DNA of 64,000 nt from Krasilnikovozyma curviuscula (lineage: Eukaryota > Basidiomycota > Tremellomycetes > Cystofilobasidiales > Mrakiaceae): contig MVAQ01000005.1 of the NCBI GenBank assembly GCA_014825775.1, positions 1-64,000 of the forward strand, given 5' to 3'. The translations under genes and the position numbers were made by a program. The notes beneath the pieces were generated by a model that worked only from the letters and a program-made list of their open reading frames with translations, had not been told where the DNA came from and ran no database searches. Of this stretch, positions 1-64,000 are shown one piece after another (position 1 is the first letter of the stretch; each line of letters opens with the position of its first letter).

Positions 1-186
1 ACCACCACCACCTTCAGTGTCAGTGCAGGAATCACCACTCTTACCTCTGGTCTCCAAGCTGGAAGCGGTATGACAGCGTCCATGGTTCGCAGCGGTCAAA
101 CGGTCATCAACTTTACACCAAGTTACACTTTCGCCAGCACCACCACCGAGTACAACTACAACTACTACTTCTTTGCATCCAGTTAG
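1..186 (+). CDS. C-terminal end of a glycoside hydrolase family 71 alpha-1,3-glucanase (partial)
   Basis: The window opens inside an exon. Frame 1 is open for 61 codons and stops with TAG at 184-186. The tail contains GSGMTASMVRSGQTVINFTP and ends in EYNYNYYFFASS. This resembles the end of fungal GH71 alpha-1,3-glucanases (mutanases), where a beta-sandwich with a G-x-M-x-x-x-(I/M)-x-R-x-G-Q-T-V motif is followed by YNYN-(A/Y). Such enzymes are secreted and cut wall alpha-1,3-glucan. The catalytic part lies upstream of the window, so activity cannot be judged. The family call rests on recall of this C-terminal pattern; another secreted wall hydrolase is the main alternative. Confidence 0.62.
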   Translation, partial: TTTTFSVSAGITTLTSGLQAGSGMTASMVRSGQTVINFTPSYTFASTTTEYNYNYYFFASS

Positions 187-583
187 ACGTTTCCTGTAAT
201 AGCGATGCTTTTGTTGTTACGCGGAGCAGTGTTTCTGTTCGCTACTTTTTGTCACAGACAAAAGCAGCCCTACTTCCATTCCTTACTCCTTTACATCTTC
301 GTTCGTTCTCTTATTTGGTAATTTATTCGATAAATTTAAACTATTTATGTCCGTTCCTTCTGACTCCTCTGAGGCATTCTGAAGAAACAAGATTTCATTT
401 TCATTTAAGCAAGGTGTTCTTTCGCAAGCAGGAAAATCCTTGCTGTGACCCTAAAACTTCAAAAACTAGAGCTGAATAACAGTTGAGAGGAGCGCACTGG
501 AAATAAGTAAAGAGACATAGGCACGGGACTATTGGTGTTCGCCGCGGTGGCTTTCAAACACCCAAAGACACACGGCACCAGTA
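187..583. other. Intergenic region between the GH71 tail and DPH1
   Basis: AT-rich spacer holding the 3' UTR of the glucanase and the 5' region of DPH1. The small open frames here start at non-ATG codons or lack coding character. I see no RNA gene or repeat. Confidence 0.6.
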
Positions 584-2638
584 ATGAATGAGCTAGCACT
601 GCCAGCTGCTCCTCCGTCTTCTCCTTCATCATCTTCAACACCCGTCTCCTCAGGAAGTAAACCTCCTAGGAAGAGGTTTGTAGGCGCTTCCACATCCAAA
701 GCTAGCTCATCAAAGCAGCGTGTTCGGGTACCTGTCAATCAGGTCCCTGATGAAATTCTGAACGATGAGAAGCTAAATGCTGCGATAGAAGCATTGCCGA
801 GAAACTACAACTTCGAGGTCTGTTCTTCAGCTTGGTCCTCCCAGCTTGTGGTTTTACATTACTAAATTTTTCTCTGACAACAGATCCACAAAACTGTACA
901 TCAACTGAGGAGAGATAATATCACTTCTGTTGCACTCCAAATGCCAGAAGGACTGATGATATATGGCTGTCTGATTGGAGACATTTTGGAACAGTCAGTG
1001 GCCTCTCCGCAATAACTTCGTGGCCGTTTACTGATCAATTCTACTTAAGCCAGATTCACATCTGCCCACCCCATTCTTCTGGCTGATGTCACATATGGAG
1101 CTTGCTGCATCGACGACTTCACCGCTCGCTCTCTAGGTGCAGAAATGATTGTCCACTACGGACATTCATGCTTGAGTGAGCGAGCAGCTCCACTGAACCA
1201 GCCGAAGACTCTGAACTGATTAACATTTGTCTGATTCCCTAGTTCCAACAACTCAAACTCTCATCAAGACTCTCTATGTCTTTGTTGAGATTGGTATCGA
1301 CGCCGACCACCTTCATGCAACCATAAGAGCTTCTTTTCCGCCCTCCAAGAAGCTATTCCTAGAGTCTATTATAGAAGCTCCTCGGAGAGACGCAGGTACC
1401 ATCATGGATATTGTCAAGCCAAATGGGCTACTGATAAAAGCCAGCACCATCGAGATAGAGCAGGAAGCAGCCGACATTGCCAGTTCTTCGTCAAATCAAC
1501 ATGAGTCTACCACATCAAGCGAGGAAGAAATCGAAGTTGAACGCACACATCTTGCTTTGGTATCTACTATCCAGTTCGTATCAGCGATTCAAAACCTGAG
1601 GACTTCTCTCGAATCACCACTCCCACTCCCGCCCTCGACGGAAGCTGAAGTAGATATTAATCCGGCATCGGATCTATGGCAAGACAGCTACAAAGTATCG
1701 ATACCTCAGTCCAGGCCTCTATCTCCTGGTGAGATTCTGGGTTGTACCGCACCGAAATTGTCCGATGTTGATGCTCTGATGTAAGTGGTTCTTCATGTGG
1801 CAGGCGCGTGAGCAGCGTTGAGACTAATTCCCCTCCCCCAAATCCTTTTCAATCATATTGTTCAGATACATCGGTGATGGGCGATTCCACTTAGAATCTA
1901 TCATGATTGCTAACCCGCAGATTCCAGCCTTCAGATACGACCCGTACAGCAAAAAGTTCACCCGAGAGTTCTATGAGCACGAAGAGATGAGAGATATCAG
2001 AGCTGAAGCTGTACAGAAGGCGAAGGATACGCTTGGAAATGGGAATGGTGCAGAGGGTAAGGGAGACGGTGCTGGAGGTTGGGGAGTGGTTTTGGGTACA
2101 CTTGGTCGACAAGGAAGTTTAAGTGTTCTAAATGTGAGTCTTCGTCATCTGGAGTCATTTTCTCTTTTTCAATCACCTCGACGACTTATAGTAACTTATC
2201 TGCTACGTTTTTTGCTCTGTAGAACATTACATCATCTCTCCCACCATCCTCACATCCACCGCTTCCGATCTTGCTCTCAGAGTTGTCCCCGGCGAAGCTC
2301 TCTTTGTTCCCATCAGCACTTCGGACTTTTGTTCAAACGTCTTGTCCGCGACTGAGCATCGATTGGGGCTATGCCTTCCCGAGACCACTTCTTACTCCAT
2401 ACGAAGCGAATGTGGTGATGGGTAAAGTCAGGCAGTGGGATAAGTCACTTGAGGGGCAGGGGTATCCTATGGATTTCTACGCAGTACGTCCCTAGGTTTC
2501 TCTCAAGAATATCCTTCTGTTGCTCCTCCAATTCTCACTTCTGTCCTCATTTTACTTTTCTTCGCTACTCTCCTTTAGGACGATTCATCAGGACCATGGA
2601 CTCCCAGAAATGGTCTGGCGCGCCCCAAAAGGAATTGA
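584..2638 (+). CDS. DPH1: Diphthamide biosynthesis protein 1 (Dph1), 4Fe-4S radical SAM-type subunit
   Basis: Seven exons: 584-817, 884-993, 1054-1175, 1243-1780, 1866-2133, 2223-2483 and 2579-2638, giving about 530 residues. Dph1 pairs with Dph2 in the cytosol and moves the 3-amino-3-carboxypropyl group of SAM onto the target histidine of elongation factor 2, the first step of diphthamide synthesis. All three cluster cysteines are visible: YGACCIDD in exon 3, GEILGCTAP in exon 4 and [12 protein letters not shown] in exon 6. The N-terminal IPDxIL...LP.NYNFE and VALQMPEG motifs are also typical of the family. Every junction preserves the frame across conserved motifs. A low-complexity Asn/Gly segment near residue 390 ([14 protein letters not shown]) is not part of the catalytic core. 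The Ser-rich first 45 residues look disordered. Confidence 0.94.
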
Positions 2639-3258
2639 GTCGATAGCTAGAGGAATTTTGCTACGTCGTTTCCACCCCAATATGCTCACGATGTGGTAGA
2701 CCGGGCGGGCTCGCATGGAGTATGAAGCGGCGTTGCCACTGAATTCGAACGCAGCAGGTAAATAAAAGCCGACGTCTCGCAACATAAGGACGGAACCCTC
2801 GAGAAAGCATGTGCATAAACAGAGAGAGTCTCCATTGAAGAGTGACTGCAATTCAGTCTGGGTGCACCCATAGTACAGAAGAGAGACATCAACCTGGGAC
2901 CCCAAAAACGCGTCGACCGCGACACGCTCTGTCCGGAGATTATGTGCGGTGCCAAATTTGAGAGCACCTTTCGTTCTTACCTTGTCCTGGAACCACTGCT
3001 TCTGTTATATACTGGCAGCTTGCTTCTCCTCTTTGTCCCTTTTCGCTGGTCGATTCCATTTCATCTGCCCCTCTTTTGTCGTCTACATTCCTTGAATTAC
3101 TACCTTCCTTGGAAACCTTCCTTTGGTAAGCTTACCTCTTCCTTGCACCTTGCATGCATTATGTTTGCCTAGTATTGACTGCTGCTTGTTTGAACCTCCT
3201 AGTCAACTGTCTGCTCCTCTACCTTTATCCCTAAAATCAATCAGAACTTCCCTCAGCA
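2639..3258. other. Intergenic region, no gene seen
   Basis: 620 bases between DPH1 and the glutaredoxin-like gene. Overlapping minus-strand frames (about 2588-2967) have no recognisable domain. The stretch just before 3259 is pyrimidine-rich and probably the promoter and 5' leader of the next gene. Confidence 0.55.
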
Positions 3259-4560
3259 ATGTACTCCAAAGCATCCTTGCACTCACCCTCTCTCACCACG
3301 TCGAGCTTGAAGCCAAGGTCCCCTCGTCAAAACGCAGAAGGAAGATTTCAACCATCTCCATACAAAGTTTCAGCTCTTCAGCAACCTTCCCATCCGTTTC
3401 AATCTCATCGACATGTCACGACCTCTGGACTCTCTATCCCAGTGCTACTGAAAAAGAAGAGATTTTCGGATCCTCCTTCCCCTTCAGCAACTTCGACATC
3501 CTTCTTCTCGTCTACTCGCTCACAAAAGAAGACTGTCCAGAGAGCTGGTGTACTGGCCACTCTAGTCTTTGCTGCGTGGTTGCTTTACACCTCCTTCACC
3601 GCTCCACGAACCACAATCGCACTGGCCAGTTATTCTCCAAAAGCCAATGCTGAAATCATTGCCCTTCCGACTAGTGGCATGGAAACTGACACTCTTAGAC
3701 TACCAAGCGGGACCATTCGATCGCACGGTCGCAACACTCGAAGTACGTGCATCTGCCATTTTTCACCTCTAAACTTAGTCCCGTTTCTCCTGGACAGAAA
3801 TTTTATTTATATCCTTCTCTCGATTAATTAGAATTCCATCATTTAAAAACGCCAGCTACAAGTGTCAAAACTAGCCCATGGTCACCGCAGCAGGAGCTCG
3901 CTGCTTTAGTGTCATTCATCACCTCCACTGCGGAGGGAACTCTTCCTGAAAATGCAGATTCAGCTCAACCCCTTGATCCCGAATGGCTCCTGGACTTCGA
4001 TGTGGTATCTTTGTCGACCGAGGCACGCGAGAGCAGACTTGCGGCCTTCATCAATGAAGTCTGGTACTCCAACCCTGTATGTCTGTTCCATATCCTTTTT
4101 AGGATCCCTTTCAGGCTAAGCTGACTCTCATTTTAATTCTGCTATCCTGGAGGTTGTCGTCTTTGCGAAAGGCAGCAGCGTGTGGTCTACAGAGGTTGAA
4201 ACGCTTCTCCAAAGCTACAAGATGTCACCACACAGCGTCTTTATTAACGTTGAAGGTAGACGCGACGAGAGACTCCTATCTGATGTTATTAGTAGGCTAA
4301 CTGGTCAGACTACTCTGCCCTCAGTCGTGATCGGAGGCGTTTCTGTTGGCGTAAGTTTTTGACTTGATTGCCATCGCGGGTAGTCTATAAGTATTAGCCT
4401 GATTTTATTCGGTTTGCTTTTCCAGGGTTACGAGGAATTAAAGGCTCTTCATGATGCTGGTCGTTTGACACCGTTGCTGGAGGGTGCTGGAGTGAAACTG
4501 GTCACTTCAAAACCCTCCAAGAAGATGAAGCAGAAGAAGATCAATGCAGAAGGGGCTTGA
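3259..4560 (+). CDS. Type II membrane glutaredoxin-like protein without the catalytic cysteine (paralog A)
   Basis: Four exons: 3259-3742, 3856-4076, 4153-4350 and 4426-4560, 345 residues. A basic, Ser/Pro-rich cytosolic tail of about 95 residues precedes one hydrophobic segment (GVLATLVFAAWLLY), so a type II anchor is likely. The C-terminal domain reads VVVFAKGSSVWSTEVETLL, then LPSVVIGGVSVGGYEEL. That matches the glutaredoxin order of active-site strand and helix, cis-Pro (LPS) and GG motif, as in the secretory-pathway Grx6/Grx7 type. The active-site C-P/S-Y-S is SVWS here, so the nucleophilic Cys is absent. A Lys-rich tail ends the protein. A second copy lies at 41377-42553 with the same 198-nt third exon. 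Glutathione or protein binding without redox catalysis is inference. Confidence 0.82.
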
Positions 4561-4832
4561 TTCTTTCCTCAACGGGGGCTTCTTTTCTCATCTCTTTGGG
4601 CCTATGCATGTTGTTTATCCATAGCAATCCCCGTGCAAGTCTCCCATGTTTAAAGCTTGCTCTGGCGGCGACGATATTGATACGGTTCAACGCCACCGGA
4701 AGTGTTTCACCTCTTTCATCCGCTGCCCGCAAGAGGTCAATCATCTTTTTTCTGTCCCTCTCATCCCAACATCCAATAGAAGAATAAGACTCTCGAAGGG
4801 ACATCAAAGAATCCTTTTTCTCAACTGCCAGC

Positions 4833-7399
4833 ATGGCGTCTCTTCATCAACATCGGTCCTCTATTTCGGAGAAGATTTTGAAGCAAGGGATGCCTGCCCC
4901 AGCCAGGCAGAACACGGTGGGAATACTGAGGCCAAATTATTGGTCTTGGATACTACAAACTGTTGCTCTTCTTATCATCGCTCACATCTTCGTGACAACA
5001 TTCCCTGGGTGGACCACTGATGACCCGCTTGCTCAAAACACCAAATCACGGAAAGTGCCTGATCGAAGTCATCTGCTGCATCTACAACCCCAAGTCATTA
5101 GCAAACAAGCACCAACCAAAACGAAGACTGTAGTTGTGACTCAGACAGCCATCGTCTCACTGCCTCAACTACAGCAGCCGATGCTCAACTTCGAGTTCCT
5201 CTACCCGGAACTCTCGATGACTCCACAGATACCAGAAACCGCCTGTAACGCTCATAACAGAGAAGGTATATCTTCTTAATTTAAGTAGCTCCTTATTTAG
5301 GGTGGTGATGTATTGACGAATCTTTATAGTTCTGCATAGATTTTTCACCTGCATGTCAACACAAACTTGTTCGGAGAGTCGACAAAAGTTTGTTGTGTTT
5401 GAGCATGAGAACTTCTGCGAATACTTGAGAGGACATAGATCTGGCGAGAATATTTGGTGAGTAAGCAGTGTTCTCGTTCCTCAGCAATGGGGCTGACCGT
5501 GCGATGATTCTGTTGGTTACTAGGGCGCACTCCATGTAAGCTGCTCTAGCGTTGCCAATGATGTTGTCTTTTCTAATCGCGTTCATTATTGTCCACTAGA
5601 ATGACGGCTCTGGAAGAGCTTGACGTGAATTTCCTTTTCGCAAGAGATGTAGCAGAAGTCGGTATGTGGAATGTTTCTCAGATCTTCCCCACAGACTTCA
5701 CTTGACCTCTTCTGTATTATGTTTTCAGGAGCCTTCTGGAGAATGGTGAGTACTAGATTGAGACTGATATTTTTTGTATATCGATAATGTCAGTAACGGT
5801 ACTGACGTTTTCTTGAATCGAAGCTCGGTACCAAGATCAAGTTTGTGGTTAGCAAAGAAGAGAAAATCCATCCGTGTTTCAAGGATCGACATTGTACCAA
5901 ATCTCCAGCAAACCCAGTAAGGTAACTTTGTTGATTGTTTATTGAGTGTCACTAATACGGTTTCATTTTTTGTGGGACAGGACGGAATCCCAATCTGGCT
6001 GTGAGTGTCAACGATGCTTAGTTCAAAAAGCTCATGAATTAAAACCTTCTCCGTCATAGATTTACCTTTTTTGACTTTTGGGGGCACACCAACCCTGTGT
6101 TTGGAAAAGAGTGGATCTTGACCCGTGAGTAAACGGTCATCTGGCGTGAAACAATAAAGCCGCTGACAATGAAGAACAACGACAGCCTACGACTACAAAG
6201 GCTCAGGAACCTCTTACGTAGGTTACTCAGTGGAAAAACACTGTAAAGATTTCCCAGTAAGTAGTCACCGATTCATAGTCATCCACTTTGACCTGACGTT
6301 CCACGTATTTAAAGATGAAAAGTCCAGAAACACGGGCAAAGCGCGCCTATCTTTTGGCCAAAACAAGTCACGTGAATAAATTCATCCTCCATTCTGTGTC
6401 CTCACTACTAACCTGAGGTAATTATGATCACAGTACTTCTGGGAAGATAACTTTAAATACAACACCGATACTTTTAAGAGAGCGAAGGAGGAGCTTGGAA
6501 TCGAGTTCATCGCCGCTTACAATACTGAAAAGGAGGAACCGGATCTTGAGGGAATAACCAGGCTTGGAAATGGGAAACAGCTCACAGAGAAAGAGTTCTA
6601 CGCAGAAATCTCAAATTCAATCGCGCTAGTTGGAGTCGGTCAGTACTTGTCGCATCCTCCTGTCATCGCCTAGGCTGACACTTTCAACTTCTGCGTCCCC
6701 AGGAAATCCTCTTAGCTCTCCCTCACCGTACTATGCTCTCTGTAAGTAGATGTGTACTGCAATTCAGAATATTCTCGCAACCACTGACGTTGTCCCCAAT
6801 ATGTTTTTTCAGGTCTTGGTAGGTTGCTCAGGGCCTTGATGAATCAGTTGCGCTGAGTCTAATGAATTTGTTCTCTTGGCTCTTCTTCAATTATCATATT
6901 AATTTGGGTAACTGACTTCCGTAGGGGTATGTGGTTGCTTACTCAATCCTCACTCCCAATGACGATGCTGACAGATTGACTCTCTTAGATACCATTTTTG
7001 AACCCGACCGTGAAATATGGTGAGGATGAGAAAGGAAATAAGATTCCAGTGGAGTCTCAACACGATCCTGCCGGTATTCTGGGAGCTCCTTATGTATACA
7101 ACCCCGAGAGGAAGAATGACGACGATTTCATTGCGGCTCTTCGCGCAGCGATGGAAAATCCTCTTCCAGACAGGTACATTGCACCTGAAATGTCTGCCCA
7201 GGCGATGAGAGACCGTGTCTCGGCGCTTGTGGACCGAGATTGGAAGGCCCTCGCTGAAACGGCGAAACAGAATTTGAATGGAAAGTACGATGGGGTCGTA
7301 AGTATTAGACCGTTGACAGTGCAATTATTCAATTTGCTAGCTGATACTCAAGATGCTAACACCCGTCCTTTCCGATATCTTCAGGAGTACGAGCTGTAG
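4833..7399 (+). CDS. Golgi type II glycosyltransferase, GT18-like (alpha-1,6-mannosylglycoprotein GlcNAc-transferase fold)
   Basis: A 510-residue model needs 16 exons: 4833-5265, 5330-5456, 5524-5535, 5600-5661, 5729-5745, 5824-5916, 5981-6000, 6060-6124, 6186-6256, 6315-6371, 6434-6638, 6703-6741, 6813-6818, 6925-6926, 6989-7297 and 7385-7399. A short cytosolic tail is followed by a membrane anchor (WILQTVALLIIAHIFVTTF), then a lumenal domain. Family landmarks in order are FFTCMSTQ, MTALEELDVNFLFARD, HPCFKDRHC, DGIPIW, FDFWGHTNP, SYVGYSVE, SIALVGVGNPLSSPSPYYAL, CLGIPFLNP and GAPYVYN, which match fungal GT18-domain proteins. The acceptor in fungi is not well defined. Several exons are micro-exons (2, 6, 12, 17 and 20 nt). 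Each is flanked by canonical splice sites, and I know of no other way to keep the conserved frame. The next gene, MBP1, converges on it. Confidence 0.85.
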
Positions 7400-7580
7400 C
7401 TACAGATCAAACGTTCGCCGTGTGCATGTACTTCCGTTGTCCAGAACTGATAGAGCGATGATAACAGAAATCATTAACGTAATTAAGCTGGTTTCGTTGA
7501 CGCAAGAGGCGGTACATTAAAGGGACGAGATAAAAGTAGCGAGAAAGTACAGCAGGTGACAAAAAAAACCAAAGCCAACC

Positions 7581-10172
7581 TCACATGCCCTGCGAAAGCA
7601 AGCGACCGTCAGCAGGCGTGTCATCGGGGCGCGATAAATTGGAAACTCACCTGAAGAGCCTCTTCGACAAAGGAATCAACCTCTTCTGGGGTGACACCAC
7701 CACAGGCTGCTGCCAAGATCCTGCGGTACTTAGCAACTTTTTCGGACGCGCCCTTTTGAGTTTGGAGCTGAACCAGTTGATCCATCTTGGTCTTCCTGGT
7801 GGACGAGCTGAGGGAAATTTGTTTCCGTATTTGGGCAATTTCAGACTCTGCTGATGTTGCTGGCATGGAGTGGAGTCGGACCAAATCTGGAGAGCCAGTG
7901 CCCGTCATCTTCCATGTCGTCTCCTCTTTCGCCAGATCTGCCTTCCAGTTGATCCAACCACTCTTGAATGATCCCTCTATCTTCCTTCGTAGCTGGACCT
8001 CTTGTTCGGACAAGATAGCCTTCTTCTCGTCCAGGGTGTCAACATGAGATTGGAGATCGGCGACCGTTCTCTTACTCTCGCTGACCTCAACCTCAATATT
8101 GTTGAGCAGCGCATTGGCTTGCACAAGATCACGTTCTTTGGCGTGGAGCTCTGCGTCGAATGATTTGGCTAGAGAAGCGAGGAGTGAAGCCATATCGGTG
8201 GTGCATCGCCCTCCTGCGCGCTGTGCTGCAGGAGAGTGGTATATCTGGTGGGCACCCAAGATGTTGGAGGAAGAAGGGACACCGTTGGCAGAAGTATTGT
8301 TGGAAGTGCTGGCGTGATGGAAGAGTGACGCGGAGAGGCTGCCATTGTTGTATCCGCCGCCTGCTCCATTGACGAGAGGGGAGGACCTAAATCTCTCATC
8401 TTCGAGAATGTAGTCTTCAGCTGTCTTCCCATCTCTGTTGGCTAACTTGGGGTCCGCGCCATGGTCCAGCAAGGCTTTGACTAGCCTCTTCGACCTGGCT
8501 CGTGCAGCTAGCGTCAACGCCGTCTCTCCCTCCTCGTCCTGGAAGTTGATCACATCTGCTAGCTCAGAGGGATAGTCTGAGAGACGGGTGAGGATGGTTT
8601 CCATGTAGTAACGAGCGGCGTGTGTTTTGCCCTTGGATAAAGCGACGTCGGCGATATGGTGAAAAACTGTTCGATTCGAGCGATCGATGTTGAGTGTTGA
8701 GCGGTGAAGAAGTTCATAAAGTTCTGGGAACTTTCGAACGTCGTAGTTGTTGGAGAACATAACGCTTCTCATCAGAGCCGTTTGTTCTGCAGCATTGACT
8801 CGGAAGATGTCGGCACCAGCGCTGAGGAGGAGCTTGACGACTCTGATTCGACCCATAGCACAGGCCCAGTGAAGAGCTGTATGGCCATCGTCGTCGATCT
8901 GAACGTTAGGGTCAAAGTCAGCCGGCGGTGAGATAAGGATGGCCGGGATTTGGGATGTTTCTGAGATGAAGTAATCAAGGATCATATCGCCATAACGCTC
9001 TGGTCCATCAGACAGGCCGTTCCCAGGATCGAGGAGTTTTCTGCCATGAGATGAATGTCTTGGCCTGGATCCGGATGGAATGTAACCCTCTCTGAACTTC
9101 CTCTTCTTCCCGTTGACCGAATCGCCATCCGAGCCGTCCTCCGACGCACCAATGGGTGAAGGGGTTCTTGAACTCGAAGACATATGCGATGGGGAGGCAG
9201 TCATTGATTCGTCGTCGCCAGAAAGACCAATGGAAGCCACTTCTATGTCTGAACTACCATCACCGAGAGCAACAGTGTTGATGACAGCCTGAGCACTCTG
9301 CGCAGCTGATGGACCTTCCGCCTTGACCTGAACAGATTTGCTCGCCTTGGGTGGAGCTTTTGTCGTTGGGACTGAGGCAGCAGCTGTTTCGATGGGTTGT
9401 TTTTTGGGTCGAGGGGGTGCTGTGAGATGTTTGGGTGCAAGAGGTGGTGAATCTGCTGTTGGGACATAGTCGATAATTGGACGCATGAGAGCTTCAACAT
9501 TGTATTGTCTAGAAAGTGCGAGCCCTCTCTCGATTGGAACCCAGGTACCTTGAAATGACCAACAGCAATCGCGCGCGCGGAAAAAATGGCAAGAGGATGA
9601 GCAAACTAGCCCCACACCCCCTACAAGCAGATGCGAATTGGGTAATATGCTCACCTTGGTACTTTCCGTACCCTCCTTGAACCTTCTCGTGCTCTCCCTT
9701 TTGAACCTCTCTTTCCAATACTCTGGTTCTCTGTGGCTTGTCGAATCCGGCCACCTTCAGGATTTGGGTTGCGTTCAGCCAAGAATCAGAACGACGTCTC
9801 ATGACAGCTACCGTTTTGCAGATCCTAAAAATGGCAGAATGAAGCGTGAGGTGAAGCCCATATACATGACAAAAGCGGAAGGACGACGAAAGGCAAGCCA
9901 GCAGTGGAACGTACATTTCGTACACTCTGACGATATCACACAAAGCCAAAAAGATATGGTCAATATCCAGCTCTGCTATTCTTATACACTGAAGCATAGT
10001 GTACTCACGGGACACCTGAATAGGTTGCCTGATGAGTGGGCAGCGAAAAGATACAGGCGTGGAGAGGACGTCAATGAAGACCCGAGGTAAAGCGACTGAT
10101 GCAGAAGAAACGCACCTTGAAGATCTGAGTGCCATCTGGAGCCAATGCTGGAGCTTTGTTCTTCGATGACAT
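7581..10172 (-). CDS. MBP1: MBF-type cell-cycle transcription factor: KilA-N/APSES DNA-binding domain plus ankyrin repeats
   Basis: Six exons read on the minus strand: 10172-10116, 10028-10009, 9926-9915, 9824-9655, 9548-7651 and 7589-7581, 721 residues. The N-terminus is an APSES domain: [60 protein letters not shown]. Two or more ankyrin repeats follow, near [14 protein letters not shown] and [12 protein letters not shown], then a coiled-coil region rich in Glu and Lys. This is the Mbp1/Swi4 architecture; these factors control G1/S genes through MCB elements (ACGCGT) with Swi6. The small second and third exons (20 and 12 nt) encode the core of the DNA-binding domain. The last exon adds only Gly-Met-stop after a 61-nt intron with a CTGAC branch; reading through instead would give a tail seven residues longer. 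Confidence 0.9.
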
Positions 10173-10663
10173 AGCCACACTTCAGAAATTCGGCAAGGAG
10201 GTGCTAGTTGACAGTCGGTACACACTGGCAGCGCGTCGTCGGTCGACGTGAGGTCCCATTTACGAAGCCACCATCTCGAATTTCGTTGGCATCAGTATCT
10301 ACTCATGTGGGATGGTACTGCAATTATCAAAACGATATACATATATTTAATAGGTTATTCCATCCAAGGATGCAGCATATCTTCAGAGTCTTGTTCTCCG
10401 ACATTGCAAGGCGGCGCGACTACTCCCACCGAAGCAGACGCTATAAAAGCGCCATGTAAACGCTTATGGCCCTGTGAGATGGTATTTAATTCATCAGTAT
10501 TGTATAGGAACGCGTCTAGCTTTTCTGCTGACCCAATTGACTTGTCAGTGCTACCCCTTCACCACTTAAGGCAGCAGCTGAGCAGCACGCCTCCTCCCAA
10601 ACAGTCAGCTTACAATTATTTTTTGATCCACAATCACTTAAACAGCGTGGGACTATCTGCTGC
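10173..10663. promoter_or_regulatory. Shared divergent promoter of MBP1 and the VEFS-box gene
   Basis: The two genes are transcribed away from each other from this 491-base gap. One perfect palindromic ACGCGT lies at 10510-10515, the core of the MCB box bound by MBF. I see no clear TATA box. One ACGCGT in a gap this size could occur by chance. Confidence 0.4.
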
Positions 10664-13194
10664 ATGCCGATATCTCCTGTCAAGGTATTGATAAACGTTG
10701 CCCACAGAGTGATTACACCTTTCCAGCCCGCTCACTCGACCGTCAGACAATCCTTAGTCTCAGAAACCGACTCTGACTCGTCCACATACTCGATACCACC
10801 AATAGCCAACGGCAATGCTGCTGCTGGGACCAGCAAAGCATTCATAAGCCTTCCTAATGAATGTGAGAGGGTCTCGTCTTTCGAGGCGATCGTCGTGTTT
10901 TCTCACAGTGCTGCATTCTCGCCCTCCGTTTGTTTTTCTCGTTCCAGTTCGAGCACCAGTCTTACCTCCCGCCGCTACTGCCCCGAGCTCAGCGATTCAC
11001 CCCACTAGAAACGAGCCTGTCGAGAGCCAAGATCTCGTCGAGGTGCAGAGGAGCGGAGTGAGGCAAGTGAAAGGCAAAGGTTTGGCGCGTTCTTCCTCGT
11101 CCTCCTCGTCCTCCTCATCCTCCTTATCGGGAAACCTTCGGAAGGCTAAGAAGCCAAAGTTCAGGCACAATACATCTTCATTAAATGTGAGTGTGTTCGT
11201 GTCGATCACAGTTTCTGGCTTTGTTGCAAACGCCTCCGCTAACCTACCGCTTGTGATCAAACTCGCTTTATTTTATTGTTTACCAACCAGAATCGCCCGA
11301 AGAAGCCACAGACCGCATTGCCAACGCCTCCTCTCGACAGTGATGCTGAACGACCCAAACAAAGCTCACATCATCAAATATATAACTCATCAACCTCTCT
11401 CAAACCACCTTCCAAACCGAAATCTTCAACCTCCAAGATTTTGAAAGCAGAACCTTTACTTCCCTCGGTACCAGATGACGAAGATGCTTCTATGGGCGAT
11501 GATGAAGACGAAAGCGAAGGCGAAGTCGATTCGAATGAAAAGTCTGCGTTGGAACACATCTTCAATGTGATCGAAAAGTACACTAAGGAGGAGGGCAGGT
11601 TAACTACAGCATTCAATTCGAACAAAGTCAGTGTTCTTCTCCCATGACGTGGTGCTTAAAAAAATTGAATATGACAACTGATCATTCCTTTTGTCTCTGC
11701 AGCCGCCAACGCCGGAAACGAGCGCAACATCCGACGACAACGAAATCCAGTTTCTGGGTGAAAGCAATCCTGCAAAGAACCCTTCTGTGTCTCAATCTTC
11801 TTCAATTTTTGCTCGACCACCACTTCCAAAGTCGAATTCAACATTTTCATCTCAACCAGCATCGACCGTAACCAAAGAGCTCTCGTCCAGACCAGTAGTA
11901 TCATCAACGGAAACTAAGAAACTGCGTGTTCTACTAGTGGACAGCACTACATCATCCTCGGCATCTTCTTCAAAGATTCCATCAGCTTCTGAACATGTTG
12001 TACATCCGTCCACCGGAGTTTCATCGTCAGAAGAATCTACCGTTGAACTTCGTCCGCGGCCAGCAAAGAAGACGAGAGCAATACGGTCCACTATTACTGC
12101 CCCCAAACCTCGTCCTAAGTTCGTCAAGTCAGACAAGCCCAGACCTCAACCAGGTTGGGATCCATTAGCCCCACCACGAACGTTAGCAGCAGGCGAATCC
12201 TCATCGTCAGATTCAGAGGGCTGTCTGATTCTCGACATTCATTATAACCAAGAACCCCCGAAGTTACAGCTGGAAATTCTACCGGAGAAACCCTTCAACA
12301 TTGACGACTTCCCAGATATATCGTCGGATGAGGAGCATGCGGACTGGGTCGAAGGCGTAGCCCACTTTGATTATCCCGTGCCTGATCATAACCACAGATT
12401 TAGCTGCTACAAGGGAAAAAAAGGAACCTCTGGTGATCCCATGATGGAGCTGGAGAAGAAGGACAAGCTTCCAGCCAGATCGAGATGGAGAGATGAAGTG
12501 CGTTTTTCCTGTTCCCTTGCCGCTGAATTACTGATCTCAGGCTCACGCACACTCTGTGCACTCTTTTTGTACTCTCAAAAGATTGTACTGGATACTAATG
12601 GGGTGAGTAATTAGTCTAGTTTTTACTTCTTCAAAGCAACGACTCATGTTCGCTGATGTTGTTCGCTGTTCAATGCCAGATCAAGAATGGCCAGAAGACG
12701 ATAATGGTCATGTGGAATCATTGGATTCAGAAAGTGTGTACTGTATCCTTTTCTTCAATGAAGCGGTCGCTGTACTGACTCTGTGCACTGGTGTTATTGT
12801 TGGTTAGGATCGGTAAGCAAAGCAGCTCGACACTCTCCGCTTTGGTTTCTAGGATATTGATATTAATTGTCCTTTTCATTATTATCAACTTGCAGCGCAA
12901 TCCATCAACGTCGCTCGGAAGTCATCTGCTCACTCTTTGTAGCTCGGTATTACAAAGAGGTCGTGCGCTGGGACTTGCGGAAAGAACTGTCCCTTCATCT
13001 CATGGTCAGTGCAACTCTATCTAATGGTGCCACCTTTATCCCCTTAAATTATGTTTTAACCAGTTCTTTGTTTGTAGAACCTCATGGGAAGGGGTTTGAT
13101 TGATGCCGGGATGATGCAAAGAATCAGCACCGTCTTCAACGAAAAGGTGAAGAAGTGGCAGGATTCTCAGAAAACTTATTTAAATAAGGAGTGA
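10664..13194 (+). CDS. VEFS-box protein, probable SUZ12-like subunit of Polycomb repressive complex 2
   Basis: Nine exons: 10664-10862, 10948-11186, 11291-11626, 11703-12497, 12582-12602, 12680-12733, 12808-12812, 12896-13004 and 13078-13194, 624 residues. Residues 1 to about 490 are disordered, with Ser, Pro and acidic runs. Near the end come DISSDEEHADWVEG and, across three tiny exons, VLDTNGIKNGQKTIMVMWNH, WIQK-DR-AIHQRRSEV and LMGRGLIDAGMMQRIS. This matches the VEFS box of SUZ12 (DWL..., EK..M.LWN..., LWNHGLLDARTMN). SUZ12 holds EZH2 and EED together for H3K27 methylation. The junctions around the 5-nt exon 12808-12812 are fixed by the VEFS frame. The start ATG is less certain, because a further 5' exon could exist. 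A conventional zinc finger ahead of the VEFS box was not found. Confidence 0.78.
11091..11125 (+). repeat. Ser-coding TCC/TCG trinucleotide repeat
   Basis: A TCC/TCG run inside exon 2 of the VEFS-box gene codes for about 12 serines. Length variation here would stay in frame. Confidence 0.8.
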
Positions 13195-13569
13195 TGGGAT
13201 TGGTAAGAAGGAAGTAGCGTAACCAAGCTGCAATGTAACAACTGCTTTTTGGAGATGCCTGTTGATACAGACTCAGTTGTTTTTTACTCCTTTCTAAGTT
13301 TAAATACGCAAGATACATACGCTGGAATTAAACGTCTTGAACTAAACAGACACATTTGGACCCTATGAAAGGAACAAACTAACTGACAGAAAGTTGTGGC
13401 TTCTGAAATGACGCGAACAGAGCAGGCGCGGCGCCGACGTGTGGGCCTTCGAACCCTCTAACCAGTACCCAACCTCAGGCCCAGGTTGCCTGTTGAACCA
13501 AGAAACTGTACCATAGAAAACGTAGCCACCTCCTGCTTCCAAGGTACAGACACCTCCTCGTTAGTCTGA
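13195..13569. other. Intergenic region
   Basis: Spacer between two co-oriented genes, expected to hold a 3' UTR and a promoter. No gene, RNA or repeat recognised. Confidence 0.55.
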
Positions 13570-15199
13570 ATGCCAACCTCCAGGGCACTGGCGTCTGGTC
13601 TGCTGGTCTTCGTCGTCTGTTTCCTGTCGGCATTCTACCTTCAGACTCGGACCTCCGGCTGGAACACCCGACAGCCTCTTAACACGGGGTCTGACGAGCT
13701 GCTTGGACAAGTGAAAGGAGACGCTTACCTCATCAGAAAGCTGGTGGGCACCCTGTTGAATGGACAAACCGGCGACCCCGTTCTTAGTGAGCTCGTAACC
13801 TGAGATGTTTGTTTCTGGATCTGCCTGACAGCTTGGATATGCGCGTATAGGTAGACTGAAGCATGGTTATCACTACATCACTGCAGGTTAGTCATCGGAA
13901 TGACCTTCTATTCCATTTAGTTTGAGTTCTGACGCCCCGCCGCTTACCTGGGCAGGTCGAGGCAGAGATCTAGACATTCAGATGGATAATCTCATGGATC
14001 TCCTCTATATTTCTAGGCAGACCGATCGAATTCCAATTCTCCCCCCCTTCGTGCACCCGGACTTCATGCTGAACGAGGTCGCCGTCAGCTCCGTCTTCGA
14101 TCTCAGATCCATCTACAATAACATTGGCATGTCTCTGGAATGGGGATGGATCAGACCAACTCTTCTTTCAACGAGGAAAGATCTGAGACCGGGAGAAAAC
14201 GCGCCTACTGTGGGCTGCTGGGGGTCTGCAAGAAACAGTTTGGATTGTACTGGGTTGAGTGAGTTGATTTGACTTTGACTTGGGTGCTTTGACAATGGCT
14301 CAATATATTTCCTATTCTCTTCAATTAACAACCTACTTCTCTAGAGGTCGACTGGACACCTTTCCCCGACCTCGTTGGCAGTAGTGGGACAGACAGTAAA
14401 CACGCTTCAGCAGATAGGGAGTTCATCAACAGCTTGAAGCCTCCTCCTCGACACAGTTCAGCAACTTCACCCTCAGAGGCTCTGGCTTGTCTGGACCATC
14501 CCCTCCATATTTCTTCAAACATTGCTACGCCTCATCTTGATGCTCCCGGCATCGCGAAGGAAGACGAGGTCTGGCAAAATGTTGGAAAGCACTTGAAGTT
14601 CAGCCAAAACCTGCTGGAGAAGGCTGAGCTAGTGGTGAGGAAGATATTAAATGTCCCTCTGAACGAGAACATCCCCAAGGTGAGTGTTATTTTCTTACTT
14701 CAAATGCTTCATGTTTAGGATTTTGACAGGTGTTCTTCTCAAATGTCTGACCGAAACATAGTTCATCACCATTCACGCAGATCGTCTTCATCTCAAGTCT
14801 CAAGTTTGCCCCGAAGGTGATGACAGTAAACAGTGCCTATCAACAGCAATGTACCGCTGGGCTCACAAAGAAATACGGAGTCAACATCACGCGAAGACGG
14901 GCGTCTGGGTCGATCATGTGATAGCCGTCACAAACGAGGTCGACGAGACTTTTAATGGTGAATTTTTCTCAGTTCATGGCTGGAGCTACGTGACAAACCA
15001 GCTGAGGGAGGAAATTCGAGCGTTCTATGGGGCTTGGGAGGTGATCTGGCTCGACCTAGTGATAATGTCCATGGGAGAGTCGTTCGTTGGGACTTATACT
15101 TCATCTAAAGACCACCTTTCGGCTCTAAGGGTTGAAGAGTGGAATGGAGGTGTCTCACACTTGGTGAAGGCTCACGATGCTGAGCTTTCGAAGATATGA
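13570..15199 (+). CDS. GDP-fucose protein O-fucosyltransferase-like protein, degenerate donor motif
   Basis: A signal-anchor (ALASGLLVFVVCFLSAFYLQ) follows MPTSR, giving a type II lumenal topology. A short exon restores SRLKHGYHYITA, then GRGRDLDIQMDNLMDLLYIS and DRIPILPPFVHPDF. These match the N-terminal strand and helix of fungal O-FucT (PF10250-type) proteins. Further on, IWLDLVIMSMGESFVGTYTS and RVEEWNGG match the C-terminal donor-site half. The central H-x-R-x-x-D-F motif reads HADRLHL, losing the conserved Arg and Asp, so transfer activity is doubtful. The acceptors near 13859, 13957, 14345 and 14771 are canonical. The paralog at 45555-47468 keeps the motif. A GDP-fucose-type transporter lies 8 kb away. 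Donor and acceptor are unknown. Confidence 0.75.
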
Positions 15200-15592
15200 A
15201 AACGTCTGAAATCATTGTCCATCACTGGCGCCTGCTGCAAGCCCATTTCTGTGCCTTTCTGAAAGGTAGCTTCTCATGTTATCTCATTACGTACAGTAGC
15301 CCACTCACTCGCAATGCTTTTTTGCTGCTGGATATGAAAATGCTTTACAACTGTCATCGCCCGCCAACACATCACACATAAGACGAGACTGTGTCCTATC
15401 TTCACGAATCAGCCCAAATATTGTTTTCCAGTTGTAAACACCAAGTTCCTATGTCATCTTGATGAAGACGTTGAACGCAAAGCAAACGCCACTCCGGCAG
15501 CAGAGACAAAGCTGGCGTCGATGCGATGGAACTTGCACCCAAACAGCCGTGTAGTCCAACAAACTCTTTCCTATAGATACTGGAGGAGCGTG
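15200..15592. other. Intergenic region and COPB2 5' leader
   Basis: No coding sequence recognised. It ends in the leader of COPB2, whose ATG sits directly against a donor site. Confidence 0.55.
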
Positions 15593-18500
15593 ATGGTACG
15601 ATTTCTGCCTCTTCTTTCTTACTCAGGGTGTCCTGGAACTAACACTGGCATGCCTTGCCTGCTGCTCATTTTCTTTCGCTGGCACGTCTTCCTCTTGATG
15701 CCTGGCCCTCACGTTGAACCCTAATCAGTTATTGGACATCAACGTAAGCCTCTTACACCCTCTTTTTCCACCTGGTTCTTTGGTTCCTGACTTAGCTTGC
15801 GTCTCTCACTTCGCCTTGTTGCTCGATTGGTGTCCGCGTTGGAATACTCTTCTATTTCTCTCCGACCCATTGTCTTATTTCTCGCACAATCACAGCGACA
15901 ACTCTTTGCTCGTTCAGATCGAGTAAAGTCGATTGATTTTCATCCATCTGAACCCCTGGTCATCGCGTAAGTTGGTGCTGATTCCAGGAGCTGGGCCCTT
16001 CACTTCCTTTCTTGCTTCCCTCTTTCTCCCCCTGCTAACTACCTGCAACTGCGTTGTCCATATTCTTCCTCAGTGGTCTGTACAATGGATCTGTCAGCAT
16101 CTGGAATTACGCTACTGGGTCTCTTTTAAGGTCCTTCGAGGTGACGGACGTTCCAGTGAGATGTGTTCGGTTCATAGCACGAAAGAACTGGTTCGTCGCC
16201 GGTAAGTACAACGCACATGCTGCGTTAGGCCGTGTATGAAGGATAGAGAATCGTTTTGCTGACATGTGGGTCTATTTGTGGGGTGTTGTACATAGGTTCT
16301 GACGATTTCCAACTAAGAGTCTTCAACTTCAACACTTCGGAAAAGGTCGCTGCATTCGAAGCCCACCCAGACTACATTCGATGCCTGACTGTCCACCCCA
16401 CATTACCGTTGGTACTCACTGGAAGTGATGATATGACAATTAAATGCTGGAATTGGGAGTCTGGTTGGAAATGCACACAAGTAGGTATCCTTCTTCCATG
16501 GCAGGCACGAGCCACCACTCAACTCCTTCTTTCCCCATTCTGCCACAGGTCTTTGAAGGACATACTCACTATATCATGTCTCTCGCTATCAATCCTAAAG
16601 ACTCAAATACATTCGCGTCTGCCTGTTTGGATCACACCGTTAAAGTCTGGTCTTTGGGCGCGTCAACGCCTAATTTCTCGCTCGAAGCTCATGATAAAGG
16701 TGTCAACTTTGTTGAGTACTACCATGGAGGAGACAAACCATATCTGGTGACTACTGGTGATGATCGGTGAGTTCCACATCGAAAATCTCTCCTTTTCTTT
16801 TCCTAAGGGTAACTGAACGGACCCCTTGCCTCGCAGATTGATCAAGATCTGGGACTACCAATCAAAGTCCTGTGTTCAAACTCTTGAAAGTCATACTGCC
16901 AACGTATCCTTTGCCGTCTTCCACCCGTCTCTTCCAATTATTGTCTCTGGTTCTGAAGATGGCACAATCAAACTGTGGCACTCTGGAACTTACAGGCTCG
17001 AACAGACCCTGTCGTACGGACTCGAAAGAGCATGGTGTGTTGCCTATAGGAAAGTTGGAAATGAAATTGCATTTGGTTTCGATGAAGGTGCTGTGGTAAT
17101 CAAAGTAAGCTTTCGTGCCTTTTAGAGTTGAGGGGAGGGCATCTAACCACCTACCATTCTAATCAGGTTGGTAAAGAAGAGCCATCTGTTTCTATGGATA
17201 ATTCAGGAAAGATTGTCTTTGCCCGAAACACCGAAATTCTGTCCTCCACCATCCAAGCTGGCTCCGAAGAGTCTTCAAACGACGGTCAACAGCTTCAGGT
17301 CGCTACTCGAGAGCTTGGATCCACCGAAGTTTTCCCGCAAACTTTACAACATTCTCCCAACGGCCGATTTGTTACAGTCTGCGGTGACGGCGAATACATC
17401 CTGTACACTTCTCTCGCTTGGAGAAACAAGGCATTCGGAAAGGGTCTCAGCTTTGCTTGGGGAAGTGACTCGAACACGTACGGTGTTTTGGAATCAAAAT
17501 CAAATATTAGAGTTTACAAGAACTTCAAAGAAAAGGCCGGATTAATCAGAGGAGGTGGCTGGTCCCTCGACGCCGTCCACGGTGGAACCCTGCTTGGAGC
17601 CAGAGGAAACGGATTTGTTGTCTTCTGGGATTGGGAAACTGGAGCGGTTGTACGAAGGATTGAAGTCGATGCTATTGATGTAAGTCTCTTCTCTTCAATG
17701 AATTTCGATCTAATTGCACGACACTCGTCTGGTTGCAAGAATTTGGGCTAACAGTGGCTCGCGCTTTTCAGATCACCTGGTCTGGCACTGGTTCTCTTGT
17801 GGCCATTACGGGAGAAGATTCTTTCTACGTCTTGAAGTTCGATAGAGATGCCTACGACGCTGCTCTCGAGTCTGGTGTGGAGATCACGGACGAAGGAGTC
17901 GAAGAAGCATTTGAGCTGGTGGCAGAAATTTCTGAAAGGTAAGGTCGATCTTACGGGTTTGATGATGGCCTTTGTTTCTAACTACATCCCTTAACAGTGT
18001 GAAGACTGCCAAATGGGTTGGCGACTGTTTGATCTACACAAACTCAAATAAGAGACTAAACTACTTGATTGGAGACCAAACTCATACTGTGAACCACTTT
18101 GACCAGTAAGTACCTCATCTTCTCATCTTCTGTCCTAGCCCTTCAGTTTTCTCTCGTCCTTGTTCTAATGCTATTGACTTGAAATAGACCAATGTATCTT
18201 CTGGGATACATCCCGTCACGTAATCGAATCTACCTGGCTGACAAGGATGTTAACATCTACTCCTATCTCCTGTCACTCTCTGTGATAGAATATCAAACCG
18301 CAATCCTGAGAGGCGATCTGGACCATGCGCGGGAGATTCTGCCTTCCATTCCATCTGATCAACGCAACAGAATCGCTCGTTTCCTTGAGACTCAAGGTAC
18401 GAAGAGTGTTTCTCGCTTGTGCCGATGACTCTATACTAAATCTTTTGACATTTAGATCTCCGGGAACTTGCTCTGGAGGTCTCCACCGATCCAGATCACA

Positions 18501-19409
18501 AATTTGACCTGGCGATTCAACTAGACGATTTAGACCTAGCGCTCGACATCGTGCGTAGTGGGCCTCAGACTGGATCGGATAGCAAATGGAAAACCGTTGG
18601 AGATAAAGCTTTGTCTGCGTGGAAGATCGACCTCGCTGAAGAATGTTTCAAGAGCGCAAATGACTTTGGAGCACTCCTGCTTTTGTACACCTCTTTGGGA
18701 GACTTGGCCAACATCAAAGCACTTGGTGATCTTGCTGGTTAGTTTGCCTTTTACTTTACTTGAGTAAAAACGAGATCAACAACTGACTTTGCTGGCTTTT
18801 AATCAACAGCTGAAAAGGGAAGCAACAACATTGCGTTTGCTTGCTATCTACAAACTGGATCTCCTCAAGAATGTATCGATATTTTGGTCAAGACTGACCG
18901 AATTCCTGAGGCAGCAATGTTTGCCAGAACGTACGCTCCTAGTGCTGGTATGTAAAGTTCACCTTTTTGCGCCGTCGTCAAATCCAGCGTATGAGAACTC
19001 ATCATCATCCCCCTGGCAGTGCCTTCCACTCTCTCGTCATGGAAGACTGAGTTGATCTCATCTGGAAAACCCAAGATTGCCAAGGCACTCGTTGATCCAG
19101 AAGTCGAGCCGGAGCTTTTTGAAGAGGATTGGGCAGCTGCTCTGGAGGCCGAGAGTGGTATTGAATCAGCTACTACGGTTGTCGACGAGGAAGTTGAACC
19201 GGCTCCAGTGGTGGAGCTGGTAGAAAGTGTGAAGGACCTGTCTATCACGAACGGGACAGTCAGTGAGTAGATTCAATCTAATGAGTAGTGCTGGACTCGT
19301 CGTTCTGATTCTCTGCCACTGTGCTTATCTGTCTCTAGAAACAAAAGAAGCAGCACCGGCGGACGAGGAGGAGGAAGATGAAGAGGAGGATGAAGAAATT
19401 GAAGCTTGA
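15593..19409 (+). CDS. SEC27: Coatomer subunit beta-prime (COPB2/Sec27), WD40 protein of COPI vesicles
   Basis: Fifteen coding exons give 872 residues, usual for the family. The first coding exon is only the ATG (15593-15595), followed by a 15-nt exon (15729-15743) and then 15896-15966, giving [20 protein letters not shown]. This matches the strongly conserved beta-prime-COP start. Later exons carry the N-terminal seven-blade propeller ([59 protein letters not shown]), a second propeller, and the alpha-solenoid that binds alpha-COP ([36 protein letters not shown]). The tail is very acidic ([14 protein letters not shown]), as in fungal Sec27. The protein works in retrograde Golgi-to-ER and intra-Golgi transport and binds KKxx cargo signals. 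It is essential in yeast. Confidence 0.95.
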
Positions 19410-20150
19410 GCTCAGCCTAGCTAATTCTCAAAGTATGATACGATACCTTTTTTTCTTTCTCCCTTCACTTCTCACTTCCGAAAGAATTCACGGTTCCTTC
19501 GCGGATCATTTGCAAATGCGAACCAATCAGACGCACCTGCGGAATCTGGAAATGCGACCAACTAAGCCGATGTGTTCTTTCATTGCAGATAATGGTGGTG
19601 CTGCCAACAGTGCATTTATTTTATATTCATTTTGAATTGTTCGTTGCTACTAGAGAATCCAAGAAGAGTCTGGACAATGTCATTCACTGGGGGTGCGGCT
19701 GCAGGCACCGACCGCGCCCAACGCGAAAGGCTGACTCGCTGTCGCTGTGTTGGTAACTTTGCTCTCCAGAGCAATGACAGGTTCCCTATCGACAAGTGTA
19801 CGGTGGTAAGAGAGCCTCAAGCGGACGGTACAGACAATAACAATTTCGGAAGCTCGCGAGGAGAAATGCCAAGACTATCTGAGGCCGCGATGTGAAATCT
19901 ATTTTACACTTTTGCGGTTTTGCCAGCTGGGCCGGCGTGGATCTCATTCTACCACGTTCGCGTTCACGCACATGTAAACTTCTCCAGCAAATCAGCGGCC
20001 AGCCGTTGGCTCCAGCTGGAGATCAGCGAGTGAAAAAAGGGTCTCGGTCGCTGCAGCCAGGTTTATAAACACGAGGTCGTTCGTTGGCTGAGCTTTTTCT
20101 TCTTCTTTTCCTTCATCAACGATCAACCATTCTCTGAGAGTATATCCACG
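19410..20150. other. Intergenic region and acid phosphatase promoter
   Basis: No gene seen in 741 bases. The open frames here lack splice or domain support. The distal part is the promoter of the acid phosphatase, with a TATA-like element. Confidence 0.55.
20061..20070 (+). promoter_or_regulatory. TATA-like element upstream of the acid phosphatase
   Basis: GTTTATAAAC lies about 85 bases before the ATG at 20151 and is followed by a pyrimidine-rich stretch (TTTTTCTTCTTCTTTTCC), a common fungal initiation context. It suits a strongly regulated gene. Confidence 0.5.
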
Positions 20151-22529
20151 ATGATCTCTGCTGCTGCTTTCATCACTCTTGCTACCGCTTTGGCTGCTCC
20201 CGCTGTTGAGGCGTAAGTTTGTTTTTCTTCTTTGATCGCTTGCTTTCTGGGGAGCATGCAGATCTGACGTCTATTTTTGCATCTTGCCTTTCTCGCCGAC
20301 TTCACCCTCGCGCTCCGTATCTATTCTAGTGCCATTGCCCAAACCTTTGTACCTGGTGAGCCATGAATTCATCCAATATCCAACCGAACAATGGAACGCG
20401 CCACTAACCAGCTCTTTTCCCTTGCATCTCAGTTGCCCCATGCCCAACATGCACCTCTACTATCTATGCTGGTGCTTCCAATGGCTCGTTGGCTAAGTCT
20501 CCAGTTGTTCCAGGTTAATATTCCAACTCTGCTTATATCGTGCAAGCATGAGACCTGCGGCGCTCACGCTCTGTCTTTTGACTCTCCAACAGGTATTGCT
20601 TTCGACAGATTTATCCAGATCTGGTTGGAGAACACCGATTACGGTAAGTCTTTCCTTTCATTTTATATTTAGCTTTCAACACGGTCAGGAAGCTCCTGCT
20701 GATTCTTCCTCTGTTTTTGTTTTGTTCAGCCGTCGCTGGTTAGTATCATCTCACTTAGCCTATGGTTCTCACTCCGCTTCTTCCTCCACTTGGCTAACCA
20801 TTTTTCTTTCCCTTTGGTAGCCGCTGATCCAAACTTCCAGGCCGTCGGAAAGCAAGGTATTGTTCTTAGCTCCTTGAACGGTGTTACCCACCCGTAAGTC
20901 TGAAACAACGTCGCCGAGCTCTCAGTCCCTCAGTCTCCTAATAGCTCTTCTAATTAAATCTTCATAAAGATCTGAGCCAAACTACTTGGCTTCCATCACT
21001 GGTTCTTTCTTCGGAATGGGAGACGATGCGTGAGTGCTGTACTTTGTCGGCCTCTTGTGAGAAACCGTGATAGCTGATCTAGATTCTGGCACTCCAATAC
21101 TTGGATTTCATTTAAAACAGCAACTACTATATGCCAAGCAACGTTTCCAGCATGGTCGATCTTCTCGAGGCTAAGAACGTCTCTTGGGCTACTTACCAAG
21201 GTCAGCTCATCCTCTGATGTTCCCCTTAACTTTTCTATTGTCACAGCCAACTGATTTAATTGTCTCACCTCGAAAATTAGAGTCTATGCCATACGATGCG
21301 TTCCAAGGTGACTACCCAGAGACCAACCACTACAATAAGTCTGCTGGTTCCTACACTTACTACAAGAGAAAGCACAACCCATTCATCCTCCTTGTAAGTC
21401 TTCCTCTATCTCGTTCTTGAATTATGCGCGGGATCATTTACGATTGTTTCGCGTTCTCAGAACAACATCGCCAACGTTACCTCGCGTGCTAAGAGAATCA
21501 GAAACTTCAACGACTTCGCTGTCGATGTCAACGCTTCTGCTCTCCCACAATGGGTCTTCGTTACCCCAGACAACGTCAACGACGGTCACGACACGACGAC
21601 CACCTTCCTTGGTGACTGGGTCAACTGGTGGTTGAACCCATTGCTCCAGAACAAGAACTTCAACGACAACAGAACTTTGATCCTTCTTACATTTGATGAG
21701 AACAGCAACTACGCTGGTAAGTCGAATGAGAACGAGTGAAGTGCTGTAACTGACGATCGGGAACATTTGGCATCTCAAGCCCAAAACACTGTCTACTCCG
21801 TCTTGCTCGGCGGCGCTGTCCCATCTAACCTTATTGGCACCACCGACCCTACCTACTACACCCACTACTCCTCTATGACTACCGTTCAGTACAACTGGAA
21901 GCTCGGTAACTTGGGTAGATCCGACACCAAGTGAGTCGCACATCACAATGCGTGTTTTCTTCATACTGACAATGAACCTTGCTACTTGCAGCATGACCCT
22001 GAACAATGTGTACTCTGCTTTCACCGGTGCCTTGAACGTTACCACCAACAACAACATCACTCTCACCAACAACGCTACTATGCCTCGTGAGTTGCTATTC
22101 TTTCACGTCTTGATTATTGCGCAACAACGTGCTCAACCATGATGTTTTCTTCTCTTAGTCACCAACTTGACTGGAACTTTCCCTGGTGTCTGCAATACTG
22201 CCAGGTGGATCCCAGTCCCAGCTCCAGGTGTCGCTAACGGCCTCGGAGGTGGAAACACCTACGTTCCAGCCGGAACCAACACTGGCCTCACCCTCCAGTC
22301 CCTCCCACAACCAATCAACTTGACCCTTGGTGTCAACCCAATCATGATCAACCCCAACTTCACCACCATTGTCTCCCTCAACGGTACCTCTACCAACTCA
22401 TCCGCCAACGGTACCAGCTCTGGAGCTTCTGCCTCTGCTTCTGCTTCCAAGGCCTCTGGCGCTGACAAGACCATCACCCTCCCAATTGTCGCCTTGGCCG
22501 CTTTGGGATTTGGTGTCTTTATGCTTTAG
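20151..22529 (+). CDS. Secreted acid phosphatase of the phosphoesterase family (PF04185-type), probable GPI anchor
   Basis: Thirteen exons, 475 residues. A signal peptide (MISAAAFITLATALAAPAVEA) comes first. Family landmarks follow: IWLENTDYA, HPSEPNYLASITGSFFGMGDD, NHYNKSAGSYTYYKRKHNPF, TPDNVNDGHDTTTTFLGDW and LTFDENSNY, which carry the metal and phosphate ligands of the phosphate-repressible acid phosphatase group. The C-terminus has NGT and Ser repeats, then a hydrophobic end (ITLPIVALAALGFGVFML), which suggests GPI attachment. Exon 20730-20738 is 9 nt; it adds three residues (VAA) and could be skipped without breaking the frame. The promoter has a TATA-like box. Regulation by phosphate is expected from the family but not visible here. 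Confidence 0.9.
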
Positions 22530-23381
22530 ATATTTATATAGAGTTTGGAGAGGGTTTCTTTTACTTTAGAATTACAGTTTAAGATTTTGATTTATGATCA
22601 AACCGCCGACAAAAATTTACTTCACATTGCTGAGCCGTGAGAAGTTACAGCCATCTGGATTTCATATCATTCTATTGTGCTACTGTTGTTTGTTTTGGGA
22701 GATTTGGTGATCGAAGGAGCGCAAGTGAAGTGAAAGCAACGCGCTGGTAGCAGAGATTGGCTGAAACGAAAACACGCTTGCGCCAGCGTTGGCGCAAGAT
22801 GTCAACACAATGTTGGTTGGAGTCAAATATGTGCTTGTCTAGAGATTTCTCACTCGATATGTATGCCCTCTTTAGTTTCAACGGCGTTCTAAACAGCTAC
22901 ACAGCATCTCTGACAAGTGGCACATTTGTTGCGCTAGTCGAGCACGCGTTGCGGTCGAAGGACTGCGGTTCTGTACCCTTTTGATGGAAGGAAGAGGTTC
23001 TGAGAATCATGACTCTACGATATTTTTTGTCTGGAACCATAAACTGCTTTATTACCCTGTGTCTTGGTCTTGCAAAAACAAAACTGCAAAGTGAGGCCCA
23101 TCGTGTAATTCCTCCAATTAGAGGACCGATGAATGACCTTTGGTGTGCCTTGATGTCTTTTGAACACTCAGTTTTGCCGTTTTCCATTTTCAGAGGGAAA
23201 CCAGGCAGGTCTACCCCCCTTCCCTTTCAGACTGAGGCGAAACCGAGCAGTGGCAAAGGTGTCGAGTAAGACCTTCGCGGGTGTGTTTGCTTCCTTCAAG
23301 CAATCCTCGACTCGTTTGTTCCGAGCAACCAACTTCCAGTCTCCCTGTATCTGCGCGTCAGGTATCTGGTACTACATCACC
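22530..23381. other. Intergenic region with one perfect hairpin
   Basis: 852 bases without a supported gene. It holds the 3' UTR of the phosphatase, the inverted repeat at 22777-22798 and the 5' leader of the transporter gene. Confidence 0.5.
22777..22798. repeat. Perfect 9-bp inverted repeat with 4-base loop
   Basis: CTTGCGCCA at 22777-22785 and its exact complement TGGCGCAAG at 22790-22798 flank the loop GCGT. It lacks a T tract, so a simple Pol III terminator is unlikely. It could be a dimeric protein site or an RNA hairpin. Confidence 0.6.
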
Positions 23382-25328
23382 ATGGCAGAAGCATCCCAAG
23401 TAATGGTGGTATGTTCCTCGTATCGATCCTGCAGTCGAACCAAGCCGCAGCTAGACCTGACTCTGCCTATGCTTTCTGGTGTTGCTTCAAATCGCGTTGC
23501 AATCTCTTACTTTATGTTCATGACTCATATTTTTACTCTCCTTACTCTAGATCGGTACGTCAGCTTGCACTTTTTCTCCCTTGGAGAGAAGGCACGACCC
23601 GTTCTCATCTGCAGGACGCTGCCTGACCATCTTTTCTTCGACTATTCCTTTTTTCCAGCTACGATCGTCTTCTATATGGCAGCAGCACTCATCATGGTTA
23701 GTCGTGCCTTGGAGTCCTTGAACCGATACGGCGAACGGTCTAGGCTGACACGTCTTGCTGGCTTTGTCCTTTCTTGTCCTGTCCTCCTTCTTTATTTCCG
23801 CCTCCGATCTGGATTTTAGGTCACTGTAAACAAATGGGTATGTTCTTTGGTACTCGTCTCCGTCTTCCGTTACTCACCAAAGCTTTACGTTACTCTTTTG
23901 AACACGGGTTTTCCACTACCTATGCTCCTTCCTTTTCCAGGTCTTGACGGATACAAAGATTCCAATCTTTTTTTTGACGTTGCAGTTGGGTGTTGCTGTG
24001 ATCTTGATGTTGATGACCAAAGCATCAGGTCTCCTGAAGATTCTTCCTTTCAACATGGAGACTGCCAAGAGATTGTGGAAATACATCTTTTTAAGTCAGT
24101 TCCTGCAATGTTATGATGATCCTCTATGACCGTTCTGTTGACCATCCACCACTTTGCTCTTCGTCATTTTTCGTACTATCAGATGTCTTCGGAATTGTGT
24201 ACGTCGAACCTCCACCTAAAGACCCTCATACACTGTTGACTAATGATTTTGCACTTTGGTGCCACCATCAATAGTTTTAGCAACATGACGCTGTGGGTGA
24301 AAGTAACGCACCTTCTACCTAATCAGGCTGACTGATGTTCTATGTGTTTTATGTGTTTATCAGTCGATATGTTGATGCCTCGATCTACCAGGTCGTTCGA
24401 GGTCTCATCCTCCCCATCACCTGCTTCTTCTCCTACATGCTAGAGGCAAAACCTCCTTCAAAATTGGCCATCCTTAGTTGTGCAATTGTTACTGTCGGGT
24501 TTCTTGTCGGTGTGGGCTGGACAGCTCTCTTTGGAGGTATCAAGGGCGGAGGGGTACGACCGTAAGTCGCGTGTCAAATGGTTTTCATTCTTCCTAGCGA
24601 TATGAAACTCGCCTCACCGTCCCTCTTCATTCTCATCAGAATTGGCGTGTTCTTTGGTCTTCTCTCCTCTATTACTACTGCTTATCATTCCATCGTCATC
24701 AAGGAATCCTTGAGCTACGTTGGCGGGTCAGCGATCGACCTGGCCTTCTACGGTAATGCGTGCTCTGCCGTGATCATGCTTCCCCTGGCTATCATCACCG
24801 GTGAAGGCCCTGCAATTATGGAGCTTGTGACTGGGGAGGAGCCATTGGGTAGATTAGTCTGGGGTGTCTCCATCACTGTGAGTCGAACACTCTCACTCTC
24901 CATTGGAACAATCACGCGGAGAGACCGAACTGATTCTATGGGTCTTGTTTCTTGCACTTAGGGTCTCTTTGGGTTCTTGATCTGTGTCGCCGGTCTTCTT
25001 TCAGTCAAAGTCACATCCCCAGTCTCCCACATGGTGTCTTCCGCCATGAGAGGTGTCCTCCAGACTGCAATTTCAGTTTACTTCTTCGGTGATATCTTGA
25101 CGGGGTTCGTGGATAGAATTGCTGCTTTTTTCTAGCTGAAGCCTTTGCTGACGGGCTTGCTCTTGTAACTTCAGATCGCGTGTGATGTCGATTATTATCA
25201 TCATTGCTGGATCATGTCACTATGTGTGGGCGAAGTCTGTTGAACAAAAGGCTGCTCCAGCACCAGCGGCGGACTATCACAAACTGCAGAACATGGAGGA
25301 AGGAAAGTTGGACGATGACGCCAAATAG
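23382..25328 (+). CDS. Golgi nucleotide-sugar transporter, SLC35C (GDP-fucose transporter) type
   Basis: Eleven exons give 335 residues with about ten hydrophobic spans: 23382-23408, 23551-23554, 23659-23696, 23820-23837, 23941-24094, 24183-24198, 24275-24292, 24364-24561, 24640-24877, 24962-25104 and 25175-25328. Landmarks are VTVNKWVLTDTKIPIFFLTL, NMTLRYVDASIYQVVRGLIL, ILSCAIVTVGFLVGVGW, TAYHSIVIKESL and SAMRGVLQTAISVYFFGDIL. These fit the SLC35C1 family, whose animal members carry GDP-fucose into the Golgi. Substrate in this fungus is inferred; GDP-mannose is possible. Exon 2 is only ATCG and is required to bring the ATG exon in frame with the first membrane span. If translation began inside exon 3 (YMAAALIM) the first span would be truncated. 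Confidence 0.85.
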
Positions 25329-25682
25329 AGTGGTCCTGAACCATCCTCTTCTGAGAGGTTTGAAATTGCGATAGACGGACAGAAGGAAGGGCAACTGAGC
25401 CATGTGAAGTTATGATCACATGATAGCCCTATTTCTTAGATGTTGTCTGCATTGTTGCGTTGCAAACGACAGATTCAAAAGGGCTGCAGCTGGATGTAAG
25501 CAGCTCCACAGCGTCAGAGTTAGCTGTTCAAGGCGAGAAAAGTACAGCAGAATAAAATATGACAGCATTAAGTTAAAGTTGTCAATGTTCTACCCAAAAA
25601 AAGGAGTACAAAATAATTTACCATTTCAGTGACGCTGACAGTTACTCAGCTCGACAACCATCCGCTTAGAAGGACCAGCAGG
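25329..25682. other. Intergenic region
   Basis: Short spacer with the transporter 3' UTR and the cyclophilin-RRM promoter. Nothing else recognised. Confidence 0.55.
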
Positions 25683-27274
25683 ATGAGTGTCCTACTGGAG
25701 ACCTCAGTTGGCGACCTGGTCATCGATCTGGAAACGAAACTTTGTCCAACCCTTTGTCTCAACTTCCTCAAGCTCTGTAAAGTCTACTATTACAATCTTA
25801 ACCTGTTCTTCAACGTATCAAAAGACTTCATTGCCCAAACTGGAGATCCATCAGCTACAGGAACCGGAGGAGAATCCATCTGGTCATATCTGGCTGAGAA
25901 GGATTCAAAAGGGGAGAATGTCGGAGGAATCAGGAGATATTTCGAGCCAGAAATGGGAAATGGCAAACTGAAGCATCGTGAGCGGGGTACCGTCAGCATG
26001 GCTATCGCTCCAGGAGAGGGTGGTGGGTGTGGAAGTCAGTTCTTCATTACCTTGAAAGACAGCATCGAGTACTTGGATGGAAAACATGCTGTCTTTGGAA
26101 GAGTTGTGGAAGGCCTCGAAGGTTTGGATGAAATCAATGGAGCTTTCGTTGATCAAGAAGGAAGGCCGCTGAGAGACATCCGAATCAGACATGTAGTAGT
26201 CTTAGGTGAGTTGACTTGTCCTTACCTTCTGTGCTGGATACTCAATATTTGTTTGGTTTTGGCAGAGGATCCGTACGACGACCCACCAAACCTCACCGTC
26301 CCGTTATCATCTCCAACCATTTTACCAGATGCAAATCCAAACCTCAGGATTGCTGATTCCGAGTCGTACGAGCCAACTCTGTCTGGTGAAGAACTTGAAG
26401 CTCAGCAAAGAGCGCAAGCAGCTTCCGCTGCCGCGTTGACACTCGAAATGATTGGTGATCTACCTTTCGCCAACGTCAGACCACCAGAGAACATCTTGTT
26501 TGTCTGCAAACTCAACAGTGTTACTAGAGATGAAGACCTGGAGCTAATTTTCTCCAGATTTGGAAAGATCATGAGCTGCGAGGTAATCAGAGACAAAATC
26601 TCTGGTGATTCTCTGCAATATGCATTCATCGAGTTTGATAAGCGAGAAGATGCAGAAATGGTAAGTAGACGGTCTTTCTTGTCTTCTTGAGGCGTGCAGA
26701 CTTGTTAAACCCCTTGCGCTAGGCCTACTTCAAGATGCAGAACGTGTTAGTTGACGACAAACGAATCTGGGTCGACTTCAGGTAGGTACGATGCCGGGCA
26801 TATCAACAATAGTACTAATTAGTCAAATTTTGTATCTATAGTCAGTCTGTATCAAAGATGGGTGGATCGTGGAGCAATGCAGCTTCTAATGCCGGCAGGG
26901 GTGGAGGGCGAGGGGGAAGAGGGGGTCGTGGTGGATATGGAAGTGGCCGAGGTGGAAGAGAGGGTGGAGAAGCAAATCGGGGATTCGGTGGTCGTGATGA
27001 CCTGGTCAGTTCATCCAAGTACAGAGCTAATGACTCGCGAGGAGATGCTGGTTCCGGTCGAAACGGTGGGATGGTGTTCGATCTCGATGATAGGAGAAGT
27101 GGGAACTCTAACCGAAGAAGGAGTCGAAGTCCGTCACGGCGTGGAGAAGATAGAAGAGATTCCAGATCGTACAGAGAAGATGATCGAAGGAACGACGACA
27201 GGCGCGATAGAGATCGAGATGGACGTGATCATGGGCGGAATGATAGAGACAGATACCGTTCGTCTAGGTATTAA
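25683..27274 (+). CDS. Nuclear peptidyl-prolyl isomerase: cyclophilin plus RRM, PPIL4/Cyp6 type
   Basis: Four exons (25683-26205, 26266-26660, 26723-26781, 26842-27274), 469 residues. The N-terminal cyclophilin begins MSVLLETSVGDLVIDLET and holds DFIAQTGDP and GCGSQFFITLKDSIEYLDGK, the latter with HAVFGRVVEG. The consensus FHR.I.xF stretch is altered (FFNVSKDF), as is common in this divergent nuclear group. A linker leads to an RRM with RNP2 ILFVCKLN and RNP1-like YAFIEFD. The tail is RGG-rich and then RS/RD-rich (RSRSPSRR, repeated D-R pairs), which marks a splicing-associated nuclear protein. The reaction is prolyl cis-trans isomerisation. It converges on HIS4 with about 100 bases between the stops. 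Confidence 0.92.
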
Positions 27275-27378
27275 AGTAATTAAATACCCACAAGCTCCAA
27301 AACTGGCGCCTAACTTGCGAGGCACGACTGAAGAGATGCAATATGCAATATATACGAGTCATTACGCATGTTCTCCGT

Positions 27379-30232
27379 CTACTTAGCTAATGCTGCCAAC
27401 CTCACTCGTACCGCATTTCTTTTGGATTGAAAAGAAAACCGCATAAGAAAGTGTCTAGAATTGTTCCAAAAGGTAAATCGACTTACGCATGAGCTTCCAG
27501 ACCCTCACATTCGGCCAAAGTAACGACAGTTGGACCAAGCTTCGATAAACCAGCCTTGGTAAGCTCCTGAGAAGTGATGTGTTTTTGGAAAGAGAGTGTG
27601 TTGACACCAGAGAACTGCCTGGCATATCCATAAGTCGGAAGAGTGTGGTTAGTGCCTGACGCATAATCACCACACCTACAAAAAGAATGCAGAATTAGCG
27701 TTTATTGAACAGAGAAAGAATAGAAGAAGTACTCACGATTCTGGGGAGAAATGTCCAACGAATACTGATCCAGCGTTATTGATGAAGGGGACAAGGGCTG
27801 GGGCATCATCCATCTGAATGATGAGGTGCTCTGGGGCGTAGTCATTGGAGAAAACGATGGCTTCATCTCGAGTCTGCACCTTTACTATGAGACTTTTCGC
27901 AATGGCTTGTCGTGCAATCTCACATCGAGGAAGAGCTCGAGCTTGAGAATCGACTTCCTGCTCGATATCTGCCAACTTGTCTGCAGTCAAATCGATCGCG
28001 ACCAGCACGACTTGAGAGTCAACGCCATGTTCGGCTTGGGAGAGGAGATCAGAAGCTACAAAGACTGGGTTACACGTCATGTCAACCATAACCTGTACAG
28101 AAAGAAAGGGGAGAAGCTTTAAGAAAATCTGGCAAGAAAGAAGCATGCAATTTTTACTCACCAGAACTTCCGATGGTCCAGCGGGCATATCGATTCCAAC
28201 CATGGCAGTGGTATCGTTTTGAACCAACATCTTGGCGGCAGTGACCCATTGATTACCAGGACCAAAGATCTTGTCGACCTTTGGAACGGATTTGGTACCA
28301 TATGCCAGAGCAGCGACCGCTTGAGCTCCTCCAGCCTTGACGATGACAGAAGCACCAATCAACTTCGCGACATACATGATTTCAGGTGTAATTGAACCAT
28401 CGGATCTCGGCGGAGTTGCTAAGACGATGGTTGAGCATCCGGCCACTTGAGCAGGTACACCAAGCATGATAGCAGTCGAAGGTAACACGGCAGTTCCACC
28501 TGGGACGTAGATTCCAACCCGCTCGATTGCCCTTGCAAATCGAGTACAAACGACGCCTGGCATCGTTTCTACCACCAACGGAGCCTTCTCAGCTTGAGCA
28601 GAATGGAACTTCTTGACATTTTCGTAGGCTTGGTCGATGGCAATTCTGACTTCTTCCGGCAGGTTCATATCTTCCTGCTTGAATGGTGGGAGAATGATGT
28701 TGGATGTCAATGGGACTCGGTCGAATTTGTGAGTAAATTCAAGCAAAGCTTCATCGCCCCCTTTTCGCACTGAATCGATGATTGGAGATACCTTGGCCAA
28801 CATGGCGGATGAATCCAGGACGGGTCTGAGTAAGAGAGCAGCTTTCTCTGAAGGCGAGAGTGTTGAGAGAATGGAAGTTCTCATCTTGATGAGTTCTGCA
28901 CCGTTCGAAGCTGGAGCCTCATTTGGAACGGGAACAACAGGAGCTGATGGAGTTGGTTTGGTGGCAGCGGCCTCCTTAGCAGCAACATCCCATTGGGGCT
29001 TAGCGTCACCTTTCCTTCTCTTTACCTTCAGAGATTTCGAGTCCAGAGCACGCTCGATATCGGCCCATCCAACGCCATCTTTGACGCAACGAGTCATTGC
29101 GAAGTAAATGAGATCGGCAGCTTCGAACGCCTAGAAAAGTAGTGATCGAAGTCAGAAACCGTCTCACTGGGAAAAGAAGCGTGAAGCAAAGAGTAGACAA
29201 TCTTACAATCTCTTCCTTGGTCTTAGCAGTGCACAGCTCATCCGCCTCCTCCATGATTTTACTCTGCAACAATTTCTCGTCGTTAAACAGCCTTTTCGTG
29301 TAGCTACCCTCTGGTGCATCCACCAGCCTCTGCTTCAAGGTGTCCTCTAGTTTGGCAATACCATCCAGTTGACCAAAGCAAGAGTCTGTTCCCAGGTGAC
29401 AGAATCCAGTTCCGCTTTGTTCGACTCCAAAGATGATGGCATCAGAGTCGCAGTCAAACTTGATTGATGTCACGCGCTGAGTTGCGCCTGAGGTTGCACC
29501 TTTTCTCCAGAGGCCGTGCTTACGAGATTGATAGACACCGTCGAGAGAATTGATAGATTCTTTCAAGGATTCCTTGGAAGAGTAGACCAAACCGAGAGAT
29601 TTGCCTGAGTGGGTAGATGAAGTAACGATAGTAGGGAAAAGGCCGTCTGGTCTATCTGTGTTGAGAGGGGCGAGGAAAGCGGACGCCAATGAGAGTTTGT
29701 CGGTTGCGGGAGCGTCAGAGGTGGTGAGAGAGGTGGTTGGGATAACAAAGGTGGTCGACGCTTTGAATGCGTCAGAGAGTTGAGCTGAAGATGGTAAGGA
29801 TGTTGAGGATGACAGGATGAAGATTTGAAGAGGTGAAAGGCGGCTGGTGAGAGCTTGGCCAATGACAACGGGTGAAGTGAAAAAGATTCCTCCGACGGAG
29901 GCAATCAAAGACGAGTTCACATCACTTTCTCCACTGGCCAGCAGGATCAGTCTGTCCTTGGGAATAGAATTATTCAGCTCCTTGAGAACTGATGGTGTGA
30001 CAACTGCCTTTTGAACGCCTTCGTTCAAGACATCAATGATCTGGTCGGCTGAAGTCTTTTCGTCTGACAGGGCATAGAACGAAGCTGATGGTGACAGGGT
30101 TGACTTTGACGAGGGTTTCAGGTATGAGCTGATCTGACTGATTGGGACCAAGAGAGGGGCGAGGAGGGAGCATGAAGTAAGAAGACCAGCATCCTCTTCC
30201 TGCACGAGGGGGAGGAATGGTAAAGAAGCCAT
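27379..30232 (-). CDS. HIS4: Trifunctional histidine biosynthesis enzyme (PRA-CH / PRA-PH / histidinol dehydrogenase)
   Basis: Five exons on the minus strand: 30232-29207, 29130-28162, 28092-27737, 27675-27487 and 27418-27379, 859 residues. The N-terminal domain precedes phosphoribosyl-AMP cyclohydrolase ([40 protein letters not shown]), then phosphoribosyl-ATP pyrophosphohydrolase ([20 protein letters not shown]), then histidinol dehydrogenase ([76 protein letters not shown]). Together these run steps 2, 3, 9 and 10 of histidine synthesis. The last exon, [13 protein letters not shown], is short and reached through a 68-nt intron. A TGACTC core lies upstream at 30602-30607. Confidence 0.95.
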
Positions 30233-30601
30233 CGTATCTGAGAAAAGAAGTATGTCAGCAAGAGGATACAAACAGCCCAAGAGAGAAGGACCTACTTTGT
30301 GCTGTTGTCTTGACAGTTGCGAAGTCACCGGAGTCCTAGTCGGCAGGAGTAAAAAGTTCCTGCGCCACAGCCTCAGAAATGACTTGCGCCGAGTTCACTA
30401 CAGGTGTTTCTCAACCGGTAAACGGAAATCCATGCGGTGGGTGTGGTTCTTGTCGTGCAAGCGTCATAGATTAGACGTACAAGTCCGAGTAGAGAGCAAA
30501 TGACACAAGAGATCCTCCTGCGACGGGGATCACACTATGAGATGATGTGTATTGAACATCTACCATCTATGCCAATCTTTTTAGAGAGGATTCAATGGCT
30601 C

Positions 30602-30607
30602 TGACTC
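30602..30607 (+). promoter_or_regulatory. Possible Gcn4/CPC1-type site upstream of HIS4
   Basis: TGACTC, the core recognised by Gcn4-class bZIP factors, lies about 370 bases before the HIS4 start. General amino-acid control of HIS genes is well established in fungi. One six-base match is weak evidence. Confidence 0.3.
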
Positions 30608-31007
30608 CTGGGAGTAGAAGAGAAATGTCTAGAACGATCGCTCCAACGGTCACACAGTTCGAACGATTGACAGAGCATCGGGGACAGTAATTTGACAGGC
30701 GCAGTTGTTAGCTGAAGAAGTCGGAACACCGTCTGCAGCTAGCCCAGTACAATTCACCAGTTGCCAGACCCAATAGAGTCGAAATGCATTTCGATGGTGC
30801 TGCAACGATGCAACGATGGGAAGTAGAGAGGGCCAGAATGCAAAGCTGAAGACGACCTACGTCGAAGCATCGCTGTGTGATCCCCAAGGCCGCTGTTCCT
30901 TCTTGCAGCGTCTTACCAAAAAAAAAACAAAGAGAGAGAGATTGATTGGGTATGGATTATTGCTAGATAAATACCACAATCGTTGAAAAATATTGCGGAT
31001 TGAATCG

Positions 31008-31012
31008 AAAAA
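31008..31012 (-). terminator. Pol III terminator of tRNA-His
   Basis: Read on the minus strand, a run of five T begins three bases after the discriminator base of the tRNA. Confidence 0.75.
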
Positions 31013-31015
31013 GAT

Positions 31016-31099
31016 TGATCCTAGCGTGATTCGAACACGCGTCAAGAGCGAAGCAGACGAATCCACAAGCTCTGATACTGACCACTATACTATAGAATC
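31016..31099 (-). tRNA. tRNA-His (anticodon GTG) with a 12-nt intron
   Basis: The cloverleaf closes on the minus strand. The acceptor stem is GATTCTA with TAGGATC (one G-T pair) and discriminator A. The D-arm region is GTATAGTGGTCAGTAT, like yeast tRNA-His. The anticodon stem is AGAGC with GCTCT, and the loop is TTGTGG then C, giving anticodon GTG. Twelve bases lie after position 37, the canonical nuclear tRNA intron site. The T-arm is GCGTG-TTCGAAT-CACGC. The length is 84 nt with the intron and 72 without. It sits about 780 bases upstream of HIS4. Confidence 0.88.
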
Positions 31100-32169
31100 A
31101 TTTGTTGGTTTCAAAATATGCAAATGCAAATAGTCCGTAAAAGCTTGCAGATTTCACTGACTCTCTTCTTCGGCCACTCAACGCCATTGCCATTTGGTTT
31201 TCTTCCTAATTCTTCTTAAAAACAATTTCTTCATTGGCCTGCCCTCATCGGAAAGAGTTCCATTGTGATGCAAAGCCCAAAAGGACATCTTTCCCTCTGT
31301 GTGCTTGAGAGGTAAACATGACTCAAATCCTCTAAGCAGAGGAATGAAAGTATTCTTATTGAGATGTGTGACTTGGTTAATGTGAGATTGGGCATTATCA
31401 CTAATTTGGTCGAATTAGCAAGATGGACTGGAGATTCTTCTACACCGCCATCTCTAGCTTTTCCCGAAAGATATCGGCGGTGGATCCCAATGCGATCGTG
31501 ATGCAATCTGAACATCGAAGTAAGCGAATGGTACGGAGTTACTCCACCCGTTGTCGAGAAGGCAAACTCTAAGGCCCGTTCCATCTCTCCGTCCCTGGCT
31601 TTGCTCTTCCGTATCGTATTGCGCCTCATGATTTCCTTGAGAGCAACAGATATTACTATGTACTTAGATCTTTTTGGTGGGAACAGAATGAAAACAGAAA
31701 ATACGTTGTCTTATTCCCTTTGGTCCTGACTGACTTTGGTCAGCTGGGTTCGCCCACCGTGCAACAGTCAGTTCGGTCCATCCACTCTTTCTTAATCCTG
31801 TCGAATCTTGACTCATTCAAGTTTCCTCTTGCCTCTTGACCTTGCATTGAGGCTCTGGAGAAGGTGGCAATATCAGCGATGTGTCCCAGAAGTCTGATTC
31901 CCAATCGTTCTTCAAAATGAACGAGAGCTGTCATGGTTTTCCTTGCCTGTGGGACTTTCTGGAAGCTACGACAGGTACCAAGTAAACTATGACCTTTCTC
32001 GAAAGCCAACGTTTAATCTCTATAAAATACTTTGAAACTGATGTCAGGCCTCGCGACGGCGTCGACATTTTAGTTCAGACGCCAATGTAACAAGAAAGAA
32101 GACGACCTTAAAGTCTCTTTACCCCAGAACAATCCCTCCTACCAAGGTTGTATCTATTGAGGATCCACC
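31100..32169. other. Intergenic region with two unassigned minus-strand open frames
   Basis: Open frames lie at 31231-31629 and 31740-32009 (minus; the second begins at a non-ATG codon). The first ends with an ILSFLCLEDL stretch that faintly resembles an F-box, and it repeats the motif KARDG twice. No joining splice model is convincing, so I do not call a gene. Confidence 0.35.
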
Positions 32170-33883
32170 ATGATCAGCTCGAAGATACGGCGAGCAGGTG
32201 CCCTTGCACTAGCAGCGCTGGCGTTCTTTTCCTTCCCAGTCATTTCCAACCTCTTCAGCTCCCTACATTACCAGTCTCTTAGCCCAGGAAAAAGAGAACA
32301 ATCAAACCTTTCGCCAACTGAGATTCTTGCTAGATCCACCGGCGTCTACGAAACACTAAAGACGTTCGACATCCCTGGCGCGCAAGGGCTTAATTCGGAA
32401 ACCCTACGAAATACCGTCTTGTGAGTAGATTCGACTAGATCCACGATACAGTACGCGCAGAGCTGATCTTCTTTTTGTTTACAAAGCATGTCTTCGTGTA
32501 ATTTCGGAGTAAGCCTTCTAATTTCGCAATCGAAAGAGTACTTCTTGCTCACGCGCCGCTCTCGTGGTGTCCGAACAGCATGCTGATTTCGCGTCAGTCT
32601 TTCATTGCTTTTATCGATAAAATCATTGATACGCTACTGACAATTTATCTCTCTGACCAATCATGTCTTCTTCTTGCAGCTTAAATCTCCTCTGTACTGC
32701 AGCTTTGAACGTGGGACCACCTTACAAGCATTTAACGGTCGCCCAAGACAATCATTCCCTAAACTTCCTGCGGTATTTAGGAATGAATGTATTGAATGGA
32801 ACTGAAATCGGGGTTCCGCTAGCTGCAGGTCAAGCATCCAGATTTCGCACCAAAAACTTCAATCAGATCACGAACTCAAAAGTTGTATCAGCCCTTTGGG
32901 TCTTAAAACAAGGAAAGAACGTAATACTCTGTGACGTGGATATTGCTTTCAACAGCGATCCAGTTCCCTACTTCGATAATGAGGTAAGTCGTCTCTCTCG
33001 TCGACGTTCGAACATATTGTGCCGATATTCTCAACCGTTATCGCCTTCACACAGCTCGACTTTCATGCTCAAGGGAACTTTTGGAGTGATAACATGAACC
33101 CTATGGCTGATGAACTTAACACTGGATTTTACTTCTTGAGAAGTTCTCCGGCCACCATCAGCATGCTAGAGGAAGTTCTGGAAACCTGTAGAACCCATGA
33201 GAAGTTTGATGAACAAACCAGTAAGTCACTCTCCTTATACTCTCCTCAACAATGAATGACGAGTATCGATCTCTCCTCCTATCTTGCCGATTGTAGATTG
33301 GGTGAGTTTGTCGATTTTCGCCCTGTGGCTTGGTAAACTCCTCTTCTTATCACCTTGTTTCTTTTCTCTGCGATAAGGGACGAGTTCTCCGAAAAATGTT
33401 TAGTGATAGGGGAACTGCGTTCTATAAGCCACTGCATGATGATGTCGTCCTCCCGCCAGTAAGCAGAGCTGGCCTCCCATTCTCTAAGCTCGGCTGACTT
33501 TCTTTCTTCAAATTCTACAGCGTACAGACTCTTCGGTCTTCTTCGGCAATCTTCCAGTCAGGGAATTTCCGGTCGGATATACTTACATTCATAAACACGA
33601 AGATTACGTCGCGTGAGTACAAATCAGCGTGTGATGCCCTACATTTATTGAAGCTCTACATTTCCAAAGGGAGGGACCAGGAAAACCAGTCATCGTTCAT
33701 GCCAACTTTATGCCCGACCATATTGCAAAAAAAGATGCTTTGACAAGGATGGGCCAGTGGAACATAGACGATGTCCTTATGGAAGAGACATTAGCTACCT
33801 GGCGTGCAGCTGGTTCTTCGAGTCGGGAAGGTCCTCGTCGCTGGTATGAGCTTTGTAAAAAAGGCCCGCCGATATCGGTGTAA
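32170..33883 (+). CDS. Type II nucleotide-diphospho-sugar transferase, GT77-like
   Basis: Seven exons (32170-32420, 32680-32983, 33055-33220, 33297-33301, 33378-33458, 33521-33612, 33670-33883), 370 residues. The N-terminal anchor is ALALAALAFFSFPVISNLF. The lumenal domain has VSALWVLKQGKNVILCDVDI, a typical approach to a metal-binding DxD (DVD). It is followed by a short loop, GNFWSDNMNPMADELNTGFY, EEVLETCRTHEKFDEQTNW and VIVHANFMPDH. This order (DxD, D/N-x-N-x-G, DEQ, late His) is that of GT77/PF03407 transferases. Donor and acceptor are unknown. The 5-nt exon 33297-33301 supplies the end of DEQTNW; joining the neighbours directly gives a stop within 13 codons. It converges on RAD16. Confidence 0.82.
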
Positions 33884-34129
33884 ATAAGGTTTTTCGAATG
33901 TAAGATATATTAGAGTTGACTTGCCAACAGCAACGTGAGAGCGAAGGCTTTTGCCGAAGGCGTAATGCCCCCCTCCCCAGGCGCATATCTAGGTTGTGCT
34001 TCAATGAAGCAAGTATAGAAATAGTATATCATCAAGGGGTCATCATAAAAGTTAAATGCCAGGCTAGGGGGCGTTGTGAATGAAAGACAACTCGTGAGGG
34101 ATCTGTGTAGCATGCGAGATCCTTTATAT

Positions 34130-37100
34130 CTACATCCTGAAAAGGAAAGCCAGGTCTTCTTGGGTTCTGTTCGGAAGAAGAAAAAGAGATGTCAGAGCTA
34201 TTGACAAGTCAGATGTCAACACCGTCTTAAACTAACAGTTTACCCATTCCATCAGCGTCGCTCGAGAGAGTGGATTCAGTCATGGCAACTTTCTTCTCCT
34301 GAAGCTCAATGATCTTGGATTCAATTGAGTCTTCGACGCAAAATTTCATACACTGAAACGAAAACAATGGAGAGTCAGAAGGGGAGGGTACGAGACGGCC
34401 ACCAGCCACTTACAATGACCGAACGTTTTTGACCAAGTCGGTGCTATGACACAGAGAGCAGTAAGACTAAATGACAGCCCAAAATAAGAAGAAGAAGAAA
34501 GAAAACACTAACAATACGATCGAAAGCTTGGTCTGACGACGACGCAACAGCAAATAAAAAGCTGTGTTAATAAGATCCGCCGAACGGAAGATCATATTCT
34601 CTGACTCACATTCAACAGCCGGGTTCCACCATGAATCAAGCATGAAGACCCTGGAAGCTTCTGTGAGGTTAAGGGCAACACCACCAGCTTTAAGAGATAT
34701 CAAGAAAACAGTGACCGATCTGTCGCTGGTAAATCTGTCTATTGTTGCCTGACGAGCTGCTGGAGTCATTCCTCCTTCTAGTCTGCAGACATTGAACTGC
34801 AAGAGAAAAAATCTACAGGCGTAAGCCGAAATCACGCAGGAACATATTTGAATTGTGGATAGACGTACTCCAGCGCGTTTGAGACGGAAGGCAACAATGT
34901 CTAGCATTGAAACAAACTGGGAAAAGACCAAAGATTTCACAGTCGCATCTTCGTGTCGAAGTTTATCCAACTCCTCAACTAAAGCTTCAATCTTGGTTGA
35001 AGATTTCCAGTTCTGTTGCAAGGGCAGAGGTAAGTTACTAGAGCTTTACCCGATTTCCATAATAGTTCAACTCACATTAACATCTAGTCGACCAAGAATA
35101 CCTTGACGAGCACGTTGAAGTTTCTCTTCGTCTTGTTCAATAGCTTCGGCCTCAAGATCTATGGAAAGTTGGACGTTGCAAACCTGGGCAAGACAATGGA
35201 AAATCGAATGAATGTGGATTACTAAGAAGAATGTTTACCGCAGGGATTCTAAAAAATAAAATATAAAAAAAGCAAACTCACAGGACAAGTTGCCTGATGG
35301 AAACGGAAATCAGCATCTGAAATCGTCACAATAGTAAAGCATTGAGAAGGAATCGCTCACTTTATCTCCGCCAGTATTCAGAATATGGTTTCTGACACAT
35401 TCACGATCGAAACCTTGGCAGCAAGCAAGCAACTTCTGTAAGTGAGTGAAGCAGTAAAAATAAAAATAAAACAAAAGAAGTGTTTACAATGTGAGCAACT
35501 AGCCATGATGAGATCCTCTCCGATCTCGTTGCAGATTCGGCAAAGGGCAGTTTCTTCGATGTCTTCAATATATGTAGCAGTTTTGGAACGAAGGACGAGA
35601 TCTCTACAGGATGAACATATGTCAGTGCTGATTGAGTCCAAAGAAAATAATGCGATACTGACGGGTGATCAGCCATTTGACGCATTCTAGTTATCAGCGA
35701 AAATATGTTGGAGTAGTTGTTTAAGATGGTTCCTGCGCTGAGATAGGTGTTGAACTCGCGTTTGGCATCTGAGAAGAGACTGAGGTAAAGTTCTTTTTCT
35801 TGAGGGCTGAAATAGTCTCGCCTGACAACCAAAGTTCGGGGTGGAAGACCCAGGTCATCTGCTCTCTCAATCTAAAATAGAGCGATGGATATGATTTCAG
35901 GAAAACTCCTGCACAAGTCTATAAGGTGAAACCTACCTTGGTGCGTCTGTCAACAAGAGGATGGCCAGAAAGAAAGTCAGCACGCGAACGACACATACAA
36001 TGAGCAAGGTAGCCCGAGCGGTCGCCTACCTTAACATCATTCTATCCAAAAGAATCTGTTATCCAAATGGGAAAGCAAAAAAGGACAATGAGGTGAGCGA
36101 AAAGTTGCACAAGAGGGCACAATGCTTACCTTCAGCTTTTTCCAAGCGTCTTTACCCTCACCACGAATGGTTCCGAGTTTAGAGATTGGAGTCAGAACTA
36201 AAAATACGAAGAAAGTTAGAGCAGCACAAAGCTTTCAAGACTGAATAAATCAAACTCACTTTCATTGTTCCAGAAGTTAACGTGTTGCATTGGAGAATGA
36301 CCGCATTCATCGCAGTGGGCTCGGTCTGAGAAACTCCAATGCAGACTTTTGCAGTCGCAGTTTTTACAGAAGAAGCAAGAATAAGGATCTGCACCAAGGA
36401 AACGGACCAAAGAATACAACTCTCCAACACGATTCTGGAATGAAGAGACGCTGTTCGGTATTCATGGTCGAGCGACAGGAGTTTCAAACCCAGCTCTTAC
36501 CTGTAAAGGAGTTCCAGACAAGCACCACTTGAAAGAAGATTCCAATGCAAACACTGCCTTGGCTACATTAGTGTTCTTGTCTTTAATGTTGTGGGCTTCA
36601 TCAAGCTGTTAGATGACACCAGTAGAGATTGAGAGACTGCTCAAACGATGCAACGGAATGTGTAGACAGCGACTCACAACAATTCGGAACCACTTGATTG
36701 CATGCAGAGGACTTATAATGGTGAAACCACACGACAGTTAGCGCTTGGCTCGAGATACAGCTCCAATTGAACCAACAAACCTTTTCTCTCGAATGATCGA
36801 GTCCTTTCTTTTAAATCCTTTGTGCTCTTTCCTCATCGCAGCTTCTAAAGTTCCATAACTGATCATAAACAACACACTGTCAGAATTGCCCACCAAGAAA
36901 CCCTGCTGATATGAGGCGCACCTTGTCAGTACGACATCTACCTTCCTGAGATCGCTCTTGTCACGATTGTTACTAGCCGAATGTAAGTCACAGTCAACAG
37001 CAACTTTTTTTTTCAAACGGAGTCGGGTCACTCACCCATGCCAGACATGAACTTTGAGTCCTTCGGTGTGAGTTTCGATCTCCTTCTTCCCTACAAGAGG

Positions 37101-39365
37101 AACGCTCGGATCTAGTCAGTAAAAATATCCTAGTGCGGCGATATAAAATAGCTTACATTGCATCAAAGCAACAACCGGAGCGATGACAAGATTGGGTTTA
37201 GCTTTTGGTTCACTGAGAAGAAGTGCGATGGTTTGAATTGTCTATTTGAAGGAGATGTGTGAAGCATTAGCGATCAGTTTCTGTCATGAGCCAATATATA
37301 TGTATATCTCTTGCCTTTCCCATTCCCATTTCTATTCCAAAATTGATTGGACAAGACGATGTCAGCTCACAGCGGAAGTGAAAAACGTGGTCATACACCA
37401 AAGACATACCATCTGCAAGCATTCCACCTTTCCATGGACCGTCTTCTTGTTTCTTCATCCAGAATAAACTCTCTTGTTGGAATGGTAAGAGATCCAATTT
37501 GAGTCCCTTGGGCGGAGGCATTCTGCAAGGCACGCCGTGCAAAAAGTATCAGACAATGGGAAAAGAATTGCCTGGAAGACCCCCAAATAAATAAATAAAA
37601 GATATGTTACTGACCTATGCGGTTTGATGATGGGAATGCTAGCTTCCAAGTCTCCCCAGACATCAGTAAGTTCAGGGTGGTGATAATGCAAAGCACTACC
37701 AAATCGATAGCAATAGTGGACAGGTTAGAGTGACAGTGGATGGCAAGATCAAATTCCACAACTGACATTTTGTTTCTCTCCCCATTGGTGAGTTTCCTTC
37801 CTAGTTTGGCCTTCAGCTTCCGCTTTTCACGCTCAATGAACTTGGCCGCCTTCGTATCTTCGCTGTCATTCGGATCATCCTCGAGATTTCCTAGAGACTT
37901 TCTGCCCTTTTTGCTCTTTTTCCCCTTGAGATCAGCGAGAGCCATTGAAGCCTTTGGAGCTTTCCAGGCGTTGGCGCCTTTAGAGGATGCAGCAGGGGGC
38001 TTAATGTCCTCGAAGTCGTCGACGTCTAAGAGGAATCCACCACCTCCGAGCTCAGCTTGCTTTTTAAGACGAGCCTCGGCTGCTGTGGCTCGACGCATGG
38101 CTTCACGTCTGGCTGGAGTTTCTGCGACTACCGTACTTGACGAAGAAGCGCCGCCTCCGGAAAGATCTTCACGGGATGCCTTACGACGCAGCGAAAAAGA
38201 ATCAGTCCGGTAATGTGAAACTGGATGTATTTTCTCCAGCAAGGATAGAACTCACTCTGAGAACTTCCTTAAGAACAATTTCCTCTAGCTCCGAATCGCT
38301 GTCAACTTCGTAGAAGTGGGCTCCGGGAGAGAAATCTTCGTCGGATGAATCTGCTGCAACTTTGGCTCGACGGGACACCTGCCAGTAAGAACCAGTATAG
38401 GGGAGTCAAGAGAAATCAGTGATTGAGATCAGATGGGAAAGCGCATATGAGACGCGACTAGACAAGAGATAGCAAGCGCGCACCTTCTTGACTGATTCTT
38501 CGCCTTCGCTGAAATCTTCATCATCTGAACTTTCCTCGTCTTCTTCGTCTTGATCAGCAAAGGCGTCGTATTCAGGCTCATCGTCGCTGTCGGAGATCAA
38601 CTCGTCACCTTCCTGTTCCATATAGCCTCTACCTTTCGGCAGGCCTCTCTTTGGTCTGTTGGAGATTTCATCGGTAGTCTGTGTCGAGCCATAGATGAAA
38701 CGTGGTTAGTAAAGAGGAAAGGGAACCGACGGTGGTGAGTGTCGAAGAGCGACACTACACTTACAGTGGCTTTCAGTTTGGCTTTGCCTTTGCCTTTGTC
38801 AGCAATGACTCCTGCCTTTCCCTTCGAAGTGGTGACTTTGGTAGGGACAGCTTGAGAGGGTTCGATCTCTCTTTTCTTGTCGACATGGCCGTCTGCAAGT
38901 AATTCTTCAGCCTCATCCAGGAACTCGTCGATATCTGAGCTATCGACATCAACAACTACTCCCAGCACAGCAACAGCAGAAAGTTACCAAATATATTATC
39001 AAAGCTCAGCTGCTTACAATGTATCAGCGGTTGGGACGACAAATACTCACTCCTTGACTTTCTCTTAGCTGGAACGGAGGCTTTAGCCTTACTCTGAAAT
39101 GTCTTCAGAGGTACAGACTCAGATTCCGTGTCAGAAATCGTTATAGGACTTTGGGCAGCACTTTTGTTAGCAGGCGTGTTCAAGCTAGAGGTAGCAGCAG
39201 TGGAAACTGGTTTGTCGATATCGACAAGGAGGGAAGCAACCTGTCAGCGCGAGGACATCCGGACGAAGGTGTGTTGCGTCCAGACCAGAAAGACTCACCC
39301 GTAGATTGGGATCTACCCCTGGCTCTTCTGGTTACAGCGGACGAAGCTGCCTTTCTGGGAGGCAT
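34130..39365 (-). CDS. RAD16: DNA repair helicase Rad16 (SNF2 family with RING finger), global-genome NER
   Basis: Multi-exon minus-strand gene. The first 300-400 residues are disordered and acidic or Lys-rich ([34 protein letters not shown]). The SNF2 core follows: [20 protein letters not shown] (37440-37510), Walker A DEMGMGKT (split by an intron at 37315), DEAHNIKD near 36600 and [10 protein letters not shown] near 36510. A Cys-rich block ([23 protein letters not shown]) follows, then [13 protein letters not shown] begins [10 protein letters not shown] near 35540, and the helicase C-lobe has [35 protein letters not shown] and [10 protein letters not shown] (34600-34790). The end is [16 protein letters not shown] then [13 protein letters not shown] in a last exon 34166-34130. 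Rad16 with Rad7 scans non-transcribed DNA for UV damage. The intron after Walker A Lys begins GC. Confidence 0.92.
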
Positions 39366-39810
39366 CTTGACCTGGGTCGATCAAGAGAAAGTGGTCGTGA
39401 GGAGCTTCTCACTCGCGGCAGTGAAGGCACGCTCCAACGTTGGAGCTCATTTAAATACCTAAAATTTGCTATGGTATCCCTACTTGTTCACTTTCGACAT
39501 CAGTGCCCTTCAATTGGTAGAAATTGTAACTCTCCGTCTTTTCTTGGCCGTAACTACAGAATTTCGATGCGGGTGCCTAGCTGGGTGGCTGAGGTGGTCC
39601 TCGGAAAATCCGCGAGGCGAAGGAAGACAAGACAAGATAGCGTCACTTTGCAAGAAGTCATTCAGCATGGAGCTTAACAAAATCCTAGAAACTACTCGCT
39701 GGTATATCTTTCGAGGAAGAATCGAGATCTCTTCAAAATATTCATAACTATCACTGCTGTAAGCGAAGGTGTAGTGCACTCCCCGACCTTACACTCCTGC
39801 TCCCATGCTT
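39366..39810. other. Intergenic region between RAD16 and the bZIP gene
   Basis: 445 bases serving as the RAD16 promoter and the bZIP 3' UTR. No gene seen. Confidence 0.55.
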
Positions 39811-40818
39811 TCAAAACTTGACTCTCTTTAGAGGGTGGTCTACCAATGAGTCCACAGGATTCCTCTTTCCTGGTGCAGTCGTTCCGACAACAAGCGATTT
39901 CAACCACGAGTTTTCCTTCCTCAAGCCTTCAACCTCTCTTTCCAGCTGGGAACATCTAGACTCGAGCTCCTCTTTAGAACAGAAGAAGTCATGTTTCAGA
40001 GACGGGGAGAAGGTGGGGGGTTGATTATGGTCAAAGTGAAAAACGGAACTGCATAAGACGACAAAGCGACACGAACATCACAACACCAGCCTGTAAACCT
40101 GAACTCACTCGACGAAGCTTCAAGCGCCTTTTCCCTTTCCTTCTTCTTGGCACGGAATCGAGCAGATGCCAGTGTATTTCTTCGGCGTTTACTTTTGATT
40201 CGATGATAAGGATCGGTTGGCAAAAGTCAGGCCAAAAAAATAAATTGATAATAATAATTGAGCATCTCCATAATCATAAACAACAAAGGGCACATCGACA
40301 AACACTTACTCTTCTTCATCGACAACGTTGGACCCTTCCTTGTATGAGATGCTCTGATCAGGCTTTCCCGTAGTTGGTGCCGGGGTGGTATCAACTGGAG
40401 TGGGATGAGTTACGCCGTGAAAAGAAGAAAGACTGGCAAAGGTGTCGAAACCGAAGTGCGAATCGGTCCAAAAGTTGAAATTATCTTCCGTGACATTGTT
40501 TTGAAGGTGGGTTTGATGCTCGGAATCAGTGCTCTGATGTTGGATGTGAGAAAGGGTCGAGTTCTCAGATCCCTCTGATGCTGTCGCAAACAAAGCACCT
40601 GGCGAGCCATCTTCTCCCGACCCAGTCGCAGATAAATCTTCTACCGTCTCCACTCCCTCTTCCTTCAAAGCTTCACCTACTACTTCGGAGTCGAATTTGA
40701 ACTCAACGTTTGTCCACAGCCCAAGTTGAGCGGCCATGTCTGCTGAAAGCTGAGGCTCTTGAACCTGGGGAGGAGAAAGCCAGTTCAAGCCGTACAGCCT
40801 GTCCAGATGATCCGACAT
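39811..40818 (-). CDS. bZIP transcription factor, CYS3/MET28-like sulfur regulator
   Basis: Three exons on the minus strand (40818-40310, 40191-40109, 39971-39811), 250 residues. The first 170 residues are acidic and Ser/Thr-rich, a likely activation region. The basic region KRRRNTLASARFRAKKKERE matches the N-x-x-A-S-A-R-F-R-x-K-K-K signature of Neurospora CYS-3 and relatives. A short leucine zipper follows (LESRCSQLEREVEGLRKENS, then WLKSLV). CYS3-type factors switch on sulfur assimilation genes. The tail is PLKRVKF. No sulfur pathway gene lies nearby, so the role is inferred from the DNA-binding motif only. Confidence 0.85.
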
Positions 40819-41376
40819 CTATCTCTTAAACTCAACAATATTCTTCTTCGATCTCACTGGTGGATACTGGAGACAAAAAGTACACTGGAGTGAGGGCGAC
40901 CATCAGGGCTCCTTCCTCGTTGCGGCGAAAAGCCAAAAATGGCGCAATGGATAGTTCGACGCCATAAACTCTCGATCCAACCGTGAATTTTTTTCAGTCG
41001 AGCTGGGCAGACAATTGATGATGATTGTGAGCCGAAAGCTAGGGCTTCTGGATGGAAGCGCTCTGGGAATTTGAGAGAAATCCGCCCACAACGAGCGGGA
41101 AACTGATTCCCTTGTATTTGCAGCAGCAAACGCCTCTCGCGTTTTGATTCGTCTCGAAAAGCTGGCCATCGTTTTTGAAATGAATTGGAGTTCTTTGAAT
41201 CAGACAGAGACGGAAGATACATCTGTGCCACATCACGTATCCAAGCGACAGCGGGTGCGCTGCTTTGGATAAATACGGTAACCCTGTTCTAACATCACAA
41301 ATAAGAAATCTAAATCTCTATTACTTCCTCCTGATCCCAACCAAGCGGTACTTCTTCCCGTGCGTGAGCTTCTACC
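40819..41376. other. Intergenic region, no supported gene
   Basis: A 125-codon minus-strand frame (40854-41231) starts with ATG but has no domain and overlaps two other long frames. It lies where the bZIP promoter is expected, and I treat it as non-coding. Confidence 0.5.
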
Positions 41377-42553
41377 TCATCGTCTCGCCTCGGAGACTCT
41401 AACACCAGCTCGTTCTAAGAGTCTCACTAGCATACCGTTGTCATGCAGCTCCTTCAGTTGTTCATACCCCTAAGGATTTTTAATATGATGAGCGTCAGTT
41501 CTAACAGCACAACAATCACAGCGACACTGCCACTTATTATACAAACACCCTTCGCAGTGCGATAGAAGCAGGCTACTCACTCCTATCGGGATACCTTCAA
41601 TCACAATAGATGGTAGAGTGGGATGGTACGTCAGTCTGCTGATGATTGCCGAGAGATTGATCCTATCTTTTTGTTTTCCGACCTTCAGAACTCGCGGCGC
41701 TGGCGAAAGATCGTAATGAGATAAGAGGTGAGAAACCTCGCTTGAGAAGATATTTGAGTCTTTCGAGAAGACAATAACCTATAAGACAACCCAAACATTG
41801 GAATTTCAGCTTTGTATGGTCTACATCGGAGATCAAGCGTAAGGTTTGAAACTTACCGGATGGGCGTCCCATGTCTCTCTCACTAACTCTTCTAACTTAC
41901 TTTCACGACTCTGATTGTCCAAGTCATCAAGGTTGTAATCTAGGAAAGAATCTACGTGAAGTTGGTCATTTGGATTTATGTTGTCGGGTAGCGATGGAGA
42001 GACGTTGGCTGCAAGGAAGGAGACGAGCGCTGCCAATTCCTGCTGAGGGGACAACGAGACATTTGTCATTGAGCTATGAGTGATGAGATACCGTTTTTCT
42101 GAGAAGATCAGACCGTCAAGAAAAGTTCAGCATCATTGTGCCCGTTTCTCACCCCTCCCCGTCTGAAACAACAAAGGACCACTGACCTGAAAGAGGCAAC
42201 TCTTTCTTTTCTGTCCCTCCAGCTAGTATCTTGTGCAGCGGTTTTCTGCCACTCTCTACAAATTGTATCTGTTGACCAACTCCGTTTATCTCCCAGGAGA
42301 TGGATGGCGTTACGAGATACAACAGCAACAACGACGCTGCAATCACTGCAATCCAGGGGCTGAGATATATGGGTGCCTTAGGCTTGGAACTTGAGGAGCG
42401 AGCAAACACTGGCAGTGAGCGTTTATGATATTGACTGTGGTAGTGCAGCGCATTGGAGACTTTGCGCCTATGTTTTGGTGAAAGCTGGATGTGCGGCGGC
42501 GAGAGTTTGGACGGCAGTTTGGGTAGTCTGTGGTGTGAAAAATCCATAGACAT
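41377..42553 (-). CDS. Type II membrane glutaredoxin-like protein without the catalytic cysteine (paralog B)
   Basis: Four exons on the minus strand: 42553-42187, 42098-41857, 41778-41581 and 41469-41377, 299 residues. A basic tail of about 60 residues precedes a membrane span (PWIAVIAASLLLLYLVTP). The lumenal part shares SPQQELAALVSF and SRESKLEELVRETWDAHP with paralog A. The glutaredoxin domain reads VIVFSKDSNIFSSEVSHLL, then LPSIVIEGIPIG and GYEQLKELHDNGMLVRLLE. The active-site C-P/S-Y-S is NIFS here, so no nucleophilic Cys. The third exon is 198 nt with phase-0 junctions, exactly as in paralog A, which shows the two genes arose by duplication of an intron-bearing gene. An upstream in-frame ATG at 42586 would lengthen the N-terminus by 11 residues. 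Confidence 0.82.
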
Positions 42554-42811
42554 ACAGAAATACCAAAAGACGAGAGCAGGGGGCAAGTTGTGGCTACAGG
42601 AATAGGCGGCAGTTGGTCACTCTCCCCTCTTCGTTTCCAAATACAATAAAATTTCATTGCGGTCCCGCGATGAAGGGATGTTGCGCCACCGACACCATCT
42701 GGTTAGCGAAACTGAAGACACAGGCAGCTTTCCAGCTAGAACAGCAGTCCTAGATGTGCTATAAAGCAAAAGGTGTTCATAAAAGTGATGTAATGTCTTT
42801 AAAGACGAGTT

Positions 42812-45090
42812 CTAGCTGCGGCGCCTGAAGTCTAACAAAGCTGCTAGATCTGACGAAGGGCAAGCTTTCTTTAAGAAGTCATGCTGGGAAGGACAGATCA
42901 GAAAAAATCAGTGATATTCCAACCGCGAAGTATCGGAAGGAATTGAGACTGACAGAAAGCAGCTCAAACGCGTTGGCGCGCAAAGCAGGATTGACGACGA
43001 GCGAGAAAGCCAGAAAATCCTTCAACTCCGGGCTGACTCTGCTGGGATTCTTCAACGTAGGCGTACCATTGGACACGATGAGATATAACGCTTTGAGAGG
43101 CTCCTCATCCAGATATGGCGGCTCCAACTCAATCAATTCTATAGTGAGAATGCCGAGAGACCAAATATCGGTTTTCAGACCATAGGGTCTCTGCTGGATG
43201 ATTTCTGGAGACATCCAATATGGTGTTCCAGCAAGCGTCGACCTTTTGGCTCTGCCAGGTGTCATCTTAGCACAAAAGCCAAAGTCGCCTGACAGAATAT
43301 TTACTGCTCAGTTGATTTCTCCGCCAGTGCAAGATGAGCCAGGACTTACTGATCTTCACTTCACCCGCCCAGTTCAGCAGCACGTTTTCGCTCTTGATAT
43401 CCCGATGTATTATTCCTCCTTGGTGAAGGTGTTCCACTCCTTTGGTAGACTGAAGCACATTGGTGTTAGCCCAGTAGTGAGAATAGTGAGTAAACATCCG
43501 GGTACTCACCTCTAAGATTATTCTTGCTATTTGGTCCTCCTTCATAACATTGTTGTTTTCTATAATCTCATTCAGCGCACCTCCCTCCATAATTTCCATC
43601 ACAACCCAGAGAGAGGTGTCTTTGTTCACCTCTGTCGGAGGACTATCGGCATCAGTACCGTCGCCTACTAGGAATGAGTCCAAAAAATTGACGATGTTGG
43701 GGTGATGAGACTCAGATTTCATGAGAATAATTTCGTTCACAATAAGTTCTCGCTTCTGTTGCTTTTTGAGGTTCATTTGCTTGATTGCTACTTGCCGCGA
43801 GTGACTGTTGCTGGTGTGCTTGTTGACTCCTGTTTTTGTTGCCAAGAACACAGATCCAGATGCACTGAGAAGAAGGTTGAGCGAAACGATATGTCAGAGA
43901 CAAATTCCACGAACTTCAAACTTGGCAAAGTGCTTACCCTTCGCCAATTTTCTTCGCTTTCCTATACAGTTTGCTAGGATCATCCGGGTTTACTATCGTT
44001 CTTAGCTTCTGCAAGAGTTCACGATCACTTAACGGCCGTCCATCTAGCAACGCGATCTCTGAGACTGGCTTCTTCGTTGAAGCGGCTTTCGGGGGTCGAG
44101 GTGATGCGTGAAGGAGAGTCGTCTCATCATTTGAAGATGCGGCAGTTTGCTGCAGCGCAAACTGCTGGTGAAATTGATGATCAGAGTTCGCGATTATAGA
44201 TGAAGATTGAATCGACGTGGGTGGAAGGGCGGCGTTATCTTGTCGAATTAGAGGAGAAGCATCTGGCCTGGGAGTTGGAACTCTTTGTGACCCATCAAAC
44301 TCGAATGGTTCTTCATAATCAGAAAAGGTCTTGACGCTGTCGTTCGTGTAGAAATCTAATGCGTCGATCACAGCTTGAGGGTCTTTCGCTTGGTCTTCCT
44401 TGGTGATGGCAGAGGACGTAAGAAGTGCTATCCATGGCTCAGGAAGACCCTAAAATGTGAAACTAGCCGTGTCAGATTCTGCGAAGAGAGGTGAAGAGGA
44501 AAGGGAAGGAAGGGGAGGTGAACAAGTACGATTGATACTGACTGTGAAAGCTCCTGTTATTGGATCGAAACCAACGTGGACCAAATGCTGAAAGTTGGTC
44601 GGATTGCTGCGAACACCCAGACTGCTTCTACTGTAAATATCATCAATCCAATTGTATAGCTCTTCATCGTTCTTCAGAGAAAACAAGATGGACTTTTCAG
44701 CGCTGGTGGTGATTTCAATACAGTAGGGCTTTTGATCTGATCTCTGAACTTTAGTAATATCCCTGAGAAAGGCGATGATGGTAGATTGAAGTGAGGTCTG
44801 CGAGAATCACGTCAGGGGTAAGTAGATAGCCAGGGGAAAGAGGAAGTCCGACTCACCTCTGTCTTGCGCACTGATAGCGTCTCGTAATCTAATATCAACC
44901 ACTTCTTGCTCCATATCAAGAAGTTGTCTTTCATAACCACGTATCCGGCGCGGTTGCGACTGGCATTATGCTGTCCGTTGTCGACACTCCAAGAAACTTC
45001 ACTGCCTAGCAGAGGGCCGTAAGGAATCCCAGAAGGGCCCGGTGACGATTGAGAGGGAGGGAGAGTATTCTGACTGGGAACAACATTCAT
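42812..45090 (-). CDS. p21-activated protein kinase, Cla4-like (PH, CRIB and kinase domains)
   Basis: Minus-strand multi-exon gene. The N-terminal PH domain spans GYVVMKDNFLIWSKKWLILD through EELYNWIDDIYS. A CRIB/PBD motif follows (SNPTNFQHLVHVGFDPITGA, FTGLPEPW), which binds GTP-loaded Cdc42/Rac. A Ser/Pro/Gln linker leads to a kinase domain: GEGASGSVFLATK (glycine loop), VAIKQMNL (Lys), IIHRDIKSENVLL (catalytic Asp), SDFGFCAKM (DFG), GTPYWMSPEII and DIWSLGI. PH plus CRIB plus kinase is the Cla4 rather than the Ste20 arrangement. Cla4 kinases control budding, septins and polarity. The end is HDFLKKACPSSDLAALLDF. The activation loop KRSTLAGTPYWMSPE carries the expected Thr. Confidence 0.92.
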
Positions 45091-45554
45091 GTGGGATATG
45101 GTCCTGTGAGTGAAGCGTTCTGACTGGTTAGTACCGCCCTTCTCCTTAACTATAGCAGCTCGCCTTCCTTCTACAAGGTAGGCATCAGCAGATCACCCCG
45201 AACAAGAACTCACTTCAAATATCGACCGACTGTCTCTTATGTCTCGTTCCTGAGTGTCGAGGTCCAACTCGCAGTGCCGTTTTGCAATTCCACTGTGCTC
45301 TCGTCAGTACACACGCGCGTGGGACCCAGGAAAGGTCGCCACCTTCATCTTTGACACGTTCAAACTTGATAAATAATCCTTCACCTCAAAAAGTTAAGAT
45401 GCAGTCATTGATCTATCAGCCTTGAGCGGTGTGGCGCGTTGAGACTGGGACCAATGAATGCAAGATTTGGCAAACAGATGTAATAAGCTAGCAAGTGATG
45501 AAGTACAGAGACTCTAAGTTTGGGTATACCTCCTTCATCATCTACTCGAACCTC
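45091..45554. other. Intergenic region
   Basis: 464 bases with kinase promoter sequence and the 3' UTR of the O-fucosyltransferase-like gene. Nothing else seen. Confidence 0.55.
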
Positions 45555-47468
45555 CTAGCCAACAGACTTGACGTGCTTCCATGGACCCCCGGTCCATGCT
45601 CGCACTCGGTGAGCGGCCAACTGAGAATACGTCGACTCGACCGTTCCAACAACCGCCTGTCCACGAGACAATAGCACGCTGTCCATGAGGGGTGAATACC
45701 AAGGCCCATATGTTTTGTCGGTCTGGAGTGCCTCCTACAAAGATTACGCGCAGAATAAAATGATCAGTGAGCTCCGGCATCGACCCCACTAACGAGGGCT
45801 CAAACAACTCACATGGTCAATGACCTTCCATCCCAAGGCCTTAATTTCCCTCAAAAAATTTGGCTCAGTTTCATCGGTAGCAACCAAGACGTTCTTAATG
45901 TGCTTGCCGGTTCGAGCAAACACTTCCGCCTGTAACTCCTTGATGGCATCACCCTGCGTCGACAGAGGTTCGAAGCACTTTCCAGCAGCAATCTGTTCTT
46001 CGTTGCAGTACTTTTCCACGAAGTCACTGTTAAACAGACGATCAATCGGCTGTGAGTCGAATACAGGGAGGCAAATGGAAACGATTTGGAACTACTCACC
46101 CGTGACGAATATGAACAGAGATGTAGTCTACATGTTCACCTAATGGAGTACCGAAAAGTTTCGAAATGAAGATATTCGAAATGTCCAGCAGATTCGTGGA
46201 CCAGCGCCTGAAAGAAGCAAGGCGAGGCAAAACTAGAGTCAGTGATCACCTATACCTAGAGGAACTGTGCTCCTGGTCCCTACTCACATATGTTTACCAA
46301 CATAGTTAAAGACTGGCCAGAATTCTTCGTCCATCTCCCCGTGGTGCACTCCACTTGACCAGAAGAGCCAGTCCATGCAAAGGACCTGTTCGTCTGGCAA
46401 GTGTGGGTGGGTTGTGGCTATGGCAGGGTGATCACTTGACCACTGTTTGAACTTCAGCTGAGTCTCATACAGCAAAAATCGAATCATCGAGTCCCATCTT
46501 TGGTCGGATGTAGTCGAGGCAATCCACATACCCCGACGCATGCTGAAGACTTCCATTTGTCCTTGGTCGTCAAAGATCAAGGCTTCAGGAAGTTGTCCAT
46601 TGTGCTCTGGTTTCCAGCAGGAGATATAGCTATCTTCCGTCATGGATTGAGTGGTGTCTGTTCTTTTTATGGCGATGTCCTTCCATTCGATCACATCAGC
46701 ACCAATTCCAGCGGCCAGATCGTCTAGAGAGAAAATTTCGCTGAAATCCATGGGCTGTTGATCATCCGGCAAGTGGGTTGGAAGGAAGGGGGGAAGTACT
46801 GGAGTTCTACCCATTCGAATGGACATGATGATGATGTTCATTGTCACCATGAGCTGGTTGGCTGGCCGTGTGGAAACCAGATATCGAGCTGTCAGTAAAG
46901 AACAACACTTTGTGACGTGCAATAATGCAAAACACACGTACAAAATCCAGCACCCCAGGGAGCCCAGTCGAGCACGGTGAAAAGAAGTGCGTCCTCACGC
47001 AAGTTGGATTTGAATTGTCGGGGAGCGACGGTTGAGTTGAGAACTCGAAGAGGGTTGTTGCCATTCTCGAACCCTGGATGCATAGTCTTTCTTCCCGCTC
47101 CCTTCAAATCCAGTGCGGATGTGTCCACTGGATATAGTGTTGCTGGTTTAATTGGTGTATGTGTAGCTGGTGGATGTGTGGCTGGTGCAGTGGTAACAAC
47201 CGTAGGGCAGCTTGCAGCTGAGGGCAGAGTTGGGAACTTCTCCGGGAAGCTAACACCAACAAGAACGAAGATGAACCCAACCGCTACCGTGAGCAGAGCT
47301 AGTCGCGCCCTGGGCGCACGGCGAGGCTGTTACATTATGAGACACACGGCATTCGAGCGCGCGAAGGAGGAAGGAAATGATTTAAAGAGACGAAGATCAT
47401 CAGATCAAAAGGGTAATATAGCTAGATAGCACATGTCCAAGCACTTACGGTAGCTGGAAACGTAGCAT
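45555..47468 (-). CDS. GDP-fucose protein O-fucosyltransferase-like protein with intact donor motif
   Basis: Minus-strand gene. The first exon is 20 nt (47468-47449, MLRFQLP), joined to 47309 to give an anchor (RLALLTVAVGFIFVLVGVSF). A Thr/Pro-rich stem follows. The catalytic domain runs DWAPWGAGFSRYLVSTR, NQLMVTMNIIIMSIRMGRTP, VLPPFLP, YISVHIRHGDFVEKYC, KNVLVATDETEPNFLRE and, in the last exon (45734-45555), SPLMDSVLLSRGQAVVGTVE and RVRAWTGG. H-x-R-H-G-D-F and S-R-G-x-x-V-G-T are the donor-binding motifs of PF10250 O-fucosyltransferase-like proteins. The first half of HIRHG and DF is split by an intron. Acceptor unknown. A degenerate relative is at 13570-15199. Confidence 0.82.
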
Positions 47469-48159
47469 AGAAGGGAGTGCGAACAGAGGCGTCACAGGCA
47501 CATTTTCATTTTAGCCAGCAATTAATGACAAGAGGACAGAGCAGCAGACCTACACATTCAATATCTCTATCAACAGAAAGGAACGACAATAAGCCACAAG
47601 GGTGGTTGAACTGCAGGTTTCCGTCAGAACAAGAGGACAGCTATTCGAAGACATTCAACGGGAAGCGAGTACAACATACCTGGCAAGTAAAGTCCACTAG
47701 ATGGAGACCAATACCATACAGCTTATACGGTCGTCTGTAGTTCCTCAGAGAAAAAACCAAAAATAAGTAAAATAAGTGACCGTGATGAATGAAGGTTACC
47801 TAGCAAGGTCTCGTGGAATTTGCCTGCTTGATGTCGCCTCGTCTGCGGCGGTTCGTGTTCGGGAAGAGTGAATTTTCACATTTAGTCGGCCAAAATTTCA
47901 GAATGAGAGATCAAACCTTTTATAGTGAGATATCAATAACAGTGCTATTGGCCAGACTTGCCAGCAGCCTTGCATTCAAATGAAAAGCTTGCGCACGCGA
48001 CGAAGGAGTTATCTGACGCTCCAGCTGGAGTACTGGTCGCTCATCACGCGTGTTGGTCGGATACTGGATGGAAAAGAGGCCAGATGACATAGTAGAGCTT
48101 CTGATTCCTCTCCACGGATGGAATTGGCGCGACATTACGCACTCGTACTTTCGTAAAGG
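47469..48159. other. Intergenic region
   Basis: Upstream of the O-fucosyltransferase-like gene. Small frames are present but none has coding character. Confidence 0.5.
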
Positions 48160-48318
48160 CTAGATGTTGATCGCGACGACAGTCGACACATGCTTCAATG
48201 CCTCTCGAGACTGCTCCAACATCCAAACGGCAATTCTTTCTACTGTCTCATTCTCAGCGAAGGCTCGTTTCACTTGCGCAGATAAATCTTCGCTGTGCGC
48301 CTGGTACTCAGGATTCAT
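48160..48318 (-). CDS. Candidate small protein of 52 residues, unknown
   Basis: An ATG frame too short for usual ORF cut-offs. It reads as a charged amphipathic helix (SEDLSAQVKRAFAENETVER, then IAVWMLEQSREALKHVS). An in-frame stop lies just upstream, so the start is defined. It could be a lone small gene, an exon of an unrecognised gene or chance. I do not recognise a family. Confidence 0.3.
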   Translation of the reverse strand: MNPEYQAHSEDLSAQVKRAFAENETVERIAVWMLEQSREALKHVSTVVAINI

Positions 48319-48660
48319 AATTGTTTCAGTCACTCAGTGATGACTCGAGATCTATAATGAGAGCGCTTAACAGTGCTGAATTTTATCTCTTCTGTGTTTC
48401 ACTTGATTTCAAAGTCATGTTTTTTCGGAAAAGAATTGGCACTGAAGGAATCAGGAATCTCGCAATCCGAGCACTTTTCCCCTGGACAAATTCCGAAACT
48501 GACTTCTGAGCGATAAGTCACCAGAGAGAACGTTTTTTTATTCAAAAAATGACGCTACCACCCTCCAGTATCCGTCGTCTCCTCCTCGTTAATCGTCCCG
48601 TCTGGCGCACATCACGTCAATCTCCTCTTTGATCACGCTACCTTCCTCGCCTGCATTACC
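48319..48660. other. Intergenic region upstream of the candidate small ORF and downstream of SAP18
   Basis: SAP18 3' flank with an AT-rich stretch near 48530. No gene seen. Confidence 0.5.
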
Positions 48661-49730
48661 TCAATCTCCTTCGGAACCTCCATGAATCCCATTGCTCATG
48701 TCACCACTTCTCCTAGCTCGGTTTCCCCAGCCTGAATCACCACGATTGTTTCCAGAACCTCCACCCCCTCTACTGCTGCTATATGCTCCCCTGCCGCCTC
48801 CGCCTAACGAAGATCTATCACCTCCACGGCCTCGATAGTCTCCCCAGGTGCCTGCTCCTCTGGAGTTCCTGTCTCGTCCCCCACTATATCCGCCGCGCGT
48901 CCAATTGCTTCCTCCCCCATCTTCGCTACGTTCTCGATTTGCTGATGAGATTCCAGTCAACGCTCTCGAGAATGCATTGCTTGAGGAGACGCCTTCTCGC
49001 AGAGGTCGTTCTGAGCTTTGACTAGGAATTTGGAAGGAAGACGCCGGTGTGTTGTCATTCGCACCGCCTGCGATGTTGATGAGGAGGTAATCAGATGGAG
49101 TAAAATGAAGTTCTTGAAGAGTCCTACAATAAGCCAGGATATTAGTTGAGTTCCAGTCATCATAAAAAAAAAGAGTTGGCGTGTAGCTACTTGTCTCGTT
49201 TGTTTTCGGGGTCCACCTTGTCCTTCCCCAAGAGTCCGAACATGGGTATTGAAGGCAGCAAGTCTCTAGAGTAGAACAAATTCTGTTCCGATCTTCTGCT
49301 AGCTGAGTCCAAGAAGATCATCCTGCAGAGACAGAATCGTTAGCCCTTGACCAGCTGGAATGTCCAACGCGAAAAAGCCGCTCTTGACTGACTTAAAACT
49401 GAATTTAGCTGAATAAGGTCTTAGGTGAGGGGGTAAATGAGGGATGAGCAGGAGCAATATCTCCTGCAACGTGTTCGCTCTCGAAGCGTACCTGGGCGAG
49501 AGGAACAAACCGTGGATTAAGAATGTAAGAATACCCGGTGAGAATCAAAGCAGAAGCTATCTCACAACAAAGAGAGTGCATAGTGGGGTATTAGAGGCTT
49601 ACACTTGGTACTCTGCTTCACTGGGTATCGCCTGCCGTGCTGAGTTGAACTCGTCCAATTCATAGAACCCTCCTCCTGGCCGGATGAATATCCTGAGAAG
49701 AAAGGGAGATTCCTCAAGAGAAGAAGCCAT
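48661..49730 (-). CDS. SAP18: SAP18 domain protein with RGG-rich tail (Sin3/ASAP complex subunit)
   Basis: Minus-strand gene starting MASSLEESPFLLRIFIRPGG. The SAP18 ubiquitin-like fold continues YELDEFNSARQAIPSEAEYQ, VYASRANTLQEILLLLIPHL, then AKFSFKMIFLDSASRRSEQN across an intron with a CTAAC branch, LFYSRDLLP, and finally TLQELHFTPSDYLLINI, the closing strand of the domain. Exon 1 (49730-49603) ends in phase 2 and exon 2 begins at 49491. The last 120 residues are Arg/Gly/Ser-rich (GGRDRNSRGAGTWGDYRGRG), suggesting RNA binding. SAP18 acts in Sin3-HDAC and in the ASAP splicing complex. It shares a 140-bp promoter with LSM3. Confidence 0.86.
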
Positions 49731-49870
49731 TTGTGTAAACCAAGGATTGAAAACTCAAATCAGAAGAATATTGTTGGTAGGTAGGGAGGTTTTGGAGAAT
49801 CTCCCTCTCATCTTGACACTGAGCCACAACTTCGCAATTTCGTGAGAAATCATCAGAAACTGTCAGCACG
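49731..49870. promoter_or_regulatory. Compact bidirectional promoter of SAP18 and LSM3
   Basis: Only 140 bases separate the two divergent ATG codons. Both genes act in RNA metabolism, so shared control is plausible. Confidence 0.5.
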
Positions 49871-50485
49871 ATGGACGGAGCTTCTCAGGTTACAGAGCCG
49901 TTAGACTGTTGGTTCATTCATGTTCCAAATATTGCTCGTGTACTTGTCTAATCTTGCCTTCTGTCATTTCTGTTCGCTGCTGTTGAAAGTGGTCAAGCTG
50001 TCGCTTTCAGAACGAGTCAGGGTAAAGCTGAGAGGAGATAGGGAGATAGTAGGAACACTTCATGTCAGTCAAGCTTCTCTTTTCTTATTTCACCTGTGCT
50101 GCCCCATGGTGTGAACGCTAGCTAACCTGGTAACTTCGGGACTTTCTTCATCGTTTCACTGTAGGCCTACGACAATCACCTTAATTTGATTCTCTCGTCA
50201 GTAACTGAAACTATAACAGTGGTAGATATTGAAAAAGATTCAGGCTTAGAAAGCATTAGAGTAAGTCCTGTATTCTACTCTGTCTCTATTCGTTTTGTCG
50301 CCGTAAGTCTCACCGAAGACAATCTCGTTGGTAAACAGGAAGCGAGAAGGGACGTAGATATGTTGTTTGTCAGAGGGGACGGTGTCATTCTTGTAGGTCT
50401 GGTTTTACCGTTGCTTCAGCCGTTCTAAGTAATCTCAACGAACTGCTTTCCTTCGTTCTCTCAGGTATCTCCCAGCGTCAAGTAA
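49871..50485 (+). CDS. LSM3: U6 snRNA-associated Sm-like protein LSm3
   Basis: Five exons (49871-49907, 49990-50063, 50165-50260, 50339-50392, 50465-50485), 93 residues, the usual length. Sm1 motif: LVKLSLSERVRVKLRGDREI with VGTLHAYDNHLNLILSSV. Sm2 motif: MLFVRGDGVILVSPSVK. LSm3 is part of LSm1-7 (mRNA decay, cytoplasm) and LSm2-8 (U6 snRNP, nucleus). Every intron is canonical, and each exon is under 100 nt. Confidence 0.95.
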
Positions 50486-51126
50486 ACCATGAGTTTTCAT
50501 ATTACGAGCTAGTTTGATGTGTAAAATAGATCGAAGTGAGACTGATGGGCTGTAGGTTTTCAGCAGAGACACAGAGAAGCAAGGCCTCCAATTCGTGTTC
50601 CAAATGGATGTGCAGTATTAAATATATCTGGATTAGAAACTCAGTTTTGCACTGCAAGACAGCCTTGTTCATCACTATGAGTTCTTGGGTCAAGCAGGTT
50701 CGTGTTGAAGCGCCACTCATGTCGCCCTGCCTGGCTGCGAGAAGGAGTCACGATTGTCTTCAACCAACATCTGCTGCAGCTCTCGGGACAAATCAGTACG
50801 TACATCTAAAGGGTAATGGCCGAGTCTAATGCCCTGAACAATTTCTGACCTTGAGCCCTCACCCTTCCGTTAAAGGTGGCCAGCACTGCACCGCACCCTC
50901 CCTTTCTTGCTTTCATCTTTGCTTCTAAAACCCAGCCACTTCACAGTTCCACGTCGCTTCATCTGTATATTGAAGGAAATTTGAAGAGATGGGGTTTGGA
51001 CTCTTGTAGGTACAGTGGCTCTCTTATTATATTGAAGACTTCGAGCTGATTGCTGCACTCCTCCCGTTTCTTTCACCTTGCTCCCTTTCTTCTCCTTCGT
51101 CCAATAACCAAACCTCCTGCTACTCC
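50486..51126. other. Intergenic region between LSM3 and YOS1
   Basis: 641 bases. Open frames on both strands overlap in 50502-50829 and have no recognisable content. The distal part is CT-rich leader of YOS1. Confidence 0.5.
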
Positions 51127-51723
51127 ATGACTTCTGGTTCTAATTGCTGCTGTTCTGGTTGTCGGGAATTAAGTGACCTTCTTTGGGCAGGCCTCCTCTT
51201 CATCAACGCAATCGCGGTGCTGAGTGAAGAGAGGTTCTTATCTCGAAGTCCGTGTTACTAGACTTCTCCCCGCTATCTTTCTTTTTGACTGCCCAATACA
51301 ACCTGAACTGATTTTCTCCAATTCTTTCGCTCCTTCTCTGCCTCATCCCACCCGCGTGTATTTGGCCAACTCGACCTCACGCTCAACGCAACGACTACCA
51401 TTTCGTATGACTTCTGCATCGAACTGTCAGTTGGTTGGTCTTCATCACAGCCAAATTATACCTCTAGTGGGACGGGCTTCGAATCCGCCAGCCCATATGG
51501 CACACAGATAGACAGTATGGGCGTAGCTGGAGGTGCAGGTGTCAAAGGCAGGTTGATAAACCTGATCAGTGCGGTGAGGACTTTGATGAGAAGTAAGTTG
51601 TATCTCATCGTATCTTTCACAATCTTGTCGCTCACTGGTCATTCTCGCCTTTTCACACTACAACCAGTTCCTCTAATAGGAATTAACCTGGTTATCATCC
51701 TCTACGAATTAGTTTGGGGTTGA
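51127..51723 (+). CDS. YOS1: Yos1/IER3IP1 family ER-to-Golgi transport protein
   Basis: Three exons (51127-51247, 51431-51592, 51668-51723), 112 residues. A first hydrophobic segment, LLWAGLLFINAIAVLSEERF, carries the N-A-I-A-V-L-x-E-x-R-F-L signature. Then come RIGW, a Ser/Gly linker longer than in animals, VKGRLINLISAVRTLMR, and a second span, IPLIGINLVIILYELVWG, ending at the stop. The yeast homolog works with Yip1 and Yif1 in COPII vesicle transport. The gene is easy to miss because no single open frame covers it. The first exon starts with an unusual Cys cluster (NCCCSGC) before the membrane span. Confidence 0.92.
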
Positions 51724-51951
51724 TAGTAATATATCAGCATTGTTTTTCTTGGTTGTAGCCACGCTCTTTCAATCGAAAGATCACGGTGCATATTGTGCAA
51801 TCACCGATTCAGAGGGGCGTTTAGCACATCGGATATGTATCGGACCTGAGATACAACATGAGCCTATCACATGAGTTCACCAGCTGATTACCGGTTCACT
51901 ACTCTCGTTACAAAAACGGTACCACAAAAAAGAAATGACACGCGCAACCTT

Positions 51952-53634
51952 CTACCCAGATTTCGACTCTACTACTTCCATGAAAGACGCTCTTACATCC
52001 TCAGATGGGCAATTGACAAAGCTATGAGCTCCACCACACCAGACTGTGTCATTTCCGGCGACGATGTGATAAGTCAGCAGTTCATGTGATATCACAACTG
52101 GTCACGAGAATTACTTACAGCATACTTCAGGTCCTTCATCCTCTTCGGCTCTAGCTACGCGTGTTTGTAAGGGAGAAGCATTCACAGATCCATGAGCTTG
52201 TATTGAAGATGGTGGTGGCACATCCAAGGTATTTGTCTCGTATACTGAAGTCAGAGGTCGATCTGTAGCAAATTGGGAGAGCTGTCGAAGCTGAGCAAGA
52301 GTGATGGGCTGGGATGGTTGCTCTTGTAAGGAAGAAGGCGACGGTGACGAAGTTGTCAGCGGGAAAGCAGGCGCTTCCACACTAGAGAGCGATGGTGTCG
52401 ATTGTTGGGTTTGAAAGACTACGTTTGTGAAAGATTGGATAGTAGCGGGAGCAACAGCCACATGGTGTTCCTCCTCATCTAAACTAAACAGCGTTTCATG
52501 ATAATTCCCTGAAATACGCATCCTAGTCCTGATGGAGTTTTCCATTGTCTCATGGCTATCATCATGAGCAGCCCTTTGTGACGCTGAGATCTCAGCATCC
52601 GCTCTGGCTCTCAAGAAAGACAACGAATGACGAGTTTCTTCAGTTTCGAGGGATGGTACGGAGTGAGGGGGACGATTGAGGTGACCGTTGAGTGGGGTAA
52701 GTGGAGCCGCATAGCTGATTGTTGGACGGCGCGATCCGGCCAGGTCTACCAGCTCTAAGTTGGAAGCAAGACTGGACGAAGAAGTTGAGTTGTTGGATAG
52801 GTGTTTAGGTGAGGTTTGCTGTCTCTTTGACTTTGCCCGTGGGTGTGACTTCATAGAGCGAGCAGCAGATAACGTTGGTCTTGAAGGAGTTTCTGGTGGT
52901 AAAGAGGACACGGCAATTACATTTTCTTCTTGTTTCCTTATTATTATTCGATTGACCTTTTTACTGAACATGGGCGAGGAATCCAACCGTCTCCTCATAA
53001 TCGGCATGGGAGGCGGCGGTGCCTGATCTGGACTGCTGCTGAAGAAGTTCGATAGCTTCTGAAACCAGCTAATTGAGACTTTGTCGGGCGGAGAAGTAGA
53101 AGGCGCCCAAGACGGATAATTCTCTGGCGTTGGAATCTGAGATTTTAAGCTCGAGAAGGCGGTAGAGTTGTCGATGAAGAAGTCTTTGATCTTGTCAGAC
53201 CATGATGGTTTGGTGAACAACTTCTGGATGACCTTGTGTGTGTTGATTGGGGCTGGTTCATCTGGCGTGGCTTCCTCTTGACGCTCTTCATTCATCAAGT
53301 AAGACTCATTCGTCTTCATTTCTGCGACCAATTTCCTTCTGAACCCCTCTGAACTAATGATTTCTGGATCTGCCCTCTCTACATCTCCATGTTCAAGTTT
53401 CCCGTTGATTATATCTTCGAATGGCCTCTGAGCAGGGATGCGGTCCCCTACGTTGGAGTGGTAATGGACTGGCGGTGTGTGCTTATGTCTCCCAATGAGC
53501 GAAGGTCGATCTTGGCTCGAACCTGGAAGTGGATGGGTTGGAGGTGATACATGAAGGCGATTCTTCAGGTCGTAGAGGGATTTGGCTTTGGAAGGATGAG
53601 CTCCAATGTTGTACAAGGACAGTTTCTTGGCCAT
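51952..53634 (-). CDS. Uncharacterised Ser/Pro-rich protein with a C-terminal zinc-knuckle-like CCHC motif
   Basis: One long exon (53634-52119) opens MAKKLSLYNIGAHPSKAKSL. A donor GTAAGT at its end and an acceptor at 52043 (branch CTGAC) add a last exon, 52043-51952, for 535 residues. Without the intron the frame would stop two codons later. The spliced end reads EVCFWCGGAHSFVNCPSEDV, a C-x2-C-x3-H-x4-C pattern close to the CCHC zinc knuckle (C-x2-C-x4-H-x4-C). The rest is low-complexity Ser/Pro/Thr with basic patches (KSHPRAKSKRQQTSPKH), and short Trp segments (WSDKIKDFF, WFQKLSNFF) that could bind partners. I recognise no family. RNA or nucleic-acid binding is inferred from the motif only. 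Confidence 0.7.
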
Positions 53635-54785
53635 GGAAGCTACACAAATACACCTTCAAAGCATTAGACTTCAACATATCCGCTTAACCCTGAACCCAAT
53701 TTTTAGTACTTGCTTGAATGCTATCCCTGGTATCCCTGGTAAGGCATCTTATCTCGTCAACCCAACGCTAGCTCACTCCTTCCGTACCCAATCGAAGCCT
53801 GTCAATAACGATAGGTCAGCCCAAAGCCACTTAAGAAACAAGACAAAAGAGTGCCTACAATTGCTGTACTTCAAGCTGCGCAGAGGTCACCTCTTGATGT
53901 ATTGAGTTATCAATTTGGAAAAAAAAGCAGAATGGTGGGTAAACGCCAGTTCGATGCGACCCAAAATTCCGAAGTATGGGGGTGATACGCTGAGTGGTTA
54001 CTGTACAGAGCTTGGGATTGCAATTGTTGGATCAGATGGGTCTTACAATCCCCTTTTCAGTGGTCCTAATGTGAGTCGAAGGGCAGACAATCTTGCCTTC
54101 ACCCTATTTATATGTTATCGTCTATGCGCTGAAACTCCCTTAATTTTCTCATCAGGAATACCGACGGGGGCCATTTTCGGGGTACTGACGCGCTCGATAC
54201 TGTTCTTGACCAGATCATCGCCAGAACAAAAATGTGTGACAGCCTATAGAAAGTCTGGCTGGTGAGCAACGGATGCTTTCGGTCCTGATAGGGCCTGAAG
54301 ATTTCTTTATATGTACAAGCCGTTTTTGATGATCAATGTGATGGCGACAACTCCAGGTTGCTCGTCGTCAGATGCAAAAGTCTTGTATCAGGGAAAGGTT
54401 TGATGCTTTGTATGATATCAATGATGAACTAGAGCAATTCCTACACTTGTCTGAGAGAAGAGGCTGGCTTGATTCAGGGGCTGCAGTGTCGGCGCTCAAT
54501 GTGATTTGCGTTCGTCTGCTGTAACAAAAAGCGGCGAATGAACCATACTCAGGCTGACCTTGGTACCATCCATGTGGCCGCTGTTGGATACCGCAAGCTA
54601 AGGTAGCGTTTTGAACCCACCGACGGAAACCACCGTGGACCAGCAACTGGATGTTCATTAAATTGTACTCGAAACTGTCACCCAGGGTCCTATGCGTCTC
54701 TCAAGCTACGAAAAAAAACAGCTGAAGTAGTCAATTTTATCAAGATAGTTACGTTTCAGGGCGTTTGAGAGTTGCAAAGGGAACA
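53635..54785. other. Intergenic region with fragments of a possible unrecognised gene
   Basis: On the plus strand, an ATG exon (53954-54070, ending at GTGAGT), a segment from 54156 after a good acceptor, and 54357-54524 after a CAG acceptor all look coding. The last reads VARRQMQKSCIRERFDALYD through RRGWLDSGAAV and ends in a stop. I could not find a set of junctions that keeps one frame through all three, so no gene is called. Confidence 0.35.
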
Positions 54786-56472
54786 ATGCTGTTAAACAGC
54801 CTGCCTCTGCCTAGAGGAGTTCTGAGCCTGACTCGTCTTCACGCCAGCAACCTCAGAAGGATATCAGGTGCTTCATCAATCTCTCTGGCGGTATGTACTT
54901 AACGATTCAACTTTGTCATCTTTGAGCATTGCTTTCTGAGAGGTTTCACCTCGTTCCGCCTCACTAGACTCCTGAGATTTACATATCGTCTTCAACGAAT
55001 CCCTGGTATAACTTGGCATTTGAAGAATGGTGAGTGGTGTCTGTGATAACACATCTTTAAAATATATGAACTCTTACGAGCTGTGTCTCATTTCGTCCTG
55101 CTGTGTTCGAAGGCTGTTTCGGACGACGTCACCAGCAACTCCTCTTCTCCTTATCTATCGCAACAGGCCCAGCGTTGTCATTGGTAGAAACCAGGTGTGT
55201 GTTCACAGTCGCTTGTTTGACGCCCCGTCTCTTCGCCGCAGCTGATGAACTCGACTGCAATTCATCGGACAGAATCCGTTCAAAGAGCTAAATCCATCTA
55301 TCATGAAACCGTCATCATCTAAAGCGTCTACCCTGAATCCTTCCAAAATTGACTGGCTCAGACGGCGGTCAGGAGGAGGAACTGTCTATCATGATCTGGG
55401 AAACACGAATTACAGCCTGATGATACCCAAAGATCTGTTTGACAGAGAAGTGGGTGCTGGACTAGCTAAGGATTCGCTCCAGGTTTTGCTAAAGGGCATT
55501 GCTGACGAAGAAGAATCGGTGACTATCGGTGAGAGAGGTGATGTCTGGGTGGGCGGATTTAAGATGAGTTCTCTTTTCGCGTGGGTGTCCCTGGGAAGCA
55601 GCTGTTACTGGAGCTAACCTGTCGTTCTGAAAAATACGTTTCAGGCTCTGCTTACCGAATCAACTCACGTAGGGCGTATGCACACGGCACAATGCTGATT
55701 TCGGCGTCCTTGGATTCTTTGGAAGGCACTCTTAAAAACAAATCTGTTAGCAACATCTTCATTTGTTGGCAAACATGCCTCAACGCTTCTAACACATTTC
55801 TCTCTTATTAGCTGTTTATTGTTGATAAGTCTACCGCATCCGTTCCTTCTCCAGTGAAGAATCTACAATCCGTTAGCCCATCGCTGTCTCACAGCGCATT
55901 CTCTGCGGAACTCATACATCGGTTCAAACATTATTATCAACTCCCGGGCGAGCCTCCTGTTGGTACGCGTATAGTAGCAGAAGCACAGCTGCTAGAGATG
56001 TCGCATCAAGACGACGAGTTCAAGAAAGAGATGAGCGAGCTCCAGGTGAGTGTCATCGCAACTCGTCTCGTCTTGCCTTACTCGCAGTACTGACCCAACC
56101 TTGCCCCGTTCAGAGCTGGAAATGGCTCATTGGAAATACCCCCGAGTTTTCAGTCTGTAGCTCTACAATCCTTTCCTCGATACCAGGCCAGCAGATCGTA
56201 CGCTTAAATCTCTGTCTCATCTGAACCCTCTCCTCAGCTGAATCTTTTGAATCATCTTTTAGACAGCCAAAATCACAACCAAAAAAGGAATATACATCGA
56301 AGTGACATTCCCTGATCCAGGCCCATTAGACACAGAAACGTTGGATGTGGTCAGGAATCTGCTCATTGGGTCTCAGGTGAAGGGTGGATTTCCACTAGAG
56401 ACGGACTATCACACTACAAAGCTTGTCGGGACTCAGCTGGAAGTTTATAGTTGGCTATCCACTGTCATTTGA
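54786..56472 (+). CDS. Mitochondrial lipoate-protein ligase (LplA/Lip3-like)
   Basis: Eight exons: 54786-54890, 54977-55029, 55113-55194, 55273-55563, 55638-55745, 55812-56045, 56114-56197 and 56263-56472, 388 residues. The Arg/Ser/Leu-rich first 35 residues fit a mitochondrial presequence. Family motifs: STNPWYNLAFEEWLF, LLIYRNRPSVVIGRNQNPF, RRRSGGGTVYHDLGNTNYSL, VWVGGFKVSGSAYRINSRRA, YAHGTMLISASL, SWKWLIGNTPEF and IYIEVTFPDPGP. These are the lipoate/lipoyl-AMP binding loop (RRxSGGG), the K-V-S-G-S-A-Y stretch and the C-terminal domain. The enzyme attaches lipoate to 2-oxoacid dehydrogenases and GcvH. The junction in KVSGSAY is unusual: it fits an AT-AC intron (55564-55637) best, whereas GT-AG gives KMSSAY. 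Confidence 0.9.
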
Positions 56473-57574
56473 TCTACCGCTAGCCTCGCAAGGATACAAA
56501 AGCTGGCGCGCTTAGGGCACATACAAGCTCTAGTTGCGAATTTGTCTAGACACTCTTTGCCTGTGTATGCGCAGAGTAAAACCTTCGATGAATATGTGAC
56601 GTATGTAAGAACGAGCTGTGGAGATTGTTCGAAGGACAAAAGCGCTGGCGGCTATTCTCTACTGTTAGTGTTGATGATTGGCGCTTCTGTCTTAACAGAC
56701 ACCCTACTTCAATACACTTATAAAATTATTATCTCAAACAGTGTTCAAGCAAATGGTTTTCGCGGATAGCACCGTTGTCAGCTCAGGGCAAAGAAAGAAA
56801 GAACGTAGGATCCTTTTTGCATTCTGCTAATGTTTAGGCAATACTAGATAGAATGTTCTACATGAGCGAATATAGAAACTCATATACAAATGGAGCGATA
56901 GCAAGAGTATAATAAAAAAAATTAACTCGAGGCGAAAGTAGTCCAAAACTGTATAATCCCTGTCGCAATTTTTTCGCACGCTGTGCACGAGCCAAACTCG
57001 TGGCGCTGCTTCGCTGCCCAGCCATAGAGCTCACAGTGAGGGCTCGGTTTGATTGTGAATTGTCGTCAACTTCAAGTCTGTAAGTTCGTTCCCTTGGTGT
57101 GTTTAGAGTACGATGGGGTTAGGGTCTCAGTGGTCGAGGCACATTTCAGCATACTTCCCATCATCCGCCAATCATCCCAAAGCCTCGACAGCAACATGGA
57201 CGACAGTCTCAAGGCGAACAGTTTAGCATCACTTAGTCAGCTTTCACGAAGGTTTTCCGAAGGGTTATTATCAGAGGGTACGATGTTGAGGGATGGTTGC
57301 TAGGTCAGGAACGGCAGGGATGGACGTCTTTTGTAGAGCACCAGCCGACGTCTCTACCCAGCAACTTCCAGCAATAGCTTAAGGCCAACTTCAACGTCAC
57401 CATAAATAATTACAAACAGCAACTCTCAATATATTCATCTAGCCTTTCATCAGATCCTAGGAGCAACGGCCTCGACCACTACTGACGACCTAAACCACCT
57501 GCTTGCCCATTGAAGCTAGCTTTCTTTACTAACCACAACTATAAACGTCCGCTTTTCTGCTTAGACCAACCATA
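56473..57574. other. Intergenic region upstream of RPL35
   Basis: 1.1 kb without a supported gene. The open frame at 57049-57303 begins at TTG and has a short ATG-initiated part at 57196 (35 codons), which could be an upstream ORF of RPL35. The last 150 bases look like a ribosomal-protein leader. Confidence 0.5.
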
Positions 57575-58199
57575 ATGTCTTCTTCCGGAAAAATTAGAGC
57601 CTACGAGCTCCTCTCCAAGTCCAAGAGCGATTTGTCCAAGCAACTCGTTGAGTTGAAGGAGGAACTCTTGACCCTTAGAGTCCAGAAGGTTGCCGGTGGA
57701 TCCGCTGCTAAATTGACCAAGATGTAAGTTCGTTCCCTTTTGTTCATGAGGTGACCCACCTTGTCTCGAAACTAAAGTAGAACGGTATCCAAGAAATATT
57801 ACTGACGCCCCTTTCGTCTCATAGCAACACCGTCCGAAAGTCTATTGCTCGTGTCAACACTGTCATCAACAAGAAGCAGAGAGACAACTTGAGGGAGTTC
57901 TACAAGAAGTCCAAGTGTGAGTCACCACATGGCCGCTTTTGACTTGTGAATAGGAAGTTTGCTGACAGGTAAAACTATTTTGCAGACCTCCCATTGGACC
58001 TCCGATACAAGAAGACACGTGCCATCCGTCGCCGTTTGACTACTCACGAGAAGAACTTGAAGACTGAGAGACAGCACAAGAAGGACATCCACTTCCCAGC
58101 GAGGAGTAAGTCACGGAAAATGCAGAAGGACTTGAGTCTGTTTATTGATTCTGTTTGTGCTGTTTTCCCACTTCTAAAGAATTCGCTGTTAAGGCTTAA
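57575..58199 (+). CDS. RPL35: 60S ribosomal protein L35 (uL29)
   Basis: Four exons (57575-57723, 57825-57916, 57986-58105, 58180-58199), 126 residues, normal length. The sequence begins [20 protein letters not shown] and continues with [20 protein letters not shown] and [20 protein letters not shown], then [20 protein letters not shown] and the basic end KFAVKA. uL29 sits near the exit tunnel of the large subunit and contacts SRP. Codon choice is visibly biased (AAG, GTC, TTG), unlike neighbours, as expected of a highly expressed gene. The last exon has only 20 coding bases. Confidence 0.97.
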
Positions 58200-58372
58200 A
58201 CCAGTTCTTTGGACGCAATGGTTTGTTAGGCGTGGGGGAGGATTATTCATGTGTTATGGACCATGATATCACTTTGCATTGTTCTGAGCTTTTGAAAGTT
58301 GCGCTATACGGAAGAGCTGTCAGCGTTCATTAATGGTCGCAAAGATTCTAGATGTGAAATTGTCATGTCATT

Positions 58373-61300
58373 TTAGCTACCGAGTTCCCCGTCGCTCTCA
58401 CCGTCCTCCCCATCTTCCGTCTCATCTTCTTCGTCTTCGGAATCAACAATTATGTCAGCCATTAGATCGCGTCGAGGAAGGCTCGGAGTCTGAAACTGCT
58501 TTAGGGACGTATCTACATGTGGCGGATTTCTTTTGACGACTTTAGCTAGCGATGTCGAGGCGGCGCTGAGTTGGTCAGCGAAGGATTTGGTACCATTTGG
58601 ATCGTGGTTTGACTGAGGATCAGCACGGAGAACAAAGAAAATGTTTAAAATGAAACACAAGAACTTGATGGATTGAAAGCTGACCTTGATTCTGAGCCAT
58701 CTCTTCTTTAGAACGTGACCAGACCACAATCGCTGCAGCCGAGGCAATAACAAGATCAGTCCAGTCTATCCAAAAGGAGACGACAACTCCCGCTACTGAC
58801 CCAATTTTCATCCCTCAAGAGTCTCCATTCTACCACTGATTCGTCTTCGACTTTTAGCTTCTGCAGCTTCCGCACCAATATCAGTGCATCATTGTCAGAC
58901 CACTTTTGCTTTTTGCCCACGATTCCCGTTTTAGATGTTGAGTGCTGGAGTGTCTCTTCCCTATTTGAAAGAATGAGCATAAAGTTTATACACAATCCCT
59001 GCTGGGATTTAGCAAGTTGAGACAGTGACACGTACCATCGATTCCTACACTGCTGCCAGCTTCGATTATGGCCCATCTTTGCACTGACAACTGTCCAGAA
59101 AACGTCGCCTTCTTCATTGCTGCTCTTGCGTTGAGCACTATTGCGTGCCTCTTGAATGATTTGGACCAATTTTTCTGATTCTGCTTTTGTCCATTTTCCT
59201 GAGAAGAGCCATACCAGGAAATTGTAAGAAAGATTGGATTAAAAAGGGAAGCAAGTTCGAGCATACCTTTAGATCGTTGCTCAGAGTTCTCAATGTGGTT
59301 GCGGTATCGATCCCTACAATCGGTGGCCATCCTTCCAACTTGCTCCGATACTTTCGTCCACGACTGACCCAGTTTGTCGACCGTGCTAAAGATCAAAATG
59401 ATAGAAATCTATCCCGGTCAGTTGATGTACACGCTTGCACATGAAGTGGGAAAGTATATCACCTTTTCAACGTCGCATCTTCTTCTGGCGTCCAATTACC
59501 CCTTGTTCGATCAGGGTGATACCTTCTTTTAACAAAGTGGTAGACCGCGGACACAGGCCTTTCAAGAAGTGTAGCGGCTGCGTAAAATGAAGTGTCTCAG
59601 CGAAGTTCAAGCCTGAGGAGTCGTCGGGGTAAATTAATTAGCCACTTACTTATGTCAAACCAAAACTGATTGTCGTCTTTGGTTTTCTTTCCTTTGTGAA
59701 AGATCAGTGACGTCAAAGCCTCGCCGTCTAGTCCATGAGTCTGAAATCAACACACCGCTTTGAGGTCAGTGGTGCTTTCAACTATACTATGAAAGTAGTA
59801 AGGAAAACGCACGGTCTTGTACCTCCCGATGGCGGTCTCAATTTGGTCCTCCTCTGTCTTACTGAACTTTCCCTTTTTAAATGCTATACCTGATGTAAAA
59901 AAATGAAGGATAGGTCAAAAGGGTAAAAACACTAGGGGTTGATCCTATAAGCAGCATTGGAGGTCACCTGTTTCTTTGGTGAAGGCATCTAGCTGCTGAG
60001 CTGACAGCCATTTCGTATGCAACACACTCAAAGGATCCGTTGCGTCAGAAAACGTTGATTTCACTGGTTTTGATTCCGGTTGGGATGAAGCTGGGAAAAC
60101 AATCTTTGCGACAGGTAGCGAGGATGAAGCTACCTGTTGTTCCTCTATCGATGGTACAGACAAGGAGTTCGTTGATTTGTTTGTTGCCTTCGGGAGGGCC
60201 AACATCTGTGTTGGGGGAGGTGGGGGGACCGAGAGAAGTGATTGAGCTGATGGTACTGAAGATACTGCGGAGGCTGTTGCATCGCTAACCGTTGTAGATG
60301 TTTTTGAATTATTCTTCTTCTTCTTCTTTCTCTTGGAAGTGGGAGGTTCTGGAGCGAGGGTGGTGTTACCAACATCGCCTCCATCGATGTGATCAGCCAC
60401 TCTGAAGTCGTTCGGATGTTGTTGCAGTAGAACTTGAAGATCCAGACCAGCTGAAGAGCTTACAAACTCATCCAGTGCCAATGCCATTGTTGCTGAGTCT
60501 GTCGTATTATGCGATTGATTTGACTGCTGGGGTTCGATGGACTGCAGGACTTTAAATATATCTTCTCCAGACAAGCCAGCGAGCAATGGACCATAATCGA
60601 AGTCTGAGGCTGATGGGAGTGAGGAAGAATTAGGTGCTACAGTATCATGGAGAATGTGAGAGGGGAGCGGAAGATGCAGATTTTGGGGATTCGCTGTTGC
60701 TGCTGGATTACCACGGAAAGGCTGGACGAGCATATCCTGGACTGCATCCTCATCTTGATCGGCGTTTCTATCGACATTAACTCCATCCACTTCTGCCTCA
60801 ACATCCATCTCTTCGTCGTCTTTCTCATCGTCGTAGCCATGTCTATTGGAAATGCTTCTGACACCATTGCTTGGAGTTCGATGTGCCAGGCGCTGTAGCT
60901 CTTCCACCAATTGATCGTTGTCCATCATTCCTCCTATTCCAGCATCAACTAACTCATCATCATTTTGATCTTGATCTATCACATCTCGAGGTATAGAGAA
61001 CGGCACTGGCGCTGGTGCTGATGTTTGCCCTTTGTCTTTGCGTCGGTTCCTTTTCTTCTTCTTCTTCTTCTTTGGACCGTCGTCCGAAACAAAAGGCGGT
61101 TCATAGTTGAGACCATAGTCAAGACTATAGTTTGTGCTCTTGAGTGTTGAGGTGACGGGGGAAGGGAGAGCTGTCAACTCGGCGAACAAGTCAGCGTAGA
61201 GAGTGTTGCCGAAGGAGGTGTAGAACATCGAAGCCGTTGATTCATCTCCCTCAACTTCATCTGCAGAAGAAGATTCCATCTGATGGTGACGGCGTTTTCG

Positions 61301-61518
61301 TGAGGTTGGCGAGTTGGCAATTGCAGTCGTATGTTTTGAGGATGAGGCAAGGGCGTTGTACGGGGAAGAGTCCAACCCATGCTGCAGACACCAACAATTA
61401 CAAGAACACTGAGCCATATTTCTCATATTTGTTGAGGTAGTGGTTCAGCGGAAAGCCTTACCTCATCGGCTGCGAAGAAATCTGCTGGATCCAGCTCCTG
61501 AAAAGCTTGAGCCTCCAT
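58373..61518 (-). CDS. Reb1/DMTF1-like Myb-domain DNA-binding protein
   Basis: Minus-strand gene starting MEAQAFQELDPADFFAADE (61518) and joined to 61383. The N-terminal half is disordered, with two Lys runs (KKKKKKKRNRRKDK near 61050, KRKKKKKNNSK near 60320) and acidic blocks. The C-terminal third has tandem Myb/SANT-like repeats: GNWTPEEDATLKSTVDKLGQ with SWTKVSEQVGRMATDCRDRY, KWTKAESEKLVQIIQEARNS with SWQQCRNRW, and KQKWSDNDALILVRKLQKLK with DENWRLWSGHVLKKRWLRIK. CRDRYRNH with a preceding GR-M-x-x-D is typical of Reb1/DMTF1. Such proteins bind promoters or rDNA terminators. The tail is acidic (DSEDEEDETEDGEDGESDGE). Family sure, exact orthology less so. Confidence 0.83.
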
Positions 61519-61795
61519 GGCTTAACTCACACTGACTTAACCCTTTGATCTCCCACAACAGAATAGCCTTGGATTTACAGTCGATCAAAATTTACAGGGA
61601 GCGCATTAAAATTTCTAAGCACTTGAAAGGATGGAGATCCTTGAGCGTTCGCTCCTGACCTCTCAACCGCGACCAGTTCAGCCCAATCCAAATTTCTGCT
61701 CAGCTGTCTAGCTGTCAGATCCACCTGCACCTCGTTTACCTCTTCACTGAGAGTAATACAAGTGATCAGTTTCCAGCTGATTGGTGACCGCTAGG
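61519..61795. promoter_or_regulatory. Divergent promoter of the REB1-like gene and TFIIF-alpha
   Basis: 277 bases between two outward-facing transcription-factor genes. No clear TATA element or Reb1-type site recognised. Confidence 0.4.
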
Positions 61796-64000
61796 ATGTT
61801 TTCGAGGTACAATTCCCCAGTTGGTTCGATCCGTTCGACCTCGACATCCTCTTCCTTCAGAGGCAAATCCCAAGTGAAGCCGAAGCCGAAAGTAAAAGAG
61901 GAGCCTGTGGAGACTGGTGGATTTCAAGACTTCAAACTTGTTTCGACAGGAAATTCAAAGGAAGGTCAAGTCAAGTATAGCGTCATGAAGTTCCAAGCTC
62001 CAGGAGCAACAGAGAAAGAAGGAGGTCAGGAAGATGAAGATGACAGATTGATGGATCCATTGAAGTTCATTGGGCCTGTCAAGATGAACAGAAGAGATCC
62101 TAACTACAAGCCTAAGGTTCCTTTGGCCCAATCGGAAGGCGAGGGCAAACCCCAGCTCGACGCCAATGGCCAGACCATCCCTGCCACTGATGTCAAAGCA
62201 GAAAAGGACTATTCGGAGATTGCACCTTTCGGCAATGCAGTAAAGATCAAGAAGAACATCTTCAAAAAGAAGATCAAACAAATCCACCAAGCTCCAAAAG
62301 AGAAGATTCGACTGAGACGTGAAGAGAGGTATCCTTGGGTTATTGAAGGTGTTGTACCAATTCAGGAGGTCGACGTTGACCAAGATGCTTTGATGGGCGG
62401 CGAGGACAGTAAGGATGCAGTTGCCCGAGGCGTTAGCCAAGAAGAAACTTGGGTTGGAAGGTTACAAGGGGAACAAACCACTCAGTCTAGCTACGTCGCC
62501 TTCGTTTTCGAGAACGACCAGGATCAGTTTTCTGTAATTCCAGTTGATCGATGGTACAACTTCCAGCAACGGCCCAACTACACCACCCTCAACATTGACG
62601 AAGCTGAAGCTATGGTAAGCTTGTGATGTTTCCCGACTCGTCACCCAACTTCCATACGAATGATCTAACAATTTACGTAACTTGTATCTTTCCACCAGTA
62701 CTCCCACCTGGGCAAAGGCCAAGAACATCGACGTTGGCTGATGAAAGACGTTTCCCGTCAAGGCTCACCGGCTCCGGGAAACTCTTCAACAATGTTAATG
62801 CCAACTGCAATTCCTGGTCTAGGACAGGGCTTATCATCTCGAGCTGTCAAAGCTGAACCGTCTTCTTCCATGCCAGCTTGGATGCGTCGATCTGAGGCCC
62901 AATCCGCGGCTTCTGGTAGCGGTAGCAGCAATGGAGGTGTTGCGAAAAGAGAACAGCAAGACAGAGCTGTCGATTGGGAAGATGACGGTGAAGAAGGAGG
63001 CGATGGACCCCGTGGTAGAAGCAGGGTACATCAAGCTGCTCTTCTGTTTTTCTTGCGCTGGCGACAACGTCGCTGACCATTACTTTCACTTCGCGCTCTT
63101 TGTTGACAGGGAGGTGAAGAAGGTGAAGATGTAGATTGGGAAGAGGACTTTTCAGACGATGATGGATTGGTGGAGTTTGATCAAGCTGATGAAAACGAGA
63201 ACAAAGAGCTCGAAGTAAGGCTGCAATATTTGTCGCTTGAAAGCGGCGACCGCTGAGATGCTTTTCTTTCTGTGTTTCACAGGAGCGATTTAAGAAGGAG
63301 TTTGTTGGTGCAGCAGGTGGTCTAGATGGCAAAAATGTCGATCAGGTCGAGTCTGACGACGAAGACCTCTTTGGAGACAACGACAAAGATGACACCGATA
63401 AAGGACTGAGGAAGCTGGTGAGGAAGAACGATAAAGCAGGTGCATATGACAGTGACGACGATGAGAAGAATCCATATCTCAGCGAAGTATGTGCTTTCTC
63501 ACGCAGTTGAATCAATAATAAGTTGCTAACCATTTGACTCTGTTTGTGTTTAGGAGGACTCTTCTGATGAAGAACCAGAAGAGGTTAAGCCAGGCCTTGA
63601 TGCTGCCGGAAAGCCCACAGGATCTGTCCCAATCAGCGATAAAATGACGGAGGCGGAAAAGATTGCAGCAGCGATGCCGCCTGTCCCACCGAAGAAACCA
63701 TCCACATCAAATCAAGCTGGTAGTTCATCATCAACTTCAGCTACAACCAAAACTACTATCCGGCTTACAGCCAGAGCTCCGTCTCCTGGCGCAGGTGGTT
63801 CCGCTCTCCTCGCTCAAAGAGCCACCAGTCCCCATCGTAAACACCCGCAAAGCGCAAGCTCTTCCAGGCCTGCCAGCCCTGGCCCAAGCTATGGTGCTAG
63901 AGGTGAAAGATCAGTCTCTCCTTCAGCATCGTCTGGCTACAAAAGGAAAGGTACTCCCGAACCTTTGGTCAATGGTGGCGAGAAGAAAGCTAAGTTGGAA
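61796..64000 (+). CDS. TFG1: Transcription initiation factor IIF alpha subunit (TFIIF-alpha/RAP74/Tfg1), 3' end beyond window
   Basis: The start MFSRYNSPVGSIRS is the first ATG (61796); the frame is open further upstream only from a GTG. Exons 61796-62614, 62699-63025, 63110-63214, 63284-63486 and 63554 to the window edge. The N-terminal dimerisation domain contains FQDFKLVSTGNSKEGQVKYS, FGNAVKIKKNIFKKKIKQIH, ERYPWVIE, WVGRLQGEQTTQSSYVAFVF and FSVIPVDRWYNFQQRPNYTT, typical of fungal Tfg1/RAP74. The middle is acidic (VDWEEDFSDDDGLVEFDQAD), and the rest is Ser/Pro-rich. The winged-helix C-terminus lies outside. TFIIF escorts Pol II into the pre-initiation complex. Confidence 0.9.

Follow-up and report, generated by a model that had tools for sequence, protein, structure and literature searches.

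Plants have a constitutive single-nucleotide exon in APC11 (PMC4674806), which confirms what the initial annotation of this locus had stated, and APC11 and VPS55 are both treated in a further study, where the term ‘2-nt’ is absent (PMC8831610). Evidence for the APC11 exon comes from cDNA and from reporter constructs, it is conserved between species, and its authors favour sequential, intron-defined removal of the neighbouring introns combined with recursive splicing (PMC4674806). In fungal nuclear genes, the smallest exons of bglA measure 5 bp in Sirobasidium magnum and 6 bp in Rhodotorula minuta, with introns averaging about 60–80 nt (PMC9142197), P450 genes of Phanerochaete chrysosporium include 6 bp exons (PMC1184071), and an annotation table for Thielavia terrestris gives a ‘shortest exon’ of 3 bp, an unverified statistic (PMC8176577). 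Trichoderma Xlr2 also carries a small exon, described in a 2024 paper according to which fission yeast had been the only fungus with experimentally tested microexons (PMC11121469). A search of the open-licence literature returned no fungal nuclear exon under 3 nt, which is weak evidence of absence.

Mitochondria provide shorter examples. In Ophiostoma adjuncti, a single A forms a ‘mini-exon’ that separates two group II introns of rnl, and the authors discuss the insertion of a second intron beside an earlier one (PMC12308204). Placozoan cox1 contains a 1-bp exon, in a report that cites a lichen-fungus mitochondrial study for earlier ultra-short exons (PMC5436844). In stwintrons, one intron is born within an existing one, and the two adjacent introns undergo consecutive intron-defined excisions; the internal intron sits inside a splice signal of the external one, with no exonic base between them (PMC5639578). 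Recursive splice sites, or ratchet points, are zero-length and read AG/GT. They are reported to be enriched in long introns (PMC13149111).

The locus described here belongs to a GT18-like gene in the window, a 64,000-nt stretch of contig MVAQ01000005.1 of Krasilnikovozyma curviuscula. Very probably, three canonical introns in a row leave a predicted 6-nt exon, GTCTTG, followed by a predicted 2-nt exon, GG. The fuller reading, a constitutive 2-nt coding exon beside a 6-nt exon that came about through intron gain 2 nt off an old intron, in a lineage extremely rich in introns, appears likely. The 2-nt exon would be smaller than any fungal nuclear exon found in print, those being of at least 3 bp. 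It resembles the APC11 exon in being a frame-required exon of 1–3 nt between GT-AG introns, and differs in being predicted, 2 nt long, fungal, adjacent to a 6-nt exon and absent from the paralogues. With bglA it shares tiny exons and introns of similar size. The Ophiostoma and cox1 introns likewise lie next to each other, 1 nt apart, but they are mitochondrial, and those of Ophiostoma are of the self-splicing group II type, located in an rRNA gene and inferred by folding, whereas the introns in the window are spliceosomal and interrupt a protein-coding gene. The initial annotation knew of no fungal precedent, which holds for nuclear exons under 3 nt as far as we found, but not for the 1-nt mitochondrial exon of Ophiostoma adjuncti (PMC12308204). 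The acceptor and the new donor nearly abut (TAG/GG/GTATGT), and the proposed term ‘near-zero-length recursive splice site’ serves well as an analogy; membership in that class is rejected, as 2 nt are retained and needed for the frame, and the window has short introns and a coding 2-nt remainder. A stwintron was likewise rejected: both introns have a complete GT...AG, GG is kept, and removing the introns without GG breaks the frame. What is notable for an exon below 3 nt is that this predicted one is nuclear, fungal, in tandem with a 6-nt exon, and of readable origin.

In our gene model, the intron-dense GT18-like gene occupies positions 4833–7399 of the plus strand, with 16 exons, 15 introns, and 510 codons. 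By the Pfam cut-off, its product is a GT18 (MGAT5-related) glycosyltransferase of predicted activity: a 491-aa version of the protein, lacking exon 6315–6371, matches PF15024 (glycosyltransferase family 18) with 35.6 bits, compared with a curated cut-off of 28. The homologue P0002 matches human MGAT5 chains (best E 5.4e-06). The parts of the model are as follows, all on the plus strand.

4833–5265, 5330–5456, 5524–5535 (12 nt), 5600–5661 and 5729–5745 (17 nt): upstream exons of the gene model
5824–5916, 5981–6000 (20 nt), 6060–6124, 6186–6256, 6315–6371 and 6434–6638: upstream exons of the gene model, continued
6703–6741: exon 12, 39 nt, ending in phase 1 with the T of a Cys codon
6742–6812: intron a, 71 nt, GTAAGT...TTTTTTCAG, with a CTGAC branch motif; donor at the 89th and acceptor at the 90th percentile
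6813–6818: predicted 6-nt exon GTCTTG, phase 1 to phase 1, from route enumeration and spliced alignment
6819–6924: intron b, 106 nt, GTAGGT...CCGTAG, phase 1 in Gly codon 403
6925–6926: predicted 2-nt exon GG, completing the Gly codon G/GG, from routes, spliced alignment, shuffles and frame
6927–6988: intron c, 62 nt, GTATGT...CTCTTAG, phase 0
6989–7297: exon 15, 309 nt, beginning with IPFLNP, from the gene model, with codon-position constraint like that upstream
7385–7399: last exon, ending EYEL-stop, from our own model and outside the coverage of the homologue alignments

The introns from 5457 onward were recovered with the homologues P0001–P0003 as queries, and P0004 deviates at 6305–6433. 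The model is least secure at its 5' end, because P0001 alone reaches the first intron and adds an intron at 5055–5177 inside exon 1. The 57-nt exon at 6315–6371 (MKSPETRAKRAYLLAKTSH) was revealed by homologue alignment; it has an AAG acceptor, and a quick gene model merges its flanking introns into one 177-nt intron. The genome is a draft assembly of 22.4 Mb in 387 contigs. The gene is neighboured on the minus strand (7621–9756) by an Mbp1-like ankyrin/APSES-type transcription factor, for which the best named match, among the best 120 of 1244 matches, is from Mrakia frigida (54% identity over 97%), followed by Botryobasidium and then Phaffia; this one protein suggests that the genome probably belongs to kin of the Cystofilobasidiales.

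The sequence, coordinates, both exons and the intron lengths of 106 and 62 nt are as initially annotated. Exon 12 ends at the junction GCTCTCT/GTAAGT (6741/6742), the 6-nt exon sits in TTTCAG/GTCTTG/GTAGGT, and the 2-nt exon in CCGTAG/GG/GTATGT, after which CTTAG/ATACCATTT opens exon 15 at 6989. All three introns are canonical and fall inside 247 bases; the two beside GG each have their own donor, acceptor and branch motif. By position weight matrix (PWM), donors 6742, 6819 and 6927 outscore every other GT in 6735–6990, and acceptors 6812, 6924 and 6988 rank first, fourth and third among the AGs in 6760–6990. Introns b and c score under the family median, with donors at the 35th and 18th and acceptors at the 30th and 32nd percentile. 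The length of 62 nt is typical of the family introns (median 69, 10th–90th percentile 60–88, n=142), and the A of the CTGAC motif of intron c is 18 nt from the intron end. The CTGAC motif previously pointed out in the 106-nt intron is present, but its A is just 10 nt from the end, under the family's 2.5th percentile (12.5 nt), and TTAAT at 23 nt is an alternative branch motif.

The predicted exons of 6 and 2 nt spell T-GT CTT G-GG, or Cys-Leu-Gly, between YYAL and IPFLNP. The 2-nt exon is frame-critical: leaving it out alone brings a stop at codon 414, and leaving out both exons, one at codon 412. Skipping the 6-nt exon keeps the frame, with W in place of CLG (YYAL-W-IPFLNP) and the normal stop, and the earlier statement that skipping either exon breaks the frame is thus right for the 2-nt exon and wrong for the 6-nt exon. 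Gly is present at the motif in all seven outside homologues and the full CLG in five, the exceptions being P0005 (NAG) and P0007 (CQG). Among 15 paralogues, Cys is found in all, Gly in 14 (C232 has Ser), and the full CLG in seven. CLGIPFLNP was originally taken as the family motif; the constant of the family, judged from these alignments, is C-x-G rather than C-L-G. Human MGAT5 places ANG-CAFLNP in the same columns when aligned via P0002, Gly against Gly. An insertion between the third motif residue and the Pro two positions on was found in none of the 22 sequences (seven outside homologues and 15 paralogues). Given this conservation in homologues, paralogues and the MGAT5 columns, there is strong reason to expect 8 nt coding C-L-G between YYAL and IPFLNP.

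Routes from donor 6742 to acceptor 6988 were enumerated with GT/GC-AG introns of at least 40 nt and at most two internal exons. Fifteen stay open to the normal stop, and the route with the 6-nt and 2-nt exons is the only one that puts CLG directly before IPFLNP; it is the best among those enumerated. A purpose-written protein-to-genome spliced aligner was allowed to place introns, gaps and frameshifts freely. With simple scoring, introns a, b and c were chosen with all four outside homologues as queries (P0001 from Exidia, P0002, P0003 from Coprinellus and P0004 from Ephemerocybe, the last three mutually close). They were chosen again, 4 of 4, with PWM scoring, the matrices being trained on 142 family introns that the same aligner had produced, with a, b and c left out and nine introns outside 50–120 nt (43–48 or 141–192 nt) dropped. 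The three paralogue proteins tried (C59a, C59b and C172) give identical junctions, though they are less independent queries, their models having been built with the window protein. When the 2-nt exon was disallowed, the score fell by 20.5 with each of the seven queries under simple scoring, where a frameshift was then required, and by 21.6 with each of the four under PWM scoring, where the aligner turned to a GC-AG intron that adds RLLR. The consecutive 6-nt and 2-nt exons of the initial annotation are thus supported by the best route, by four of four homologues, and by the position of intron b in paralogues. No near-identical protein was found: the first search gave six matches (top match 31%, highest 33% identity), a 173-aa piece used as query gave one distant protein (39% identity), and no relative was confirmed among 127 pattern matches in bacterial/archaeal contigs and five in viral contigs.

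The role of chance was assessed with 1000 dinucleotide-preserving shuffles of 6825–6980, with a segment of P0001 as the query under both scorings. With simple scoring, the exact 2-nt route appeared in 115 of 1000 shuffles and a frameshift-free route with some small exon in 477; with PWM scoring, the 2-nt route appeared in 186. A 2-nt rescue is therefore common by chance, and a frame-restoring AG-NN-GT somewhere in a 170-nt stretch is weak evidence on its own. No shuffle in either test came up to the total score of the real sequence, the margins being narrow, 2.0 (best shuffle 82.5, observed 84.5, simple) and 0.4 (91.99 and 92.41, PWM).

Four other readings of the region were weighed against the 6-nt and 2-nt exons. 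The gene could be a broken allele with a frame-shifted product, spliced through a single intron at 6819–6988, or the assembly could carry a 2-base error, the 2-nt exon being illusory in either case. Such illusions have some basis in the 12–19% of shuffled interiors that offered a 2-nt rescue and in the draft state of the 387-contig assembly, yet the remaining gene model stays in frame, constraint by codon position is similar downstream and upstream, the intron would measure 170 nt and exceed the 142 family introns (a set limited to 50–120 nt), a base error would not yield two well-spaced introns with branch motifs, and the score was matched by 0 of 1000 shuffles; we regard this reading as highly unlikely, if the least so of the four. 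Slightly less probable again is a 20-nt exon at 6813–6832 (GTCTTGGTAGGTTGCTCAGG) followed by one GC-AG intron at 6833–6988. It was the PWM aligner's top choice once the 2-nt exon was forbidden, and it retains C-L-G in a product (ALCLG-RLLR-IPFLNP) that is open to the normal stop. GC donors follow a GCAAGT-like consensus, from which GCCTTG is far removed; moreover, the 156-nt intron would exceed all 142 training introns (limited to 50–120 nt), the four residues between Gly and Pro have no counterpart in seven outside homologues or 15 paralogues, the score is 21.6 lower, and the conserved donor position of intron b would go unused.

Skipping of the 6-nt exon in most or some transcripts, through an intron at 6742–6924 that keeps GG and replaces C-L-G with W, would use canonical sites and preserve the frame. 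The price would be the nearly constant Cys and Gly of the family, in a stretch that aligns with MGAT5, and an intron of 183 nt, and the 2-nt exon would be used anyway; this reading is slightly less probable still than the two just discussed. An 8-nt exon, GTCTTGGT, with a single AG-AG intron at 6821–6988 would encode an identical protein and restore CLGIPFLNP exactly, but has neither a GT nor a GC donor (PWM −19.7), and we give it almost no chance. That GT-AG introns make up the whole family set of 142 owes something to how the aligner and filter were built, and is of little weight against an AG-AG intron.

Other tiny exons are predicted in the family. Four paralogues have a predicted 6-nt exon at one and the same position, with the sequences ATCTGT, GTCGAT, ATCTAT and GTCGAT, at the following places.

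L007, 486–491: predicted 6-nt exon
L008 (reverse complement), 596–601: predicted 6-nt exon
L015, 171–176: predicted 6-nt exon
L023, 1211–1216: predicted 6-nt exon

This predicted paralogue exon is better supported by comparison than the 2-nt exon, and its presence in four genes suggests that the spliceosome copes with tiny exons. The paralogue C59b has a predicted 7-nt exon, TAATCCG (L021, reverse complement 2077–2083), which is part of a conserved YNP and lies between introns of 78 and 60 nt. In C172 (L006, reverse complement, about 714–853), splice scoring determines whether a 4-nt exon with a 48-nt intron or 14 nt is obtained. Several tiny ‘exons’ (two of 5 nt at the C-terminus of C188, 5 nt in C183, 4 nt in C172 and 3 nt in C373) were rejected as aligner artefacts because they change or vanish with the scoring, and the C384 model requires a frameshift under simple scoring.

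The genome contains at least 15 further GT18-like paralogues, found by similarity to the window protein; the Pfam model alone, applied exon by exon, found three. The expansion is distributed over contigs C59, C66, C70, C172, C183, C188, C232, C260, C338, C343, C373 and C384 (loci L002–L023). Intron sets differ greatly among the paralogues (5 to 13 introns modelled, some models being partial), and for 11 of the window gene's 15 introns, one or more of the 15 paralogues has an intron at an identical codon and phase. The introns at 144.1 and 506.0, near the ends, have no counterpart, nor do introns a and c, whose positions are found in none of the 15 paralogues, so the microexons are not conserved among them. 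The position of intron b is identical in C59a, C59b and C70, and an intron of C260 lies 1 nt away; these positions lend independent support to the predicted intron b. GN-[VT]-P comes directly after intron b in the genes of C59 and C70, whereas the window gene continues with GG, intron c, and then ATACCA.

From this comparison we infer that intron b is old, that intron c would have been gained 2 nt past the acceptor of b, and that intron a would have been gained 6 nt before its donor. The arrangement would be explained most simply if c had been gained 2 nt beyond an old intron; loss of a and c from the paralogues is possible and would need more steps. The segment 6742–6988 matches only itself in the genome at E up to 10, in a search that passes over simple repeats and very common words, and an introner origin was rejected. 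Likeness among a, b, c and chosen family introns was also set aside: the best three pairs (z 3.6–3.85) were judged chance among many pairs, and b versus c is absent from the eight best intron pairs listed. A tree of residues 280–500 places the window gene with C59a and C59b at a node of low support (0.22), on a short branch (0.34) unlike that of a decaying copy. Identities at the second and third codon positions, given as pos2/pos3 upstream and then downstream of the microexons, are 0.68/0.36 and 0.73/0.32 with C59b, 0.72/0.34 and 0.70/0.23 with C59a, 0.71/0.35 and 0.62/0.28 with C172, and 0.65/0.32 and 0.66/0.40 with C66m. Identities are thus alike on either side of the microexons, and the gene gives no impression of decay.

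As to how the 6-nt and 2-nt exons would be spliced in the cell, we infer that each intron is recognized across itself, by intron definition, and that the introns are removed one by one; the predicted tiny exons of the family argue for such recognition across short introns and sequential removal. Simultaneous binding on the two sides of the GG exon is presumably impossible: upstream of donor 6927, the G of the acceptor AG is among the bases with which U1 would pair. The trinucleotide at −3 to −1 of this donor is GGG whether or not intron b is still present, and either order of removal is therefore chemically workable. The 62-nt intron c would usually leave first, somewhat more probably than the reverse, so that GG heads an ordinary 311-nt exon, with b removed afterwards; the recursive order, with b first, would pass through the intermediate GTCTTGGG-GTATGT.

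Cystofilobasidiales have the most introns per gene among the fungi compared in one study, 7.65 on average (PMC5103461), a setting in which two introns can end up 2 nt apart. A tool that sets a minimum exon length would annotate the GT18-like gene as broken, and if the 2-nt exon is real, more such exons would hide as ‘frameshifts’ or gene-model errors in genomes like those of the Cystofilobasidiales. The locus would offer a compact natural substrate, three introns of 62–106 nt, for testing sequential intron-defined splicing, and its paralogues would document the birth of such an exon through gain of an intron next to an older one. Fungi would then join the organisms with spliceosomal exons below 3 nt, and exon length under intron definition would have no lower bound but chemistry.
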